From NCBI RefSeq assembly GCF_019704555.1, contig NZ_AP024745.1, positions 373,501-437,500 of the forward strand: a DNA stretch of 64,000 bases, in the 5' to 3' direction. The translations under genes and the position numbers were made by a program. Each line of letters opens with the position of its first letter. The first letter of the stretch is position 1. This DNA comes from Actinoplanes sp. L3-i22 (GTDB lineage: Bacteria > Actinomycetota > Actinomycetes > Mycobacteriales > Micromonosporaceae). The notes beneath the pieces were generated by a model. That model worked only from the letters and a program-made list of their open reading frames with translations. It was not told the origin of the DNA and ran no database searches. This document shows, piece by piece, positions 1-64,000 of this stretch.

Positions 1-83
1 AGCGCGCCACCGTCCCGGTCGGGCTCGGCGATCTCGGTCTCGAACGCGATGACGCCCTCGAGTCCCGGCTTGAAGTCGGACAC
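1..83 (-). CDS. Citrate synthase 2, N-terminal fragment (runs off the window)
   Basis: Only the first 27 or so codons are inside the window, read leftward. The peptide begins VSDFKPGLEGVIAFETEIAE, the typical start of actinobacterial type-II citrate synthase (condenses acetyl-CoA and oxaloacetate in the TCA cycle). The GTG start at 83 follows an AGGGAG ribosome site about 5 nt upstream. It is divergent from pdxH, an arrangement I know from other actinobacteria. No catalytic residues are visible because the gene is cut by the window edge, so the call rests on the N-terminus and the neighbour. Confidence 0.8.
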   Translation of the reverse strand, partial: MSDFKPGLEGVIAFETEIAEPDRDGGA

Positions 84-250
84 GGCACTCCCTGAGAGAC
101 GTGAGCTGCGGTGAGTGATTGCATCTTGCCCGCCGGGTAACCGCACGGTCGACCCGTGGGGGTTGTGCTCTCGATGACACCCATCCTGGTTCAACTGACA
201 TCAGGGGGTTGCGGACTTAACGTGCATGCAGCCGAAAGGAAGTACCTCCG

Positions 251-913
251 ATGCCATCCGATCCGCCGTCCCCCGCGGGGATGCGCCGTGACTACACCGA
301 GCACGGACCGTTGCTGGAGACCTCGCTGGCGAAGGAGTGGACCGGGCAGTTCGCGCGGTGGTTCGCCGAGGCGACCACGTTCGGGCTGCCGGAGCCGAAC
401 GCGATGATCGTGGCGACCGCCGACGCCGACGGGCGGCCCTCGGCCCGGACGGTGCTGCTCAAGGGGTACGACTCGGGCGGTTTCGTATTTTTCACCAACT
501 ACGAGTCGCGTAAGGGGACGGAGGCGGCGCTCAACCCGTACGCAAGCCTGGTCTTTCCCTGGTTCCCGATGCAGCGTCAGGTGATCGTTGCCGGACAGGT
601 GGAACGCGTGTCCCGCGCCGAGACCGAGGCGTATTTCGCGTCCCGGCCGCGCGGCTCGCAGCTCGGCGCGTGGGCGAGTCCGCAGTCGCGGGTGCTGCCC
701 GATCGGGACGCGGTGGACGCCGGCCTGGCCGCGGCGGCGGCGCGATTCGGCGACGGACCGGTGCCGCCCCCGCCGCATTGGGGTGGTTTGCGGGTGATTC
801 CGGAGAGCGTGGAGTTCTGGCAGGGGCGCAGCAACCGGATGCACGACCGCCTGCGTTTCCGCAGGCAGGATGGCACGAACGGGGACTGGATCGTGGAGAG
901 GCTGGCCCCGTGA
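251..913 (+). CDS. pdxH: Pyridoxamine 5'-phosphate oxidase
   Basis: FMN enzyme of 220 aa that oxidises pyridoxamine/pyridoxine 5'-phosphate to pyridoxal 5'-phosphate (vitamin B6 salvage, cytoplasm). Family hallmarks seen: RRDY near residue 12, the FMN-binding RTVLLK stretch at 66-71 followed by [23 protein letters not shown] at about 131-143, and the C-terminal [11 protein letters not shown] segment carrying the substrate-binding Arg and His. Full family length. AAGGAAG lies about 8 nt before the ATG. Its stop overlaps the GTG of the next gene, so the two are probably cotranscribed. Confidence 0.96.
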
Positions 914-2226
914 GCGTGGTCGACGACGAGAAAACAGACGGCAAGAAGAACGACGGCAAGAAATCCTGGATGATCGACACCAGCCCGCTGCGGATGACCA
1001 CTTTCCGCCGGATGTGGATCGGCACCGGGGCGTCGTTCTTCGGTTTCCAGTTCACCGCGGTGGCCGTGCCGGTGCAGATGTTCGCGATCACGCACTCGAC
1101 GTTCTGGGTCGGCCTGCTCGGCGTCGCCGGGCTGGTCCCGCTGCTCATCTTCGGGCTCTGGGGCGGCGCGGTGGCCGACGTCGTGGACCGCCGCCGACTG
1201 CTCCTGACCAGTTCCGCCCTGACCTGGGTGGTCACTCTCGGCCTGCTGGTGCAGGCAATTCTCGGGGTACGGAGTCCGCACCTGCTCCTGGTCCTGACCG
1301 CGGTCCAGGCGATCGGCTTCGCGATCAGCTCCCCGGCCCGGCAGTCGATCGTCCCGCGGATCGTGCCGACCGAGATGGTCCCGGCCGCGAACACGCTGAA
1401 CTACACGACCACCACGGCCGGGGGTGTGCTCGGCCCGCTGGCCGCCGGTCTGATCATGGGCATCTGGTCGACCGGTTCCGGCGTCGCGGTTGCCTACCTG
1501 GTCGACGCGCTGCTGTTCACCCTCACGTTCTGGGCCACCTGGCGGCTCCCGCCGATTCCGCCGATCGAGCCGGACGAGACCGGCGAGAAGCCGACGGCCG
1601 GCCTGCGCGGCATCGTGGTCGGCCTGAAGTTCCTGGTCACCCAGCCGGTGCTGCTGCTCTCCTTCGCGGTCGACCTGATCGCGATGGTCTTCGCCATGCC
1701 CCGGGCGCTGTTCCCGGCGGTGGCCGAGGAGCGGTTCGGCGGCCCCACCGCGGTCGGCTGGCTGTTCAGCGCGATCGCGATCGGCTCGCTGCTGGGCGGT
1801 CTGACCTCCGGCTGGATCAGCCGGGTCCGTCGCCAGGGCATCGCGCTGATCGTCGCGGTGGTCGGCTGGGGCGTGGCGATCGCGCTGTCCGGTCTGGCCC
1901 ATCAGCTCTGGCTGGCGGTCCTGCTGCTCGCCGTGGCGGGCGCGGCCGACCTGGTCAGCGCGGTCTACCGGCAGACGATCATGCAGACGTTCGCACCGGA
2001 CCGGCTGCGCGGCCGGCTGCAGGGCGTCTTCACCGTGGTGGTGGCCGGTGGTCCTCGTCTGGGTGACCTGCGGGCCGGCGCGACCGCCCAGTTCACCGGC
2101 GTCGGGGTCTCCTGGGTCGGCGGCGGGCTGGTCGCCGCGGGGCTGACCGTGATGCTCGCGCTCGCGTTCCCGGCGCTGCTCCGCTACCGGCCCGTCCCGG
2201 AACCCGCGGCGAACGCCGAACGATAG
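910..2226 (+). CDS. MFS transporter, EntS-like (12 TM)
   Basis: Major facilitator of 438 aa starting at a GTG that overlaps the pdxH stop (GTGA). After a short Lys/Asp-rich cytosolic N-terminus, hydrophobic segments run through the protein. The loop with [12 protein letters not shown] after TM2 is the MFS loop 2-3 motif, and the middle [14 protein letters not shown] motif is typical of the EntS/DUF894 exporter group. Substrate cannot be told from sequence; small-molecule or siderophore export is usual for the group. Longer in-frame upstream starts would lie inside pdxH and are not credible. Confidence 0.88.
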
Positions 2227-2236
2227 TGTCGCGGGT

Positions 2237-3154
2237 ATGACAGAGACAGCCGCGAAATCCGGGGTTCAGTGGTCGATCGAGGCGGACGGTCACCGGGCCG
2301 TGCTCGCCGAGGTCGGAGGCACGCTGCGCAGCTTCTCGTCCGGCGGCCACGAGCTGCTCGACGGGTTCGGCGTGGACGAGATCTCCCCGGGTTCCGCCGG
2401 CCAGATCCTCGCCCCGTGGCCGAATCGGATCCGGGACGGGCGCTACACGTTCCAGGAGCAGACGTACCAGCTGGCGCTCTCCGAGCCGGCCCGGCACAAC
2501 GCCATCCACGGCCTGGTCAACTGGTCGCGCTGGCGGGCCACCGAGCACACCGCGTCCGCGGTGACGCTGGAGTTCGACCTGCCCCCGCAGGTGGGCTACC
2601 CGTGGGGGCTCACCCTGCGGACCCGCTGGTCGGTCTCCGCCGACGGGCTGCGCAGCGTGCAGGAGGTCGTGAACACCAGCGACGCGGACGCGCCGTGGGG
2701 TTACTCGGTGCATCCGTACCTGCGGCTGACCGGCGTCCCGGTGGACGACACCGTGCTCCAGGTGCCGGCGAAGACCCGGCTGCTGGCCGACTCCCGGCTG
2801 CTGCCGCTCGGCGCGGTCAAGGTGGCCGGCACCGAGTTCGACTACGCCGAGCCGCGCCGGATCGGCACCGCGGTCCTGGACACCACGTTCGGGGACATCG
2901 ACTTCGGTGCGGACGGGATCACCGAGGTGGTCCTCGCCGACGCGAACTCGGACGCGAAGATCACCGTCTGGGCCGACGAGAAGTTCAAGTACTGGCAGGT
3001 CTTCACCGGCGACACGCTGCACGGCGAGCGGCACCGCCGGTCCGTCGCGGTCGAGCCGATGACCTGCCCGCCGGACGCGTTCCGGTCCGGCCGGGACCTG
3101 ATCGTGCTGGCCCCGGGCGAGACCTGGACCACCGCGTGGGGGATCCGGGCCTGA
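2237..3154 (+). CDS. Aldose 1-epimerase family protein
   Basis: Galactose-mutarotase-like beta-sandwich enzyme of 305 aa, expected to interconvert alpha and beta anomers of a hexose or hexose phosphate. Visible active-site marks: N-R-I-R-D-G-R-Y at 63-70, H87 and H91 in HNAIHG, HPYLRL with H159, and the catalytic-type Glu273 in VAVEPMTCPPDAF. No signal peptide, so cytoplasmic. It begins 10 nt after the MFS stop and its own stop overlaps the next ATG, so it belongs to the pdxH-MFS-epimerase-nitroreductase run. The exact sugar is unknown. Confidence 0.9.
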   Translation: MTETAAKSGVQWSIEADGHRAVLAEVGGTLRSFSSGGHELLDGFGVDEISPGSAGQILAPWPNRIRDGRYTFQEQTYQLALSEPARHNAIHGLVNWSRWRATEHTASAVTLEFDLPPQVGYPWGLTLRTRWSVSADGLRSVQEVVNTSDADAPWGYSVHPYLRLTGVPVDDTVLQVPAKTRLLADSRLLPLGAVKVAGTEFDYAEPRRIGTAVLDTTFGDIDFGADGITEVVLADANSDAKITVWADEKFKYWQVFTGDTLHGERHRRSVAVEPMTCPPDAFRSGRDLIVLAPGETWTTAWGIRA

Positions 3155-3771
3155 TGGAGTTCGACGAGGTGGTCCGCCGGCGCCGGATGATCCGGGAGTA
3201 CGACCCTGAGCGCCCGGTGCCGCCGGACCTGATCGACAAGATCGTCCGGCACGGTCTGCGCGCGCCGTCGGCCGGCTTCTCCCAGGGCTGGAGCTTCCTG
3301 GTCCTCTCCGCACCCGAGGACCGCGAACGCTACTGGTCGGTGACGGCTACGCCGGAGTTCGAGGCCGGCGGCTGGCTGGACCGGATGCGGACCGCCCCGC
3401 TGCTCGTGGTCGCGCTCTCCAACAAGTCGGTCTACCTGGATCGTTACGCGGAGAAGGACAAGGGCTGGACCGATCGGGACGAGTCCCGCTGGCCGGTGCC
3501 GTACTGGGACGTCGACACCGGCTTCGCCGCGCTGCTGATGCACCTGACCGCGGTGAACGAGGGGCTCGGCTCGTGCTTCTTCGGCATCCCGCCGGTACGG
3601 ATCCCGGACTTCCGGACGGCTTTCGGGGTACCGGAGGAGTTCAACCCGGTCGGCGTGCTGAGCGTCGGCTATCGGAGAGACGACAAGAGGTCCCCGTCAC
3701 TCAAGCGCGGCCACCGCCCGGTGGACGATGTGGTGCATCATGGCCGGTGGGCGACGGCCGCGGAGGCCTGA
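3154..3771 (+). CDS. Nitroreductase family protein
   Basis: FMN-dependent nitroreductase-fold protein, 205 aa. The N-terminus MEFDEVVRRRRMIREYDP carries the Arg-rich FMN phosphate site of the family, followed by LRAPSAGFSQGWSF, and GLGSCFFGIPP in the second half. The ATG overlaps the stop of the epimerase gene (ATGA), which fixes the start. Likely a NAD(P)H-linked oxidoreductase; the natural substrate is not indicated. Confidence 0.9.
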   Translation: MEFDEVVRRRRMIREYDPERPVPPDLIDKIVRHGLRAPSAGFSQGWSFLVLSAPEDRERYWSVTATPEFEAGGWLDRMRTAPLLVVALSNKSVYLDRYAEKDKGWTDRDESRWPVPYWDVDTGFAALLMHLTAVNEGLGSCFFGIPPVRIPDFRTAFGVPEEFNPVGVLSVGYRRDDKRSPSLKRGHRPVDDVVHHGRWATAAEA

Positions 3772-3830
3772 TCCGGTCCGCGGCTACGCTGGCATGGCAA
3801 AGACGTTCGCAGGGGAAAGGGGCAGCCGCC

Positions 3831-4127
3831 GTGATCTTCAGAGCGGTTCGGGACGGCGCCCCGTACCCTGATCACCACACCACGCTCAAGGCGTGGGCGG
3901 AGATCCCGCCGCGGCCGATCCGGCTCGCCGAGCTGATCACCACCAAGCGCGAGCTGGCGTTGGACAAGCTGCTCGCCGAGGATTCGACGTTCTACGGTGA
4001 TCTTTTCCCGCACGTCGTGGAGTACCGGGGCGCGCTGTATCTCGAGGACGGTTTGCACCGTGCATTACGCGCTGCGCTGCAGCAGCGCAATCAGATTCAC
4101 GCACGTGTATTGGTCGTAGAGGGCTGA
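3831..4127 (+). CDS. Small conserved protein with ParB-like motif
   Basis: 98 aa, beginning at GTG (VIFRAVRDGAPYPDH) preceded by an AGGGGAAAGGGG purine tract. The C-terminal half holds Y-L-E-D-G-L-H-R-A-L-R-A, resembling the D/E-G-x-H-R core seen in ParB N-terminal-like domains, after a K-x-x-L-x-x-D stretch. I recognise this as a small protein conserved in actinobacteria but know of no established function; a regulatory or antitoxin-like role has been suggested for similar folds only by analogy. No membrane segment. Stands alone between the nitroreductase and the acyl-CoA dehydrogenase. Confidence 0.75.
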   Translation: MIFRAVRDGAPYPDHHTTLKAWAEIPPRPIRLAELITTKRELALDKLLAEDSTFYGDLFPHVVEYRGALYLEDGLHRALRAALQQRNQIHARVLVVEG

Positions 4128-4150
4128 CGGTTCTTCCGTTAATTTGAAGC

Positions 4151-5326
4151 ATGGTTGTTCGCCCGCTTGACCTGCTGGATCTTGACGACCTGCTGAGTGA
4201 CGACGAGCGTGCCGCGCGTGCTCTGGCCCGCCGAGTGGCCGACGATCACATCCGCCCGGATGTGGCCGGCTGGTACGAGAACGGTGATCCACCAATTCGC
4301 GAGATCGCCGTCGAATTGGGCAAGGCCGGATTGTTCGGCATGCAGTTGACCGGGTACGGCCTGTCCGGCGTCTCCACCGTCGCCTACGGCCTGGCCTGCA
4401 TGGAGCTGGAGGCCGCCGACTCCGGCATCCGCTCGCTGGTCTCGGTGCAGGGCTCGCTGGTGATGTACGCGATCTGGCGCTACGGCTCGGACGAGCAGAA
4501 GGACCACTGGCTGCCGCTGCTGGCCGCCGGGCAGTCGATCGGCTGCTTCGGGCTGGCCGAGCCGGACCACGGCTCCGACCCGACCGGGATGTCCACCCTG
4601 GCCCGCCGCGACGGCGACGACTGGGTGCTGGACGGGGTGAAGACCTGGATCCTGAACGCGCCGATCGCCGACGTGGCGATCGTCTGGGCCCGCGCCGAGA
4701 AGGGCATCGCCGGCTTCGTGGTGCCGGCCGGCCGGCCCGGGCTCACCGCCCACGAGTTCGGGCACAACCTGTCGCTGCGCGCGTCGAGCGTCGGCGAGCT
4801 GGTGCTGGACGGGGTGCGACTGCCGGAGAGCGCCCGGCTGCCGGCCGCGCGCAGCCTGATGGCGCCGCTTTCCTGCCTGACCGAGGCGCGGCTGGGCATC
4901 ATCTTCGGGGTGCTCGGCGCGGCCCGGGACTGTCTGGACACGACGCTCGACTACGCGGCCGGGCGGGAGCAGTTCGGCCGGCCGATCAGCGGCTTCCAGC
5001 TGACCCAGGCCAAACTCGCCGACATGGCGCTGGAGCTGCAGAAAGGCTTCCTGCTCGCGCTGCATCTGGGCCGGCTACGGGACGCCGCCGGGAAGCCGCT
5101 GCGGCCGGAGCAGGTCAGCGTGGGGAAGCTGAACAACGTCCGGGAATGCCTGGAGATCGCCCGGCAGTGCCGGACCATCCTCGGTGGCAACGGGATCCGC
5201 GGGGAGCTACCGGTGATGCGGCACGCCAGCAATCTGGAGAGCGTGCTGACCTACGAGGGCACGTCGGAGATCCATCAACTGTCGATTGGTCAGAAATTGA
5301 CGGGATTGAACGCTTTTTCGCGATAG
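4151..5326 (+). CDS. Acyl-CoA dehydrogenase, glutaryl-CoA dehydrogenase-like
   Basis: FAD enzyme of 391 aa with the three ACAD parts: N-terminal helical domain, middle beta domain (CFGLAEPDHGSDP), and C-terminal helical domain (AAGREQFGRPISGFQL, RTILGGNGI). The catalytic base is Glu369 in TYEGTSEIH. The segment S-G-I-R-S-L-V-S-V-Q-G-S-L-V-M resembles the glutaryl-CoA dehydrogenase signature, so oxidation of glutaryl-CoA or a similar short acyl-CoA (lysine/tryptophan breakdown) is the best guess. Monocistronic; no clear Shine-Dalgarno before the ATG. Confidence 0.9.
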   Translation: MVVRPLDLLDLDDLLSDDERAARALARRVADDHIRPDVAGWYENGDPPIREIAVELGKAGLFGMQLTGYGLSGVSTVAYGLACMELEAADSGIRSLVSVQGSLVMYAIWRYGSDEQKDHWLPLLAAGQSIGCFGLAEPDHGSDPTGMSTLARRDGDDWVLDGVKTWILNAPIADVAIVWARAEKGIAGFVVPAGRPGLTAHEFGHNLSLRASSVGELVLDGVRLPESARLPAARSLMAPLSCLTEARLGIIFGVLGAARDCLDTTLDYAAGREQFGRPISGFQLTQAKLADMALELQKGFLLALHLGRLRDAAGKPLRPEQVSVGKLNNVRECLEIARQCRTILGGNGIRGELPVMRHASNLESVLTYEGTSEIHQLSIGQKLTGLNAFSR

Positions 5327-5385
5327 GAGCGCGCGGTGGGGACTCCGGATGCGAATTGTCGTACCCCCTCCGTACCGTTTGAGGT

Positions 5386-6129
5386 ATGACCCACCCCTCG
5401 GATGCCGAAGAGTCGACGTCGGAGTACCCGGCCGTGCCCGAGGTGGCCGAGCCGGATGCTCCGACCGCTCCGCCGGAGCACCGGCCGAGCTTCTTCGCAC
5501 GGTTGCTGATCTTCGTCTTCGTCGTGTTCGCCCTGATCGTCGCGTCCTGCTTCGGGCTGCGCGCGATGAACGTGCTGCCCTCCTTCGACAACCCGTTCTC
5601 CGACAAGACCGTCGACCGCAGCCAGCCGGTGCTGCTGCAGTCGATGCGCGACCTGCACCGCTACGTCGCCGCCGACGGCACCTTCCAGGTGATCGTCGAC
5701 CTGCAGCAGAACAAGGAGAACATTCCGGACTTCCTGGTGAACCGGCGGATTCTCTTCGTCGGCTCCGGCACGGTGGAGACCTATGTGGACTTCAGTGCCA
5801 TTGCCGGCGACGCGCTGAAGGTCGACAACGAGAAGATGACCATCGAGCTGACCCTGCCGCCGCCGGAGCAGTCCCAGGCGGCGCTGGACATGTCGAAGAG
5901 CTACGTCGTCGAGGAGGACCGCGGCCTGCTGACCAGCATCGGTGACGCGTTCAAGAGCGACACGACCAAACAGCAGCGGGTGTACGAGATGGCCCAGCAG
6001 AAGATCACCGAAGCCGCCAAGTCCAGTGGGCTCGACCAGCGGGCTCAGCAGAACACGCAGGTGATGCTGCAGAGCCTGTTCCTGCGGCTGGGCTACACGT
6101 CGGTGAAGGTCAACTTCACCAACCCCTGA
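5386..6129 (+). CDS. DUF4230 membrane-anchored protein
   Basis: 247 aa: a Pro/Glu-rich cytosolic N-terminus (1-34), one transmembrane helix at about 37-58 (ARLLIFVFVVFALIVASC), then an extracytoplasmic domain starting LLQSMRDLHRYVAADGTFQVIVDLQQ, the pattern of the DUF4230 family. No catalytic residues are evident and the function is unknown. The ATG sits right after a GAGGT, giving short spacing. A GC hairpin directly follows the stop. Confidence 0.85.
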   Translation: MTHPSDAEESTSEYPAVPEVAEPDAPTAPPEHRPSFFARLLIFVFVVFALIVASCFGLRAMNVLPSFDNPFSDKTVDRSQPVLLQSMRDLHRYVAADGTFQVIVDLQQNKENIPDFLVNRRILFVGSGTVETYVDFSAIAGDALKVDNEKMTIELTLPPPEQSQAALDMSKSYVVEEDRGLLTSIGDAFKSDTTKQQRVYEMAQQKITEAAKSSGLDQRAQQNTQVMLQSLFLRLGYTSVKVNFTNP

Positions 6130-6139
6130 GACGGGGTGA

Positions 6140-6172
6140 CGCCGCCGCCCTCGGGGGTTAAGGGCGGCGGCG
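6140..6172 (+). terminator. GC-rich hairpin after DUF4230 gene
   Basis: A perfect 12-bp stem, CGCCGCCGCCCT (6140-6151) with AGGGCGGCGGCG (6161-6172), loop of 9 nt, starting 10 nt after the stop codon. No T tract follows, which is common for actinobacterial terminators. Confidence 0.55.
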
Positions 6173-6599
6173 CCGGGAACCGCGCCCCGGGGTGTGGCCG
6201 GGTCACGATTCACGCTTTTCCGTGCGGTGGGCGGCGATGCTGCCCACCGTTTTTTCTGATCTTTCGTGCGCTGCCGATTTCTGGTGCGGCCGGTCGCCGA
6301 AAGTTGGTCGGCGCCCGGCTTGGCGATGGGCCCGGCCGGGGCTTGCCAGCCCGGCTTCCGCCCCGGCCGGGAGACTTGGGCGGTTCGCAGGTGTCCGGTG
6401 TGGGGTGGGTCCTGCGGTTCGGTGTCGCTTATCGGTTATGTGCCCGATTGGCCGGCGGCCTACTCATCAAACTTCGATGTGGATCGCTGTAATTTCTTGC
6501 GAATAGCCGTTTAGGCTGCCGGTGCTGGTGGCGCTCCGGCGCGGTGACCCGCTTCTCGGCGATCCGGCCTGCCTGGGCTGCCCGCCGACCAGGTTGGTT
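6173..6599. other. Non-coding stretch without recognised features
   Basis: About 430 bp between the DUF4230 terminator and the tandem repeats. It is G/T-skewed on the plus strand with reading frames open only because stop codons are rare. I see no start with a ribosome site, no family motif and no structured RNA. Confidence 0.5.
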
Positions 6600-6663
6600 G
6601 CCCGCCGGCCTGGTCGCCCGCCGGCCTGGTTGCCTGCTGGCCTGGTTGCCTGCTGGCCTGCTG
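6600..6663. repeat. Four tandem copies of a 16-bp unit
   Basis: Units start at 6600, 6616, 6632 and 6648 with consensus GCC(C/T)GC(C/T)GGCCTGGTT; the last copy is diverged. The period is not a multiple of three and all minus-strand frames stay open, so coding is unlikely. It lies downstream of the PspC gene. Confidence 0.8.
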
Positions 6664-6683
6664 GCCTGCTTGCCCGGCTGCCC

Positions 6684-6770
6684 GGATTGGTGGCGGGACT
6701 TCCTGGCTGCCCGGATTGGTGGCGGGACTGCCTGGCTGCCCGGATTGGTGGCGGGACTGCCTGGCTGTCC
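6684..6770. repeat. Three tandem copies of a 29-bp unit
   Basis: GGATTGGTGGCGGGACT recurs at 6684, 6713 and 6742, exactly 29 bp apart, with almost identical flanks. Units abut, so there are no spacers and this is not CRISPR-like. It probably arose by slippage, together with the 16-bp array just upstream. Confidence 0.85.
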
Positions 6771-6961
6771 GGGCTGGGGGCCGTCGGCTCGGACCTGGAA
6801 ACCATGCGGCCACCTGGCTGGAGGTCGCATGGCTGGGCCGCATGGCCTTGGGCGGTTGCTGGCTTGGGCCGCATGGCCTTGGGCGTTGCCGGCTTGGGGC
6901 CGGGCCCGCCGGCTTGGGCCTGGGGCCGCCGGCTTTGGGGCCGGCGGCCGGGCGGGGCCTG

Positions 6962-7144
6962 TTATTCGCTGGGCAGGAGGGCCCAGAGGATCAAGTAGGC
7001 GATGAACTGGGGCCCCGGCAGCAGGCAGGACAGGACGAAGATCAGGCGGACCACGCCGGTGGAGAGGCCGAAGCGGCGGGCCAGGCCGGCGCAGACGCCG
7101 CCGATCATGCGGTCGTTGCGGGGGCGGGTGAGGGGGCGGGTCAC
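6962..7144 (-). CDS. PspC domain miniprotein
   Basis: 60 aa, essentially a bare PspC domain: after a basic start (MTRPLTRPRNDRM) come IGGVCAGLARRFG and one membrane helix with L-I-F-V-L-S-C-L-L-P-G-P-Q-F-I-A-Y-L-I-L-W. PspC domains act in envelope-stress sensing at the inner membrane; in actinobacteria such short stand-alone versions are common and their exact role is open. GTG start at 7144, with AAGGAG about 9 nt upstream. Downstream lie the low-complexity repeats. Confidence 0.88.
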   Translation of the reverse strand: MTRPLTRPRNDRMIGGVCAGLARRFGLSTGVVRLIFVLSCLLPGPQFIAYLILWALLPSE

Positions 7145-7773
7145 GGTAATCCACTCCTTCAGTGGTGGCCGGGGCGTTCTGCCCCTGGACCACTTCGACG
7201 TTAGGTACGGAGGCTTGATCGTCCCTCATTCCCGAGATGGAGAGCGGCGACCTAGTTCCCGTAGGGGGGACCCGTACCCGGATGCGGCTCGCGGTGAACA
7301 TTCAGCTCGGCTTGCGGGGCCTCCTGGCTGCGGACTCGTGGAGGCGGCTTTACGGCGTACATCGCAATCGGGGTTTTGTTGTTGAACCGCCCCCGCATCG
7401 GACTTCGCGCCGCGGCCGGTGCGGAACTGATCGGAAGCGGGCTTTTCGGCGGGCGCGGGGCCGTCGGGAAGAGCGGCCGGCGTGGGGTGGCTCCGGGGCT
7501 GCGGGATGGGGTCGCGGGGTGGGCTCCGGGGCCTGCGGGATGGGGCCGCGGGGTGGGCTGCGGGGTGGGCTGCGGCGAGAGGTGGGCGGATTGTCGTTTG
7601 TTGCTGGGAACGTGCACAGAAACCCGCCCAAGTTCTGATCTCCGTAATCGATTGATCACTATCTGCGAATGGCACGTTCGCCCGATGGCAAAGCATCGAC
7701 ACCACTCGCAAAGTCATTACCCGATCGCCGACCGTCGTGGGATCGGGATCACAGTCGATGGGGGAGGTTGGCG
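7145..7773. other. Divergent intergenic region with a duplicated G-rich unit
   Basis: About 630 bp between the PspC gene and the ABC ATPase gene. It should hold both promoters; I cannot place them with confidence. At 7491-7557 a 33/34-bp G-rich unit (CTCCGGGGC...GCGGGGTGGG) is repeated in tandem. No convincing gene is present: open frames lack ribosome sites and family motifs. Confidence 0.5.
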
Positions 7774-9069
7774 GTGTCCACCGTCGCGCTCAAGGACGTC
7801 ACCAAAATTTGGCCAGATGGCACACTCGCCGTTGACCATGTGTCGCTGGATGTCAAGGACGGCGAGTTCATGGTCCTGCTCGGCCCCTCGGGCTGTGGGA
7901 AGTCGACCGTGCTCCGCATGATCGCCGGGCTGGAGGACCCCTCCGGGGGCGACATTCTCCTGAACGGCGAGCCGGTGCTCGAGATGCCGCCGCGCGACCG
8001 CAGCATCGCCATGGTGTTTCAGGACTTTGCGCTCTATCCGCACATGACCGTGGCCGACAACATCGGTTTCCCGCTGAAACTCTCCGGCATCGAGCCGGGA
8101 CCGCGGTCGGACCGGGTCGGCACGGTGGCCGGCGCGCTCGGCATCGGCGAGGTGCTCGGGCGGCGGCCCAGCCAGCTCTCCGGCGGGCAGCGCCAGCGGG
8201 TCGCGATGGGCCGGGCGATGGTCCGCCGCCCCGGCCTGTTCCTGATGGACGAGCCGCTCTCCAACCTGGACAGCGGGCTGCGCGCCGAGTTGCGCGCGGA
8301 GATCACCAGCATGACCCGTGAGCTCGGCGTCACGACCATGTACGTGACGCACGACCAGGCCGAGGCGCTGACCATGGCGGACCGGGTGGCGATCATGCGG
8401 CGCGGGGTGCTGCAGGACCTGGGCACGCCGACCGAGGTCTACCGGCGTCCGGCCACGCTCTACGTCGCGGCGTTCCTCGGCTCGCCGCGGATGAACCTGC
8501 TGGAGGCGCAGGTCTACGTGCACCTGGACCGGTACGTCGCGCTGAACTTCGGTGAGCAGAACCTGTATCTGGCCTGGTCCGACCCGCGGTCGCGGGCGGT
8601 GGCGCGATACCACGGCGAGCGGATCGTGGTCGGCGTGCGGGCCGAGGCGCTCACCCCGGTCACGCCGGACACCGCCGGGGCGGTCCTGCACGGGCGGATC
8701 CGGTACCTCGAGCACCACGGCCACGAGTCGCTGGCCTACCTGGACATCGGGGCGACCGCGATCGTGGTGGACGAGATCGGCGGGACGGTGCCCGAGCAGA
8801 ACGGCTCCGGCGGCACGCTGAAGCGGCTCGGCGGGGCGCTGCAGCGTCTCACCAAGGGCGCGCCGGCCGCGGCGCCGGAGAGCAAGGGCGCGCCGGTGAG
8901 CCTGCTGAACGACCCGGGCCGGCACCACCGGAAGGCGGCCGAGCTGTCGGTGCGGCTGGCGCCGTACCCGGCGGTCAATCCCGGACATCCGCTGACCGTG
9001 TCGGTGGCGATGGACGCGGTGCACTTCTTCGACGAGCGTGGCGACCGGATCGATGTGGGCTGGCGCTGA
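7774..9069 (+). CDS. Sugar-type ABC transporter ATP-binding protein (MsmK/UgpC-like)
   Basis: 431 aa, GTG start with GGGGAGG 6 nt upstream. Walker A GPSGCGKST at 37-45, Q-loop FQDFALYP, signature LSGGQRQRVAMGRAM, Walker B FLMDEPLSNLD and the switch His in VTHDQAEA. A TOBE-like regulatory region follows. About 40 residues rich in Ala/Gly/Lys (roughly LKRLGGALQRLTKGAPAA onward) interrupt that C-terminal region, making it longer than the usual 370-aa relative. No permease or binding protein is nearby, so it is probably a shared ATPase for unlinked carbohydrate importers; sequence alone cannot exclude other solutes. Confidence 0.9.
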   Translation: MSTVALKDVTKIWPDGTLAVDHVSLDVKDGEFMVLLGPSGCGKSTVLRMIAGLEDPSGGDILLNGEPVLEMPPRDRSIAMVFQDFALYPHMTVADNIGFPLKLSGIEPGPRSDRVGTVAGALGIGEVLGRRPSQLSGGQRQRVAMGRAMVRRPGLFLMDEPLSNLDSGLRAELRAEITSMTRELGVTTMYVTHDQAEALTMADRVAIMRRGVLQDLGTPTEVYRRPATLYVAAFLGSPRMNLLEAQVYVHLDRYVALNFGEQNLYLAWSDPRSRAVARYHGERIVVGVRAEALTPVTPDTAGAVLHGRIRYLEHHGHESLAYLDIGATAIVVDEIGGTVPEQNGSGGTLKRLGGALQRLTKGAPAAAPESKGAPVSLLNDPGRHHRKAAELSVRLAPYPAVNPGHPLTVSVAMDAVHFFDERGDRIDVGWR

Positions 9070-9111
9070 CCAAGGCGGCGCTGACCGACGGGCGCCGAGT
9101 GAGGGGGAACG

Positions 9112-9669
9112 GTGAATTCGGATCGCCACTTCCGGGCGGGATCGTGGATGCCTCCTGCCACCGGGCGGCCACAGCGCGTAGGCTGCACGACGGTGGAGGA
9201 CAGGATCGGCCAAACCGTGCGTTCGGCTCCCAGCGGGGAGCCGAGGGCCGATGCCGCCCCGCCACGGTCCGCCTCCTCGGTCCTGCTGGACCGGACGTTC
9301 GGGGATGCCGACATCACCGTGCTGCGGCACGAGGTGACCCGCCTGCTGCCGGCGGTCGGCGTGGCCGGCGATCGCCTCTCCGGGTACGTGCTGGCGATCA
9401 ACGAAGTGATCACCAACGTCGTGCTGCACGCCGGCGGGCACGGCCGGATCGTGCTGCGGGTCGAGTCCGGCTCGGTCTGGTGCGTGGTCACCGACGCGGG
9501 CCCGGGCATCCCGGACGGTCATCAGGACAGCCACCTCCTCCCCGGTACGGAGGAGATCGGCGGCCGTGGGTTGTGGCTGGCGCACCAACTGTGCGACGAG
9601 GTGACCACGGCGACCGGGCCGATCGGCACGTCGATAGGGCTCCGAATTGATCTTGGTGGGTTGAGCTGA
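9112..9669 (+). CDS. RsbW-like ATP-binding protein (HATPase_c)
   Basis: 185 aa GHKL-fold protein of the serine-kinase/anti-sigma type. Seen: N-box N-E-V-I-T-N-V-V-L-H-A, G1 box DAGPGIPD, G2 box GGRGLWLAHQLCD. There is no phospho-acceptor His domain, so it is not a sensor kinase. Such proteins usually bind sigma factors or anti-anti-sigma partners; no partner is adjacent. Start GTG 9112 has GAGGGGGA just upstream; an in-frame GTG at 9193 (VEDRIGQ) would give a shorter protein containing the whole domain. Confidence 0.82.
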   Translation: MNSDRHFRAGSWMPPATGRPQRVGCTTVEDRIGQTVRSAPSGEPRADAAPPRSASSVLLDRTFGDADITVLRHEVTRLLPAVGVAGDRLSGYVLAINEVITNVVLHAGGHGRIVLRVESGSVWCVVTDAGPGIPDGHQDSHLLPGTEEIGGRGLWLAHQLCDEVTTATGPIGTSIGLRIDLGGLS

Positions 9670-9767
9670 AAGCTGAAACAGCAGCTTGAACGGCTTATGA
9701 AACACCCAGGAAATGTGAAGGAGCCCTTCGCCTCTCGTCGTGCGACGGGTGCGACTACATTGGGCGC

Positions 9768-10508
9768 GTGCTCGGACTTCCTTCCCAGGTGACCGCTTGC
9801 CTTTTCGATCTTGACGGGGTGCTGACTGACACCGCCCTTGTGCACAGTGCCGCGTGGAAACAAACGTTCGACACGTTCCTCCGGTCGTGGTCGGAGCGGC
9901 ATGATCAACCGTTTGTGCCGTTCGATTCCGGGGTCGACTATCACCGATACGTCGACGGCCGGCAGCGGGCCGACGGCGTCCGTACGTTCCTCGCCTCCCG
10001 GGACATCACCCTGCCCGAGGGCACGCCCGACGACGGTCCCGACCAGGACACCGTCAACGGCGTCGGCAACCGTAAGAACCTGCTCGTGCTCCAGAAGATC
10101 AAGGAAGGCGCCGTCCAGGTCTACCCCGGCTCGGTGGAGTACCTGAAGGCCGCCAAGGCCGCCGGCCTGCGCCGCGCGGTCGTGTCGGCGAGCGCCAACT
10201 GCAAAGACGTGCTCGAGGCGGCCGGCATCGCCGACCTCCTGGAGGTCCGGGTGGACGGGGTGGTCGCGCGCGAGCTGGGCCTGCCCGGCAAGCCGAAGCC
10301 GGACACCTTCCTGCACGGCGCGAAGCTCCTCGGCCTTCCGCCGGAGAGCTGCGCGGTCTACGAGGACGCCCAGGCGGGCGTGGCCGCGGGCCGGGCCGGC
10401 GGGTTCGGCCTGGTGATCGGCGTGGACCGGGTGGGCCAGGCCGACGCGCTGCGGGAGAACGGCGCCGACGTCGTTGTCACTGATCTTTCCGAACTGATCA
10501 ATCTCTAA
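9768..10508 (+). CDS. pgmB: Beta-phosphoglucomutase (HAD family)
   Basis: 246 aa HAD phosphatase-fold mutase that converts beta-glucose 1-phosphate to glucose 6-phosphate. The nucleophile and acid/base Asp pair is D14/D16 in FDLDGVLTD; later marks are VVSASANCKDVL, GKPKPDTFLHGAKLLG and the metal-binding YEDAQAGVAAGRAG. It lies 14 nt before the GH65 gene, and this pairing is the classic disaccharide phosphorolysis cassette. GTG start lacks a good ribosome site and is preceded by TACATT 6 nt upstream, so the transcript may be leaderless. Confidence 0.93.
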   Translation: MLGLPSQVTACLFDLDGVLTDTALVHSAAWKQTFDTFLRSWSERHDQPFVPFDSGVDYHRYVDGRQRADGVRTFLASRDITLPEGTPDDGPDQDTVNGVGNRKNLLVLQKIKEGAVQVYPGSVEYLKAAKAAGLRRAVVSASANCKDVLEAAGIADLLEVRVDGVVARELGLPGKPKPDTFLHGAKLLGLPPESCAVYEDAQAGVAAGRAGGFGLVIGVDRVGQADALRENGADVVVTDLSELINL

Positions 10509-10522
10509 GAAGAGGCACGACC

Positions 10523-12892
10523 GTGATCCGTGAACGGGCCTACCCCGTCGACCCCTGGCACATCCGGGAGACCCGGCTGGACCTGGACCTGCTGGCCCAG
10601 TCCGAGTCGGTGTTCGCTCTCTCGAACGGCCATATCGGGATACGCGGAAATCTGGACGAGGGCGAGCCGCACGGCCTGCCCGGGACCTATCTGAACTCGT
10701 TCTACGAGCTGCGGCCGCTGCCGCACGCCGAGGGTGGGTACGGATTCCCCGAGTCGGGCCAGACCATGGTCAACGTGACCAACGCGAAGCTGATGCGCCT
10801 GCTGGTCGACGACGAGCCGTTCGACGTCCGCTACGGCGAGCTCCGCTCGCACGAGCGGGTGCTCGACATGCGGGCCGGCACGCTGGAGCGGACCGTGGAG
10901 TGGGTCTCCCCGTCCGGGCAGGGCGTGCGGCTGCGCACGGTGCGCCTGGTCTCGTTCACCCAGCGGGCCGTGGTCGGCATGCTCTACGAGGTCGAGCCGC
11001 TGGACGGCGCGGCCCGGCTGATCCTGCAGTCCGAGCTGGTGGCGAACGAGCAGCTGCCGCCGAGCAGCAAGGACCCGCGGGTGGCGGCCGTGCTGGCCCA
11101 GCCGCTGCAGGCCGAGGAGATGCTGGAGCAGCGCTCCGGCGGCCTGCTGGTGCACCGCACCAAGGTCAGTGACCTGCGGATGGCCGCGGCCATGGAGCAC
11201 CTGGTGGAGACGCCGGGCCGGCACGCGATCACCACCGAGGGGCACGGCGACTGGCTGCGTACCACGGTGGCCTGCCGCCTGGAGCCGGGGCAGAAGCTGC
11301 GCGTGGTCAAGCTGGCGGCCTACGGCTGGTCCAGCGTCCGCTCGCTGCCGGGCCTGCGGGACCAGGTCGGCGCGGCGCTGGCCAGCGCCCGCCTGGACGG
11401 CTGGGACGGCCTGGTCCAGCAGCAGCGGGAGTACCTGGACGCGTTCTGGGACCACTCCGACGTCCGCGTCGAGGGCGACCCGGAGGTGCAGCAGGCGGTC
11501 CGGTTCGGCCTGTTCCACACGCTGCAGGCCGGCGCCCGGGCGGAGAAGCGCCCGATCGGCTCCAAGGGCCTGACCGGGCCGGGGTACGACGGCCACACGT
11601 TCTGGGACGCCGAGACGTTCGTGCTCCCGGCGCTCACCTACACCCAGCCCTCGGCGGCGGCGGACGTGCTGCGCTGGCGGCACTCGACGCTCGACCTGGC
11701 CCGGGAGCGCGCCCAGACGCTGGGGCTGCAGGGCGCCGCGTTCCCGTGGCGGACCATCCGTGGCCAGGAGTGCTCCGGGTACTGGCCGGCCGGCACCGCG
11801 GGCTTCCACATCGCCGCGGACATCGCCGACGCGGTCCGGCGGTACGTGCAGGCCACCGGCGACCTCGACTTCGAGCGTGAGGTCGGCCTGGAGCTGCTGG
11901 TGGAGACGGCGCGGCTGTGGCGCTCGCTGGGTCATCACGACCGGCACGGGCGGTTCCACATCGACGGCGTCACCGGGCCGGACGAGTACACCGCGATCGT
12001 GAACGACAACATCTACACGAACCTGATGGCGCAGCAGAACTTCATGACCGCGGTGGACGCCTGCAAGCGGCACCCGGACCTGGCGCGCCGGTTCGGGGTC
12101 GACGACGAGGAGGCGGCCTCCTGGCGGGACGCGGCGGCGGCCGTGCACATCCCGTACGACAAGGAGCTCGGCGTCCATCAGCAGTGCGAGGGCTTCACCC
12201 GGCTCCAGGAGTGGGACTTCGAGAACACCCCGCCGGAGGGTTACCCGCTGCTGCTGAACTACCCGTACTTCGATCTGTACCGCAAGCAGGTGGTCAAGCA
12301 GGCCGACCTGGTGATGGCGATGTACATCCGCGGTGACGCGTTCACCCCGGAGGAGAAGGTCCGGAACTTCGCGTACTACGACGCGCGGACCGTCCGGGAC
12401 TCGTCGCTCTCCGCCTGCATCCAGGCCGTGATGGCGGCCGAGACCGGGCACCTCGAGCTGGCCCACGACTATCTGGGCGAGGCCGCCCTGATGGACCTGC
12501 ACGACCTGCACCAGAACGCGCGGGACGGCGTGCACGTGGCGTCGCTGGCCGGCTCGTGGATCGCGCTGGTCGCCGGCCTGGGCGGGATGCGGGACTTCAA
12601 CGGCCAGCTGTCGTTCGCGCCGCGGCTGCCCAGCCGGATCAACAACCTGGACTTCTCGCTGCTCTGGCACGGCCTGCGCCTGCGGGTCAACGTCACCGCC
12701 GACGAGGTGACCTACTCCCTGCGCAACGGGGGCGGCTCGGCGCGGCTCACCCTGCTGCACCACGGCAAGGAGATCGAGGTCACCCAGGTGCGCCCGGTGT
12801 CCATGTCGATCCCGTCGGCCGGCCCGGTGGGCCCGGCGCCGACCCAGCCGGCCGGCCGCGCGCCGGTGCGGCGGGCCACGCCGCACCACTGA
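10523..12892 (+). CDS. Glycoside hydrolase family 65 phosphorylase (maltose/trehalose phosphorylase type)
   Basis: 789 aa, full GH65 size with N-terminal beta-sandwich, (alpha/alpha)6 catalytic barrel and C-terminal sheet. The general acid is Glu488 in TGPDEYTAIVNDN, and the Ser-rich phosphate site is RDSSLS at 625-630, which favours phosphorolysis over hydrolysis. Inverting phosphorylases release beta-glucose 1-phosphate, which the upstream mutase would consume. Maltose, trehalose and kojibiose are possible substrates; sequence inspection does not decide. No signal peptide. A strong terminator follows. Confidence 0.92.
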   Translation: MIRERAYPVDPWHIRETRLDLDLLAQSESVFALSNGHIGIRGNLDEGEPHGLPGTYLNSFYELRPLPHAEGGYGFPESGQTMVNVTNAKLMRLLVDDEPFDVRYGELRSHERVLDMRAGTLERTVEWVSPSGQGVRLRTVRLVSFTQRAVVGMLYEVEPLDGAARLILQSELVANEQLPPSSKDPRVAAVLAQPLQAEEMLEQRSGGLLVHRTKVSDLRMAAAMEHLVETPGRHAITTEGHGDWLRTTVACRLEPGQKLRVVKLAAYGWSSVRSLPGLRDQVGAALASARLDGWDGLVQQQREYLDAFWDHSDVRVEGDPEVQQAVRFGLFHTLQAGARAEKRPIGSKGLTGPGYDGHTFWDAETFVLPALTYTQPSAAADVLRWRHSTLDLARERAQTLGLQGAAFPWRTIRGQECSGYWPAGTAGFHIAADIADAVRRYVQATGDLDFEREVGLELLVETARLWRSLGHHDRHGRFHIDGVTGPDEYTAIVNDNIYTNLMAQQNFMTAVDACKRHPDLARRFGVDDEEAASWRDAAAAVHIPYDKELGVHQQCEGFTRLQEWDFENTPPEGYPLLLNYPYFDLYRKQVVKQADLVMAMYIRGDAFTPEEKVRNFAYYDARTVRDSSLSACIQAVMAAETGHLELAHDYLGEAALMDLHDLHQNARDGVHVASLAGSWIALVAGLGGMRDFNGQLSFAPRLPSRINNLDFSLLWHGLRLRVNVTADEVTYSLRNGGGSARLTLLHHGKEIEVTQVRPVSMSIPSAGPVGPAPTQPAGRAPVRRATPHH

Positions 12893-12910
12893 TTCTCCGG
12901 TATCAACGAG

Positions 12911-12945
12911 AAAGCCCCCGGTCCGCGAAGGACCGGGGGCTTTTT
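12911..12945. terminator. Bidirectional intrinsic terminator
   Basis: Perfect 14-bp stem AAAGCCCCCGGTCC (12911-12924) / GGACCGGGGGCTTT (12930-12943), loop GCGAA, followed by T residues. It sits between two convergent genes and can serve both. Confidence 0.95.
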
Positions 12946-12961
12946 CATGTTCGGTGCGGCG

Positions 12962-13996
12962 CTACAACAGGGACACGTGCACGTGGTCGGTGTGGTCACT
13001 CGGACCGTGGTACGCGTGCCAGTTGCCGGTCGCCGGGAACCAGATCTGTTTGTACCAGATCACGTAGTATATTCCGAGCCGGTCGGCGTTCCGGACCAGG
13101 AACGCGGTGAGGTCGTTCCCGTACCTCATCATGTCGTCGTTGTGCGCGACCGAGAAGCCACTCTTCTGCAGTGACCAGTCGCAGGCCCGGCCCTTGGGAT
13201 GCTCGAACGGACCGCCGTTGCGATGGCAGCCGACGAATCTGTTGAAGCCGGCCTTCTTCACCTCCTGGTAGAGGTGCAGAGTCCGCTTGGTGATGCAGCC
13301 GTCGGTCGTCGGGTCGTCCTGGTTGCAGGACTCCGCGGAGAAGCCGCCGTCGGAGTTGCGCGGCGCCGGGGCCGCGACCTTGGAGACCGCGTCGACGAAG
13401 CCGTTCGTGATGGTCTTGTTGATGCCGGTGCCGCCGCCGAGCAGCTCGAGCTGGCCCTCGGCCGAGTCGTGCTGCTTCTGCTGGATGGTGAGCTGGGTGG
13501 TCTGGTTCTTCAGCTCGGCGTCCAGCTTGGTCTTGCTCTCGGTGATCGTGGTGAGAGCGGTGTTCAGCTCGTTCAGCTTCGCGTCGTGCAGCTTGTTGAT
13601 CTCCTCCAGGGAGACCGCCTTCTCGATGAAGTCCGACGAGTTGTTCGCCTGGAGAAGGAAGCTCAGCGTGTTCAGCGTGCCGAACTCGTACTGCTGGCGG
13701 GCGATCGCGTTGACCTCCGGGATCAGCGCGTCACGGCGCTTCTCGGCGTCGGCGATCTGGGTGGCCAGCAGCTTCTGGTTCTTTTTCGAGGTGGCGACCG
13801 CGGCCTTGGCGTTCACGAACCGCCGGTTGGTCGCCTCGAGCTGATCGGAGAGGTCATCGCTCTCGTCCCCCTCCGCAGGGGTCGACGAGGTGCCGCTCGG
13901 AGCGGCGAGTGCCGGCGTGACCGGTGCCACGAATATCGTGGTGGCCACGAGCGGCGCCAGGGCAAGCAACAGCCACCGGCGGGGACGTGCGGTCAT
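12962..13996 (-). CDS. Secreted coiled-coil protein with LAS-like C-terminal domain (putative wall hydrolase)
   Basis: 344 aa: signal peptide (basic start, hydrophobic core, ALAAPSG cut region), long coiled coil at about 45-185 (Q/K/E/A-rich), linker, and a C-terminal domain with HPKGRACDWS and DHTDHVHVS. The His/Asp/His spacing (HxxGRAxD then HVH) recalls zinc-binding LAS peptidases such as VanY/M15, so peptidoglycan hydrolysis is a reasonable inference, not a proven one. The N-terminal coiled coil parallels RipA-type actinobacterial wall hydrolases. ATG 13996 follows AGGAAGG by 7 nt. It is 54 percent or so alike in layout to the divergent neighbour and has its own riboswitch. Confidence 0.85.
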   Translation of the reverse strand: MTARPRRWLLLALAPLVATTIFVAPVTPALAAPSGTSSTPAEGDESDDLSDQLEATNRRFVNAKAAVATSKKNQKLLATQIADAEKRRDALIPEVNAIARQQYEFGTLNTLSFLLQANNSSDFIEKAVSLEEINKLHDAKLNELNTALTTITESKTKLDAELKNQTTQLTIQQKQHDSAEGQLELLGGGTGINKTITNGFVDAVSKVAAPAPRNSDGGFSAESCNQDDPTTDGCITKRTLHLYQEVKKAGFNRFVGCHRNGGPFEHPKGRACDWSLQKSGFSVAHNDDMMRYGNDLTAFLVRNADRLGIYYVIWYKQIWFPATGNWHAYHGPSDHTDHVHVSLL

Positions 13997-14014
13997 CAAC
14001 AATCCTTCCTAGTC

Positions 14015-14129
14015 ACCGCCGACCGAGTTAGCTGACGGGTTCGGGACGGAAGCTATCCCTACCGCGTAATGCGGATTCACCCCAACTACCTGGTTCCCCG
14101 GTTCGCCTTTCGACGATTGGGCGGCGGCC
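14015..14129 (-). ncRNA. c-di-AMP riboswitch (ydaO-yuaA type), minus copy
   Basis: Read on the minus strand it contains GGGGAACCA, GGGGTGAATCCGC (14083-14071), then GTAGGGA...TCCCG and ACCCGTCAGCTAAC close to the 3' end, all conserved blocks of the ydaO family. Outer stem: CCGCC near 14128-14121 with GGCGG at 14020-14016. It ends about 20 nt before the start of the secreted coiled-coil gene. In actinobacteria this RNA class binds cyclic di-AMP and lowers expression of wall-remodelling genes. Confidence 0.93.
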
Positions 14130-14346
14130 TGCCGGCAACTCGGGGGCGGTGCCGTCCTGGCAGGACCGGCGGCCAGTTTACCTGAGATATCACTCGGCAT
14201 CAGGGTCAGGAAAACCACCAAAGCCGTTACCTTCCGACGACGTTCCGTAATGGCGTGACGACTCGTGACCGGGCCGTTGCAATAAGTGTGAGAACTGTCG
14301 ATTCCTCGATCGAGTGGGTATGGTCGGTTCCGGTTCCCGCCCGGGA

Positions 14347-14465
14347 ACCGCCGCCTAATCGCAACAACCAGCGAGCCGGGGATCCACATTTCTTCCGGGG
14401 TGAATCCGCGTCAGCGGTAGGGATTTCCTTCGTCCCGAACCCGTCAGCTAACCCGGCCGGCGGCC
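14347..14465 (+). ncRNA. c-di-AMP riboswitch (ydaO-yuaA type), plus copy
   Basis: Contains GGGGATCCA, GGGGTGAATCCGC (14397-14409), GTAGGGA...TCCCG and ACCCGTCAGCTAAC (about 14439-14452), with CCGCC (5') and GGCGG (3') able to close the outer stem. It ends 18 nt before the GTG of the downstream secreted protein. It is a near mirror image of the minus copy across about 220 bp of promoter DNA. Confidence 0.93.
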
Positions 14466-14483
14466 GACGGAAGGAAGCAGCCA

Positions 14484-15521
14484 GTGCAGCAAGTGACTGC
14501 GCGGCGACGATGGGTGGCCGTTCTCGCGCTGCTGGTCGCCGCAAGCGGGATCGCCGGTGTCGGCACACCGGCGGCCGCGGCACCCCGGCCCCTTGCCGCC
14601 CCCGGGGAGTCCGGTGACGACGGTGAGGGCGGTACCAAGTCCCTGCTCGACAAACTCGACGAGGCCTCCAAGGGTTACGTCACCGCCAAGACCAAGTTGC
14701 AGACGTCCAAGACGCAGCAGACCAAGCTCGCCGCCGCCCTCAAGCAGTTGGACGCGGCGATCGGTCCGCAGCAGGACTCGCTCAACAAGTACGCCGCGCA
14801 GGCGTACGCGATGGGCCGGCTCGGACCGCTGAGCGCGCTGCTCACCGCGGACTCCTCGGCCGGCTTCCTGGACCGCGCCCAGCTGCTGACCACCGTGGCC
14901 GAGCGGCAGAACCAGGCGATCTCCGACCTGCGGACCACCCGGGAGAATCAGGGCAAGGCCAAGACGGCGATCGACGCGACGATCATCGAGCAGCAGCGTC
15001 AGGTCAACGTGATGGCCAAGAAGAAGATCCAGGCCGAGCAGGCCCTGAAGGACGCGAACCAGGGCTCCGACTCGGGTGGCTCGGGTGACTCCTCCGGCAG
15101 CAGTTCCAACGCCGACCAGCCGTCCGGCAGCCTCTCCGGCGGGTGCACCGAGGACGACCCGACCACCACCGGCTGCATCACTCCGCGTCTGCTGTACGCG
15201 ATGAAGCAGGCGCAGAAGGCCGGTTTCACCCGGTACGTCGCCTGCTTCCGGCACCAGAACAGCGGGGAGCACCCGAAGGGCCGGGCCTGTGACTTCGCCG
15301 CCGACAAGAGCGGTTTCGGCGGGGTGGCCACCGGTGCCAGCAAGACCTACGGCACGAACCTGGCGAACTACTTCATCCACAACTCGGACACGCTCGGCGT
15401 GCTCTACGTGATCTGGTTCAAACGGATCTGGCTGCCGAGCAGTGGGTGGAAGTCGTACAGCGGGGCCGGCGGGACACCGTCGACCGACCACACGAACCAC
15501 GTACATCTGTCGGTGACCTAG
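14484..15521 (+). CDS. Secreted coiled-coil protein with LAS-like C-terminal domain, paralogue
   Basis: 345 aa with the same order as its divergent partner: signal peptide (core LALLVAASGIAGVG, cleavage near AAA-AP), coiled coil at about 50-200, Ser/Gly linker, and C-terminal domain with HPKGRACDFA and DHTNHVHLS. The linker is rich in Ser/Gly/Asp. The conserved H, D and H suggest a metal-dependent peptidoglycan peptidase, by analogy with M15/LAS enzymes. GTG start with GGAAGGAAG 6 nt upstream. Controlled by its own c-di-AMP riboswitch; a strong terminator follows. Confidence 0.85.
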   Translation: MQQVTARRRWVAVLALLVAASGIAGVGTPAAAAPRPLAAPGESGDDGEGGTKSLLDKLDEASKGYVTAKTKLQTSKTQQTKLAAALKQLDAAIGPQQDSLNKYAAQAYAMGRLGPLSALLTADSSAGFLDRAQLLTTVAERQNQAISDLRTTRENQGKAKTAIDATIIEQQRQVNVMAKKKIQAEQALKDANQGSDSGGSGDSSGSSSNADQPSGSLSGGCTEDDPTTTGCITPRLLYAMKQAQKAGFTRYVACFRHQNSGEHPKGRACDFAADKSGFGGVATGASKTYGTNLANYFIHNSDTLGVLYVIWFKRIWLPSSGWKSYSGAGGTPSTDHTNHVHLSVT

Positions 15522-15534
15522 CCGTTGACTCCAC

Positions 15535-15571
15535 AAAAAGAGCCCCGGGCCACTGGCCCGGGGCTCTTTTT
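15535..15571. terminator. Bidirectional intrinsic terminator
   Basis: Perfect 17-bp stem AAAAAGAGCCCCGGGCC (15535-15551) / GGCCCGGGGCTCTTTTT (15555-15571) with an ACT loop; A and T tracts on the two sides make it work in both directions for the convergent flanking genes. Confidence 0.96.
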
Positions 15572-15580
15572 CGACGATGC

Positions 15581-16354
15581 CTACTTCTGCATGTACGCCT
15601 CGTACTGCTGGAGGATCTCCTCGGTCGGCCCGTCGCCGCGGATCAGGCCGGACTCCAGCCAGATGACCCGCTCGCAGGTGTCCCGGATCGACTGCTCGCT
15701 GTGGCTGACCAGGAACACCGTGCCGGCCTCCTCGCGCAGCTCGCGAACCCGCTCCTCGCTGCGGCGGCGGAACTTCGCGTCACCGGTACCGAGCGCCTCG
15801 TCGATCAGCAGCACGTCGTGCTTCTTGGCCGCGGCGATCGAGAAGCGCAGCCGGGCCTGCATGCCGGACGAGTACGTCCGCATCGGGAGCGAGGCGAAGT
15901 CGCCGCGCTCGTTGATGCCCGAGAACGCGATGATCTCGTCTTTCTTCTGCTTCACGTCGGCCGGCGACATGCCCATGGCCAGGCAGCCGAGCTCGACGTT
16001 GCGCTCGCCGGGCAGGTCGTTCATCAGCGCGGCGTTGACGCCGAGCAGCGACGGCTGGCCGGCCGCGTAGATCGCGCCCTTGGACACCGGCAGCAGGCCG
16101 GCGACCGCGCGCAGCAGGGTCGACTTGCCCGAGCCGTTGCTGCCGATCAGGCCGATCGCCTCGCCCTTGTAGGCCACGAAGCTGACGCCCTTGACCGCGT
16201 GCACCTCGCGCACATTGGCCGAGTTGGTCTTGGTGACCAGCCGCTTGAAAGCCGAGAGCGGGCTGGTCTGGTTCGCGCCGATCGCCCCGACGATCTTGTA
16301 CGTGATGTGGGCGTCGTCGCAGATGACGGTCGGTTCGCGTTCGATGTCAGCCAC
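15581..16354 (-). CDS. Polysaccharide/teichoic-acid ABC exporter, ATPase subunit
   Basis: 257 aa ATPase of the RfbE/TagH/Wzt class. Walker A GSNGSGKST at 71-79, signature YSSGMQARLRFSIA, Walker B DVLLIDEALGTGD and H-loop VSHSEQS. No C-terminal carbohydrate-binding domain, so it is the short form, as in the mycobacterial galactan exporter. GTG start overlaps the last 8 bp of the permease gene. With that permease it should export a lipid-linked glycan or teichoic-acid precursor; which polymer is not shown. Confidence 0.9.
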   Translation of the reverse strand: MADIEREPTVICDDAHITYKIVGAIGANQTSPLSAFKRLVTKTNSANVREVHAVKGVSFVAYKGEAIGLIGSNGSGKSTLLRAVAGLLPVSKGAIYAAGQPSLLGVNAALMNDLPGERNVELGCLAMGMSPADVKQKKDEIIAFSGINERGDFASLPMRTYSSGMQARLRFSIAAAKKHDVLLIDEALGTGDAKFRRRSEERVRELREEAGTVFLVSHSEQSIRDTCERVIWLESGLIRGDGPTEEILQQYEAYMQK

Positions 16355-17243
16355 GGCCGTAAACCTTTTCTCCGCGCCAGAAGTAGAGGAAGCCGCCGAC
16401 GCTCACGATCGCGGTCCAGATGACGGCCTCGGTCCACAGCAGGCCGGGGGTGCCGGCCAGCTTGACGTCCTCCATCAGCGAGTGCCGGAACAGCTCGATG
16501 AAGACCAGCATCGGGTTCGCCTCGATCAGGTGAAGCTTCCAGCCGTGCAGGTGGTCGGTGAAGCGGGTCACCGGGTAGAGGACGGCCGAGCCGTACATCC
16601 AGAAACGCATGATGAACGGGATCAGCTGCTTGATGTCCCGCAGCTTCGAGCCGAGCCGCGCGAAGAACAGGGCCAGCCCGGTGTTGAAGAGGGCCAGCAG
16701 GAACATCGCCGGGAGGATCAGCAGCCACTCGACGTTGATCGGCTCGCCGGACATCAGGACGATGACGAGCAGCACGCACATGGCGGTGATGAAGTTGCGG
16801 ATCTCCACGAGGGCGACCGACAGTGGCAGGCTGCCCCGCGGGAAGTGCAGCGCCCGGATGATGCCCAGGTTCGCCGTGATCGCGTTCGCGCCCTGGCCCA
16901 CCACCTGCTGGGTGAATCCGAAGACGAAAACACCGATGCAGAGGTACGCGATGAAGTTGCCGGCGCCGGCACCGGTCCCGATGATGACGCCGAAGATGAT
17001 GTAGTAGACCAGCGCGTTCATGATCGGCGTGACGACCTGCCACAACGTGCCCAGGTTCGTGCTGCCGAGCTGTGAGGTGGTCTTCGCCTTGGCGTGGGCC
17101 GTGATGAAGTGCCGGTAGCCCCAGAGCTGACCGGCGTACTCCAACGGGCTGGCAAGTCGCCCGGAAGAGGCAAGGCCGTGCCGCTGCGCCAACTCCTTGA
17201 GGGGAGTGGCAGGAGCGGTTTCGGCAACCGCTGTCTCTGGCAT
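16347..17243 (-). CDS. Polysaccharide ABC exporter permease (ABC-2 type)
   Basis: 298 aa from ATG 17243 (MPETAVAETAP), which has GGAG 9 nt upstream; an in-frame ATG at 17321 lacks a ribosome site. An N-terminal amphipathic part ends in L-W-G-Y-R-H-F-I-T-A-H-A-K-A-K, followed by six hydrophobic segments (for instance ALVYYIIFGVIIG and LLILPAMFLLALFNTGLALFF), the ABC-2 layout of RfbD/TagG/Wzm permeases. First gene of a two-gene operon with the ATPase; divergent from a TetR regulator. Confidence 0.9.
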   Translation of the reverse strand: MPETAVAETAPATPLKELAQRHGLASSGRLASPLEYAGQLWGYRHFITAHAKAKTTSQLGSTNLGTLWQVVTPIMNALVYYIIFGVIIGTGAGAGNFIAYLCIGVFVFGFTQQVVGQGANAITANLGIIRALHFPRGSLPLSVALVEIRNFITAMCVLLVIVLMSGEPINVEWLLILPAMFLLALFNTGLALFFARLGSKLRDIKQLIPFIMRFWMYGSAVLYPVTRFTDHLHGWKLHLIEANPMLVFIELFRHSLMEDVKLAGTPGLLWTEAVIWTAIVSVGGFLYFWRGEKVYGRG

Positions 17244-17430
17244 GGGGTGGTGCTCCGATCTCGTCTGCCGGTACGAGGCTGCGGACTCCCGTGTTTCGCC
17301 GTCTGGCACAACAAGAAGCATGACAGGCGTCCGCTGACGCCGATGGTACGGGTTCGTATCGACGTCGAGGCAAAGGTATCCGACGTGGCGGCGGAACGCA
17401 ACCGTTACGTCGTAGCGCTATAGTTACCCC

Positions 17431-18036
17431 GTGGCGACAGTGAAGCGCGCACCGGCTGGAGCGGCGGTGCTCCGAAATGACATCACCGTGGCGATTCGTA
17501 ACGCGGTCATGAGCGAACTCGCGGAGGTCGGTTACGGCCGGCTCTCGATCGAGGCCGTGGCCCGCCGTGCCGGGGTCGGCAAGACGGCGATCTACCGGCG
17601 GTGGAGCAACAAGCTGGAGATGGTACTCGAGATCATCACCGATGTCGCCGGACGGAAGGTGCCGGTGCCCGATACCGGCAGCTTCGCCAGCGATCTCGAC
17701 CTGTTGATGATGATCGTCAGCCGAGCGCTGCAGCACCGGGTCGCATCGCAGATCATCCCGGACCTGATGGCCGAGGCCGCGCGGAACCCGCAGATCGCCG
17801 AGACGCTGCAACGGGTGCTGCGCATCCACCAGCAGTCGGTGGGGGAGAAGCTGGTCGGCCAGGCGATCGCGCGCGGTGAGCTGCCCGAGGGCACCGATCC
17901 GGAGGTCGCGGTCGACCTGATCCTGGGTCCGCTGTACTGGCGGCTCGCGGTGTCCAGGCAGTCGGTCAGCGACGACTACCTGGAGAAGCTGGCGGCCGCG
18001 GTGCTGGGCTCGCTGAAGAGCGGTGCGGCTACGTAG
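17431..18036 (+). CDS. TetR/AcrR family transcriptional regulator
   Basis: 201 aa. The N-terminal helix-turn-helix is seen in YGRLSIEAVARRAGVGKTAI followed by YRRWSNKLEMVLEI; the C-terminal part resembles the TetR_C_11/TetR_C_33-like ligand domain (DLILGPLYWRLAVSRQ). Divergent from the polysaccharide exporter, which it may or may not control. TATAGT at 17419-17424 lies 6 nt before the GTG and no ribosome site is present, so the message is probably leaderless. Confidence 0.9.
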   Translation: MATVKRAPAGAAVLRNDITVAIRNAVMSELAEVGYGRLSIEAVARRAGVGKTAIYRRWSNKLEMVLEIITDVAGRKVPVPDTGSFASDLDLLMMIVSRALQHRVASQIIPDLMAEAARNPQIAETLQRVLRIHQQSVGEKLVGQAIARGELPEGTDPEVAVDLILGPLYWRLAVSRQSVSDDYLEKLAAAVLGSLKSGAAT

Positions 18037-18090
18037 AAGCAACTCAGGGTTTCCTGGCGCCGGCCGACGTGCGCGCCGAACGAGAGGGTC

Positions 18091-18453
18091 ATGCACTCCA
18101 GCCCTCCGCACGTCGACACCACCGTCCTGGACGCCACCGCGATGCTCGCGATCGCGATGGGCCGCGCCGCCGAGAACGGCCTCGGTGCGGCTCCGTCGCG
18201 CCCGTCCGTGGTGACCAGCGCCGCCGTGGTCGGCGCCTGGCGCAGCCCGGACGGGACGGTCAAGCTCCAGCTGCGGACCGACGGGACGTACGCCGGGGAG
18301 GTCGCCGGCCGGCGCAAGCGCCCGCACGGGACGTACCGGATCGACGGCGACGCGGTCCTGCTCCAGGACGATGCGTCCGGGCTGCGCACCCCGGTCGTCC
18401 TGCTGCACGAGGGCGAGCTGGAGATGGCCGGGCACCGGCTGCTCCCCGAATAG
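18091..18453 (+). CDS. Small hypothetical protein (Atu4866-like fold suspected)
   Basis: 120 aa. Residues 45-118 form a beta-rich pattern, V-V-G-A-W-R-S-P-D-G-T-V-K-L-Q-L-R-x-D-G-T-Y then HGTYRIDGDAVLLQDD, which resembles small Atu4866/lipocalin-like domains. The first 40 residues look disordered apart from a short Ala/Met-rich helix, so the true start could be later, but no better ribosome site is visible. No known function; it precedes pnuC by 25 nt. Confidence 0.6.
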   Translation: MHSSPPHVDTTVLDATAMLAIAMGRAAENGLGAAPSRPSVVTSAAVVGAWRSPDGTVKLQLRTDGTYAGEVAGRRKRPHGTYRIDGDAVLLQDDASGLRTPVVLLHEGELEMAGHRLLPE

Positions 18454-18478
18454 TCGCAAGATCGGCGATGCTGTCACC

Positions 18479-19081
18479 GTGATCGATTGGTTGAACAGCA
18501 CCGCGCTGACCGTCTTCGGGGTCGGCACCACCTGGGCCGAGGTCCTCGGCTTCGTCACCGGTCTGCTCAACGTCTGGTTGCTGATCCGGCAGCACGTCCT
18601 GAACTGGCCGCTCGGCATTCTCAACGTCCTGCTGCTGATGGTGGTGTTCGGCACGGCCGGGCTCTACGCGGACATGGGCCTGCAGGTGGTCTACGTGATT
18701 CTCGGCCTGTACGGCTGGTGGGCCTGGCTTTACGGCGGCGCGGGCCGGAGCGAGCTGGTGGTCCGGACCACCACGCGCGCCGAGTGGCTGGGCCTGGCGG
18801 TGGCCGGGGTGCTGCTCACCGGCGGGCTGTGGCTCTTCCTGGACCGGATGACCGGCTCGACGGTGCCGCTCGCGGACGCGCTGACCACGGCGTTGTCGCT
18901 GCTGGCGACGTACGGCCAGACCCGCAAGCTGGTGGAGAGCTGGTGGCTGTGGATCGCGGGGGACCTGATCTACATCCCGCTCTACGGCTACAAGGATCTC
19001 TGGCTCACCGCGATCCTCTATGTGGCCTTCCTCACTCTGTGCGTGCTGGGTCTGCGCGCCTGGCGGAAGGCGATCGGGTGA
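18479..19081 (+). CDS. pnuC: Nicotinamide riboside/mononucleotide transporter
   Basis: 200 aa integral membrane protein with about seven helices. PnuC marks are visible: LNVWLLIRQHVLNWPLGILNV, YVILGLYGWWAW, and the late W-W-L-W-I-A-G-D-L-I-Y-I-P-L-Y-G-Y-K-D-L-W motif that lines the vitamin site. Facilitated uptake of nicotinamide riboside, trapped by phosphorylation, is the family role. GTG start; its TGA overlaps the GTG of the nadR-like gene, so uptake and salvage enzymes are translationally coupled. Confidence 0.95.
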   Translation: MIDWLNSTALTVFGVGTTWAEVLGFVTGLLNVWLLIRQHVLNWPLGILNVLLLMVVFGTAGLYADMGLQVVYVILGLYGWWAWLYGGAGRSELVVRTTTRAEWLGLAVAGVLLTGGLWLFLDRMTGSTVPLADALTTALSLLATYGQTRKLVESWWLWIAGDLIYIPLYGYKDLWLTAILYVAFLTLCVLGLRAWRKAIG

Positions 19082-20154
19082 CGTACCGGCACGGTCTGAT
19101 CGTCGGGAAGTTCTACCCGCCGCACGCCGGCCATCACGCCCTGATCGAGGCGGCCGCGCGGGTCTGCGAGCGGGTGACCGTGGTGGTCGCGCCGTCGTCC
19201 CGGGAGAGCATCCCGCTGCCCCGGCGGCTGGAGTGGCTGCGGGAGGCGCACCAGCCGCACGTCCGGTTCGTCGGGGTGCACGACGACCACCCGATCGACT
19301 ACGCCGACCCGGCGGTCTGGGACCTGCACGTGGCCGTCTTCCGGGCCGCGGCCGGGCCGGAGCCGGTGGACGCGGTGTTCTCCTCCGAGGCGTACGGCGC
19401 CGAGCTGGCCCGCCGCTTCCACGCCGAGTCCGTGCTGGTCGACCTCGGGCGCGAGCGGGTCCCGGTCTCCGGCACCGCGATCCGCGCCGACCCGGTCGCG
19501 CACTGGGCGCACCTCGGCCCGGGCGCGCGGGCCTGGCTGGCCCGCCGGGTGGTCGTGGTCGGCGCCGAGTCGACCGGCACCACCACCATGGCCCGCGCGC
19601 TGGCCCGGCACTACCGGACCCGGGGTGGGGTGTGGGCGGCGACCGGCTGGGCGCCGGAGTTCGGCCGTGAGCTGACCGAGCGCAAGCTCGCCGAGCTGCG
19701 GCGCGGCCGCCCGGACGCGACCGTCTTCGACGTCACCTGGGACCGGGACGACTTCGTGACCGTCGCCGTCGAGCAGGCCGCGGCCGAGGACGCGCTGGCC
19801 CGGGCCGGCTCGCCGGTGGTGTTCGGCGACACCGACGCGTTCGCCACCACCATCTGGGAGGAGCGCTACCTGGGCAGCACCTCGGCGAAGGTCCGCGAGC
19901 TGGTCCGCGACCCCGACCTGTACCTGCTGACCGCCGACGCCGGGGTGCCGTTCGAGGACGACGGGCTGCGCGACGGCGAGCACCTGCGGCAGTGGATGAC
20001 CGGGCGGTTCCGGGCCGAGCTGGCCGGGCGCGGGGTGCCGTGGATCGAGCTGACCGGCGGGTACCGGGAGCGGCTGCGGAGGGCGATCCGGGCGGTCGAC
20101 GATCTGCTCGCCGCCGGGTGGCGATTCACGCCGCCGCTAAGTCATTCGGGGTGA
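19078..20154 (+). CDS. nadR: NadR-like bifunctional NMN adenylyltransferase / ribosylnicotinamide kinase
   Basis: 358 aa, no N-terminal DNA-binding domain. Adenylyltransferase domain (1-150) with GKFYPPHAGHH (HxGH = H16-A-G-H19) and the ISxT-like VSGTAIRADP. Kinase domain (155-350) with GAESTGTT at 162-169 and D-T-D-A-F-A-T-T. Would phosphorylate nicotinamide riboside and adenylate NMN to NAD. The P-loop has Thr168 where Lys is expected (GxESxGK[ST]), which is odd but the rest of the motif is intact. Coupled to pnuC by a GTGA overlap. Confidence 0.92.
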   Translation: MTYRHGLIVGKFYPPHAGHHALIEAAARVCERVTVVVAPSSRESIPLPRRLEWLREAHQPHVRFVGVHDDHPIDYADPAVWDLHVAVFRAAAGPEPVDAVFSSEAYGAELARRFHAESVLVDLGRERVPVSGTAIRADPVAHWAHLGPGARAWLARRVVVVGAESTGTTTMARALARHYRTRGGVWAATGWAPEFGRELTERKLAELRRGRPDATVFDVTWDRDDFVTVAVEQAAAEDALARAGSPVVFGDTDAFATTIWEERYLGSTSAKVRELVRDPDLYLLTADAGVPFEDDGLRDGEHLRQWMTGRFRAELAGRGVPWIELTGGYRERLRRAIRAVDDLLAAGWRFTPPLSHSG

Positions 20155-20172
20155 TCGGCCGAATCGTGAGGT

Positions 20173-20718
20173 ATGCGACACGTCAGGTTGATCGCGGCGA
20201 CGGTGTGCGTGCTGATGGCCGGTGGATGCGGCGGCACGACCAAGGTCGAGACGGTCGCGACCCCCACCCCGGGGAGCACCTGGCAACTGCTCATCTCGGG
20301 TAGCGCGGTGCCCACCCCGACACCGCCGCCGTTCAGTGCCCGGCCCGGGATCAGCGCCGCCACACTGTCCGGGTCGCCGAACCCCAGCTGCAGCAAGCTC
20401 TTCACGCAGAGCGAGGCGGTGCTGATCCCGGTGGACGTCACGCCGATCACCGGCGGTTTCACGGTGGAGTGGCCCCGGATGTACGACTCGAACTACCGGG
20501 TCACCGCGGTGCCGCAGCGGCTGGTCAGCGGTCCCCAGCCGGAGCCGCCCTGGAAGGACGTCCCGGCCGGGAAGGGCTGCACGGTCAGCACCACGATCAC
20601 CGGACTGATCTCGGGCGCGGCCTACATCGTCTGGCTGGACGCGCCGAACACCGGTTACGAGCTGGACGGCACCCGCCACCTGTACAGCGGGCGCTCGGGG
20701 GTGGTCTACCCCAAGTGA
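20173..20718 (+). CDS. Putative lipoprotein, unknown function
   Basis: 181 aa. Short signal peptide with lipobox-like L-M-A-G-G-C (Cys19), then a Thr/Pro-rich linker and a beta-rich domain with three further Cys residues (C-S-K-L-F, K-G-C-T-V). The pattern TTTITGLISGAAYIVWLDAPNTGYE looks fibronectin-III-like but I would not insist. Its last 13 bp overlap the end of the convergent MFS gene. Confidence 0.7.
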   Translation: MRHVRLIAATVCVLMAGGCGGTTKVETVATPTPGSTWQLLISGSAVPTPTPPPFSARPGISAATLSGSPNPSCSKLFTQSEAVLIPVDVTPITGGFTVEWPRMYDSNYRVTAVPQRLVSGPQPEPPWKDVPAGKGCTVSTTITGLISGAAYIVWLDAPNTGYELDGTRHLYSGRSGVVYPK

Positions 20719-22346
20719 TCGTCTTCCGGCTTGCCCTGGCGGGGCAGCAGGAAGGTCAGACCAAAAGCGGAGAAGAGCAAGAGCAGAGCGACCCCCGCCG
20801 TACGGACGGTGGTGTCCTCGAACCCCGCGCGAACCTGCTCCGCCGCGTAGGCCCCGAGCTCCGGGGACGCCGCGACCGGCGACTGGCAGGACGGCGGCAC
20901 CACGTCCGGGTTCTCCTCGGCGACCCGATCGGTCAGGCAGGCCCGCAGCCCGGCGACCACGGCCGGCGGGGTGCCGGCCGGCAGTGTCGCGGACGACGTG
21001 TCCACGTGGTGCCCGACCGCGCCCGGCAGCAGCGCGAAGAAGATCGTGCCCAGCACCGCGATCCCGAACGCCCCGCCGAGCTGCTGCACCGACGTGATCG
21101 CCCCGGACGCCGACCCGCTCTCCTCGTCGTCCACCCCGGCCAGCACGATGCCGAAGAACGGCGCCATCGCCAGGCCCATCCCGACGCCGAGCAGCAGCAT
21201 CGCCGGGATCAGGCGCCAGGGCGTGATGGCCGCCCCGGCCAGGTGCACGGTGCCGGCGAGGACCACGGTCCCGGCGATCATCACCAGGGTGCCGAGCTGG
21301 AGCAGCTTGCGGCCGAGCTTCTCGGCCAGGCCGGCGCCGGCCACGATGAAGCCGGCCACCATGCCGAGCGCCTGCGGCAGCGTGCTCAGGCCGGCCTTGA
21401 GCGGTGCATAGCCCAGCCCGATCTGCAGGTAGAAGGTGAAGATCAGGCCGGTGCCGATCAGCGACGCGAAGAACATCAGGCCCAGGGCCAGGCCACCGGT
21501 GAACGCCCGCTTGCGGAACAGGCTCGGGGTGACCAGCGGGTCGAGGCCACGCTTGTCCCGCCACCCCTCGTACGCCGCGAACAGCCCGAACGCGAGCACG
21601 CCGAGCGCCAGCATGCCGAACGTCCAGGCCGGCCAGCCCAACTCCCGGCCCTGCACCAGCGGGTAGAGCAGCAGGAACGCGCCGCCGGCGGCGAACAGCA
21701 CGCCGAGCCCGTCGAGCCGCGGCGCCCGTTCCAGGCGGGACTCGGGCAGGAACCGGAGCGCGCCGAACACCGCGAAGATGCCCAGCGGCAGGTTGATGAA
21801 GAAGATCACCCGCCAGCCGGCGCCGAAGTAGTCCGCGTCGACCAGCCAGCCGGCCAGGATCGGGCCGCCCACCGAGGAGAGGCCCATCACCGGCCCGAAC
21901 GCGCCGAACGCCTTGGCCCGCTCGGCCGGCCCGAACATCTCGCGCAGCATGCCCAGGCCCTGCGGCAGCATCAGCGCGCCGAACAGGCCCTGCACCGCGC
22001 GGGCGGCGACCAGGAAACCGGCCGCCGGGGCGAGCGCGCAGGCCAGCGACGCGAGGGTGAAGCCGGCCGCGCCGATCAGGAACATCCGCCGCCGGCCGTA
22101 GATGTCGCCCAGGCGGCCGCCGGTGAGCAGGCCGATGGCCATGGCCAGCGTGTACGCCGCGCCGAGCCACTGGATCAAGCTGTACGACCCACCGAGCTCG
22201 GACCGGATGACCGGGCCGGCGATCGTGGTGACCAGCGAGTCGAGCAGGTCCATCACCTCGACCGCGAGGATCACGAAGAGGGCGACCCACCGATAGCGGT
22301 AGGGCGCCACCTGTTGTTCTTGAACACTGTTCGTTGCCACGAACAC
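20706..22346 (-). CDS. MFS drug transporter, DHA2 (EmrB/QacA) family
   Basis: 546 aa with about 14 helices. Seen: motif L-L-D-S-L-V-T-T-I-A-G-P-V-I in TM1 (motif D1), GGRLGDIYGRRRMFLIG (motif A), and the antiporter motif GVGMGLAMAPFF-like region. Proton-driven export of amphipathic drugs is the family role. Start is uncertain: GTG 22346 lies within operator-like repeats; GTG 22310 (VAPYRYRW) keeps all repeats upstream and matches family N-termini. Divergent from a TetR regulator that probably represses it. Confidence 0.9.
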   Translation of the reverse strand: MFVATNSVQEQQVAPYRYRWVALFVILAVEVMDLLDSLVTTIAGPVIRSELGGSYSLIQWLGAAYTLAMAIGLLTGGRLGDIYGRRRMFLIGAAGFTLASLACALAPAAGFLVAARAVQGLFGALMLPQGLGMLREMFGPAERAKAFGAFGPVMGLSSVGGPILAGWLVDADYFGAGWRVIFFINLPLGIFAVFGALRFLPESRLERAPRLDGLGVLFAAGGAFLLLYPLVQGRELGWPAWTFGMLALGVLAFGLFAAYEGWRDKRGLDPLVTPSLFRKRAFTGGLALGLMFFASLIGTGLIFTFYLQIGLGYAPLKAGLSTLPQALGMVAGFIVAGAGLAEKLGRKLLQLGTLVMIAGTVVLAGTVHLAGAAITPWRLIPAMLLLGVGMGLAMAPFFGIVLAGVDDEESGSASGAITSVQQLGGAFGIAVLGTIFFALLPGAVGHHVDTSSATLPAGTPPAVVAGLRACLTDRVAEENPDVVPPSCQSPVAASPELGAYAAEQVRAGFEDTTVRTAGVALLLLFSAFGLTFLLPRQGKPEDDHLG

Positions 22347-22369
22347 TGTTTTATTAGCGAACAGCGTTC
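22322..22369. promoter_or_regulatory. Three operator-like palindromes between MFS and TetR genes
   Basis: GAACACTGTTC (22322-22332), GAACACTGTTT (22341-22351) and GAACAGCGTTC (22359-22369) are spaced 19 and 18 bp apart, about two helical turns. Position between divergent pump and TetR genes suggests binding of that regulator. Confidence 0.7.
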
Positions 22370-22391
22370 ATGTCAACTAAATTAGAGCGCG

Positions 22392-23123
22392 ATGAAGACC
22401 TCCCCCTGGCAACCGCTTCCGGACCGGCGACCCGGCCGGGTGCAGCTCGACCGCGAGCAGATCATCGACGCCGCCCTGCGGATCAGCGATGCGGAAGGCG
22501 TCGACGCGGTCAGCACGCGCCGGGTCGCCGCCGAGTTCGGCACCGGCCCGTCCAGCCTCTACGCCCACGTGTCCAACAAGGACGAACTGCTCCGGCTGAT
22601 GTTCGACCGGGTCTGTGGCGAGATCGAGCTGCCGCCGCAGGAGCCGGCGCGGTGGGCGGCGCAGGTCAAGCACCTGATGCTGGCGACGCACGTGATCCTT
22701 CGGGAGCACAACGACCTGGCCCGGGTCGCGCTCGCCTCGATCCCGAACGGCCCGAACGCGCTGCGGACCTCGGAGTGGATGTTCAGCCTGCTGATCAAGA
22801 GTGGGATGCCGCCGCGGTACAGCGCCTGGGCGATCGAGCGGATCTTCCTGTACGTCACCGCGGACGCCTACGAGAACTCGATCTGGCGTGCCCAGATGCG
22901 TCACCTGAAGCTGACCGAGGCGCAGGCGGAGCAGCACGTCAAGACGGAGCTGAAGGAGCACTTCGCGGAGCTGCCGGACGACCGGTTCCCGTATCTCCGG
23001 GCCCATCCGGACGCGATGACCTCGGGGACCGTCCAGGAGCGCTTCGAGTGGGGTCTCGACCTGCTGATCGCGGGGTTGACCGGGTTTTTGAAACCGCAAC
23101 CACCCGCGGACGTCGCCCTGTAG
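22392..23123 (+). CDS. TetR family regulator with TetR_C_1 ligand domain
   Basis: 243 aa. HTH: RIS-DAEGVDAVSTRRVAAEFGTGPSSLYAHVSNKDELLRLM; the C-terminal half has the long helical layout of TetR_C_1 (true TetR-like) with W-A-I-E-R-I-F-L-Y-V-T-A-D-A-Y-E. Likely represses the divergent DHA2 pump through the palindromes at 22322-22369. The last 11 codons and the stop lie inside a 136-bp repeat that also occurs at 28023, so the extreme C-terminus was probably supplied by that element. Confidence 0.92.
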   Translation: MKTSPWQPLPDRRPGRVQLDREQIIDAALRISDAEGVDAVSTRRVAAEFGTGPSSLYAHVSNKDELLRLMFDRVCGEIELPPQEPARWAAQVKHLMLATHVILREHNDLARVALASIPNGPNALRTSEWMFSLLIKSGMPPRYSAWAIERIFLYVTADAYENSIWRAQMRHLKLTEAQAEQHVKTELKEHFAELPDDRFPYLRAHPDAMTSGTVQERFEWGLDLLIAGLTGFLKPQPPADVAL

Positions 23124-23226
23124 GGCCTCGCGTTCTGGGCGCCCCGCGCCCTTGCGGGGCCCGGAAGGGTCCCCGCGGGAGCGACGATCAGTTATTGGCC
23201 GCAGCGTAGGCAATGAAGAACTTGAA
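23091..23226 (-). repeat. 136-bp dispersed repeat, copy A
   Basis: Matches positions 28023-28158 in opposite orientation with 127 of 136 identical bases and no gaps (my count). The middle contains nested GC palindromes (GGGCGCCCCGCGCCC; GGGGCCCGGAAGGGTCCCC). It covers the 3' end of the TetR gene and ends 9 nt from the rhodanese stop. No transposase or target duplication is visible. Confidence 0.9.
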
Positions 23227-23234
23227 TTTGATCT

Positions 23235-23633
23235 TCAGTCCAGGGTCGGCAGGCCGGCTTCCCGCCAGGCCTTGAAGCCGCCGGCCAGGTCGGTCGCCCG
23301 GTGCAGGCCGAGGTCCTGCAGCGCGGCCGCGGCCAGGCTGCTGGTGTAGCCCTCCTGGCAGGTGATGATCACCGCGAGGTCGTAGCTGTTCGCGAACGGC
23401 AGGCGGGCGTCGCTGCGCGGGTCGAGGCGCCACTCCAGCACGTTGCGCTCGATGATCAGCGCGCCCGGGATCTCGCCGTGCTCGGCGCGCTGGGCGGCCG
23501 GGCGGATGTCGATCAGGATCGCGCCGTCGCGGATCGCCGCGGCGGTCGCCAGGGGACCGAGCCGGTCGAGCCGGGCGCGGGCCTGGTCGAGGATCTCGCT
23601 GATGCTCCGGGCGCCGGGCGGAGCCGCGGTCAC
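23235..23633 (-). CDS. Rhodanese-like domain protein
   Basis: 132 aa, one rhodanese domain: LIDIRPAAQRAEHGEIPGALIIERNVLEW, then the active-site loop CQEGYTSSLAAAALQDLG with the persulfide-forming Cys, and DLAGGFKAWREAGLP. GTG start overlaps the stop of the cysteine dioxygenase gene (GTGA). The pairing suggests handling of sulfane sulfur produced during cysteine breakdown; sulfur acceptor unknown. Directly followed by repeat copy A. Confidence 0.92.
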   Translation of the reverse strand: MTAAPPGARSISEILDQARARLDRLGPLATAAAIRDGAILIDIRPAAQRAEHGEIPGALIIERNVLEWRLDPRSDARLPFANSYDLAVIITCQEGYTSSLAAAALQDLGLHRATDLAGGFKAWREAGLPTLD

Positions 23634-24100
23634 CACTGCGAGCCGGCCTTGTCGACGGTGACGACCTCGAGGCCGGCCGGGCTCAGCCGGTACTTGGTCA
23701 TCACGGTCAGCGCGGGGCCGTAGACGTGCACGCTGATCGCCGGGTCGGTGCCACGGTTCACGATCCGGTGCACGTGGTGCTCGCCGAAGCGGCGGCCGGC
23801 GCCCTCGCCGAGATCGCGCGTGACGACGCGGGGCGACGCGGCCGGGCCGCCCACGGTGTCCTCGGTGAGCACGCCGCTGAAGACGTGGAACGCGCCCGCC
23901 GAGCCGCCGTGGTCGTGCAGCTCGGTCTGCTGCCCGGGGAGCCAGGTGAGCAGCCACACCTCGTAGTCGTCGGTGGCCGCCAGCCGGTGATACCACCGGT
24001 CCACCGGGTCGAACCGGGGCGGAACCACCCACCCTTCCGGCGCATCGGCGAATTGCCGGGCGATGGCGAGGTGGTCGAGTCGGAGGGCGGTGGCTGACAT
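23630..24100 (-). CDS. Cysteine dioxygenase family protein
   Basis: 156 aa cupin. Iron ligands expected from H62 and H64 in TELHDHGGSAGAFHVFSG and H111 in EHHVHRIVN, matching the cupin 1 and cupin 2 motifs of bacterial cysteine dioxygenase. Would oxidise cysteine to cysteine sulfinate with O2. ATG 24100 has AGGAG 6 nt upstream, which excludes longer in-frame starts. First gene of a two-gene operon with rhodanese; a perfect 8-bp inverted repeat lies 27 nt upstream. Confidence 0.93.
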   Translation of the reverse strand: MSATALRLDHLAIARQFADAPEGWVVPPRFDPVDRWYHRLAATDDYEVWLLTWLPGQQTELHDHGGSAGAFHVFSGVLTEDTVGGPAASPRVVTRDLGEGAGRRFGEHHVHRIVNRGTDPAISVHVYGPALTVMTKYRLSPAGLEVVTVDKAGSQW

Positions 24101-24126
24101 GCGTTCTCCTCGGCGAGGGCATATAT

Positions 24127-24147
24127 AACCTATCGGCAAGATAGGTT
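24127..24147. promoter_or_regulatory. Palindrome in the cysteine dioxygenase leader
   Basis: AACCTATC (24127-24134), 5-nt spacer GGCAA, GATAGGTT (24140-24147): perfect 8-bp arms. It sits 27-47 nt before the ATG next to an AT-rich TATATA, a good place for a repressor operator. No regulator gene is adjacent. Confidence 0.55.
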
Positions 24148-24447
24148 TTACCACAGAAGTGGATCGCGCGTGAAGCTTTCCCGGATCCGGCTCGTCCCCC
24201 GAAAGAGGCTTTACCGAGTTTGCCTCTTTCGTGGCGGAGTGCGAAAATCGGCTGTCCGCAATGACGTGACCACGCTGGGTTGAACAAAGTGGTCGTTGCG
24301 TCACCGGAATGGCCGATGGCCTCATCCGTTCCGGCAGAGTTCCTGGTCAGCTCGTCCCTAGGCAATTGAGAAAGCTATATGGTGAGGCGCGCCGCCGAAG
24401 CCTGGTGTGCACTCCCCTCACTCCCCCCGATGAACGAGGACGGACAC
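24148..24447. other. Divergent intergenic region
   Basis: About 300 bp between the cysteine dioxygenase leader and the neprosin-like gene. It is less GC-rich than its surroundings around 24180-24390. I see TATATG at 24374-24379 as a possible plus-strand -10 but no clear -35, and no gene or known RNA. Confidence 0.4.
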
Positions 24448-25551
24448 GTGTTGAAGTCACGCCGCGGTCTGCTCGCCGCCGGCCTCGCCGTCGCGGTGAT
24501 CGGTGCGATCGGAGTCGTCTCCACCCTCAACGCGGGGGCCGAGCAGATTCCGGGCGCGACCGCCGAAGCCTCCGCCGCGGCCGAGCCGGCCCTGCAGCCG
24601 CCGGCCGAGCTTCCGTGGGGCGCCAGGCCGCAGCGGGTCAAGCGCGGCAAGACCGGCACCAGCAGCAAGTCGCTCAAGGCGGCCGGGCTCAGCGTGGCCG
24701 GCGACACGAACCAGGCCGACGACGAGTTCGCGCCGAAGGGCCGCAGCAACAAGTCGACCTTCCTGCGGACCGCGAAGACCAACGTGGTCCCGCCGGAGCC
24801 GTCGGGCGTGCCGTCCCCGTCGGCGAGCAGCGACTCCGGGACAGTCAACTTCCTCTACAACGTCGGTGCGCAGTCGGCCGTCTCGGACGGCGCCTACGTC
24901 AACCTGACGGTCAACAAGCCGAAGCTCGCGAAAGAGGACTACCACACCCTCGCCGAGCTGGCCGTGCAGTCCGCGGACGGCAACCAGATCGTCGAGGTCG
25001 GGTGGAACGTCGACCGGGTGGTCAACGGTGACGACGACCCGCACCTGTTCGTCTACCACTGGGTGAACCGGCAGACGTCCTGCTACAACGGCTGCGGCTA
25101 CGTGCAGTACAGCAAGACCGTGTTCCCCGGCGACACCCTCGCGGTGGACCAGCAGCGGCGGTTCGGGATCCAGTACTTCAACGACGCCTGGTGGATCGCG
25201 TTCGACACCGAGTGGGTCGGCTACTTCCCGGCCAAGCTCTGGGGCGACGTGTCGTTCGCCAAGACCGGCCTGGTCCAGGTCTTCGGCGAGGTGGCCGCGT
25301 CCTCCGACAAGCCGTGCACGGAGATGGGCAACGGCAAGAAGTCCGACGACACCACGTCGGCCCGGATCGGCAGCGTGGCCTACCTGAACGGGCCGGACCC
25401 GAGCGTCACGGTGCGCAGCACCAGCGACTACTACTCGGTGAACCAGCTGAGTGCCCGGACCTTCCGGTACGGCGGGCCCGGCGCGTGCGGCACCACCACG
25501 CCGACGCCGACCCCGACGATCACCGCGAGCGCGACCACCGCGGCCAAGTAG
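24448..25551 (+). CDS. Secreted neprosin-domain protein (putative glutamic prolyl endopeptidase)
   Basis: 367 aa from GTG 24448, with GAGGACGGA just upstream; an in-frame ATG at 24430 is an alternative. Signal sequence with twin-Arg-like start (S-R-R-G-L-L-A-A-G-L-A). The domain at about 140-330 shows V-E-V-G-W-N-V-D, H-L-F-V-Y-H-W-V-N, C-Y-N-G-C-G-Y-V-Q, N-D-A-W-W-I-A-F-D-T-E-W-V-G-Y-F-P-A-K-L-W, which is the neprosin (DUF239) pattern; the two Glu in these motifs are candidates for the catalytic pair. Ends with a Thr/Pro tail. Enzyme activity is inferred. Confidence 0.75.
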   Translation: MLKSRRGLLAAGLAVAVIGAIGVVSTLNAGAEQIPGATAEASAAAEPALQPPAELPWGARPQRVKRGKTGTSSKSLKAAGLSVAGDTNQADDEFAPKGRSNKSTFLRTAKTNVVPPEPSGVPSPSASSDSGTVNFLYNVGAQSAVSDGAYVNLTVNKPKLAKEDYHTLAELAVQSADGNQIVEVGWNVDRVVNGDDDPHLFVYHWVNRQTSCYNGCGYVQYSKTVFPGDTLAVDQQRRFGIQYFNDAWWIAFDTEWVGYFPAKLWGDVSFAKTGLVQVFGEVAASSDKPCTEMGNGKKSDDTTSARIGSVAYLNGPDPSVTVRSTSDYYSVNQLSARTFRYGGPGACGTTTPTPTPTITASATTAAK

Positions 25552-25567
25552 TAGATCCACTTCACGC

Positions 25568-25615
25568 AAACGTCGATGCCCGGTCCCTCGTAAGGGGCCG
25601 GGCATCGACGTTTTC
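25568..25615. terminator. Intrinsic terminator
   Basis: Stem of about 19 bp, AAACGTCGATGCCCGGTCCC (25568-25587) with GGGGCCGGGCATCGACGTTT (25594-25613) with one G-T pair, followed by a T. Ends the neprosin-like gene transcript. Confidence 0.93.
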
Positions 25616-25634
25616 CGGTTTCTTGCCCCCACCG

Positions 25635-25662
25635 TGAACCGGATCGCATGCCACGATGTACA
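25635..25662 (+). promoter_or_regulatory. ECF-type promoter candidate before the sigma gene
   Basis: TGAACC at 25635-25640, 16-nt spacer, TGTACA at 25657-25662, ending 39 nt before the sigma-gene ATG. AACC in the -35 is the hallmark of ECF promoters, and ECF genes are usually self-regulated. No data beyond motif and position. Confidence 0.4.
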
Positions 25663-25701
25663 TCCGGGTGGCCGGGCGGAACCCGAGGGGAGCTGGCGCC
25701 G

Positions 25702-26238
25702 ATGAAGCGACGGGTGAGCCCCGACGAGCAACTGATGACCGCGCTCTACACGGAACACTATGCAGTTCTGATCAACTTCGTCTCGAGATACGTCTCCGAT
25801 CGGCACAAGGCCGAGGACCTGGTCCAGGAGACGTTGTTACGGGCGTGGAAGCACATCGACCACCTCGACCCGGAACCCGGGCGAACCAGGTCGTACCTGC
25901 TCACCATCGCTCGTAACGTGGTGACCAACGCGTGGCGGGCGGAACAGCGCCGGCCCCGGCTGGTCTCCGACGAGACCGCGGTCAACTCCGTGCCGTCGGC
26001 GGACAATGTGGATCAAATGGTGGAGGGCTGGCTGGTCGCGGAAGCGCTGGAACGGCTGTCCCCGGAACATCGGGCGGTGATACAGGCGATGTACTACGAG
26101 GGGCAGAGCGTGGCTGACGCGGCGCGACGGCTCTCGGTGCCGGAGGGCACGGTGAAATCGCGCGCCTACTACGCGGTTCGCGCGCTCCGCGCCGTATTCG
26201 AGGAGATGGGCATGCTCCGGAGCGGGGGTGTGTCATGA
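25702..26238 (+). CDS. ECF RNA polymerase sigma factor, SigL/SigK-like
   Basis: 178 aa. Region 2: LYTEHYAVLINFVSRYV, DRHKAEDLVQETLLRAWKHID; region 4: LSPEHRAVIQAMYYEGQSVADAARRLSVPEGTVKSRAYYAVRALR. ATG 25702 preceded by GAGGGGAGC; an upstream in-frame ATG (25648) lies inside the probable promoter. Its stop overlaps the ATG of a zinc anti-sigma gene, the usual arrangement for SigL/RslA-type pairs responding to envelope or redox stress. Confidence 0.94.
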   Translation: MKRRVSPDEQLMTALYTEHYAVLINFVSRYVSDRHKAEDLVQETLLRAWKHIDHLDPEPGRTRSYLLTIARNVVTNAWRAEQRRPRLVSDETAVNSVPSADNVDQMVEGWLVAEALERLSPEHRAVIQAMYYEGQSVADAARRLSVPEGTVKSRAYYAVRALRAVFEEMGMLRSGGVS

Positions 26239-26963
26239 GCGATCTCGACGAGCACGACAGCCTGCACCGTCTGTTGGGTGGCTATCTGCTGGGCGGGCTG
26301 GACGAGGCGGACACCGACAAGCTCGACGCGCACCTGCACGACTGCGCCGAGTGCCGGGCGGAACTGGACCGGCTCGCACCGGTACCGGAGATGCTGCAGC
26401 ACCTGCCGGATGCCCGGCACATGGGCGGCGACTTACCACCGCTCACGGTCGCGCCGACCGCGCGGCCGAGTCCGCAGAACATCGAGAGTCTGCTCGGCCG
26501 GATGCGGGCGGAGAAGACCAGGGAGACCCGGGTCAGCCGGACGCGCTGGCTGGTCGCGGCGTCGGTGGCGGTGATCGCGGCCGGGGCGATCGGCTACGGC
26601 GTGATCATCAACAACAACACCGGCGGCGACGGTACGACGCAGACCCCGCCCGTCGCGGCGCAGAGCGTCGTCGCGAACTTCCGGGCCGAGGCCGGCAGTG
26701 CCATGGGCGGTCAGGCGACCCTGGTCAAGAAGGCGTGGGGCGCCCAGGTCTCCCTGAACATGACCGGCATGTCGGGCAAGGCGCCGTTCTACTGCATCGT
26801 CAAACGCGCCGACGGCAAACAGGAACAGGCGGCGGTCTGGGGCGAGACGCCCGAGCACACCGCCAAGGTCGACGGGTCCAGCTCGTTCCCGGCGGCCGAC
26901 GTGAAGAGCATCGTGATCACCGACGCCGACGGAAAAGTGCTCGGCAGCGCGACGGTGACCTGA
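26235..26963 (+). CDS. Membrane anti-sigma factor (zf-HC2 / RskA-RslA type)
   Basis: 242 aa. The N-terminal zinc site is H33-x3-C37-x2-C40 in HLHDCAECR, the ZAS motif that binds the cognate ECF sigma factor and often senses thiol oxidation. One membrane helix at about 103-123 (WLVAASVAVIAAGAIGYGVII), then an extracytoplasmic domain resembling the RskA C-terminus. ATGA overlap with the sigma gene gives tight stoichiometric coupling. Confidence 0.93.
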   Translation: MSDLDEHDSLHRLLGGYLLGGLDEADTDKLDAHLHDCAECRAELDRLAPVPEMLQHLPDARHMGGDLPPLTVAPTARPSPQNIESLLGRMRAEKTRETRVSRTRWLVAASVAVIAAGAIGYGVIINNNTGGDGTTQTPPVAAQSVVANFRAEAGSAMGGQATLVKKAWGAQVSLNMTGMSGKAPFYCIVKRADGKQEQAAVWGETPEHTAKVDGSSSFPAADVKSIVITDADGKVLGSATVT

Positions 26964-26969
26964 GCAGAA

Positions 26970-26999
26970 TCGGGGGCATGTCACCGCACATGCCCCCGA
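26970..26999 (+). promoter_or_regulatory. Hairpin covering the S66 peptidase start codon
   Basis: Perfect 12-bp arms TCGGGGGCATGT (26970-26981) and ACATGCCCCCGA (26988-26999) around a CACCGC loop. Both candidate ATGs (26978 and 26990) lie in the arms. It could hide the start or act as a weak terminator after the anti-sigma gene. Confidence 0.6.
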
Positions 27000-28021
27000 A
27001 GCCGCGTCCCGGCGACCGGGTTGCCGTGCTCTCCCCGGCCTTCGCCGCGCCCGGCCTCTTCCCGGAGCGTCACGAGCAGGCGCTCCGCCGGATCCGCGAC
27101 GAGTTGGGGCTGGACCCGGTGGAGTTCCCGACCACCCGGCAGCTCGGCGCTCCCGCGGCCGACCGGGCCGCCGACCTGATGGCGGCCTGGGCCGACCCGA
27201 CGATCCGGGCGGTGTTCGCCACGATCGGCGGCGACGACCAGATCACCGTGCTGCCGCACCTCGACCCGGCGGTGTTCCGCGCCGACCCGAAGCCGTTCTT
27301 CGGGTTCTCGGACAACACCAACCTGCTGAACTGGCTGTGGGGGCACGGGCTCGGGGCCTACCACGGCGGGTCGACGATGATGCACCTCGCGCGCGGCGGC
27401 GGGATCCAGGCGGTGCACCTGGCCTCGCTGCGGGCCGCTCTCTTCGACGGCGGTGACCTGGTCATCGCGCCGGTCCCCGCGTTCAGCGAGGAGGAGACGG
27501 ACTGGGCTTCCGCTTCTGCGATGACGCCGCCTTTGGTGCCCAGCCCCGGCCACTTCTGGCACCTCGGTTCCCGATCAGAATCGGTCGTTACCGGGCCGAG
27601 CTGGGGCGGCAATCTGGAGATTCTGCACTGGAATCTGGCGGCTGATCGCTGGATCCGGCCGGTCGAGGACTATGCCGGGTGCGTGCTCCTGCTGGAGACG
27701 TCCGAGGAGATGCCGCCGGGCGAGGAGGTCTTCCGGATGCTCCGGAACTTCGGCGAGCGGGGGTTGTTGCGGCAGTTCCCGGCGGTTCTGGTCGGCACCG
27801 CCAAGGCGACGGTCTTCACCAGCCCGCGCCCGGTGGCGGAGCGCCGGCAGTACCGCGACGAGCAGCGGGAGGCGATCCTGCGGGCCTTCGCGGTCTACCA
27901 CCCGTCGGCGATGATCGTCTTCGGGGTCGATTTCGGTCACACCGATCCGCAGTATGTCCTCCCCTACGGCGGCCGGATCACGGTCGACGGGCCGGCCGAG
28001 AAGATCACCGCGCACTTCTAA
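26978..28021 (+). CDS. S66 family peptidase (LD-carboxypeptidase/MccF-like)
   Basis: 347 aa. Catalytic triad visible as Ser111 (GFSDNTNL), Glu240 (CVLLLETSEEMP) and His321 (DFGHTDPQ). LD-carboxypeptidases trim the terminal D-Ala of tetrapeptides in wall recycling; MccF-type relatives cleave acyl-sulfamoyl adenylates for self-immunity. No signal peptide, so a cytoplasmic role. Begins 15 nt after the anti-sigma stop, within a hairpin; ATG 26990 is an alternative start. Repeat copy B starts just after its stop. Confidence 0.9.
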   Translation: MSPHMPPKPRPGDRVAVLSPAFAAPGLFPERHEQALRRIRDELGLDPVEFPTTRQLGAPAADRAADLMAAWADPTIRAVFATIGGDDQITVLPHLDPAVFRADPKPFFGFSDNTNLLNWLWGHGLGAYHGGSTMMHLARGGGIQAVHLASLRAALFDGGDLVIAPVPAFSEEETDWASASAMTPPLVPSPGHFWHLGSRSESVVTGPSWGGNLEILHWNLAADRWIRPVEDYAGCVLLLETSEEMPPGEEVFRMLRNFGERGLLRQFPAVLVGTAKATVFTSPRPVAERRQYRDEQREAILRAFAVYHPSAMIVFGVDFGHTDPQYVLPYGGRITVDGPAEKITAHF

Positions 28022-28022
28022 G

Positions 28023-28158
28023 TTCAAGATCTTCTTTGCCTCGGCTGCGGCCAATAACTGATCGTCGCTCCCGCGGGGACCCTTCCGGGCCTCGCAAGGG
28101 CGCGGGGCGCCCAGAACGCGAGACCCTCCAGGGCGACGTCCGAGGGTGGTTGCGCTTT
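28023..28158 (+). repeat. 136-bp dispersed repeat, copy B
   Basis: Inverse-oriented partner of 23091-23226, 127/136 identical, beginning 2 nt after the S66 stop codon. Both copies lie in the same sense directly downstream of a gene (S66 here, rhodanese at copy A). The frame reading ITDRRSRGDPSG stays open in both copies. Confidence 0.9.
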
Positions 28159-28253
28159 ACCCCAAACCCCAACCCGGTGATCCCGACCTTCGTCGTGCAC
28201 GCTGCGGTCAGCACCGTCGGACCGCAGCCGCTGACCGTGACCGGAACTGATCG

Positions 28254-28284
28254 CCTCCCGTGGGGGAGCGCCCCCCAGGGGAGG
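28254..28284. terminator. Hairpin between convergent genes
   Basis: CCTCCC-G-TGGGG paired with CCCCA-G-GGGAGG around a short loop. A second hairpin (GGTCAGC 28206-28212 / GCTGACC 28230-28236) lies just before it. Together they probably end the S66 and MFS transcripts. Confidence 0.55.
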
Positions 28285-28315
28285 CTACGACGACAGTGTG
28301 AGGGCTGGTGGGTGG

Positions 28316-29806
28316 CTACGGCTGGGTCTGGACCTGGGTCTGGGGGTCGGGGTGCGGCTGGGGGTGGACCGGGGGTGAGGCCGGGTCGCAGAAGGAGCGG
28401 TTGGGGGTGGGCTTCGGCGGCAGGCGGGTGGGGATCACGGCGAAGGCGGTCAGAGCGCCGGCCCCCATCAGGGCGGCGCAGATCAGCATGGCGTGCTGGT
28501 AGACCGGGTGGAGCTGGGTGGACTCGGTGAGGGAGCCCGAGCCCAGGCCGGCGGCCAGCGGCAGGACCGCGACCGAGAGCAGGCCGGCCGCCCGGGCCAC
28601 CGCGTTGTTGACCCCCGAGGCGATGCCGGCGTGCGCGTCGTCCAGAGCACCGAGCGCGGTGGCGGTGAGCGGGGCGACCAGCAGCGCCAGCCCGAGGCCG
28701 AAGAGGATGACCGCGGGCAGGACCCGGGTCAGGTAGGGCGCGTGCGGCCCGATCGTCGACATCAGCACCAGGGCGGCGCCGCAGAGCAGCGGGCCGACGG
28801 TCATCGGGATGCGTGGCCCGATCCGCTGGCCGAGGGCGCCGCCGCGGGCCGAGAGCAGCAGCATGATCACCGTCACCGGGAGCATGGCCAGGCCCGCGGT
28901 GATCGCCGAATAGCCCGCCACCACCTGCAGGTTGACCACGACCAGGAAGAACACGCCACCGTTCGCCGCGTAGACCAGGAAGGTCACCAGGTTGGCGCCG
29001 GTGAAGGAGCGGTGCCGGAAGATCTCCGGCGGCACCATCGGGTGCGGCGAGCGCATCTCGGCGAGGACGAACGCGGTCATCCCCAGCACGCCGATGAGCA
29101 GCGGGATCAGCACGACCGGCGAGCCCGCGCCGTGCGCCGGCCAGGCGGTGAACCCGTAGGTCAGGCCGCCCAGCCCGGCCGCCCCGAAGAGCAGCCCGGC
29201 CAGGTCGAAGCTGCGGGCGGCGCCCGGGTCGCGGGACTCCGGCACGTGGCGGGCGGCCACCCAGAGGACCAGCGCCGCGACCGGCACGTTGATCAGGAAC
29301 AGGAACCGCCAGCTGCCGATCTCCAGCAGCCAGCCGCCGAGGAACGGCCCGAGCGCCCCACCGACGCCGCCGAGCCCGGACCAGGCGCCGATCGCCTTGG
29401 CCCGATCGTCCGGCACGAAGGAGGCCTCCAGGATGGCGAGCGCGCCCGGGGTGAGCAGCGCGCCGCCGATGCCCTGCAGCACCCGGGCGGCGATCAGCAG
29501 CTCGATGTTCGGGGCGAGGCCGCAGAGCAGCGAGGCCAGCGCGAACCAGGTGACGCCGGCCATGAAGACCCGCTTGCGGCCGAGCCGGTCGCCGAGCGAG
29601 CCGCCGACCAGGATCAGGGCGGCGAGGGAGAGCGCGTAGCCGTTGATCGTCCACTGCAGGCCCGCCGCGGAGGCGCCCAGGTTCCGCCCCAGCTCGGGGA
29701 GGGCCAGGTTGACCACCGTGGCGTCGACGAACGCCAGGCTGGAGCCGAGCACGGTGGCCAGCAACACCAGACGTCCGGCGTTGGTGCCGTACCGAACCGG
29801 ATTCAT
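28316..29806 (-). CDS. MFS transporter, DHA2-type (14 TM)
   Basis: 496 aa. TM1 motif LAFVDATVVNLALPELGRNLG and motif A GGSLGDRLGRKRVFMAG are those of drug:H+ antiporters; LQGIGGALLTPGALAIL follows. The C-terminal tail is a Pro/Gln/Thr-rich stretch of about 35 residues (PPVHPQPHPDPQTQVQTQP end) with no membrane character. Substrate unknown. No linked regulator; the divergent side is a small response-regulator gene that is itself on the same strand. Confidence 0.92.
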   Translation of the reverse strand: MNPVRYGTNAGRLVLLATVLGSSLAFVDATVVNLALPELGRNLGASAAGLQWTINGYALSLAALILVGGSLGDRLGRKRVFMAGVTWFALASLLCGLAPNIELLIAARVLQGIGGALLTPGALAILEASFVPDDRAKAIGAWSGLGGVGGALGPFLGGWLLEIGSWRFLFLINVPVAALVLWVAARHVPESRDPGAARSFDLAGLLFGAAGLGGLTYGFTAWPAHGAGSPVVLIPLLIGVLGMTAFVLAEMRSPHPMVPPEIFRHRSFTGANLVTFLVYAANGGVFFLVVVNLQVVAGYSAITAGLAMLPVTVIMLLLSARGGALGQRIGPRIPMTVGPLLCGAALVLMSTIGPHAPYLTRVLPAVILFGLGLALLVAPLTATALGALDDAHAGIASGVNNAVARAAGLLSVAVLPLAAGLGSGSLTESTQLHPVYQHAMLICAALMGAGALTAFAVIPTRLPPKPTPNRSFCDPASPPVHPQPHPDPQTQVQTQP

Positions 29807-29843
29807 GCGCCGACCCTACGCCGCGTCCGGTGTCAGCCAGGTG

Positions 29844-30329
29844 TCAAGCCGAGTGTCGTATCTGGATCTCTTCGTAACGAGTGGGCGGTGCCGTCGGGCG
29901 TACGTGCCGGGCGGCGGCCAGTGCGGCCCGGGCCGCGGCCGACGAGCGGATCATCCCGGTGCCCGGGCGGCGCAGCAGGTCGCCGAGTCGGGCCACCAAC
30001 TCGTCGCGGGCGAACGGCTTGCAGAGGTAGTCGTCGGCCCCGGCGTGCAGGGCGTCGGTGACCCGTTCGTGGTGCACGTCCGCGCTGACCACCATGATCG
30101 GTAAGGACTCCAGGGCCGGATCGTCGCGTATTCGGCGACACAGCTCGATGCCGGACGGACCGGGCATCCGCACGTCGATCAGGGCCGCGTCGACGCCGCC
30201 GCGGGCCAGCACCTGGAGCGCGCTGTCGGCGTCGTCGGCGGTGACGACCTGGTAGCCGAAGCGGCGCAGGGCGAGCGAGAGCAGATCCCGGTGGTCGGCC
30301 TCGTCGTCGGCGATCAGAACGGTGAACAC
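29844..30329 (-). CDS. Stand-alone response regulator receiver protein
   Basis: 161 aa receiver domain (CheY-like) from GTG 30329, with CTGGAGG 5 nt upstream. Acidic pocket D8-D9, phospho-acceptor Asp52 in ALIDVRMPG, Ser in VVSADV and Lys in YLCKPFARDE. No DNA-binding output domain; a 40-residue Ala/Arg-rich tail follows. No kinase nearby, so it probably works as a phosphorelay or protein-interaction module. Confidence 0.88.
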   Translation of the reverse strand: MFTVLIADDEADHRDLLSLALRRFGYQVVTADDADSALQVLARGGVDAALIDVRMPGPSGIELCRRIRDDPALESLPIMVVSADVHHERVTDALHAGADDYLCKPFARDELVARLGDLLRRPGTGMIRSSAAARAALAAARHVRPTAPPTRYEEIQIRHSA

Positions 30330-30448
30330 GCGGGCCTCCAGAGTGCGGGCAGCGACGGGCCTACTCCTGTTCGGCAACTGGGTGGAGCCGCTGAGCCGTT
30401 GCGGGTTTGAATCAGCGGACCGGATCGGCGTATCGAGCAGGAGGACAA

Positions 30449-30952
30449 ATGATCAGAACGGCGCGTGCGGACGACATTCCCGAGATGCAGCGCATCGAGG
30501 TCGAAGCGGGCCGGATGTTCCTGACACTGGACATGGGGCTGGTCGCGGGGGACGAGCCGTTGAGCACCGCCGAGCTGCTCGACTATCAGCGGGACGGGCG
30601 GGCCTGGGTGGTCGCGGACGCGGCGGATCGGCCCATCGCGTACGCAATCGCGCTTTTTGCCGACCGCGTGGCGCACCTTGAGCAGGTTTCCGTGCACCCC
30701 GCCTGCGCCGGCCGAAGGCTCGGCGCGGATCTGGTCGAGCGCGTCGCCGGATGGGCCCGGGAGCAGGGCTCACCGGCGCTGACCCTGACCACGTTCGCCG
30801 ACGTCCCGTGGAACGCGCCGTACTACGAGCGCCTCGGCTTCCGGCGGCTGGCCGACGACGAGATCACCCCGGAGCTGCGCGCGATCCGTGCCGAGGAGGC
30901 CGCCCACGGCCTGGACCGATGGCCCCGTCTCGCCATGCGTCGCGAGCTCTGA
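30449..30952 (+). CDS. GNAT family N-acetyltransferase
   Basis: 167 aa GCN5-type acetyltransferase. The acetyl-CoA site is seen in LEQVSVHPACAGRRLGADLVERV (V-x-x-x-x-R/G-x-G-x-A/L type), and N-A-P-Y-Y-E-R-L-G-F-R is the typical last motif. ATG 30449 has AGGAGG 6 nt upstream. Substrate not predictable; monocistronic and divergent from the receiver gene. Confidence 0.92.
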   Translation: MIRTARADDIPEMQRIEVEAGRMFLTLDMGLVAGDEPLSTAELLDYQRDGRAWVVADAADRPIAYAIALFADRVAHLEQVSVHPACAGRRLGADLVERVAGWAREQGSPALTLTTFADVPWNAPYYERLGFRRLADDEITPELRAIRAEEAAHGLDRWPRLAMRREL

Positions 30953-30971
30953 CAGGCCATAGGGTGAGGGA

Positions 30972-32006
30972 ATGCGCGCTGCCGTCTACACCGAGTCCGG
31001 TTCCGCCTCCGAGGTCCTCAAGATTGTCGACCATGAGTTGCCGCTGACCGCCGCGGACGAGGTGCGGGTCCGGATCGTGCTGTCGGCGGTGAACCCGACC
31101 GACACCGGCACCCGAGCCGGGCGCGGCGTGCCGGACGGGGTGGCGCCCCCGCGGGTGCCGAACCAGGACGGCGCCGGCGTGGTCGACTCGCTCGGCGAGG
31201 GCGTCGGCGACCTGGAGCCGGGGGACCGGGTCTGGGTCTGGGACGCCGGCTTCGGCCGGGCGAACGGCACCGCCCAGGAGTACGTGGTGCTGCCCCGCCG
31301 CCAGGTCGTCCGGATGAACGACGACGTCCCGTTCGAGGTCGGCGCGGCGCTGGGCATCCCGGCGCTGACCGCGCACCGCTGCCTGACCGTGGCCAGCGAC
31401 GGCCCGGCCCGGTTGGGGCCGGGCGCCCTGGAGGGGCGGACGGTGCTGGTCGCGGGCGGCGCGGGCGCGGTCGGCAACGCCGCGATCCAGCTCGCCAAGT
31501 GGGCCGGCGCGACCGTGCTGACCACGGTGAGCGGCAAGGACAAGGGCGTGCTGGCGAGCGCGGCCGGCGCCGACCTGGTGATTGACTATCGCGAGGAGGA
31601 CGTGGCCGCCCGGATCCGGGAGTTCAGCGAGACCGGGCCGAACGTGATCGTCGAGGTCAACACCGACAACCTGGAGCTCGACCTGGACGTGATCGCGCCG
31701 GGCGGCAACATCGCGATCTACGTCGGCGGCAAGTTCAGCGTGCCGAGCTTCCAGGCGATGCTGAAGAACGCCAGCCTGGACTTCGTGCTGACCTACACCA
31801 CCACGCCGGCGGAGAAGGACGACGCGGTGGCCGCGGTCGCCGACGCGGCGAACTCGGGCGCGTTCCGGGTCGGCGCCGAGCACGGCCTGCCGATCCTCCG
31901 CTTCCCGCTGGACGGGGACGGGGTGGCGCGGGCACACGAAGCCGTCGAGAATCACGCGGTCGGCAAGGTCGTGATCGAGGTGACCAGCCCGGGTTGGTCG
32001 GGTTAA
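30972..32006 (+). CDS. NADPH:quinone reductase-like MDR protein
   Basis: 344 aa medium-chain dehydrogenase/reductase without zinc-binding Cys clusters. GroES-like half (VRVRIVLSAVNPTDTGTRAG), then Rossmann half with VLVAGGAGAVGNAAIQLAKWAGA and G-A-D-L-V-I-D-Y. Quinone/zeta-crystallin-type NADPH oxidoreductase is the expected activity. The stop lies in a GGGTTAACCC palindrome, 66 nt before the kinase gene. Confidence 0.9.
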   Translation: MRAAVYTESGSASEVLKIVDHELPLTAADEVRVRIVLSAVNPTDTGTRAGRGVPDGVAPPRVPNQDGAGVVDSLGEGVGDLEPGDRVWVWDAGFGRANGTAQEYVVLPRRQVVRMNDDVPFEVGAALGIPALTAHRCLTVASDGPARLGPGALEGRTVLVAGGAGAVGNAAIQLAKWAGATVLTTVSGKDKGVLASAAGADLVIDYREEDVAARIREFSETGPNVIVEVNTDNLELDLDVIAPGGNIAIYVGGKFSVPSFQAMLKNASLDFVLTYTTTPAEKDDAVAAVADAANSGAFRVGAEHGLPILRFPLDGDGVARAHEAVENHAVGKVVIEVTSPGWSG

Positions 32007-32071
32007 CCCTACTGCCGGCCGGGCGGTCCGCAGGATCGGAACGGCGGGCTCCGATGCCTAGCGTGGAGGAC

Positions 32072-33379
32072 ATGACAATCTCGTACGCCGATGCTCCGGC
32101 CACCACCCCCGCCCCGGCCCGGCGATACCTGCGTCAGCTGGGCGTCGACACGCAGTATGTGCTGCTCGGCTTCCCGATCGGGCTGATCACGCTGGTGCTC
32201 TGCATCGCCGGGTTCGCGATCGGGGTCAGCACCGCGATCATCTGGATCGGCCTGCCGCTGCTGGCCGGCGCGCTCGCGATGTCCCGCGGGTTCGCGCATC
32301 TGGAACGGCTGCGGATCGGGCCGGTGCTGCGCCGGCGGATCCCACATCCGCACTATCGCTCGTCCCGGGCGAAGAGCTGGGTCGGCCGGATGTTCAGCCC
32401 ACTCGCCGACGGTCAGTCCTGGTTGGACCTGGTGCACGGGATCTTCCGGTTCATCCCGAGCACGATCGCGTTCTGCTTCGTCTTCACCTGGTGGACCGGG
32501 GTGCTGAGCGGCCTCACGTACGCGCTGTGGGACTGGGCGCTCCCGCACACGCCGGACAACCAGGAGCTGCCCGAGCTGCTCGGCTTCCAGGACACCGCCC
32601 TCGTCCGGATCACCTTCTACCTGCTGATGGGCCTGTTCTTCGCGATCACGCTGATCCCGGTGGTGCGCGGCTCGGCGCTGCTCGAGGCGCAGTTCGCCCG
32701 AGGCCTGCTCAGCGGGGTCGACGAGCTGCGCCAGCAGGTGGCCGACGCGAACGCCGCCCGGGACACCGCGCTGGGCCAGAAGGCGGCCGCCGTCTCGGCC
32801 GAGGCCACCGCGCTGCGCAGGCTGGAGCGGGACATCCACGACGGCCCGCAGCAGCGGCTGGTCCGGCTCGCCATGGACCTGGGCCGTGCCGAGCAGCAGT
32901 TCGCCTCCGACCCGGAGGCGGCCCGGGCGACCGTCGCCGAGGCGCTCAGCCAGACCCGGGAGACGCTCGACGAGCTGCGCGCCCTGTCCCGCGGGATCGC
33001 CCCGCCGATCCTGGTGGACCGGGGCCTGCAGGCGGCGCTGACCGCGCTGGCCGGCCGCTGCACCGTCCCGGTCGACCTGGACGCCCCGTTCTTCGAGCGG
33101 ATGGACCCGTCGGTCGAGTCGACGGCGTACTTCGTGGTCGCCGAGGCCCTGACCAACGTCGCCAAGCACAGCCACGCCAGCGAGGTGCAGGTCAGCGTCC
33201 AGCGGATCGCCACCGGCCTGCTGGTGACCGTCTCGGACGACGGGGTGGGCGGCGCGAGTCTGGCCAAGGGGCACGGCCTGGCCGGCCTGGACGACCGGGT
33301 CACGGCGGCCGGCGGGGTGCTGGCCGTGGACAGCGCCGAGGGAGAGGGAACCCGGCTGACGGCGGCGCTGCCACTCTGA
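32072..33379 (+). CDS. Two-component sensor histidine kinase (HisKA_3, Sensor domain)
   Basis: 435 aa from ATG 32072 (GGAGGA closely upstream; in-frame ATG 32054 also possible). N-terminal membrane Sensor domain with two pairs of helices (about 28-70 and 128-200), short coiled coil, HisKA_3 dimerisation with His256 in ERDIHDGPQQRLVRLAMDL, and HATPase with N-box E-A-L-T-N-V-A-K-H and DDGVGG. Pairs with the NarL-type regulator 12 nt downstream; stimulus unknown, possibly envelope stress. The MMPL exporter gene follows. Confidence 0.93.
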   Translation: MTISYADAPATTPAPARRYLRQLGVDTQYVLLGFPIGLITLVLCIAGFAIGVSTAIIWIGLPLLAGALAMSRGFAHLERLRIGPVLRRRIPHPHYRSSRAKSWVGRMFSPLADGQSWLDLVHGIFRFIPSTIAFCFVFTWWTGVLSGLTYALWDWALPHTPDNQELPELLGFQDTALVRITFYLLMGLFFAITLIPVVRGSALLEAQFARGLLSGVDELRQQVADANAARDTALGQKAAAVSAEATALRRLERDIHDGPQQRLVRLAMDLGRAEQQFASDPEAARATVAEALSQTRETLDELRALSRGIAPPILVDRGLQAALTALAGRCTVPVDLDAPFFERMDPSVESTAYFVVAEALTNVAKHSHASEVQVSVQRIATGLLVTVSDDGVGGASLAKGHGLAGLDDRVTAAGGVLAVDSAEGEGTRLTAALPL

Positions 33380-33391
33380 CAGAGTGGCCGC

Positions 33392-34036
33392 ATGCGAGTG
33401 GTAATCGCCGATGACGCGGTCCTGTTGCGCGAGGGACTGATCCGGCTTGTCGAGGAGAACGGCCACACCGTGGTGGCGGCCGTCGGCGACGGGCCATCCC
33501 TGGTCGAGGCGGTCGTCGAGCATCGTCCGGACGTCTCGATCGTGGACGTCCGGATGCCGCCGTCGCACACCGACGAGGGCCTGCGGGCGGCGGTGGAGGC
33601 GCGCAGCCGGGTCCCGGGCACGCCGATCCTGGTGCTCTCGCAGTACGTCGAGGTCTCGTACGCCGATGACCTGCTGGCCGATCGCCGAGGGGCGGTCGGC
33701 TATCTGCTCAAGGACCGGGTGTCGCTGGTCGCCGACTTCCTGGACGGCCTGCGCCGGGTCGCCGACGGCGGGACCGTGCTCGACCCCGAGGTGGTCGGCC
33801 AGTTGCTGGTCCGGCGCCGGCGGGACGATCCGCTGCGCAGCCTGACCCCGCGCGAGCGCGAGGTGCTGGGCCTGATGGCGGAGGGCATGTCGAACACCGC
33901 GGTGGCCCGCAAGATGGTGGTCACCGAGGGCGCGGTGGAGAAGCACGTGCGCAACATCTTCACCAAGCTCGACCTCCACCAGGACGAGGAGCAGCACCGA
34001 CGCGTCCTGGCGGTGCTGGCCTACCTACAGACGTAG
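33392..34036 (+). CDS. NarL/LuxR-family response regulator
   Basis: 214 aa. Receiver domain with D7-D8, Asp52 (SIVDVRMPPSHTDEGL) and Lys in GYLLKDRV; LuxR-type HTH in LTPREREVLGLMAEGMSNTAVARKMVVTEGAVEKHVRNIFTKL. The insert PPSHTDEG after the phospho-Asp is typical for the actinobacterial partners of Sensor-domain kinases. Probably controls the MMPL gene 71 nt downstream, by position. Confidence 0.95.
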   Translation: MRVVIADDAVLLREGLIRLVEENGHTVVAAVGDGPSLVEAVVEHRPDVSIVDVRMPPSHTDEGLRAAVEARSRVPGTPILVLSQYVEVSYADDLLADRRGAVGYLLKDRVSLVADFLDGLRRVADGGTVLDPEVVGQLLVRRRRDDPLRSLTPREREVLGLMAEGMSNTAVARKMVVTEGAVEKHVRNIFTKLDLHQDEEQHRRVLAVLAYLQT

Positions 34037-34107
34037 GGTTATCCCCACCCCGGTTCGGGGGCTCGCCGGATTCATGATGATCTCCGTGATCCATAGCGTT
34101 CTCAGGC

Positions 34108-36303
34108 ATGGAACACAGGGGGAAAGTCAAGGGAATCGCGCCTCGCGTCGCGATCTGGAGCGCCCGGCACCGGGTGCTCGCGATCCTGGGGTGGATCGCT
34201 TTCGTGGCCGCCGCCACCGTCCTCAGCGGCATGGTGGGCACCCTCGCGGCGTCCAACGCCGACCAGGGCAACGGTGACTCCGGCCGGGCCGAGAAGATCG
34301 TCGAGGGGGCGGGCTTCCCGAAGCAGCCGGCCGGCGAGATGGTGCTGATCCAGAACCGGGCCGGCACCGACCGGGTCGCCGCCGGCACCGAGATCACCCG
34401 GACGCTGTCGGCGCTGAGCGACGTCACCGACGTGCAGAAGCCGATCCAGTCACCGGACGGGCGCTCCACGCTGATCACGTTCAGCGTCAAGGGTGACGCG
34501 GAGACCGCGAAGGACCGGGTCGGCCCGGCGCTGGACGCGGTGGCGAAGGTGCAGGCCGCGCATCCGGACCTGCTCATCGCCGAGGGCGGCGACGCCAGTG
34601 GCGACAAGCTGATCGGCGACGAGCTGGACGCCGGCCTCGCCCGGCTGTCGATGCTCTCCATCCCGGTCACGCTCGGCATCCTGCTGGTGGCGTTCGGCGC
34701 GGTGGTGGCCGCGCTGCTCCCGGTCGGCCTGGCGGTGACCGCGGTGATCGCGGCGATCGGGCTGATGGCCGGGTTCAGCCGGCTGGCTCCGACGGTCGAC
34801 GCGACCTCGCACGTGATGCTGCTGGTCGGGCTCGCGGTCGGGGTCGACTACTGCCTGTTCTACATCCGCCGGGAGCGGGACGAGCGCCGCAACGGGGCTG
34901 ATCCGCACCGGGCCCTGATGATCGCCGCGCAGACCTCGGGCCGGTCGATCTGGGTCTCCGGCCTCACCGTGATCGTGGCGATGGCCGGCATGTTCCTGAC
35001 CCACGACACCACGTTCGTCAGCTTCGGCCTGGGCACCATCCTGGTGGTCACCACCGCGGTGCTGGGCTCGCTGACCGTGCTGCCGGCCCTGCTGTCGGCG
35101 CTCGGCGACCGGGTCGACGCGATCAAGATCCCGGGGCTCTACCGGCGCCGCAGCGACGGCCGGTTCTGGCCCGCGCTGCTCAAGGTGGTCCTGGCCAAGC
35201 CGCTGATCTCGGCGCTGGTCGCGGTGGCGGCACTGGGCGCGCTGGCGGCGCCGGCGCTGGACCTGAAGACCAAGGCGGAGAGCATCCAGGACCTGCCGCC
35301 GGACGCCCCGATCGTGCAGGCGCTGAAGGCGATCAACGAGGCGTTCCCGAGCAAGACCACGCCGGCCCGGGTGGTCGTCGAGAGCTCCTCGGTCAAGGGT
35401 GACGGGTTCCAGCAGGCGCTCACCAAGTTCCGCGCCGAGGCGAAGGCGAGCGGCCAGCTCGTCGAGCCGATCGACATCGAGATCAACCCCGCCGGGACGG
35501 TCGCGGTGGTCTCCGTGGGCCTGGTGGGCAAGGGCGACGACAGTACGGCGACGGCCGCCCTGGACACCCTGCGCGGCCGGATCGTGCCGGCCACGTTCGG
35601 CGCGCTGCCCGGCGCGACCGCGCTGGTCTCCGGCGACACCGCGGCGAACGCCGACTTCAACAAACAGCTCGACGACAGCCTGCCCTGGGTGTTCGGCTTC
35701 GTGCTCGGGCTGGCGTTCCTGCTCCTGCTGGTGTCGTTCCGGTCGGTCGTGGTCGCGATCACCGGCGTGGTGCTCAACCTGCTCTCCGTCGCCGCCGCCT
35801 ACGGCATGCTGGTCTACGTCTTCCAGTACGGGCACTTCGAGAAGCAGCTCGACTTCGTCTCCAGCGGTGGGATCACCAACTGGATGCCGCTGTTCCTCTT
35901 CGTGATCCTGTTCGGTCTCTCGATGGACTACCACGTCTTCGTGCTCAGCCGGATCCGCGAGGGTCACGACCGGGGCCTGAGCACGCGGGACGCGGTCCGC
36001 GAGGGCGTCGGCCGGACGGCCGGCGTGATCACCAGCGCGGCCGTGGTGATGGTGGCGGTGTTCGGCCTGTTCGCGACGCTCCCGCTGAACTCGACCAAGC
36101 AGCTCGGCGTCGGGCTGGCGGCGGCGGTGCTGCTGGACGCGACGATCGTCCGGGCGGTGCTGCTCCCGGCCGTGATGGCGATGCTCGGTAAGGCGAACTG
36201 GTGGCTGCCCCGGTGGCTGGGCTGGCTGCCGGAGATCGCCCACGACGTGGAGCCGGAGGTCGAGCCGGTGGTCATGCGGCGTCCGCTGACTCCGGTCGGC
36301 TGA
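34108..36303 (+). CDS. MMPL family RND transporter
   Basis: 731 aa. Duplicated layout: TM1 (about 20-40), large extracytoplasmic loop, TM2-6, TM7, second loop, TM8-12. Conserved MMPL/RND elements include G-L-A-V-G-V-D-Y-C-L-F-Y-I-R-R and G-L-S-M-D-Y-H-V-F-V-L-S-R-I-R, the two Asp-Tyr motifs for proton coupling. Exports lipids or hydrophobic compounds in this family; cargo unknown. Located after a two-component system that may regulate it. Confidence 0.94.
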   Translation: MEHRGKVKGIAPRVAIWSARHRVLAILGWIAFVAAATVLSGMVGTLAASNADQGNGDSGRAEKIVEGAGFPKQPAGEMVLIQNRAGTDRVAAGTEITRTLSALSDVTDVQKPIQSPDGRSTLITFSVKGDAETAKDRVGPALDAVAKVQAAHPDLLIAEGGDASGDKLIGDELDAGLARLSMLSIPVTLGILLVAFGAVVAALLPVGLAVTAVIAAIGLMAGFSRLAPTVDATSHVMLLVGLAVGVDYCLFYIRRERDERRNGADPHRALMIAAQTSGRSIWVSGLTVIVAMAGMFLTHDTTFVSFGLGTILVVTTAVLGSLTVLPALLSALGDRVDAIKIPGLYRRRSDGRFWPALLKVVLAKPLISALVAVAALGALAAPALDLKTKAESIQDLPPDAPIVQALKAINEAFPSKTTPARVVVESSSVKGDGFQQALTKFRAEAKASGQLVEPIDIEINPAGTVAVVSVGLVGKGDDSTATAALDTLRGRIVPATFGALPGATALVSGDTAANADFNKQLDDSLPWVFGFVLGLAFLLLLVSFRSVVVAITGVVLNLLSVAAAYGMLVYVFQYGHFEKQLDFVSSGGITNWMPLFLFVILFGLSMDYHVFVLSRIREGHDRGLSTRDAVREGVGRTAGVITSAAVVMVAVFGLFATLPLNSTKQLGVGLAAAVLLDATIVRAVLLPAVMAMLGKANWWLPRWLGWLPEIAHDVEPEVEPVVMRRPLTPVG

Positions 36304-36749
36304 GGTCCGCGGTTCGGTCCGGGCGCGCTTCGCGTCCGGGCCGCGGCATTTGGGGTACGGGATGGGTCGGTGGTTCGCGTGTGGGGTGCGGCTTTCGGGG
36401 TACGTGATGGGGCCGGTCTCGGGGCGGTTTGCGTGCCGGCGGTGGCCCCTGGAGTGCGTGGCGGGGGCGGTTCCGGGGTGGTTTGCGGTTGGGTTGCGGG
36501 GATTTCGGCGTACCGAAATCGGTCTTTGATCTTGGGGTTGTTCGCGCTGAGTCATGGGGTCCGGTTTCCGCCGCGCAAGATCGTCGCCTACAGTGGACTC
36601 TGAAAACGCCGAGGCACAGGTCAACGGGCATTTACATCGCCTGTTTCAGGTCGTTTCATGCGATCGGTGGATCTGTCCCGAGCGCCCGGAACCGGCCGGG
36701 GAGGACGCCGCCACGTCCCCCCGGCCGCCCGCGCGATAACGTCTCGGAA
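36304..36749. other. Non-coding region before the first crcB
   Basis: 446 bp with G/T-rich low-complexity sequence at 36330-36540. A hairpin-forming CGGCCGGGGAGGAC / GTCCCCCCGGCCG pair lies at about 36697-36727, just upstream of the crcB start. I looked for a fluoride (crcB) riboswitch consensus and did not see one. Confidence 0.5.
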
Positions 36750-37157
36750 ATGGATCTCGACGTCGACCGGCGGGCGCTGGCCGCGGTCGCGGGCGGTGGG
36801 GTGCTCGGCGCGCTCGCCCGCTACGCCATCGGAGTTGTCTGGCCGCACACACCGGCCGAGTTCCCGTGGGCCATCTGGTCGATCAACGTCTCCGGGTGTT
36901 TCATGATCGGCGTGCTGTACACGCTGCTCGCCCGGTTCCGGCCGGAGGGTCGGCTGACGCGGCTCTTCCTGGGTACCGGGGTGCTGGGCGGCTACACGAC
37001 GTTCTCGACCGCGGAGGTCGACGTGTTGCGGGCGGTGCCCGGGATCGCGCTGGCCTATCTTTTCGCGACGGTGGTCGGGGCGCTGCTCGCGGTCTGGGCC
37101 GGCAGTTCGCTGGCGTCCCTCGGCGCGGCGGCCTCGCTCGACCCGGTGCGGCGATGA
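36750..37157 (+). CDS. crcB: Fluoride channel subunit CrcB/FluC (copy 1)
   Basis: 135 aa, four hydrophobic helices. Fluc marks: GGGVLGALARYAIG, WSINVSGCFMIGVLY with the N-x-x-G pore helix, and GYTTFSTAEVD (GxTTFST). Forms dual-topology dimers that expel fluoride; here two different genes suggest a heterodimer. Its stop overlaps the start of a 38-codon ORF. Confidence 0.95.
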   Translation: MDLDVDRRALAAVAGGGVLGALARYAIGVVWPHTPAEFPWAIWSINVSGCFMIGVLYTLLARFRPEGRLTRLFLGTGVLGGYTTFSTAEVDVLRAVPGIALAYLFATVVGALLAVWAGSSLASLGAAASLDPVRR

Positions 37158-37270
37158 CGAACACGCTGTTCGCGGCGGGTGGCGCCCGCCCGGGCGCGCC
37201 TTTTGCGGCGACGGATGGCGTGGCCTTGCCGGGCGCGCCTTTTGCGGCGGTAGGGGAGGGGCGGCGTTGA
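37154..37270 (+). CDS. 38-codon ORF coupled between the two crcB genes
   Basis: Starts with ATG in the ATGA overlap with crcB copy 1 and ends with TGA overlapping the TTG start of crcB copy 2. The peptide is Ala/Gly/Pro-rich and contains PGAPFAA twice, from a repeated CGGGCGCGCCTTTTGCGGCG. It may only carry ribosomes across the gap; no family is recognised. Confidence 0.4.
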   Translation: MTNTLFAAGGARPGAPFAATDGVALPGAPFAAVGEGRR

Positions 37271-37626
37271 TCACGGTGCTGCTGGTTGTGGTCGGGGCGG
37301 CGATCGGCGCACCGCTGCGGTATGTCACCGACCGTTACGTTCAGGCTCGCTACGGGAGCGGTTTTCCCTGGGGCACGCTTGCCGTCAACGTGGCGGGGTC
37401 GCTGGTGCTCGGCTTCGTGCTCGGGATGCCGCTCTCGCACGGCCTGACCGCGTTGATCGGGACCGGGTTCTGCGGGGCGCTGACCACGTATTCGACGTTC
37501 TCCTGGGAGGCGCTGACCTTCGCGCGCCGGGGCGAGCGGGCGAAGGCTTTCGCGTATGTGCTGGTCAGCCTGTTGGCCGGGCTCGGCGCCGCGAGTGTCG
37601 GCCTGATCCTGGCCGACGCCGTCTGA
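37267..37626 (+). CDS. crcB: Fluoride channel subunit CrcB/FluC (copy 2)
   Basis: 119 aa, four helices. Fluc marks: GAPLRYVTDRYVQ, NVAGSLVLGFVLG and GALTTYSTFSWEAL. TTG start with a strong GGGGAGGGG just upstream. Differs from copy 1 in the signature (TTYSTF against TTFSTA), as expected for the two halves of an antiparallel heterodimer. Confidence 0.95.
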   Translation: MITVLLVVVGAAIGAPLRYVTDRYVQARYGSGFPWGTLAVNVAGSLVLGFVLGMPLSHGLTALIGTGFCGALTTYSTFSWEALTFARRGERAKAFAYVLVSLLAGLGAASVGLILADAV

Positions 37627-37657
37627 CGCACCGCGCCTCGGCCCGCGGGGTTGTCGG

Positions 37658-39913
37658 TTACTCGTCGGCCGGGGACTCGACCGGGAACAGCAGGTCGTCC
37701 ATCGCGTCCGTGGTCAGCGGCTCCGCGAAGTAGTACCCCTGCCCCAGCTCGCAGTTCCCGTCGGCGAGCTCGCTCAACTGCTCGACGTGCTCGATCCCCT
37801 CGGCGATCGTGGAGAGCTGCAGCGCCTGCCCGAGCTGGATGATCCCCAGGGTCAGCGCCGCCGCGGCCGGCATGTCGCCGATGTCGTCCACGAACGACTT
37901 GTCGATCTTGATGATGTCGACCGGGAAGTTCCGCAGGTACGCCAGCGACGAGTACCCGGTCCCGAAGTCGTCGATCGCCAGCCGCACCCCGAGCGCCTTC
38001 ACCGCGTGCAACCGCCGCAGCGTCTCCGGCCGGTGATCGACCAGCAGCGACTCGGTCAGCTCGATGATCAGGCACTTGGCCGGCAGCCCGCTGTCCGCCA
38101 GCGCCGACGACACGAGTTGGGGCAGGTCGGCCCGTTCCAGCTGGACCGCGGAGAGGTTCACGCTGACGGTCAGCGGGGTGTCCGCGTCACGCTGCGAGTT
38201 CCATCGTGCGGCCTGACGGCAGGCCTCGCGCAGCACCCACTCGCCGATCGGCACGATCAGCCCGGTCTCCTCGGCGAGCGGGATGAACTCCATCGGCGGG
38301 ATGATCCCGCGCTCCGGGTGCTGCCAGCGGACCAGCGCCTCCAGCCCGGAGATCTCCTGGGTGCGCAGCCGCACGATCGGCTGGAACCGCAGCTCGAACT
38401 CGTGCCGCAGCACCGCCCGCCGCAGGTCGGCCTCCATCTCCAGGTGTTTCTGGAAGGACGCGCGCATCGCCGGCTCGAAGACCGCGAGCTGGTCCTTGCC
38501 CTGTTTCTTCGCCTCGAAGACGGCCAGGTCGGCGCGGACCAGGAGGTCGTCCGCGTCGGTGCTGCCGGCTTCGGCGTACGCGACGCCGACGCTGCAACTG
38601 GCGTAGATCTCCCGCCCGTCCAGGTCGAACGGCTCCCGCAGCGCGGCCACGATCCGTCGCGCCACCGGCACCGCGAGCTCGATCCCGACGACGTCCGGCA
38701 GCAGCACGGCGAACTCGTCCCCGCCGAGCCGGGCCGCGGTGTCCCCGGTACGCAGGCAGGCGCGCAGCCGGTCGGCCACCGAGCTCAGCAGCCGGTCGCC
38801 GATCGCGTGTCCGAGCGAGTCGTTGACCACCTTGAACCGGTCCAGGTCGACCAGGAGCGCGGCCACCCCGTGCGAGCCGGCGGTGGCCAGCGCGTTCTCC
38901 ATCCGGGTGGTGAACAGCGAGCGGTTCGCGAGTCCGGTCAGCGAGTCGTGGAACGCGTGGTTCATCTCGCGCAGCGTCCGCGCGTCGGTGATGGCCAGGC
39001 TGACGTGCTCGGCGAAGGCCTGCAGGATCTCCTGCGAGGCGCGGTCCCATTCCCGTACGGCGTGGAAGGAGCCGACGAACAGCGCCCCGACCACCACGTC
39101 GTCCTCGTGCACCGGCACCGCCATCACGCTCTTCAGCTGCGCGCGGACGATCTCCGGCACGGCGATCGGCGAGTTCGCGTAGTCGTCGACGGCGATCAGC
39201 TCGTTGCCCATCATGGCGAGCCCGGCGACGCCCAGCGCCGCGACCGGCATCCCCTGCATCCGCTCGACGCCCTCGTCGCTGACGCCGCGGCTGGCGATCA
39301 GGCTGGTCCGGCTCGGATCGTCGAGGTCCAGCACGGTCAGCCCGGACAGTTCGACGTCGAGCAGCTCGGCCGCGCTCGCGGTGATCTGGTCGAGGATCCG
39401 GCGCAGCGGCTCCCGCTTGGCGATGGCCCGCTGCACCGCGCTCAGCTCGTCGAACAGCCGCTGCCGGCGCTGCAACGAGTTGATCAGGGTCTTGTTCTCG
39501 GCGGACTGCCGGCGTTCCACCTCGATCAGGTGCAGCGCCTGGAGGCTCAGTTCGAGCACCCGGGCCATGCCGCGCAGGAGGCAGACCTCCTCGACGCTGA
39601 ACATGGCCTGTCGGCCGAGCACCAGGACGCCCGGCGTCACGCCGCCGAGGTGGGCCAGGGTGACCGCGTAGAGGCGGCCGTCGGCCTCGAAGGTGGTGCG
39701 GTTGCCGGCGGCGATCTCGGTGAGGTCGTACGCCGGGATCCGTTCCACGGGGAGCCCGACCGCCGCGACCACGCCACCGTCGACCATCAGCACCGCGAGG
39801 TCGGCCTCGAGTGCGCGTACGGCGCATTCGACGGCGGCGTGCTGCGCGGCGGCCTCATCCGGGCGGTCGGCGACGACGGAGAGGAACTCCGTCAGTTGCT
39901 GGGTGGCGAGCAC
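37658..39913 (-). CDS. GAF-GGDEF-EAL cyclic di-GMP enzyme
   Basis: 751 aa, soluble. Two GAF-like sensory regions (about 1-130 and 165-320), diguanylate cyclase domain with intact GGDEF (RLGGDEFAVLLPD) and an inhibitory RxxD site five residues before it (RTGD-TAARL-GGDEF), then an EAL domain with EALVRW, NLSAVQL, ELTESLL, DDFGTGYSS, IKIDKSFV and EGIEH all present. Both activities look possible; hybrid enzymes often favour one. GTG start has no clear ribosome site. Convergent to crcB. Confidence 0.94.
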   Translation of the reverse strand: MLATQQLTEFLSVVADRPDEAAAQHAAVECAVRALEADLAVLMVDGGVVAAVGLPVERIPAYDLTEIAAGNRTTFEADGRLYAVTLAHLGGVTPGVLVLGRQAMFSVEEVCLLRGMARVLELSLQALHLIEVERRQSAENKTLINSLQRRQRLFDELSAVQRAIAKREPLRRILDQITASAAELLDVELSGLTVLDLDDPSRTSLIASRGVSDEGVERMQGMPVAALGVAGLAMMGNELIAVDDYANSPIAVPEIVRAQLKSVMAVPVHEDDVVVGALFVGSFHAVREWDRASQEILQAFAEHVSLAITDARTLREMNHAFHDSLTGLANRSLFTTRMENALATAGSHGVAALLVDLDRFKVVNDSLGHAIGDRLLSSVADRLRACLRTGDTAARLGGDEFAVLLPDVVGIELAVPVARRIVAALREPFDLDGREIYASCSVGVAYAEAGSTDADDLLVRADLAVFEAKKQGKDQLAVFEPAMRASFQKHLEMEADLRRAVLRHEFELRFQPIVRLRTQEISGLEALVRWQHPERGIIPPMEFIPLAEETGLIVPIGEWVLREACRQAARWNSQRDADTPLTVSVNLSAVQLERADLPQLVSSALADSGLPAKCLIIELTESLLVDHRPETLRRLHAVKALGVRLAIDDFGTGYSSLAYLRNFPVDIIKIDKSFVDDIGDMPAAAALTLGIIQLGQALQLSTIAEGIEHVEQLSELADGNCELGQGYYFAEPLTTDAMDDLLFPVESPADE

Positions 39914-40072
39914 AATGTTGCAGTCGGCTGCGGCCCACCCCAGTTGAGGAATTGCAACCCGCGGGGCCGGGAGCCGGCCGGTCGATCAGGGTGTGCCAAT
40001 CTGGTCACGAGCGGTCATTGTCCGGTGACGCATGGTTGTCAAAGTCCGCTTCGGTACGACTGAATAGAGTCC

Positions 40073-41782
40073 GTGGCCACCCCTGACGCACCTTCGCACG
40101 AGGAGCCCGCCGGGCTCGCTCTCGGACGTCTCGGCGCCGGATCCGTCGCGTTCTTCGGCATGGCCGCGGCCGCGCCGATCGCCACGGTGGTCATCGTGAT
40201 CCCGCCGGTCCTGGCCGCCGGCGCCGGGCCGCTGGCGGCACTCTCCGTCGTCGCGGTCGCGGTCGTCCTGGTCCTTTTCGGTACGCCGTACGCCGCCATG
40301 ATCCGCCGGGCGCCCAGCGCCGGCGGCGTCTACCCGCAGCTCGCCCGTGGCCTGGGCCGGCCCGCCGCGCTGACCGGCGCCTGGCTGGCCCTGGCCGGCT
40401 ACCACGCGATCCAGTTCGGTCTCTACGCGCTCACCGCGCAGGCCGCGGCGCCCCTGTTGCTCGGCTGGTTCGGCGTGACCGCGCCCTGGTGGGCGGTGGC
40501 CGCCGGGTGCTGGGCGGTGGTCACGCTCGTCGGGACGGTCCGGATCGAGGTCGCCGCCGTGGTGATCACGATCCTCACCGTCGCCGAGGCCGCGGTGCTG
40601 GCCGGGCTCGCCGCCGCCAACGTGGTGCGCCCGTCCGGCGGCCGGATCGAGACCGGGACGTACTGGCTCGGCGATCTCGCCCGGATCGATCGGCCGCTGC
40701 TCGGACTCCTGCTTGCGGTCGCGGTGCTGTCCTTCGCCGGTTTCGAGACGATTTCGACGTACGCTGAGGAGTCCCGTGACCCGCGCCGCACCGCCGGTCG
40801 CGCCGCCCGCCTCGCGGTGCCGGCGATCGCGCTCCTGCTGGCCGGGGTGACCTGGAGCCTGATCGTGGCGGCCGGTCCGCGCGGGGTGGCCGGGCGCGCC
40901 GCGAACCGGGGGCCGGAGCTGTTGTTCGCCCTGGCCGACGAGCGCCTCGCCGGCTGGGCGGTCACGATCGGCCGGGTGATGCTGTTCACCGGCCTGCTGG
41001 CGGCGATCCTCGCGGTGCATCACGCGATCGCTCGCTACCTGTTCGCCCTCGGCCGCGAGCGCGTGCTCCCCGCCGTACTGGGAAATGTTTCTGAGCGCAC
41101 CCGCGCGCCGCGCGCCGCCGCCCTGACCCAATCGCTGATCGCGGGTGCCGCGCTGCTCGGCGCGGCCGTGGCCGGCGCCGAGGCGTCGGCCCGGACCGCC
41201 CGCTGGCTCACCGTCGGCGGCAGCCTGGCCGTTCTCGTGTTGTTGCTGCTCACCGCGGTGGCCGCGCTGCTGCACCTGAACCGCGCGCCGGGCGGCGAAG
41301 GCGCCTGGACCAGGTTCTTCGCGCCCCTTCTGTCCACAGTGTCTCTTGGCGTGCTGGTCTATCTGGCCGGCCTGAACCTGCCCGCGCTGCTCGACGTCCG
41401 GTCCGGGTCGCCGTGGGTGACGGTGGTGGCCGCCGCACTCGCCGCCTGCCCGGTGATCGGGCTGGGGCACGCGCTGGTGCTCCGCGCGACGCACCCGGTC
41501 CGGTATGCGGCGATCGGCCTGGGCGGCGCGGTACTGGTGGTCACCCCGCAACGGATCACCCCGGAGAAGGCGCCGGCCGCGGCTCCGGCACCGGCTCGCG
41601 GCGAGAATCCGTGGTCCTGGGATACGCCGCCGGACGCGTCTAAGGATGATATAGACGACAAATCCGACAAGAAGACCGAGCCCGCCCCCGACGAAGCGCA
41701 GCCGGCCAAGATCCCGCAGCAGCGCGCCCCCGGCGCGCACCGCCCCGAGCGGGTCCAGCCGGAGGTCAACGCCGACAGCTAA
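40073..41782 (+). CDS. APC superfamily amino acid permease
   Basis: 569 aa, about 12 helices, with GLGAGSVAFFGMAAAAPIATVV-like TM1 (GxG helix break), Y-A-A-M-I-R-R-A-P-S-A-G-G-V-Y after TM2 and SFAGFETISTYAEESRDPRR after TM6, all APC marks. The last 70 residues are a charged, Pro/Lys/Asp-rich tail in the cytosol. Substrate unknown. GTG start lacks a ribosome site, so possibly leaderless. Stop overlaps the convergent oxidoreductase gene by 4 bp. Confidence 0.9.
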   Translation: MATPDAPSHEEPAGLALGRLGAGSVAFFGMAAAAPIATVVIVIPPVLAAGAGPLAALSVVAVAVVLVLFGTPYAAMIRRAPSAGGVYPQLARGLGRPAALTGAWLALAGYHAIQFGLYALTAQAAAPLLLGWFGVTAPWWAVAAGCWAVVTLVGTVRIEVAAVVITILTVAEAAVLAGLAAANVVRPSGGRIETGTYWLGDLARIDRPLLGLLLAVAVLSFAGFETISTYAEESRDPRRTAGRAARLAVPAIALLLAGVTWSLIVAAGPRGVAGRAANRGPELLFALADERLAGWAVTIGRVMLFTGLLAAILAVHHAIARYLFALGRERVLPAVLGNVSERTRAPRAAALTQSLIAGAALLGAAVAGAEASARTARWLTVGGSLAVLVLLLLTAVAALLHLNRAPGGEGAWTRFFAPLLSTVSLGVLVYLAGLNLPALLDVRSGSPWVTVVAAALAACPVIGLGHALVLRATHPVRYAAIGLGGAVLVVTPQRITPEKAPAAAPAPARGENPWSWDTPPDASKDDIDDKSDKKTEPAPDEAQPAKIPQQRAPGAHRPERVQPEVNADS

Positions 41783-43062
41783 CCGAGCCGATCGCCCCGG
41801 TCCGACTCGGCGGCCAGTGGCACCGCGCTGCCCCGGACCAGCCCGAGCTGCACCGGCTGCCGGGACAGCACCCCGTCGAGAAGCCAGTCCGCCGCCACCC
41901 GCACCCGGTTCCCCGGCATCGACATCAGGTGGTATCCGCGGGTCACCGTCTTGGCCACCGCCCCGCTCAGCGGAATCCCGAGCGGATCCGCCGCCGCCGA
42001 CCACCCGCCGAGATCCACGACGAAGCCGAGATCCCGATGCCGGTACGCCCGCCGCCGCCCGTGCCCGTAGGAGGCCGCGATGTTCCCCGCGACGAGTTGT
42101 CCCTGCCGGACCGCGTGCTGCGCCGTCATCCCGGTGATCGCCCCCGGATGCCGCAGATCCGGAACGGCGGCCGCGTCCCCGCAGGCGAAGACGTCCGGCC
42201 GGCCGGGCACGTTGAGGAACTCGTCGACCACGAGCCGCCCGTCCCGGGTGGCCAGCCCGAGACCGGCCACGAGCGGTTCCGGCCGCACGCCGACACACCA
42301 GACCAGGGTCCGGGTCGGCACGCTCTCCCCGTTCGAGAGCCGCACCCCGTCCGGCCCGGCCTCGGTCACGCCGGTGCCGGTCAGGACCCGGACGCCGCGG
42401 TGCCGCAGCACCTCCGCGGCGGTCCGCGACAGCCGCGGATCGAGCGCCGGAAGCACCCGCTCGGCGGTGTCCAGGATCAGCCAGCGGGGCGCGAGCGACT
42501 TCCCGTCCGCGAGCGCCGAGGTGAACAGCGCCCCCTGGGCGGCCACCTCGGTCCCGGTGTATCCCGCGCCGGCCACCACGAACGTGCACCTGGCCTGGCG
42601 TTCCACCGGATCGGCGCACTGCGCCGCCAGCTCCACCTGCCGGGTCAGGTGATCACGCAGGTAGAGGGCCTCCGCGAGCCCGCGGAACCCGTGGGCGTAT
42701 TCGGTCACGCCGGGCACCGGCAGCAGCTTGTTCACGCTGCCCAGCGCGAGCACCAGCCGGTGATAGCCGAGGACGCCGCGAGCGCCCTCCGGGTCGGCCC
42801 ACTCGACGGTACGGGCATCCAGGTCGAACGCCCCGGCATGCCCGAGCAGCATCCGCACCCCGGGCAGCGCCAGCGGCACCGAGACCCGGCGCGGTTCGAG
42901 CACCCCGGTCGCCACCTCGGGCAGCAGCGGCAGATACAGAAAGTAGTCGGTCGGGTTGAGCAGCACGATCTCGGCCCGGCCCCGGGCGATCCGCTGCAAT
43001 CGCCGGGCCGCGGTGTACCCCGCGAAGCCGGCACCGACGATGACGATCCGCGGACGTGGCAT
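41779..43062 (-). CDS. NDH-2-like NAD(P)/FAD-dependent oxidoreductase
   Basis: 427 aa. FAD Rossmann motif IVIVGAGFAGYTAARRL at the N-terminus, second dinucleotide site VVAGAGYTGTEVAAQG, and the FAD ribityl motif DVFACGDAAAV. The C-terminal part has the weak membrane-associating region of type-II NADH dehydrogenases, and LLNPTDYFLYLPLLPEVATG is typical of them. Would pass electrons from NAD(P)H to quinone. Start ATG 43062; in-frame extension upstream would run through the promoter of the divergent gene. Confidence 0.9.
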   Translation of the reverse strand: MPRPRIVIVGAGFAGYTAARRLQRIARGRAEIVLLNPTDYFLYLPLLPEVATGVLEPRRVSVPLALPGVRMLLGHAGAFDLDARTVEWADPEGARGVLGYHRLVLALGSVNKLLPVPGVTEYAHGFRGLAEALYLRDHLTRQVELAAQCADPVERQARCTFVVAGAGYTGTEVAAQGALFTSALADGKSLAPRWLILDTAERVLPALDPRLSRTAAEVLRHRGVRVLTGTGVTEAGPDGVRLSNGESVPTRTLVWCVGVRPEPLVAGLGLATRDGRLVVDEFLNVPGRPDVFACGDAAAVPDLRHPGAITGMTAQHAVRQGQLVAGNIAASYGHGRRRAYRHRDLGFVVDLGGWSAAADPLGIPLSGAVAKTVTRGYHLMSMPGNRVRVAADWLLDGVLSRQPVQLGLVRGSAVPLAAESDRGDRLG

Positions 43063-43141
43063 GCGGAATAGCCTGCCACCAGCCGAAACCTTCGCGGCGA
43101 AGTTGCGAAAAGTTCTCCGGTCGGGTGGCACGATCGATGTG

Positions 43142-44182
43142 ATGACCGCGACCGGCGCCCGTGCGGCGGCCACGTCGGTGACCCGTACGTCTCCCCGGAG
43201 GCGCCGGGGCGCATGGGTGGCCGCGCTGATGACGGTCGTGCTCGGCGCCGAGCTGATCGTCGGCTGGCCGGCCCTGACCGGAGCGTTCACGCAGCTCCGC
43301 GCCCCGCACTGGGGTTGGGTCGGTGCGGCCCTCGCGGCCGAGATCGTGTCGATGGGCACCTACGCCCGGATGCAGCGGGCCCTGTTGCGCGGCGCCGGCA
43401 CCAAGGTCAGCGTGCGCCGGCACGTGGCGATGGCCTACGCCGCGCATTCACTGAGCGTGACCCTCCCGGGCGGTCCGGTCTTCTCCGCCAGCTTCAATTT
43501 CCGACAGATGCGACGGTACGGCGTAGCCTCCGCCGAAGCCTCGTGGTGCATCGCGCTCAGTGGCGTCCTCTCCACCGGCGCCCTGATCCTGGTCGGCTCG
43601 GTGGGTGGCCTGCTGGCCCGGAACACCGGCAGCTGGCGCACCCTGGCCGGATACGCGGCCGGCGCGATCGCGGTGACCGCCGCCGTCCGCCTGCTCGCCA
43701 AGCACCCGCTCTGGCTGGACCGGCCGGTCCGCGCCCTGCTCGGCGGGGTGAACCGGGTGCGCCGTCGCCCGCCCGAGCACGGCGCCGACCGGCTGTTCGG
43801 CTTCTTCACCCAGTTGCGGGCGATCCGGGTGCATCCGCTGCACTTCGCCGTCGCGGTGCTGCTGGCCTGCGCGAACTGGCTGTTCGACGCGCTCTGCCTG
43901 TGGGTGTGCTGCGTCGCGGTCGGGGCGGACCGGATCACGCCGGTGCACCTGTTGATCGCGTACTGCGCGGGGATGGCCGCCGCGAGCGTGCCGGTGATCC
44001 CCGGCGGCCTGGGTGTGGTCGACGCCGCCCTGGTCCTGGGCCTGGTCGCGGGCGGCCTGACCAGCGCCGGGGCGGTCGCGGCGGTGGTCCTCTACCGGGC
44101 GATCAGCTTCGGCTTCATCATCGGTGCCGGCTGGCTCGTCTGGCTGCTCCTACGCCACCGCGCCAAGACGACCGCTGTCTAG
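43142..44182 (+). CDS. LPG synthetase TM-like flippase domain protein (YbhN/UPF0104)
   Basis: 346 aa, about eight helices, belonging to the lysylphosphatidylglycerol-synthetase membrane region family: G-G-P-V-F-S-A-S-F-N-F-R-Q-M-R-R-Y-G, and V-P-V-I-P-G-G-L-G-V-V-D-A-A-L. No soluble transferase domain, so not MprF itself; lipid or glycolipid translocation is a guess. Divergent from the NDH-2-like gene. Its stop overlaps the convergent TPR gene by 4 bp. Confidence 0.86.
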   Translation: MTATGARAAATSVTRTSPRRRRGAWVAALMTVVLGAELIVGWPALTGAFTQLRAPHWGWVGAALAAEIVSMGTYARMQRALLRGAGTKVSVRRHVAMAYAAHSLSVTLPGGPVFSASFNFRQMRRYGVASAEASWCIALSGVLSTGALILVGSVGGLLARNTGSWRTLAGYAAGAIAVTAAVRLLAKHPLWLDRPVRALLGGVNRVRRRPPEHGADRLFGFFTQLRAIRVHPLHFAVAVLLACANWLFDALCLWVCCVAVGADRITPVHLLIAYCAGMAAASVPVIPGGLGVVDAALVLGLVAGGLTSAGAVAAVVLYRAISFGFIIGAGWLVWLLLRHRAKTTAV

Positions 44183-44910
44183 GTGCGCTCTTCCGGGCGT
44201 ACCGGAGCCTCGTTTTTTCGCCCGAAAAGTTTCCATCCACGCTTCTTCTTCTCGACCACGGGCACCGCGTCCCCGTTCAGGATGTCCAGCCGCTGCCTGG
44301 CCACCGGATTGTTCGGCTCCAGCCGCAGCGACGTGGTCAGCGCCTGCCGAGCCTGATCCACATGCCCGAGCGCGGCCAGCGCCACCCCGTGCGTGAAGTA
44401 GTAGTGTGCCTCGTTCGGGTCCAGCGAGATCGCCGTCCGCGCGGCCTGTTCGGCGTCCGCGAGCTGCCGGTCGGCGGCGAGCAGCGCCCAGGCGACCCGG
44501 TCGTGCCAGAGCGGGTTCTTCGGCTCGACGATCACCGCGCGGTAGGCCATCGACATCGCCTCGTCGTGCTTGCCCTGCAGGGTCAGCGCCCGGCTGGCGA
44601 TGGCCAGCGGCCGCGGGTCCTCGGGGGCCAGCTCGATCGCCTTGTGCGCGGCGGCGAGCGCCGGTTCCACCTGGTCGAGCGAGAGCCGGATGCGGGCCAT
44701 CAGGATCCAGCCGGCCGGCGACTGCGGGTTGCCGGCCAGCATCGGTTCGAGCATCCCGGCGGCCTCGGCCGGCTGCATGTTCTCGAAGAGGGCGGCGGCC
44801 CGGGCGACGGCCATGTCGGCCGGGTCCGCGAACGCGCGTTCGGCCACGCCCGGGTAGGGGGCAGCGGCCGTGGGCGGGGGAAAAGCGGCGGTTGGGGCCA
44901 GGTCAGTCAT
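44179..44910 (-). CDS. Tetratricopeptide repeat protein
   Basis: 243 aa. Helical repeats with TPR spacing, such as P-A-G-W-I-L-M-A-R-I-R-L-S-L-D-Q-V-E-P-A-L-A-A-A-H-K-A-I-E-L-A-P-E-D and A-H-Y-Y-F-T-H-G-V-A-L-A-A-L-G. About five repeats, then a short basic tail (K-K-K-R-G-W-K-L-F-G-R-K). No signal or membrane segment. Last gene of the run led by the GDT1 gene; a protein scaffold of unknown partners. Confidence 0.85.
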   Translation of the reverse strand: MTDLAPTAAFPPPTAAAPYPGVAERAFADPADMAVARAAALFENMQPAEAAGMLEPMLAGNPQSPAGWILMARIRLSLDQVEPALAAAHKAIELAPEDPRPLAIASRALTLQGKHDEAMSMAYRAVIVEPKNPLWHDRVAWALLAADRQLADAEQAARTAISLDPNEAHYYFTHGVALAALGHVDQARQALTTSLRLEPNNPVARQRLDILNGDAVPVVEKKKRGWKLFGRKNEAPVRPEERT

Positions 44911-44984
44911 CGGGCCGCTCCGGGTAGCCAGGGGACAGGGCGCTCAAGGCTCACTTCGGCACGCGACCGGGATTTATTAGCGCT

Positions 44985-46010
44985 TCAGAGCCGCGGAACC
45001 ATCGAGGTCAGGATGCGGACCGCGAACCCGGCCAGGCTCGCGGCGCCGAGCAGCCCGGGCAACCACCCGGCCGGCGCCACGGTGGCGACCAGGAGCATGG
45101 CGAGGGTCAGGGCCGCGGCGATGCTCGCGGTCCGCTGCCGGGCCAAGACCTCCTTGAGGTACGACCGGAGCACCCGATCCAATCGTGCCAGGAAGTACCC
45201 CGCGTATCCGGCCGGAGCCAGGAACGCGGTCGCGGCCAGCACCCGCGCCCACGCCGTCGAGTCGTCCGACACCCGCCAGCCCAGGTAGGCGAAGACCACC
45301 ATGATGATCGCGGTGTAGACCAGGAACTGCCGCAGCGCCGCGTCCAGCAGATGCCGGCTGGCCTCCTGCCGGGGGTCCGCCCGCAGCGCCGCGACCAGCC
45401 CGGTCACGCCCCGGGCCAGCCGGGTCAGCGCGAACGGGTTGCGGTGCGCCACGTCGAACGCGGCCAGCTCGTGCCGGGCGATCGCGTTGTCCGGCGCCAG
45501 CCGCAGCGCGTCCCGCAGCGCCTCCCGAGCGCGTTGCGGCAGGTTCAGCTGCTTCATCACCATCGCGTAGGTGATCCGGAAGTCGGCCTCCTCCGGGTCG
45601 AGCCGGACCGCCTCGCGGGCCGCGTGTTCCGCGTCCACCGGCCGGTTGCCCGCCTCCAGCAGCGCCCACGCGAGCCGATTGTGCCGGTACGGATTCTCCG
45701 CCTGCCGGGCCACCGCGGCCTGCGCCGTGGCGATCGCCTCGTCGTGCCGCCCGAGCGCGGTCAGCGCCCGGCTCAGCGCGGTGAGCGCCTCGGCCGACCC
45801 GGGCGCGTGCTGCACGGCCCGGGTCGCCACCTCGTACGCCAGCTCCGGTTTCTCCAGCGCGAGCTGCGCGTGGGTCATCAGCACCAGCGCGGTCACGTGG
45901 TCCGGCTCGGCGGCCAGCACCGGCCCGAGCAGCTCGGCGGCCGCGCCGGGATCGCCGCGCTGCAGTTGCACGCGGGCCATCGCGATCGGCTGGGTCGCTG
46001 ACTGGGTCAC
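44985..46010 (-). CDS. TPR protein with C-terminal membrane helices
   Basis: 341 aa. N-terminal 200 residues are TPR-like (A-E-L-L-G-P-V-L-A-A-E-P-D-H-V-T-A-L-V-L-M-T-H-A-Q-L) and the rest holds four hydrophobic segments: FLVYTAIIMVVFAYLGW, VLAATAFLAPAGYAGYF, ALTLAMLLVATVAPAGW and LLGAASLAGFAVRIL. Related in repeat pattern to the next gene (44179-44910). GTG start overlaps the stop of the cyclase gene (GTGA), so they are coupled. Function unknown. Confidence 0.82.
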   Translation of the reverse strand: MTQSATQPIAMARVQLQRGDPGAAAELLGPVLAAEPDHVTALVLMTHAQLALEKPELAYEVATRAVQHAPGSAEALTALSRALTALGRHDEAIATAQAAVARQAENPYRHNRLAWALLEAGNRPVDAEHAAREAVRLDPEEADFRITYAMVMKQLNLPQRAREALRDALRLAPDNAIARHELAAFDVAHRNPFALTRLARGVTGLVAALRADPRQEASRHLLDAALRQFLVYTAIIMVVFAYLGWRVSDDSTAWARVLAATAFLAPAGYAGYFLARLDRVLRSYLKEVLARQRTASIAAALTLAMLLVATVAPAGWLPGLLGAASLAGFAVRILTSMVPRL

Positions 46011-46687
46011 GGGCGCGCCTCGACGGTCGCGTAGGCGCGGACCGGGAAGCTGCCGAAGCCGACGATCCGCGGCGGCACGGCGGTGAACCGCGCCCCGGTG
46101 TCCGGCACCGCCACCAGGTTGGTGAGGTGCTCGACGATCGGGATGCCGGCGGCCAGCAGCAGGCTGTGCGCCGGCCGCTCGCCGCGGGCCCGCGCCGAGA
46201 TGTCGTCGATGTTCACCGCGTCGATGCCGACCAGCGTCGCGCCCCGGTCCACCAGGTCCTGCGCGCCCTCCCGGGTCAGGTAGGGCGCGTTCACCGGATA
46301 GTCCTTCGTGGCCCAGTGCTGGTCGCCGCCGGTGTGCAGCAGCACCGCGTGCCCGGTCACGTCCACACCGGCCAGTGTGTCAGCGGTGACCCCGCGCGGG
46401 CCGCCGATCGCCCGGACCACCACGGCCGGCAGCTCGGCGAGCCGGTCCAGCGGCAGGGCGGCCAGGTCGGCGCCGTCGGGGTAGCGGTGGAACGGGCTGT
46501 CGACGTACGTCCCGGTGTTGCCGATCATGGTGATCCGGTCGATGGCGAACTCGGTGCCCGGCGCGTAGCGGTCCCGGGATTCCGCCCGGGTCAGGTGCTG
46601 CCCGATCCGTGGGGCGGGCAGTCCCGGGTAGGTGATCAGCCCGTCCCGGATCACGTGACTCAGCTCGACGAACCGGTACCGCGGCAC
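46007..46687 (-). CDS. Cyclase family protein (kynurenine formamidase-like)
   Basis: 226 aa from GTG 46687 with GGGGAGG 6 nt upstream. The fold motif is visible but altered: family HxGTHxDxPxH reads N-T-G-T-Y-V-D-S-P-F-H here, so two of the metal-ligand His are replaced by Asn and Tyr, while the Asp and last His remain. Other family marks: LSHVIRDGLITYPG and G-I-D-A-V-N-I-D. Could act on amide or cyclic esters with a changed metal site. Between the GDT1 gene and two TPR genes. Confidence 0.85.
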   Translation of the reverse strand: MPRYRFVELSHVIRDGLITYPGLPAPRIGQHLTRAESRDRYAPGTEFAIDRITMIGNTGTYVDSPFHRYPDGADLAALPLDRLAELPAVVVRAIGGPRGVTADTLAGVDVTGHAVLLHTGGDQHWATKDYPVNAPYLTREGAQDLVDRGATLVGIDAVNIDDISARARGERPAHSLLLAAGIPIVEHLTNLVAVPDTGARFTAVPPRIVGFGSFPVRAYATVEARP

Positions 46688-46713
46688 AGCGCCTCCCCGA
46701 AGGAGCCCGGATA

Positions 46714-47301
46714 TCAGGACAGGCCGATCACGCCCTCGACGATCAGCCAGATGCCGAAGATAGCGAACAATGCGGCGGCGCCCCACTTGATGATGTGCTC
46801 GGGAAGGTGACGGCCGAGCAGCCGGCCGACCAGGATGGCGAGCGCGTCGGCGGCGACCATGCCCACCGTGGAGCCGACCCAGACGGCGAACCAGCCGTGC
46901 TGGGTGGCCAGCGTGATCGTCGCCAGCATGGTCTTGTCACCGAGCTCGGCCAGGAAGAACGCGCCGCCGACGGCGAAGATCGCGGAGCCGCTGGACCGCT
47001 CCGCCTTGCTCTTCTCGTCGTCGGTGAGCTTGTCGCCGCGCAGGGTCCAGGCGCCGAACGCGAGGAACGCCACCCCGGCGACCAGGGAGATCCAGTCGGT
47101 CGGGAGGGCGGCGCCGAGGCCGTACCCGATGCCGACCGAGACCAGGTGGACCAGCGCGGTGGCGGCGGTGATGCCGATCAGGGTCGGCACCAGCCGGAAG
47201 CGGGTGGCGAAGGTCATCGCCATCAGCTGGGACTTGTCGCCGAGCTCGGCGACGAAGATGACCGCGAAGCTGAGACCCAGCGCGGCGAGGAAAGTTGACA
47301 C
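46714..47301 (-). CDS. TMEM165/GDT1 family Mn2+/Ca2+ exporter
   Basis: 195 aa, six helices in two halves, each with the family motif: V-A-E-L-G-D-K-S-Q-L and L-A-E-L-G-D-K-T-M-L (ExGDK[S/T]). Bacterial members export manganese. GTG 47301 has GGGAG 6 nt upstream; the in-frame extension to 47364 is not needed by the family. Preceded by a manganese riboswitch, which fits export function directly. Heads a run with the cyclase and TPR genes. Confidence 0.95.
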   Translation of the reverse strand: MSTFLAALGLSFAVIFVAELGDKSQLMAMTFATRFRLVPTLIGITAATALVHLVSVGIGYGLGAALPTDWISLVAGVAFLAFGAWTLRGDKLTDDEKSKAERSSGSAIFAVGGAFFLAELGDKTMLATITLATQHGWFAVWVGSTVGMVAADALAILVGRLLGRHLPEHIIKWGAAALFAIFGIWLIVEGVIGLS

Positions 47302-47380
47302 GGAATTCTCCCGGTGACAGACGACCGGGGCTTGGGCGCAGGGCGACCTCGACCCGGCCGCCATGAATGGACAGCCTGGT

Positions 47381-47475
47381 CGAAGGTCTCGCTCGCCTCA
47401 GATCGAGGCTGTCCGGCCGGAGGTCCCGAAGAACCTCAGTATGTCGACCGCGACATTGGGAGCTACTCCCCTTCG
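47381..47475 (-). ncRNA. Manganese riboswitch (yybP-ykoY family)
   Basis: Minus strand: CGAAGGGGAGTAGC at 47475-47462 and GCGAGACCTTCG at 47392-47381, so CGAAGG and CCTTCG close P1 and the two conserved loops (GGGGAGTAGC; AGCGAGACC) face each other, as in known structures. Two hairpins lie between. Located 80 nt before a Mn exporter gene, the classic target. Confidence 0.94.
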
Positions 47476-47502
47476 CGAGATCGAGCATAGCCGAACATCC
47501 GG

Positions 47503-47535
47503 AAGGCCCGGTGGAGAGCTGCGCCACCGGGCCTT
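47503..47535. terminator. Intrinsic hairpin between S33 peptidase and riboswitch
   Basis: Perfect 12-bp stem AAGGCCCGGTGG (47503-47514) / CCACCGGGCCTT (47524-47535), loop of 9 nt. It lies 27 nt after the S33 peptidase stop on the minus strand and separates it from the GDT1 promoter. Confidence 0.85.
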
Positions 47536-47561
47536 TTGCTAAGGACGGACCTGGGGACGGA

Positions 47562-49157
47562 TCAGTGCCCGATGATCAGCTGCTGGAGCCGGAGCCGGTC
47601 GAGCTGCTCGGCCGAGCGCTTCAGCGCCGGCTGGGCGGGCACCGGCTGGGCCAGCGGCTTGCACTGCTTGTCCGAGTGGTTGCCGGCCACCCGCGGCGGC
47701 AGCGCGCCGGTGGCCAGGTAATCGGCGATCACGTCGTCGACGCAGGCGTTGCCGAACAGCGATCCGGCGTGCGTGGTCCCGTTCACCCCTTCGATCAACA
47801 CCGAGCGGGGGAAGAGCTTTCGAACCTCAAGACTTCCGGTGTACGGCGTGGCCGCGTCCAGCGTCTCGCTGAGCAGCAGGACCGGTGGCACCTTCGCCCC
47901 GTTCACCCGGACCGGAACACCGGCCGGCGCGGCCCAGTGCCGGCAGGGCGCGTTGTACCAGGCGTTGCCCCAGGTCTCGAACGGCGCCTGGTGGTAGACC
48001 TTCCAGTTCTGCTCGGACCAGGTCGACCACTTCGCCGGCCAGGCCGCGTCGGTGCACTGCACGGCCAGGTAGACGGCGTAGTTGTTGTCCGCGCCCGCGG
48101 TCTGCGGGTTGTTCTCGTCGTAGAGCCCCTTGAGGCCGGCCGGATCCTTCTTGGTGACCCAGCTGGAGAACGCCCGGGCGACCTTCTCCCAGCCGAAGAT
48201 GTAGTAGCCCGGCTGCAGGAAGATGTCGGTCAGCTCGGCGGGGCCGATCACCCCGCCGGCCGGCTTCGCGGTCAGCTCGGCCAGTTGCCGGTAGTAGAGC
48301 CGCTCCACGGCCGGCCCGGTCGTGCCCAGGTGGTAGACGGCGTCGTGCTTGGCGATCCAGGCGAAGTAGATCTTGATGTTCCGGTCGAACGCGATGTCCT
48401 GGTCGATGTTCGAGCGGTACCAGACCCGGCTCGGGTTGACGTTGCCGTCCAGGACCATCCGCCGGACCCGGTCCGGGTACTGCGTGGCGTAGACCTGGCC
48501 GAGGTACGTCCCGTACGAGAAGCCGTAGAAGTTGATTTTTTCGGCGCCCAACGCCCGCCGGATGCTGTCGATGTCCCGGACCGAGTCCGCGGTGCGCATG
48601 TGATCGAGCAGCGGCCCGCCGGCCTTGGCGCAGTCCGCGGCGTACCGGGTGCTCCGGGCGTGCCAGGCCTTCTCCAGCGCGGGGGTGGACGGCACGTACG
48701 GCGGCCGGTTGTACCCGGCGTAGTCGGCGTCGCAGGTCAGCTTCGGCTTGCTGGCGCCGACCCCGCGCGGGTCGAACCCGATCCAGTCGTAGGCGTCCCC
48801 GGCGCCCTTGGGCACCTTCGCGCCGAGCGTCGCCATGCTCCGCCCGGCGCCACCCGGGCCACCCGGGTTGACCAGGACCACGCCCTGGTACTTGTCGGCC
48901 GGGACGGTGTGGGCGATCCGGGCGACGGCCAGCTCGATGCGGGCGCCGCCCGGGTTCGCGTAGTCCATCGGCACGCCGACCATGCCGCATTCGGCGCCCT
49001 GTGCCTTGAGTGACAGCTCGGTGCAGGAGTACCACGCGACCGGCGCCGGTACGTAGTCCGGCGCGCCCCGCGAGGGGGCGGCCTCCGCGGAGGTGATCAC
49101 GGTGCCTGCTGCCGCGCCGAGCGCGACCACAACGGCGGCCGCCCAGATACTTTTCAT
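47562..49157 (-). CDS. Secreted alpha/beta hydrolase, tripeptidyl aminopeptidase-like (S33, TAP-like)
   Basis: 531 aa. Signal peptide (MKSIWAAAVVVALGAAAG...), then abhydrolase_1 and C-terminal TAP-like domain. Oxyanion region VLVNPGGPGGAGR at about 94-106, nucleophile Ser214 in GFSYGTYLG, Asp in SETLDAATPY and His in GTTHAGS. These are the SlpD/SlpE/Tap-type extracellular aminopeptidases that release tripeptides. ATG 49157 with GAAGGG about 7 nt upstream. Ends at a hairpin. Confidence 0.93.
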   Translation of the reverse strand: MKSIWAAAVVVALGAAAGTVITSAEAAPSRGAPDYVPAPVAWYSCTELSLKAQGAECGMVGVPMDYANPGGARIELAVARIAHTVPADKYQGVVLVNPGGPGGAGRSMATLGAKVPKGAGDAYDWIGFDPRGVGASKPKLTCDADYAGYNRPPYVPSTPALEKAWHARSTRYAADCAKAGGPLLDHMRTADSVRDIDSIRRALGAEKINFYGFSYGTYLGQVYATQYPDRVRRMVLDGNVNPSRVWYRSNIDQDIAFDRNIKIYFAWIAKHDAVYHLGTTGPAVERLYYRQLAELTAKPAGGVIGPAELTDIFLQPGYYIFGWEKVARAFSSWVTKKDPAGLKGLYDENNPQTAGADNNYAVYLAVQCTDAAWPAKWSTWSEQNWKVYHQAPFETWGNAWYNAPCRHWAAPAGVPVRVNGAKVPPVLLLSETLDAATPYTGSLEVRKLFPRSVLIEGVNGTTHAGSLFGNACVDDVIADYLATGALPPRVAGNHSDKQCKPLAQPVPAQPALKRSAEQLDRLRLQQLIIGH

Positions 49158-49252
49158 TCCTCGCCCTTCGATGTCCGATTCGCCCCATATGGTGAGGGTT
49201 GCTCGGGCGGTTTCCACCCCTCCACGCCGGGGCGGCCACCAAAGGGGTGGAA

Positions 49253-50473
49253 TCAGGCCGTGCGCCGGGCGCGCTGGGCGATCAGCGCGACCAGGCCCAG
49301 GGCGGAGACGATCCCGGCGTACCAGAGGGCGGTGGTGTGCAGGCCGAGGTGGTTGGCGGCCTGGCCGGCGATCACCGCGGGGATGCTGAAGGCGGCGTAC
49401 GAGATGGTCAGCGCCACCGCCAGCAGCTCACCGCGCTCGTGCGGCTCGGCGATCCGGGCCAGGGTGCTGAACGACGCGAGCGCCGCCGCGCCGAAGCCGA
49501 TCCCGGAGACGATCGAGCCGACCGTGGCCAGCGTCAGGCTCTCGACGAGCAGCCCGGTCACGCCGAGCACGCCACCGGCGAGCAGGCCGGACCCGGCGAC
49601 GGTCAGCACCCGCGGCGTCGCGACCTTGCGCATCAGGAACGAGGTCACCGCGCCGGCGCCGCAGACCAGCGCCACCACCAGGCCGCCGACCAGGTGATCG
49701 GTGATGCCGAAAGTGGCCGCCGCGACCGACGGGCCGAGCGACAGGTAGAGGCCGCCCAGCGCCCAGCTGGCCACGATGATCGGGATCAGCGCGAACAGGT
49801 CACCGCGCAGCCGGGCCGGCACGCCGAGCCGCCACTTCAGCGAGGCGGCCGCGCCGGGGCGGCGCTCCGCGGTCTCCGGCATCCAGGCCACCGCCAGGCC
49901 GGCGACGACCATGCCGACCAGCAGCAGCGCGTAGACCAGGTGGGTGGGGAACGGCGCCCACTCGACGAGCACGCCGCAGCCGAAGGCGCCCAGGCCGAGC
50001 CCGGCCACCGGGGCGATGCCGCTGATCAGGCCGGCCCGGCCGGGGGCGTGCGCCGGGTTGAGGTCGATCAGCGCGGCGCCCAGCGTGCTCAGCGCGGCGC
50101 CGGTCGCGACGCCCTGCACGATCCGCGCCACCAGCAGCACGGTCACGTTGCCGGCGGACAGGAAGAGGGCGAGCGCGACGGCCTCCAGCAGGATCGCGCC
50201 GGCCAGCACCGGGCGCCGGCCGACGTAGTCGGAGAGCGCGCCCAGGGTGAGCAGGGTGGCGATCAGGGCGACCACGTAGACCGCGAAGACCACCGTCAGC
50301 ATCGCCGGGGAGAAGCCCCAGAGGTGCTGGTAGACGACGTAGAGCGGGCTCGGGACGGCGGCGGCCGCCGCGAACGTCACCAGGATGGCGGCGATCGCGG
50401 TGAACGCCGCGTTCCGGCTCAGGCGGGCCGGTGCGGTGGTCCGCGCGCCCGCGGCTTCGGCGAGGACGGTCAT
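49253..50473 (-). CDS. MFS transporter (12 TM)
   Basis: 406 aa. Motif A in L-G-A-L-S-D-Y-V-G-R-R-P-V-L-A-G and repeated hydrophobic helices. The helix with A-R-I-V-Q-G-V-A-T-G-A-A-L-S-T-L-G is the motif C-like antiporter turn. Substrate unknown. Divergent from a TetR-family gene, with two identical inverted 19-bp sites between them, so drug-inducible efflux is a reasonable model. Confidence 0.92.
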   Translation of the reverse strand: MTVLAEAAGARTTAPARLSRNAAFTAIAAILVTFAAAAAVPSPLYVVYQHLWGFSPAMLTVVFAVYVVALIATLLTLGALSDYVGRRPVLAGAILLEAVALALFLSAGNVTVLLVARIVQGVATGAALSTLGAALIDLNPAHAPGRAGLISGIAPVAGLGLGAFGCGVLVEWAPFPTHLVYALLLVGMVVAGLAVAWMPETAERRPGAAASLKWRLGVPARLRGDLFALIPIIVASWALGGLYLSLGPSVAAATFGITDHLVGGLVVALVCGAGAVTSFLMRKVATPRVLTVAGSGLLAGGVLGVTGLLVESLTLATVGSIVSGIGFGAAALASFSTLARIAEPHERGELLAVALTISYAAFSIPAVIAGQAANHLGLHTTALWYAGIVSALGLVALIAQRARRTA

Positions 50474-50493
50474 GAGGGTTCCCCCAGTGATCG

Positions 50494-50546
50494 AACAGAC
50501 AGGTCTGTCTAGTTGCTGGCTCTGACACTAGACAGACCTGTCTGTT
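50494..50546. promoter_or_regulatory. Paired 19-bp inverted operators
   Basis: AACAGACAGGTCTGTCTAG (50494-50512) and its exact reverse complement (50528-50546), 15 nt apart; each contains AGACAG...CTGTCT palindromes. Placed between divergent MFS and TetR genes, they are the likely binding sites of that TetR protein and cover both promoters. Confidence 0.85.
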
Positions 50547-50558
50547 AACGTCAAACGC

Positions 50559-51137
50559 ATGTCCGTCACGTCACCCCGCCGATCGGCCCGCGAACGTCTC
50601 CTGGCCGCGGCGGACGAGCTCTTCTACGCCGAGGGCGTGCACACCATCGGGATCGACCGGGTCATCGAGCGGGCCGGGGTCGCCAAGGCGTCGCTGTACT
50701 CCAGCTTCGGCAGCAAGGACGGCCTGGTCCGGGCATATCTGCAGCACCGGCACGAGGAACGCCGGGCCCGGCTGATGGGTCACGTCGAGAAGCACGAGGG
50801 CCCGCGCGACCGGCTGCTCGCGATCTTCGACTCGCTCGCCGAGTCGGCGGCCAAGCCGGGGTTCCGGGGGTGCGCGTTCTACAACGCCGGCGCCGAGTCC
50901 GACCCGAACGGGGTGGTCCGGGAGGCGTCCGAGGCCAATCGGGCCTGGACCCGGGGGCTGCTGACCGACCTGGCGCGCGAGGCCGGGATTGCCGAGCCGG
51001 CTCCGCTGGTCGCGCAGTTGGTACTGCTCTACGACGGGGCGACCGTCGGCGCCCGCCAGGACAAGGGGCCGGCCGCGGCGCACACCGCCCGCGCCCTCGC
51101 CGCGGTTCTGGTGGACGCGGCGCTCGCGTCACGTTGA
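50559..51137 (+). CDS. TetR/AcrR family regulator
   Basis: 192 aa. HTH: ARERLLAAADELFYAEGVHTIGIDRVIERAGVAKASLYSSFGSKDGLVRAYL; the C-terminal segment with GFRGCAFYNAGAES is typical of TetR_C_20-like/AefR-like regulators of efflux and oxidative-stress genes. Probably represses the divergent MFS gene via the 19-bp sites. Stop lies in the GTCAA/TTGAC palindrome cluster. Confidence 0.93.
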   Translation: MSVTSPRRSARERLLAAADELFYAEGVHTIGIDRVIERAGVAKASLYSSFGSKDGLVRAYLQHRHEERRARLMGHVEKHEGPRDRLLAIFDSLAESAAKPGFRGCAFYNAGAESDPNGVVREASEANRAWTRGLLTDLAREAGIAEPAPLVAQLVLLYDGATVGARQDKGPAAAHTARALAAVLVDAALASR

Positions 51138-51212
51138 CAGTCAACATTGACGTCAACATGCATTGACCGAATCAATACACAGTGTTGATCCAGTCAACTG
51201 CGTCAAGTCAAC
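51133..51212. other. Cluster of GTTGAC/GTCAAC palindromes
   Basis: GTTGAC-A-GTCAAC (51133-51145), TTGACGTCAA within 51147-51156, GTTGATCCAGTCAAC (51184-51198) and GTCAAGTCAAC (about 51202-51212). It starts at the TetR stop and lies between convergent genes, where operators are unexpected. No gene seen. Confidence 0.55.
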
Positions 51213-51288
51213 ATGACCGCGCGCGGCGCACTGCGTGGCGGCGGCGGGCGTGGGCCATGGCCGTACGGCGAAATGGTTTTGGGAATGA

Positions 51289-51322
51289 AGATCGGCGCGA
51301 CCCGGTGGGGCCGCGCCGATCT
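51289..51322. terminator. Bidirectional hairpin terminator
   Basis: Perfect 11-bp stem AGATCGGCGCG (51289-51299) / CGCGCCGATCT (51312-51322), 12-nt loop, located 14 nt after the MFS stop (minus strand) and downstream of the TetR gene (plus strand). Confidence 0.8.
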
Positions 51323-51335
51323 GGGTAGGGCCAGG

Positions 51336-53141
51336 TCAGTCCCGGGTCACGGGCTCGTCCAGCGGCTCGGGAATCCGGGCGGCGGGCAGCAGTGGCTGCG
51401 ACTCGGCGAGCTCGGCGCTCAGCTCGGCCTCGTGCGCCACCAGATCGCCGCCAGAGCTTTCGGAGGCGACATCGTCCGACTCCGAAGGGGCGGGCTTGGC
51501 GCGGATCAGCGACGCCAGCGCACCGAGCACCGCCATCCCGATCGCCATCCAGAAGACGACGATCAGGCCGTCGTGGAACGGGTCGGCGATCAGCCGCGGG
51601 AAGAATTCGAGCCCGGTCAGGTTCGCCGCGTTGTCGGCCGGCAGCGCGCCGATCACCTGCGGCCCGAGCAGTTCGGCGACCGGGTTGTAGCCGAGGAACG
51701 CGGCGAACAGCGTCCCGACCGGCGGCAGCTCGGCGGCCCGCGCGGCGACGTCGGCCGGCACGCCCTGCGCGAGCAGCCCGGAGTTCAGGCTGGCCGGCAG
51801 CGAGTCGGCGAGCCCGGCCACCATCAGCGAGAAGAACACGCCGATGGAGAGCACCTGGCCGGCGTTCATGAACGTGGCCCGCATGCCGGAGGCCGCACCA
51901 CGCATGTTGGCCGGGACCGTGGACATCAGCAGTGACGTGTTCGGCGCCGAGAACAGGCCACCGCCCAGGCCGTTGATGAAGATCAGCACGGCGAACGTGG
52001 GGTAGCTGAAGTCGCCGGGCACGAGCAGCAGCCCGGCGAACGACACCGCCATCACGAGCAGGCCGCCGGCCGCGAACGGGCGCGCCCCGAACCGGTCGGA
52101 GAGGAAGCCGGAGAGCGGCCCGGCCGCCAGGAAGCCGATCGTCAGCGGGACCAGGTAGATGCCGGCCCAGAGCGGCGTCCGCTCGTAGTCGTAGCCGTGC
52201 AACGGCAGCCAGATGCCCTGCAGCCAGATGATCAGCATGAACTGCAGGCCGCCGCGGGCCACGCTGGCCAGCAGGTTCGCGATGTTGCCGCCGGTGAAGG
52301 CGGCGTTGCGGAACAGTTTGAGCGGGAACATCGGCTCGGCCACCCGGGTCTCGATGATCCCGAAGATCACCAGAACCGCCGTGCCGCCGATCAGGCCGCC
52401 GAGCACCCACGGGTTGGTCCAGCCCTGGGTGTGCCCGCCGTACGGCTGGATCCCGTAGGTGATCCCGACCAGCACGGCGGTGAGCCCGACCGCGAACGTC
52501 AGGTTGCCCCACCAGTCGATCTTCGCGCGCCGCCGGACGCCGGTGTCGTGCAGCGACCGGTACGCCCAGATCGCGCCGACGATGCCGAGCGGGATGTTCA
52601 CCCAGAACACCGAGCGCCAGTCCCATTCGGCCAGCACCCCGCCGGCGACCAGGCCGATGAACGAGCCGGCCAGCGCGGAGACGATGTTGACGCCGAGCGC
52701 CATGCCGCGCTGCTTGGGCGGGAACGCGTCGGTGATGATCGCGGCCGAGTTGGCCATCAGCATGGCGCCGCCGATGGCCTGCGCGACGCGCCAGCCGATC
52801 AGCCAGATCGCCCCGCCGCTGCCGGTGAACGGGTCCACCGAGAGCACGATCGAGACGAGCGCGAAGATCGCGAACCCGGCGTTGTAGATCTTGACCCGGC
52901 CGTACATGTCGCCGAGCCGGCCGAGCGTGACCACCAGCACCGCGGTGACCAGCATGTAGCCCATCAGCATCCAGAGCAGGTAGCTGACGTTGCCCGGGGC
53001 CAGCGGGTTGATCTTGATGCCCTTGAAGATGGCGGGCAGCGAGATCAGCACGATCGACGAGTTGATCGTCGCCAGGAGGTTGCCGAGGGTGGTGTTGGAG
53101 AGTGCGACCCACTTGTAGCGCGGATGGTCCACCGGAAGCAT
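51336..53141 (-). CDS. MFS drug transporter, DHA2 type
   Basis: 601 aa from ATG 53141 (AAGGA 8 nt upstream). About 14 helices, TM1 with [24 protein letters not shown] (motif D1 variant) and motif A as [18 protein letters not shown] loop of about 70 residues ([20 protein letters not shown]...) precedes the last helices, and the 70-residue tail is Ser/Glu-rich. Cotranscribed with the MarR gene 4 nt upstream. Exports drugs or lipophilic compounds by analogy. Confidence 0.92.
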
Positions 53142-53145
53142 CTGA

Positions 53146-53583
53146 TCAGTCCTTCGTGAGCAGGTCATTCAGCCGGTCGAGGGCCGGCAGGGCGGCGGTG
53201 AGGGCCGCCCGGTCGTCGGCCGCCAGTTGGCGCAGCACCGCCGAGAGCGCCTCCGCGCGCCCCGCTCGGCGCCGGGCGACGGCCTCGCGCCCGGCGTCGG
53301 TGATGCCGACCACCACCACCCGGCCGTCGGCCGGGTCGCTGCCCCGCGTGGCCAGCCCGTCCCGTTCCAGGCGGGTGACCAGCTGGGTCATCGCCGGCTG
53401 GCTGACCCCTTCCGGGGCGTGCAGCTCGCAGAGCCGGTGCGGGCCCGATCGCTCCAGGCGGGCCAGCGTGGAAGCGGCCGTGAGGCTGAGCTCCTCGCGC
53501 GGGGTGATCCGCCGGAGACCTGCGTAGAGATGTTCGAAAGCGGTCGCGATGACCGCGTCCTCGTCCGGGATCCGCACAGCCAA
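53146..53583 (-). CDS. MarR family transcriptional regulator
   Basis: 145 aa winged helix: [41 protein letters not shown], and the wing [23 protein letters not shown] 53583 chosen (AAGGTG upstream); GTG 53577 is possible. First gene of the operon with the DHA2 pump, which it probably represses together with itself. Confidence 0.92.
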
Positions 53584-53685
53584 TTTATATCAGCACCTTA
53601 TGCATTTCCGGGAGGGAGGGTGACCGAACTCCACTCCGACGCGCGACCCCCGAATTCCCACGGGCCGGCCGCGAAGCCTGGGACC

Positions 53686-54189
53686 ATGCGAACCATGGAC
53701 GAGTTCTGGCTCCACCCACGGCTGGGGACGGCAACTCGGGACGGCCGGGCGCCACGGCACTACCTGATCGCGTTGCAGCACGCCGTGCACACGCTCGGCG
53801 CGGATCCGCGCTGGCGCCAGTGGTGGGACCGCAGCGGCATCAGGGGCTGTCAGCTCGGCATCGTCACCGAGGGCCGGGACCACCTGCGTCCCAGCGCCGA
53901 CATCCGCCGGGTCGGCGACCAGCTGCGCGCCAACTTCACCTGTGAGCTGCCGCCGTCCTGCTCCGACCAGGAGCTGATGCGGTTCGCGGTGACCGAGGTG
54001 CGGACCATGTTCGAGGTGATCCGGGAGGCGATGGCCCTGCCCGACCTGCCCCCGGACCCGGAGCCGGCCCCGCCGCCGAGCCGCACGGACGACCTCCCGG
54101 TGATCGAGCGGGCGCTCACCTCGGTGCCCCGGGAGCTGGAGCAGCAGGGTTATCTGACGCTCACCCAGGTGCAGAACTTCTTCGGTTGA
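53686..54189 (+). CDS. Hypothetical protein (167 aa)
   Basis: Not recognised. Starts MRTMDEFWLHP; a later ATG at 53695 is equally open and no ribosome site decides. The sequence is helix-rich with Trp/Arg-rich centre (R-W-R-Q-W-W-D-R-S-G-I-R-G-C-Q-L-G-I-V-T-E-G) and a Pro-rich linker (L-P-P-D-P-E-P-A-P-P-P-S-R) before an amphipathic end. No signal or membrane segment. Eight nt upstream of the LamG gene, so probably cotranscribed. Confidence 0.7.
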   Translation: MRTMDEFWLHPRLGTATRDGRAPRHYLIALQHAVHTLGADPRWRQWWDRSGIRGCQLGIVTEGRDHLRPSADIRRVGDQLRANFTCELPPSCSDQELMRFAVTEVRTMFEVIREAMALPDLPPDPEPAPPPSRTDDLPVIERALTSVPRELEQQGYLTLTQVQNFFG

Positions 54190-54196
54190 GCCGACC

Positions 54197-54844
54197 ATGC
54201 TGCCGCCGCCCGTCCCGGCCGTGATGGCCCAGTACGACTTCAACCGCCCGGCCACCACCCTGGACCGCTCCGGCTTCGGGCACACCCTGCGGATCATCGC
54301 CGGACACGGCGGCCGGCTGCGCGCGGTCGTGCACGGCACCGGCGACGCGCTCGCCTTCCCGCCCCGCTGCGACCACGGCGTCTGCCCGCACGTGGCACTG
54401 CAGAGCCCGGGGACCGCCGACCTGAACCCCGGGGCTCGGAACCTCGCGTACGGCGCGGACGTCCTGCTCGCCCCCGGCCAGACCAGCAAGGGGCAGAACG
54501 TGGTGCAGAAGGGCTACTCCAAGACGAGCAGCCAGTACAAGCTCCAGGTCGACGGCCTGGCCGGGCAGCCCAGTTGCGTGCTGGTCGACGAGCGGCGCGC
54601 CGGGATCCGGATGGTCCGCAGCTCGGTCACCGCGGCGGACGGGCGCTGGCACGCGGTGCGCTGCGAGCGGGCCGGCGCACGCTTCGACATCTACGTCGAC
54701 GGCGTGCTGCGCGGGCGGACCCGGGTGCCGGCGGACCTCTCGGTGGCCAACAACTGGCCGCTGAGCATCGGCGGCAAGGGCGCCTACCGCGACAACGACC
54801 AGTTCAACGGCGTCCTGGACAACGTCTGGGTCCGGATCGGCTGA
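54197..54844 (+). CDS. LamG/concanavalin-like lectin domain protein
   Basis: 215 aa single jelly-roll LamG domain: Y-D-F-N-R-P-A-T-T-L-D-R-S-G-F-G-H-T-L-R near the start, W-H-A-V-R-C-E-R-A-G-A-R-F-D-I-Y-V-D-G-V and P-L-S-I-G-G-K-G-A-Y-R-D-N-D-Q-F-N-G-V-L-D-N-V-W. Such domains bind carbohydrate or act as structural modules, usually outside the cell, yet no signal peptide is visible. Cys residues (C-D-H-G-V-C) may pair. ATG 54224 is an alternative start. Confidence 0.8.
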   Translation: MLPPPVPAVMAQYDFNRPATTLDRSGFGHTLRIIAGHGGRLRAVVHGTGDALAFPPRCDHGVCPHVALQSPGTADLNPGARNLAYGADVLLAPGQTSKGQNVVQKGYSKTSSQYKLQVDGLAGQPSCVLVDERRAGIRMVRSSVTAADGRWHAVRCERAGARFDIYVDGVLRGRTRVPADLSVANNWPLSIGGKGAYRDNDQFNGVLDNVWVRIG

Positions 54845-54950
54845 GATTCAAAAGATTTCTTCGGTACGGCGGCAACCCTTCCGCCCGCACGAGCATGTAC
54901 ATGGATGAGCGCCGGTATCGACCGGCGCCGTTCTCATCGGGGAGCCCGCC

Positions 54951-55430
54951 ATGTCCGCTCGCACCACGTCGTCGATCCTGCTGGCCGTCGCCGGCGCCGC
55001 GCTGTTCGCCCTGACCGCCTGCGCCACCGCCACGCCGGAGAACGTCTCGCCGGCCACCACCGCCGCGACCGGCGCCGCCGCCCCGACCGGCGCCGCCGCC
55101 GCGACCTCGCCCGCGCGCCCGGTGTCGCAGGCGAAACCGGTGAACGGCTGCCCGGTCACCGCCGAAGCCCTGGTCAAAGTGGCGAAGTTGCCGGCCGGCT
55201 ACAAGATCGACCCGGCCAGCGTGAAGTGCAACCAGAACTGGGCGGTCGGCACGCCGATCGCTCCGAAGGCCAGTCAGCAGGGCGACGGCGACATCTTCTT
55301 CGCGTACGACCCGAAGACCGGCGCCTGGGTGACGAAGGGCGCGGGCAGCGCCGTCGAGTGCGGCACCGGCTCGCAGATGAACATCCCGAAGAGCACCGGC
55401 CTCTGCGGCGACGCCCTCTACGCGAACTGA
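54951..55430 (+). CDS. Putative lipoprotein
   Basis: 159 aa. Signal peptide with lipobox L-T-A-C (Cys24 region), an Ala/Thr/Pro linker, and a small domain with four Cys (N-G-C-P-V, V-K-C-N, E-C-G-T-G, G-L-C-G-D) likely forming two disulfides. ATG with GGGGAG upstream. A TGTACA/AACC motif resembling the ECF promoter before the sigma gene (25635) lies 50 nt upstream. Function unknown. Confidence 0.8.
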   Translation: MSARTTSSILLAVAGAALFALTACATATPENVSPATTAATGAAAPTGAAAATSPARPVSQAKPVNGCPVTAEALVKVAKLPAGYKIDPASVKCNQNWAVGTPIAPKASQQGDGDIFFAYDPKTGAWVTKGAGSAVECGTGSQMNIPKSTGLCGDALYAN

Positions 55431-55434
55431 CGGA

Positions 55435-56625
55435 TCAGCCGGCCAGGGCGGTGAGCAGCTTCCCGTCGGGAGTGTCCCCGGACAGCTCCCACGCGAACAC
55501 CCCGCCCAGCGCCCGGCTCTTCGCGTAGGCCACCTTCCCGCGGATGGTGTCCGGGGTGTCGTACGACCACCACTGGGCACCACACCGCGCGTACGCCGTC
55601 CCGCCCACCGTCCCGGTTGGCGGGCAGCGCCCGGCGAGGACCTTGTAGTCCTCCATCCCCTTCTCGTACGTCCCCGGCGCCGGCCCGGTCGCCGCCGCAC
55701 CCGGCGCCGGACTGCGCACCCCGGTCCACCCGCGCCCGTAGAACCCGACACCGAACAGCAGCTTCGCCGACGGCACACCCTGTTTCAGCAGCTGGTCGAC
55801 GGTCGCCTCGACGGTCGCCCCGGCCCGCGGGATCCCCGGGTAGGTGGTCAGCGGCGAGTGCGGCGCGGTCCGGACGTCGGTGTTCCCGGCGCCGAAGTAG
55901 TCGTAGGTCATCGCGCTGAGCCAGTCCACCTGGGCCGCCGCCGCGGACAGGTCCACCGCCCCGAGCTTCTTCACGTCCCCCGGCACCGCCGCGGTGACCA
56001 GCGCGCCGGTTCCGAACGTGGCGCGCAGCGCGGCGAGCACCTTGGCCAGCGACTCCCGCCCGCTGCGGTCGCACTGCAGGCCGCAGGCGTTCGGGTACTC
56101 CCAGTCCACGTCGATCCCGTCGAACAGCCCGGACCAGCGCGGATCCTTGATCAGGTCGTAGCAGGACTTCGCGAACGCGGCCGGGTCCTTGGCCGCCTGG
56201 GTGAACCCGGCCGACCCGGTCCAGCCGCCGAACGACCAGAGGATCTTCAGGCCCGGGTGGGCGCCCTTCAGCTTCCAGAGCTGCCCGAAGTTGCCGCGCA
56301 GGGGAGTGGCCCCGGTGTCCGCGACGTTGTCGATGCTCTCCGCGGCGGTCACCGGCTTCTGGTACGCCGCCCACGGGTCCCCGACCGCGCACCTGCCCCC
56401 GTCGACCTTGCCGAAGGCGTACAGCAGATGGGTGAGCTTGCCCGCGGCGCCGCTGGCCGCCACGTTCTGCACCCGGTAGGCGCGGCCGTAGGAGCCCCAC
56501 TCGGTGAAGTAGCCGGCCAGCACCCGCTCGTGCGGTGGAGCGGGCTCGGGCTCCGGTCGCGAAGGGGCCTGGCATGCGGACAAGATCAGGACGAGCAGGG
56601 CGAAAGCCGCCGTACGGACATGCAC
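55435..56625 (-). CDS. GH18 chitinase, lipoprotein form
   Basis: 396 aa from GTG 56625. Lipobox L-S-A-C at 15-18, Pro-rich linker, then a GH18 barrel: GYFTEWGSYGRAY, SFGGW (S131-F-G-G), and the catalytic DGIDVDWEYP with Asp169, Asp172, Asp174 and acid Glu176; M-T-Y-D-Y follows and the chitinase insertion-like region G-F-Y-G-R-G-W. Retaining endo- or exochitinase anchored outside the membrane. Ends 5 nt from the convergent lipoprotein gene. Confidence 0.93.
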   Translation of the reverse strand: MHVRTAAFALLVLILSACQAPSRPEPEPAPPHERVLAGYFTEWGSYGRAYRVQNVAASGAAGKLTHLLYAFGKVDGGRCAVGDPWAAYQKPVTAAESIDNVADTGATPLRGNFGQLWKLKGAHPGLKILWSFGGWTGSAGFTQAAKDPAAFAKSCYDLIKDPRWSGLFDGIDVDWEYPNACGLQCDRSGRESLAKVLAALRATFGTGALVTAAVPGDVKKLGAVDLSAAAAQVDWLSAMTYDYFGAGNTDVRTAPHSPLTTYPGIPRAGATVEATVDQLLKQGVPSAKLLFGVGFYGRGWTGVRSPAPGAAATGPAPGTYEKGMEDYKVLAGRCPPTGTVGGTAYARCGAQWWSYDTPDTIRGKVAYAKSRALGGVFAWELSGDTPDGKLLTALAG

Positions 56626-56721
56626 TGGCGCAAAACTAGCGGCCGAAACCGCTGATCGCCCGTCATTCCCCCGATCGAGTGCGGCTGCACCCGGCGCGAC
56701 CGGCTGTGCCATTGTCGAGCC

Positions 56722-58785
56722 GTGGCCCTAAGCCCTGACATGCGTGCCCTCTTCACCCGGCGGCGGGTGCTGGGCCGGGCCAAGGCTGTGCTGCGCAGCG
56801 CGATCACCACGTTCGTGGTGGTGACCGTGACCCTGTGGCTGATGCCCGGCGTGGCCAGCGCGGACATCCTGGACACGCTGAACCTGGTGCTCCTGGTCGC
56901 GGTCACCGGCGCGGTGCTGCGCCCGCTGCTGCTGGCCGGCGTCACCGCGCTGGGCGGCTGGGGCGCCATGCTCTTCGGGGTGTCGGCCCAGGTCGCGGTC
57001 ATGGTGCTCGCCCTGCGGCTGGACCCGGCGAACCGGATCCGCGGCCTGCCCACGCTGGTGATCGCGGCGATCCTCGCGGTGATCTTCGCGGCGCTGCTCG
57101 ACTGGATGGCCGACGCCGGCAGCGACGACACGTTCGTCCGGGAGGCGCGGCGGCTGATGCGCGGCGTGCGCCGCCGGACCGCGCGCCGGGCCGGGGGCCC
57201 GTTCTTCACGCTGCGCCGCCCGCACCCCGGCACCGAGCCCGGCCTGCTCGTGATCCAGCTCGACGGGGTCGCCGAGCCGGTGCTGCGCTGGGCGATCCGG
57301 GCCGGCAACCTGCCGATCCTCGGGCACTGGCTGCGCTCCGGCAGCCACAGCCTGCGCCGCTGGCACACCGGGCTGCCGTCGACCACGCCGGCGTCCCAGG
57401 CCGGCATCCTGCACGGCGCGTCCCGCCAGGTCCCGGCGTTCCGCTGGTTCGAGAAGGAGACCGGCAAGGTGATGGTCTCCAACCGCCCGCGCGACGCCGC
57501 GGTGATCGAGCGGCGGCTCAGCGACGGTCAGGGCCTGCTCCGCGACGGCGGGGTGAGCATCGGCAACGCGTTCGGCGGGGACGCCGTGACCAACCTGCTG
57601 ACGGTCAGCCACGCCGCGCTGCCCGGCCGGTCGGCGCGCGGCTGGGCGGCGTTCATGGCCTCGCCGTACGGCTTCACCCGCGCCCTGGTCCTCGGCGGCG
57701 CCGAAGTGATCACCGAGCTGCACCAGGCCCGCCTCCAGCGCCGGCGCAACCTCCAGCCGCGGGTCAGTCGCTCCGGGGCGTACCTGGCGCTGCGCCCGGC
57801 CGCGATGCTGCTGCGCGACGTGAACATCTCGCTGATCGCCGAGCAGATGGCCCGCGGCGTCCCGGTGGTCTACTGCGACCTGGTCGACTACGACGAGGTC
57901 GCGCACCACGCCGGCCCGGCCCGCCCGGAGTCGATGCGCCAGCTGGAGAGCCTGGACCGGATGCTCGGCGTGCTGGAGCGCCTGTCACCCGAGGCGGCCC
58001 GGCGGTACCACCTGGTGGTGCTCTCCGACCACGGGCAGAGCCAGGGCGCCACCTTCCGCCAGCGGTACGACGAGACCCTGGACGACGTGGTCGAGCGGCT
58101 CACCGCCGAGCCGACCGCCGGCTCCGAGGAGCCCGCCGAGGAGCAGGGCGAACGAGCGCCCGAACCGGCCCCCGAGGCGGCCCCGCTGCTGGTCATGTCG
58201 TCCGGGAACCTGTCGCTGGTCTACCTGACCCGGGTCACCCACCGGGTGCTGCGGGCCGAGATCGAGGAGACCTATCCCCGGCTGATCGCCGGGCTGGCCG
58301 CCCACCCGGGGGTCGGGCTGGTCGTGGTCGGGGACGAGGACGGGCCGGTCGCGTTCGGCCCGGGCGGCACCCACCGGCTGCGGGACGGCGTGGTCACCGG
58401 GCAGGACCCGTTGCTTCCGTACGGCCGGGAGGCGCGCGACGACCTGCTGCGTCACCAGGAGGCCGCGCACATCGGCGACCTCATCGTGATCAGCGCGGTC
58501 GACGGCGAGACCGCGGAGGTGGCCGCGTTCGAGGAGCTGGTCGGCTCGCACGGCGGCCTCGGCGGCTGGCAGACCGACGCGATGCTGGTCCACCCGGCCG
58601 CCTGGCCGGTCACCACCGAGCTGATCGGACCGGACGCGATCCACCGTCAGCTGATCGAGTGGCTGACCATGCTGGGCCTGCGCGAGGAGCCGGCCCGCCC
58701 GCCGATCAGCGCCGGCGAGCCGATCTACGCGTCATGTGAAGCGGCGGGCGATTCGCTCGCTGACCGTCCAGTAGCCGGCGGGTAG
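56722..58785 (+). CDS. Holin-like membrane region fused to an alkaline-phosphatase-superfamily domain
   Basis: 687 aa, GTG start. Residues 1-125 hold about four helices of the phage_holin_4/5-like family, then a Rossmann-type domain: LLVIQLDGVAEPVLRWAI (metal Asp) and VLSDHGQSQGATFRQRY (DHG), marks of phosphodiesterases and phosphoglycerate mutase relatives. A charged insert (E-E-P-A-E-E-Q-G-E-R) interrupts it. It should cleave a phosphodiester on or near the membrane; substrate unknown. The last 54 bp overlap the convergent SDR gene. Confidence 0.85.
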   Translation: MALSPDMRALFTRRRVLGRAKAVLRSAITTFVVVTVTLWLMPGVASADILDTLNLVLLVAVTGAVLRPLLLAGVTALGGWGAMLFGVSAQVAVMVLALRLDPANRIRGLPTLVIAAILAVIFAALLDWMADAGSDDTFVREARRLMRGVRRRTARRAGGPFFTLRRPHPGTEPGLLVIQLDGVAEPVLRWAIRAGNLPILGHWLRSGSHSLRRWHTGLPSTTPASQAGILHGASRQVPAFRWFEKETGKVMVSNRPRDAAVIERRLSDGQGLLRDGGVSIGNAFGGDAVTNLLTVSHAALPGRSARGWAAFMASPYGFTRALVLGGAEVITELHQARLQRRRNLQPRVSRSGAYLALRPAAMLLRDVNISLIAEQMARGVPVVYCDLVDYDEVAHHAGPARPESMRQLESLDRMLGVLERLSPEAARRYHLVVLSDHGQSQGATFRQRYDETLDDVVERLTAEPTAGSEEPAEEQGERAPEPAPEAAPLLVMSSGNLSLVYLTRVTHRVLRAEIEETYPRLIAGLAAHPGVGLVVVGDEDGPVAFGPGGTHRLRDGVVTGQDPLLPYGREARDDLLRHQEAAHIGDLIVISAVDGETAEVAAFEELVGSHGGLGGWQTDAMLVHPAAWPVTTELIGPDAIHRQLIEWLTMLGLREEPARPPISAGEPIYASCEAAGDSLADRPVAGG

Positions 58786-59562
58786 CACCCGGGCCAGCAG
58801 GTCCGCGGCCCGCGCCGCCTTGGTGATCACCAGGCGCGGCCGGCGGGACTGGACCGCCGCCAGGATCTGCCGCGCGGCCTCCTCGGGTGGCAGGGTCAGC
58901 GCGGTCTCGTGGAACTTCCGGTTCTCCGCGGCCTGCGCGCCGTCCGGGTCCGGGCCGCTGAGCCGGGCGTTCAACGCGATGCCGGTGCGCACCCCGCCGG
59001 GATGCACCACGGTCACGCCGACGCCGCGCGGCTCCAGCTCGTGCCGCAGCGCCTCGGTGAACCCGCGCACCGCGTACTTGCTTGTCGCGTACGCCACCTG
59101 GCCGGGCGGGGCGATCAGCCCGAACAGGCTGGACACGTTGACGATGTGCGAGCCGGGCCGGGCGAGCAGCTGCGGCAGGAACGCCTTCGTCATCCGGATC
59201 ACCGCGTGCAGATTGATCTCCAGCAGCCAGTCGACGTCGGCCATCCGGTTCTGCTCGAACGTCCCGGACAGCGTCACGCCGGCATTGTTGATCAGAAGAT
59301 CCGCGCCACCCAGCCGGGACGAGACTTCGGCCGCGAGATCACTCCGGTCCGCGCCATCAGCAAGATCGATTTGGTACGTCGTGACATCCGCCCCGCCGAG
59401 CCCCCGCGCCAGCTCCGCGACCCGGGACAACCCGTCCGCGTCCCGGTCGACCAGGACCAGCGTCGCCCGTCGCCGGGCCAGCTCGAGGGTCAGCGCGGCG
59501 CCGATACCGCCCGCTGCCCCGGTGATCACGCAGGTACGCCCCGCGAAGGTGAACCGTCGCAC
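58732..59562 (-). CDS. Short-chain dehydrogenase/reductase
   Basis: 276 aa. Cofactor motif TGAAGGIG at 14-21, NNAGV, and catalytic S-S with YxxxK (Y-A-T-S-K) around 143-161. The C-terminus P-A-G-Y-W-T-V-S-E-R-I-A-R-R resembles acyl-carrier/retinol-type SDRs. NAD(P)-dependent oxidoreductase of unknown substrate. Start ATG/GTG at 59562 near the divergent proline-rich gene. Overlaps the 3' end of the holin-like gene by 54 bp. Confidence 0.92.
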   Translation of the reverse strand: MRRFTFAGRTCVITGAAGGIGAALTLELARRRATLVLVDRDADGLSRVAELARGLGGADVTTYQIDLADGADRSDLAAEVSSRLGGADLLINNAGVTLSGTFEQNRMADVDWLLEINLHAVIRMTKAFLPQLLARPGSHIVNVSSLFGLIAPPGQVAYATSKYAVRGFTEALRHELEPRGVGVTVVHPGGVRTGIALNARLSGPDPDGAQAAENRKFHETALTLPPEEAARQILAAVQSRRPRLVITKAARAADLLARVLPAGYWTVSERIARRFT

Positions 59563-59663
59563 CCGCCAAGTATCTGATAACCGCCGCTTATCGGCCGCAC
59601 AGGATCCGCATAGGCGCGGTGGCCAGTCTCTTCGCAGCGAAGCAACCGACCGAGGAGCAAACG

Positions 59664-60971
59664 ATGACCGCGTACGACCCCTCCGATCGCTCCGCCCAAC
59701 CCCACCCGTCGCACGCCCAGGCCCCGCCGGCGGACTGGCCCCCGTCCGCTCACCCCCGCACCGGCCACGCCGACCCCCGCGACTCGTTCGCCGACCTCCG
59801 CGGCCCGGGCCCCGACCCCCTCGACCCGTTCGCCGACCTCCGCGGCACCGCCCCCGATCCGCGCGCCCCCTTCACCGACCCGCGCGACTCCTTTGCCGGC
59901 GCTCGTGCCGCCGGCCCTGACCCGCGGGACTACTACGCCGACCCGCGTGGGGCCGGTGCCGACCCGCGTGGCTCCTACGCCGGCTCGCACGACTCCCCCG
60001 GGGACCGGCGTGGACCCGGCGCGGACCCTCGTGCCCTGGCCACCGACCCGCGCGAGGCCCACGTCGACCTCCCGGGCGGGCACCGGGTCCCGGAGCAGGA
60101 CATCCCGACCGCACAGTGGCAGTCCCCGGCCGGCCTGCCAGGTGGCGCGCCCGCCGCCTGGCTCAACTCCCCCGTGGAGCCAGGCGGCGCGCCCGCTTCC
60201 TGGGACCGAGGCCCGGACGACAGCTGGGGCGGCGACCCGGGCCGAGCCGGCGACTGGGGCACCGGCCACATCCCGGACTCGGTCCCCGCCTCCTGGAACG
60301 AGTCCGTCACCACTCCCGGCAACCCCGTACCCGGCCGATCCGCCCCCGGAAATGCCGCGCCCACCTGGAACGACGCCACCGCCGCACCCGCCCGCGCCAG
60401 CGCCGCGCCGGCCGGCTACGGCACGGATACGCCCGCCGCTTATGGCGTGGACGGGCCGACCGAGCGGAATTACGGCGGGCCCGGCGCCGCGCCGACCGGT
60501 TGGAGCCAGCACACCGGCGCCACCAACGGAAACGCATGGCCGGCCACCGAGGCCCCGCAGCAGGCCAGGGCCGCCGCGGCAGTCCCGCCGCCCCCGGCCG
60601 CCGCCCCGCCGATGTCGCCGACCCAACCGCCCGCCGACCCGCAAGGCACCCCCACCCCGTGGTCTCCACCCGGCGCCGGAAGCACCGGGACCGGAAGCAC
60701 CGGCCCGGGCGACACCGGCCCGGGAGCCAAGCCGGCCCGCAAGAGCCCGAAGATGGCCCTGATCGCCGCCCTGGTAGCCGCCGCCCTGGCCGGCGCCGGG
60801 GTAGGCGCCGGCGTCACCGCGGCCGTCTCCGGCGGCAGTAGCAGCAGCGTCTCCACACCCGCCGGAGCTCCGGGTCAGAACGGCGCTCCCGGCCAGAACG
60901 GCGCCCCCGGCGGTCAGGCCCCGAACGGCCAGGCCGCACAACCCTCCGCCGCCGCGAGCACCGGCTCCTGA
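59664..60971 (+). CDS. Proline-rich repetitive single-pass membrane protein
   Basis: 435 aa. ATG 59664 has GAGGAG 6 nt upstream. Residues about 30-130 form repeats around D-P-R-x-x-F-A-D-x-R-G; the middle is Pro/Ala/Gly/Trp-rich and low complexity; one helix lies at about 370-395 (MALIAALVAAALAGAGVGAGVTAAV), followed by an outer Gly/Asn/Gln tail with G-A-P-G-Q-N-G repeats. This order resembles actinobacterial serine/threonine-kinase substrate or secretion-linked proteins, but no family is certain. A terminator follows. Confidence 0.72.
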   Translation: MTAYDPSDRSAQPHPSHAQAPPADWPPSAHPRTGHADPRDSFADLRGPGPDPLDPFADLRGTAPDPRAPFTDPRDSFAGARAAGPDPRDYYADPRGAGADPRGSYAGSHDSPGDRRGPGADPRALATDPREAHVDLPGGHRVPEQDIPTAQWQSPAGLPGGAPAAWLNSPVEPGGAPASWDRGPDDSWGGDPGRAGDWGTGHIPDSVPASWNESVTTPGNPVPGRSAPGNAAPTWNDATAAPARASAAPAGYGTDTPAAYGVDGPTERNYGGPGAAPTGWSQHTGATNGNAWPATEAPQQARAAAAVPPPPAAAPPMSPTQPPADPQGTPTPWSPPGAGSTGTGSTGPGDTGPGAKPARKSPKMALIAALVAAALAGAGVGAGVTAAVSGGSSSSVSTPAGAPGQNGAPGQNGAPGGQAPNGQAAQPSAAASTGS

Positions 60972-60991
60972 TCCTTACTGGGGGAAATAAG

Positions 60992-61031
60992 CAGAGATGG
61001 TCCCTGCCGTGGGCGGCAGGGACCATCTCTG
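60992..61031. terminator. Hairpin terminator
   Basis: Perfect 18-bp stem CAGAGATGGTCCCTGCCG (60992-61009) / CGGCAGGGACCATCTCTG (61014-61031), loop TGGG. It ends the proline-rich gene and can also stop transcription coming from the DedA gene on the minus strand. Confidence 0.9.
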
Positions 61032-61122
61032 TGTACAAACAGGCGTTCGCCCACGCGCGGCGGGGCTACCGCCGTACCGCGGAAAAACGGGACGGACCCG
61101 GCGGCGAACCGCGGACCGGAAG

Positions 61123-61791
61123 TCAGACCGGGTTTTCCTCGATCGGCGCGGCAGCGGTGGCCCGCGCCCGGCGCCGCCGGATGTGCCGCACGTGCAGCGC
61201 GATGTACGCCCCGACCACCACCACCCCGAGCCCGATCGCCGGCCACATGTACCGGTGCGCGTGCTCGATGATCGTCACCAGGTTCGCGCCGAGCAGGTAC
61301 GACACGGTCGTCCACCAGCCCACCCAGAGCGCCGCCCCGATCGCGTTGTAGATCGTGAACGTCTTCCACGGCATCTTGGTGATGCCCGCGATCACGCCGT
61401 TGAGCTGCCGCAACCCGTCGATGAACCGGGCCACCACGATGATCCGGTTGCCGCGCCGCGCGAAGAACTGCTCGGCCTTCTCCAGGCGTTCCGGGGTGAC
61501 GAAGATGTACTTCCCCCACCGGTGCACCACCCGGCGACCGCCGCGCAGGCCGATCCAGTAGCCGATGTTGTCACCGATCACCGCGGCGATGAAGCTGATC
61601 AGCGCGACCACATAGATGTTCATCCGCCCGGCGCCGGCGTAGATCGACGCCGCCACCATGATCGTCTGACCGGGGGCGGGCACTCCGAAGCTCTCCACGC
61701 CGATCACCGCGGCGAGGGCCAGGTATCCCCAGCGGTCCAAGATCGGGGCGACGCTGTGCAGGAACCCGGGGAGCTCGGCTGAAGGTGGCAT
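61123..61791 (-). CDS. DedA family membrane protein
   Basis: 222 aa. Family marks: IGVESFGVPAPGQTIMVAASIYAG, F-I-A-A-V-I-G-D-N-I-G-Y-W-I-G, and F-I-D-G-L-R-Q-L-N-G-V-I-A-G. DedA proteins are thought to flip or regulate lipid carriers (undecaprenyl phosphate, PE). About 5-6 hydrophobic segments. No clear ribosome site before the ATG. Monocistronic. Confidence 0.92.
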   Translation of the reverse strand: MPPSAELPGFLHSVAPILDRWGYLALAAVIGVESFGVPAPGQTIMVAASIYAGAGRMNIYVVALISFIAAVIGDNIGYWIGLRGGRRVVHRWGKYIFVTPERLEKAEQFFARRGNRIIVVARFIDGLRQLNGVIAGITKMPWKTFTIYNAIGAALWVGWWTTVSYLLGANLVTIIEHAHRYMWPAIGLGVVVVGAYIALHVRHIRRRRARATAAAPIEENPV

Positions 61792-61875
61792 CGGCTAACA
61801 CGGTAGCCGTCGAAGGTGATTACGGCCGCACGGACCTGTGCGTCGGGTCCGGTCCGACCTTTGTCCGGACACGGA

Positions 61876-61906
61876 AAGGTCCCGGCCCATCACGGACCGG
61901 GACCAG
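61876..61906. terminator. Terminator after the SigF-like gene
   Basis: GGTCCCGGCCC (61878-61888) pairs with GGACCGGGACC (61894-61904) with one G-T pair; on the minus strand it is followed by TTTCC. Located 20 nt after the sigma-factor stop. Confidence 0.8.
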
Positions 61907-61923
61907 TACGCGGAAATCGAGGA

Positions 61924-62736
61924 TCAGAGGGTCGTGGCGGCCAGCTGGTTGCGCAGCTTGGCCAGCGCCTTGGTGAGCAGGCGGGAGACGTGCATCTGGG
62001 AGATCCCGATCTGGTCGGCGATCTGCGCCTGGGTCAGGTTGCCGTAGAACCGCAGCGTGAGGATCCGCTGCTCACGCTCGTCGAGGGTGGCCAGCGCCGG
62101 CGCGAGCGCCACGCGGGTCTCGGCGAGCTCGAACTCGTAGTCCTCGCCGCCGAGCGTGTCGCCGAGCTCGGTCGAGCCGTCGGCGCTGATCGGCGTGGAG
62201 AGCGACGTCGCGTTGTAGGCGCGGGCGCCTTCCAGGCCCTCCAGCACCTCTTCCTCGCTGATGCCGAGGTGCACCGCGATGTCCGGGACGGTCGGGGACC
62301 GGCCGAGGCTGTGGGTCAGTGTGCTGTTCGCCTCGGTGATCGCGAGGCGGAGTTCCTGCAGGCGGCGCGGCACCCGGACGGACCAGGTCCGGTCCCGGAA
62401 GTGGCGCTTGATCTCGCCGATGATGGTCGGGATCGCGTAGCCGGCGAAGTCGACGCCGCGCTCGGGGTCGAACTTGTCGACCGCCTTGATCAGGCCGACC
62501 GTCGCGGTCTGGACCAGGTCGTCGGTCGGCTCGCCGCGGCCGGAGTAACGGTTGGCGAGGTGGCGGGCGAGCGGCAGCCACGCCTCGATCGCCTGGTCGC
62601 GGAGCGACGCCCGGGACGGGTGCCCGGCCGGCATCGCAGCCATCGCGTTGAGCAGTTCCGCGGCGCTGTCGACGGGCTTATTGGCGCTGGCGGCCGTCGC
62701 CGGGGCGACGGTCGTCGAAGTCTCCATGACGGTCAT
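61924..62736 (-). CDS. SigF/SigB-type RNA polymerase sigma factor (group 3)
   Basis: 270 aa. Region 2 (SGRGEPTDDLVQTATVGLIKAVDKFDPERGVDFAGYAIPTIIGEIKRHFRDRTW split over the motif), region 3 (RVPRRLQELRLAITEANSTL) and region 4 (TLDEREQRILTLRFYGNLTQAQIADQIGISQMHVSRLLTKAL) are complete. Group-3 alternative sigma factors of this type control stress, sporulation or motility programmes. ATG with AGGGAGG 7 nt upstream. A RsbW-like ATPase gene lies on the divergent strand 273 bp away, a possible regulator. A terminator follows. Confidence 0.95.
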   Translation of the reverse strand: MTVMETSTTVAPATAASANKPVDSAAELLNAMAAMPAGHPSRASLRDQAIEAWLPLARHLANRYSGRGEPTDDLVQTATVGLIKAVDKFDPERGVDFAGYAIPTIIGEIKRHFRDRTWSVRVPRRLQELRLAITEANSTLTHSLGRSPTVPDIAVHLGISEEEVLEGLEGARAYNATSLSTPISADGSTELGDTLGGEDYEFELAETRVALAPALATLDEREQRILTLRFYGNLTQAQIADQIGISQMHVSRLLTKALAKLRNQLAATTL

Positions 62737-63008
62737 GCGTAGTCCTCCCTGGCACCTTCCCGGAGAGCCGGTCCACTGTGCAGCGGACCCAGTTCGGTCG
62801 GGCGTCTCTACTCACGGGCGGGGCGGTCGAATCACCAGCCGCCGTCCGAGCATGTTTTGTCCGTTCGGTAGCGACCACACTAGCCGGTCGTATGGCGAAA
62901 GACTAGCCGAAAGTATGAGTGACACTCAGCCGAGTGGTGTGGTGCTCGTCTATCTGCCCGACCCGGTCGGGCCACTGTGCTTTGCGCCGGGCTCAGCAAG
63001 ATGGACCC
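62737..63008. other. Divergent promoter region with a direct repeat
   Basis: 272 bp between the sigma gene and the RsbW-like gene. TAGCCGGTCGTATG (62881-62894) is nearly repeated as TAGCCGAAAGTATG (62904-62917), 23 bp apart, a spacing suggestive of an activator site. No SigF-type -35/-10 pair was convincing. Confidence 0.45.
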
Positions 63009-63386
63009 ATGACCCCGGTCCTGGTACGGCAATGGACCCTCGACCATGTCCACGAGCTGCGGGTTCTCCGCGCCGGGCTGCGCGACGAGATCACCGGCGC
63101 CGATCTCACCGACCGGATGACCGTGGTCGCCACCGAGTTGGCCACCAACGCGCTGCGGCACGGCGAGCCGCCGGCGATCGTGAGCCTGTTCACCCAACCG
63201 GGTCGTCTGGTCCTGGACGTGTCCGATCAGGACGTGACCGGCGAGCCCCGGTTCGACCTGCGCCGCCGCCCGGCCGGCGAGGGTGGCGGGCTGGGCCTGC
63301 TGCTGGTCCGCACGTTCGCCGACGAGAGCGGCTGGTACCGGGACGGCGACACCAAGCACATCTGGGCTGCCTTCCAGCTCCTGTGA
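63009..63386 (+). CDS. RsbW-like ATP-binding protein (HATPase_c), short
   Basis: 125 aa. N-box V-A-T-E-L-A-T-N-A-L-R-H-G, G1 D-V-S-D-Q-D, G2 G-G-G-L-G-L-L-L-V-R-T-F-A-D-E. It is a bare GHKL domain of the serine-kinase/anti-sigma sort, shorter than the protein at 9112. Position opposite the SigF-like gene suggests, but does not prove, that it modulates that sigma factor. ATG 63009 preferred; upstream in-frame starts add residues without family support. Confidence 0.85.
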   Translation: MTPVLVRQWTLDHVHELRVLRAGLRDEITGADLTDRMTVVATELATNALRHGEPPAIVSLFTQPGRLVLDVSDQDVTGEPRFDLRRRPAGEGGGLGLLLVRTFADESGWYRDGDTKHIWAAFQLL

Positions 63387-63402
63387 CGGCCGGCCGCCCG
63401 AC

Positions 63403-64000
63403 TCAGCTCCCGTAGTGGTGAGCCGCCTGGCGCAGGTCGATCTCGGCGATCAGCTCCCGAGCCGTCTCCTCGTCCAGTTGCCGGTCCCGCAGGGCCGTGC
63501 CGACCGCGCCGCGCTGCTGGTCGAACGACTCCCCGGCGGTCTCGACCACCGCCCGCCCCCGATCCCGCATCGCCTCCGCCGCGGCCCGCTCCCCGGCCAG
63601 GTCGAACCGCAGCCGCCGGGCCAGCCACCGCAGCGTCGTCCCCTGGATCAGCAACGTCCCGAGCGTGACCAGCAACGCGATCGCCTGAATCGCGTCCCGC
63701 CCGGGGAACGGCGCCCCGGACGACGTGGTCTCCGGCACCGCGGCCGCCGCGGCCAGGGTCAGGATCCCGCGCATCCCGGTCCAGCCGACCAGCAGCGTCT
63801 CCTTGTTGTCCGGCGCGCTCAGCGGCTCACCGCCGCGCCGGGTGCGCCGGCGTTCCAGGGCCGCGCGGTACCGCGGATCCCGTTCGGCCCGCCGCGCCGA
63901 CATGCGCTCGCGCAGCCGCCAGCGCCCGAACAGCCCGTAGACCAGCACCAGCCGGATCACGATCGCGGCGACCAGCAGCACTCCGGCCGCGATCAGCGTG
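63403..64000 (-). CDS. Na+/H+ antiporter (CPA1/NhaP-like), C-terminal part (cut by window end)
   Basis: About 199 residues of the C-terminal part are visible: two or three helices (T-L-I-A-A-G-V-L-L-V-A-A-I-V-I-R, G-M-R-G-I-L-T-L-A-A-A-A-A-V-P) with the R-G-x-x-T/S-L-A-A-A helix, then a cytosolic tail (about 90 residues) with R-W-L-A-R-R-L and helical Glu/Arg/Ala. The GWTGMRG motif is shared with CPA1 sodium/proton exchangers. The N-terminal half and the ion site lie beyond the window. Convergent with the RsbW-like gene. Confidence 0.85.
   Translation of the reverse strand, partial: TLIAAGVLLVAAIVIRLVLVYGLFGRWRLRERMSARRAERDPRYRAALERRRTRRGGEPLSAPDNKETLLVGWTGMRGILTLAAAAAVPETTSSGAPFPGRDAIQAIALLVTLGTLLIQGTTLRWLARRLRFDLAGERAAAEAMRDRGRAVVETAGESFDQQRGAVGTALRDRQLDEETARELIAEIDLRQAAHHYGS

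Follow-up and report, generated by a model that had tools for sequence, protein, structure and literature searches.

The closest described relatives of the locus considered here are leaders of the c-di-AMP riboswitch class in Actinobacteria, and the reports on them differ, with a stop of transcription described for Streptomyces and control of translation for Corynebacterium. In a review of the field, S. coelicolor rpfA, whose leader belongs to the same class, is presented as stopped at transcription (PMC10117811). Reporter constructs placed the control of the C. glutamicum nlpC riboswitch at the level of translation, and a CTCC–GGAG pseudoknot lying over the RBS was suggested (PMC9960051). The same source records that the transcript is lower when the riboswitch is present, regardless of the c-di-AMP level, which counts against purely translational control. 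A further source lists ydaO (group 2) among the riboswitches that occlude the RBS by interdomain docking (PMC10907184), and direct RBS occlusion for the c-di-AMP class is already in print (PMC9960051, PMC10907184). Six ydaO leaders are reported in S. lividans, located ahead of secreted hydrolases and a transglycosylase (PMC8079986), and 77 tandem c-di-AMP riboswitch doublets have been reported (PMC9481103). In a search of the open-licence literature that covered listings and passages, no c-di-AMP riboswitches were found described as a head-to-head pair.

This study characterizes such a pair, which is real, ordinary in its class and unusual in its layout. Each leader belongs to a known family and has the usual kind of target. 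The new parts are the fixed head-to-head layout, an extra 5' hairpin and comparative support for masking of the Shine-Dalgarno (SD) sequence.

Two full-length aptamers in divergent leaders

The window, the whole 64-kb stretch of Actinoplanes sp. L3-i22 DNA that was analysed, was searched with Rfam at gathering cut-offs, yielding two matches, both full-length and both to RF00379 (gathering score 38). The left aptamer, belonging to gene P1, occupies 14002..14133 on the minus strand (91.7 bits, E 3.2e-20), and the right aptamer, belonging to gene P2, occupies 14342..14478 on the plus strand (90.5 bits, E 6.5e-20); each spans model positions 1-134. Scores so far over the cut-off bear out the original prediction of a ydaO-type leader before each gene, and all four conserved blocks that had been named in it are present in the left and the right leader. 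The leaders had also been described as mirroring each other closely along some 220 bp of common promoter DNA, which does not hold: the inverted repeats between the arms (minimum length 12) comprise just 50 nt at 88% and 13 nt at 100%, both inside the aptamers, and a forced alignment of the two arms revealed no clear similarity outside them. Identity between the left and right aptamers is 0.73 in this genome, slightly below the mean of 0.75 against the opposite arms of other genomes, so the two resemble each other as fellow members of an aptamer class would, and not as recent copies.

Eight RF00379 sites were found in the 12.0-Mb single-contig genome. Two of them precede the VldE-like genes of the window, and the other six have NlpC/P60 genes (four) and transglycosylase–LysM genes (two) as their targets. 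The genome encodes one protein with a diadenylate cyclase domain (DAC, PF02457; 98.3 bits), from which c-di-AMP synthesis is predicted, and the organism would accordingly possess a c-di-AMP synthase gene. RF00379 occurs in all 60 genomes sampled from the genus, which were drawn from a larger group, and in 10 of 60 genomes in a wider sample of the phylum.

Paralogous VldE-type proteins encoded by the pair

The left gene, P1 (12962..13996, minus strand), encodes a VldE-type (PF26571) zinc peptidase domain. Its open reading frame opens at a TTG at 14002; the most plausible start is the ATG at 13996-13994, which lies 6 nt past the SD GGAAGGA, and the database copy, P0123, likewise has 344 aa. The right gene, P2 (14484..15521, plus strand), starts with a GTG 7 nt after its SD strand and encodes a paralog of the same architecture. 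The two proteins are 37% identical over 306 aligned columns, in agreement with the predicted divergent genes of like architecture, and both are probably secreted, their N-termini appearing signal-like by eye.

The C-terminal domain has the same fold as VldE (PDB 9flj, 9flm, 9flh), and the precomputed PF26571 label is attached to 120 + 120 homologs among the matches listed, including P0123, the window's own left protein. Pfam scans of both proteins, run with a Pfam set lacking PF26571, gave no match, and NCBIfam returned weak coiled-coil matches alone; the helical part of the proteins matches many unrelated coiled coils. Named homologs in the protein listings are mostly from Actinoplanes. A likeness to RipC/EnvC is weak and was not counted as evidence for a link to FtsEX.

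The zinc ligands of VldE are reported as H301, D308 and H375 (PMC11667670). The corresponding zinc-ligand motif, H..D plus HxH, was found in 172 of 175 proteins, the three misses being L052 (interrupted by Ns), L088 (HG for HP) and L226 (C-terminal extension), and residues H263, D270 and H341 are invariant among 31 aligned proteins. Alanine substitution of D372 inactivates VldE. At the equivalent position, all 57 left-gene proteins have Asp and 56 of the 57 right-gene proteins have Asn, the remaining one being broken by Ns. The notion of a matched pair of putative peptidoglycan hydrolases calls for a caveat at this residue, which is Asp on the left and Asn on the right. Overall, P1 and P2 are probable cell-wall-cutting enzymes (peptidoglycan hydrolases), predicted to act as secreted peptidases.

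Strong hairpins followed by T runs were seen by eye past both genes (12910-12950 and 15535-15575), the second also being preceded by an A run, and a promoter/terminator scan gave partial terminator matches at 12910-12950. These hairpins look like terminators that would make each gene a single-gene unit. The neighbouring genes encode a GH65 family glycoside hydrolase (10523-12892) and, on the other side, an ABC transporter ATPase and an ABC-2 type membrane protein (15581-17321).

Conservation of the head-to-head arrangement

The two genes stand head to head in all 60 sampled genomes of the genus, 59 of which have both aptamers. Regions were compared for 58 genomes, namely the window and 57 others, and both genes with both aptamers were detected head to head by a custom pattern in 54 of these. 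In L052 (G031), Ns break up the right gene, and both aptamers are listed. For L089 (G018) and L091 (G033), the fetched region held another riboswitch of those genomes; an additional look-up showed the complete head-to-head arrangement, with two genes and two aptamers, in G018 and G033, as well as in G017 and G037. In L092 (G021), the right aptamer is absent: the 3' end of the P1 stem comes directly after a promoter-like block and leads into the SD and start codon, and a permissive Rfam scan of the region found the left aptamer alone. The right leader of G021 is a natural aptamer-less variant in which the gene and its SD have been kept.

Elsewhere in the family, G087 alone has the divergent pair among 33 other genera (one genome each, all matches listed). 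Three of these 33 genera carry tandem pairs of RF00379 sites, both members of a pair lying on the same strand; a single one of these sites falls below the cut-off. The sites lie about 1.6-1.8 kb apart, in G063 (C1:1827138/1828954), G081 (C17:46494/48063) and G080 (C62:72428/74079), the last of which includes the below-cut-off site, at 72428; these same-strand pairs are consistent with tandem riboswitch–gene units. Matches to the left gene contain one internal TGA in G024 (C43:47541-48557) and G037 (C63:42935-43957), a possible artefact of the alignment edge close to the start.

Within the genus, the back-to-back pairing appears to be fixed. Whether the layout itself has a function is evenly balanced in our judgement: two independent riboswitch genes could have become neighbours by chance and been co-inherited, a reading that is compatible with the SD masking proposed below and that fits the completeness of each leader alone and the unlinked versions in other genera, whereas retention in all 60 sampled genomes and the slightly greater likeness of the arms within than between genomes speak against it. 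Over 55 pairs, arm-versus-arm likeness is 0.775 within genomes, compared with 0.757 ± 0.003 for shuffled partners (none of 5000 as high). In G029, G030, G040 and G042 (loci L045, L049, L062 and L064), the variable aptamer loop of one arm is identical or almost identical to that of the other. The excess and these loops suggest occasional gene conversion between the inverted aptamers, with lineage-specific composition as a further possible contributor and with the shortest loops matching by chance as well; the window's own pair has no sign of such conversion.

Upstream hairpins and putative promoters

A hairpin-forming stretch, here termed P0, lies directly 5' of the left aptamer at 14128..14164 (minus strand), outside RF00379. 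Its exact pairing is uncertain; CCTGCC..GGCAGG is found in 24 of 57 paired left leaders and the energy fold uses partly other partners. The right P0, CGGTTCCCGCCCGGGAACCG, lies directly 5' of the right aptamer at 14331..14350 (plus strand) and is indicated by conservation, folding and covariation. In many leaders, P0 sits between the aptamer, which it directly adjoins, and a conserved upstream block, for instance GGTAAACT or GGTAGGCT. The 45-nt stretch before the P1 stem has a mean fold z of -1.44 against shuffles (n = 148), compared with 0.14 and -0.22 for the next two stretches upstream, and the last bases before that stem form a helix of at least five pairs (G-U allowed) with upstream bases in 108 of 135 distinct leaders. 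The hairpin's own partners exceed permuted ones with z 8.4 overall, z 4.9 in other genera and z 6.6 in the paired right leaders; covariation within the paired left leaders alone is not significant (151 of 3000 shuffles as high). P0 may protect the 5' end of the mRNA or stack on the P1 stem, a putative role in either case.

Conserved columns among 56 aligned pairs mark two putative promoters. The left one (14175..14203, minus strand) consists of GGTAAACT (14182-14175) and CTGATG (14203-14198), and the right one (14295..14324, plus strand) of CTGTCG (14295-14300) and TATGGT (14319-14324); the right promoter-like block is also kept in G021, where the right aptamer is missing. A scan for the sigma-70 consensus returned no promoter at either putative site, so it is conservation that points to these hexamers as candidate promoter elements. 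A partly conserved block between the two promoters (14226-14251; GTTACC ... CCGTAAT) is a possible shared regulator site.

Complementarity and covariation between the aptamer loop and the SD

In both leaders, the loop of the last aptamer hairpin can pair with the SD. The left loop, CUUCC (14048..14052, minus strand), is complementary to 14005-14009 within the SD GGAAGGA (14003..14009, minus strand), giving 5 bp at -7.4 kcal/mol, and the right loop, UUCCUUC (14425..14431, plus strand), is complementary to the SD strand GAAGGAA (14470..14476, plus strand), giving 7 bp at -10.2 kcal/mol; 4 of 115 aptamers were not parsed in the pairing scan behind these helices. Both anti-SD assignments draw on this complementarity and on covariation across genera.

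For the covariation analysis, 180 distinct aptamer-like strings were collected, unparsable last hairpins being skipped and uncounted, and 20 strings were dropped, leaving 160. By eye, 18 of those 20 look like chance core matches. L125 and L134 have perfect cores and were dropped by the P1 filter; the former (7 bp) would support the pairing and the latter (3 bp) would not. Among the 160 filtered aptamers, 143 can form a loop–SD helix of at least five Watson–Crick pairs, and 149 can form one of at least four pairs that includes GGA, GAG or AGG. The mean helix of all 160 is 6.11, against 5.49 ± 0.06 with permuted partners (z 10.0; none of 2000 shuffles as high). Own partners also beat permuted ones in 54 diverse aptamers (z 7.2; 0 of 2000), in 27 strictly diverse aptamers (mean helix 5.78 versus 4.54 ± 0.20; z 6.3; 0 of 2000), the diverse subsets being one random greedy pick, and in 31 aptamers whose tails lack GGAAG (5.23 versus 4.13 ± 0.17; z 6.5; 0 of 2000). 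The same holds for 37 leaders of unlinked genes from other genera (z 6.0; 0 of 3000).

When the test is confined to the paired leaders, covariation falls short of strict significance (570 of 3000 shuffles as high on the left, 70 of 3000 on the right), because both strands are nearly constant there. The signal stems from the comparison of genera and gene classes, and the permutation statistic ignores relatedness. As an SD partner, the P6 loop is weak and not significant (33 of 500 shuffles as high). Tables of single bases around the SD were too uneven for use. In the crystallised ydaO RNA, whose sequence is printed in PMC5393176, the same loop matches its own 3' tail over 8 bp; that source mentions a stable pseudoknot in a passage that leaves the strands unnamed.

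Proposed masking of the SD and alternative modes of control

The start codon was taken as the first in-frame start at least 22 nt past the aptamer core, a rule that sets the lower bound of the distances. So defined, the core-to-start distance is at most 35 nt in 151 genes (median 29), of which L240 at least rests on a false core match, and the ATG and GTG of the window lie within about 6 nt of the end of the RF00379 model. Such spacing leaves no room for a terminator, and no intrinsic terminator was found between aptamer and start in either leader at the scan's threshold.

Together with the aptamers, the identity of the genes, the conservation of the pair, the loop–SD covariation and the missing aptamer in G021, the closeness of SD and start supports an account based on SD masking. 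We consider it probable that the locus is a bidirectional c-di-AMP-gated wall-hydrolase unit in which each SD is masked by the loop of the bound aptamer. Each of the two divergent mRNAs would present a short hairpin first, then the aptamer, with the SD and start codon immediately after. Upon binding c-di-AMP, the aptamer would expose the loop of its last hairpin, which would pair with the SD just beyond the closing stem P1, forming a loop–SD pseudoknot. With its SD paired, the mRNA would not allow the ribosome to start; at low c-di-AMP, the SD would be free and the VldE-type peptidases would be made. Docking of the loop on the SD by the c-di-AMP-bound aptamer, with translation blocked, is the most likely mode of action; the response to the ligand, its OFF direction, the translational level and the transcript ends are all predictions, and a link of the locus to turgor is conjectural. 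Among the observations that count against SD masking, the left loop–SD helix of the window has only 5 bp, and a pseudoknot-free fold pairs the right SD with another loop. Minimum-energy folding of both leaders gave results no better than those for shuffled sequence and is uninformative for a pseudoknot.

Transcription attenuation, in which bound c-di-AMP halts RNA polymerase inside the leader and loop–SD pairing is a by-product of aptamer folding, appears unlikely, with precedents that give it some weight. Premature termination upon c-di-AMP binding is described for S. coelicolor rpfA (PMC10117811), the prototype from B. subtilis works through a terminator, and the S. coelicolor leader is also reported to lack a canonical terminator (PMC9960051), so the missing terminator in the present leaders does not exclude attenuation. 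Against it stand the short distances to the assigned starts, the two leaders in which the scan found no terminator-like site, and the translation-level control described in C. glutamicum (PMC9960051).

We give very little credence to an ordinary nested fold that hides the SD, perhaps in the ligand-free state, which would result in an ON switch or in none. The partner would be, for example, UUUCUUCCG (14389-14397, plus strand), another stretch resembling an anti-SD, which lies in the right leader's P4 loop and takes this role in the minimum-energy fold of that leader. However, the fold of the left leader leaves the SD unpaired, neither leader beats shuffled sequence, and covariation of the P4 loop with the tail is weak and not significant (112 of 2000 shuffles as high; 152 leaders).

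An extension of the SD-masking account, which we offer as speculative, is that two switches of different strength, with helices of 5 bp and 7 bp in the window, act around one divergent promoter region. They would provide staggered thresholds for peptidases with different active sites, gene conversion would keep their sensing alike, and the pair would be selected as a unit.

Origin of the pair

The protein tree comprises 93 rows, representing 15 genus loci, G087 and unlinked genes; the remaining genus loci were omitted on account of size and L052 on account of its Ns. The paired genes fall into two clades of 16 rows each, the left genes with 100/99 and the right genes with 100/96 support. The right-type group has 29 rows, all with an aptamer by the custom pattern, and the left-type group has 26, with an aptamer in 22 and none in four. 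Both groups contain unlinked members from other genera that are chromosomally far apart (e.g., G079, G062, G069, G091 and G095), and other paralogs, mostly without a riboswitch, branch between the two groups. Placing the paired genes in one clade costs 186 log-likelihood units and is rejected (p-AU 2e-8).

This tree is most simply explained if two old paralogs, each already carrying a riboswitch, became head-to-head neighbours a single time, before the genus and the G087 lineage separated. A very ancient head-to-head duplication, later separated in nearly all other genera, would be a less simple alternative. A single duplication with inversion that copied gene and riboswitch jointly, the origin first put forward, would suit the divergent, paralogous genes and their similar aptamers, but is highly improbable, as the tree and the AU test contradict it: neither paired set has the other as its closest relative, and riboswitch-bearing copies of both gene types are found unlinked in other genera.

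Comparison with known systems

The covariation between loop and SD across genera provides comparative support for direct SD masking and points to specific bases. The fixed pair, the natural absence of one aptamer and the Asp/Asn split between the paralogs supply comparisons for how c-di-AMP may restrain wall cutting in filamentous actinobacteria.

The leaders share with RF00379 (ydaO/yuaA) at large their full-length matches, their conserved blocks and wall-hydrolase targets as in Streptomyces (PMC8079986, PMC10117811); they differ in the extra 5' hairpin outside the model, in an SD only a few nucleotides from the P1 stem and in the presence of two copies head to head. Unlike a terminator-type ydaO riboswitch, they have no intrinsic terminator between aptamer and start codon. 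At the protein level, the C-terminal domain resembles that of VldE (Spr1875), a pneumococcal L,D-endopeptidase, in its fold, in the zinc ligands H, D and H and in the equivalents of R, H and H. It is accompanied here by long N-terminal helices, whereas VldE is designated a LysM-domain protein in its PDB record, and the right-hand protein has N at the position of D372.

The S. coelicolor rpfA riboswitch has the same aptamer class and likewise governs a secreted wall hydrolase, but its action is reported as transcription termination (PMC10117811). The C. glutamicum nlpC riboswitch also belongs to the c-di-AMP class, precedes a wall peptidase gene and is described without a canonical terminator; it differs in its NlpC/P60 target, in being a single leader and in a pseudoknot that the source puts forward as a suggestion without comparative support (PMC9960051). 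As in the interdomain-docking riboswitches (PMC10907184), the ligand-bound aptamer is predicted to dock on the RBS region, here by loop–SD complementarity, with the difference that the docking strand includes the SD itself and covaries across genera. The tandem c-di-AMP doublets (PMC9481103) also place two RF00379 aptamers close together, but theirs are arranged serially on one RNA, whereas those of the present locus belong to two divergent RNAs.
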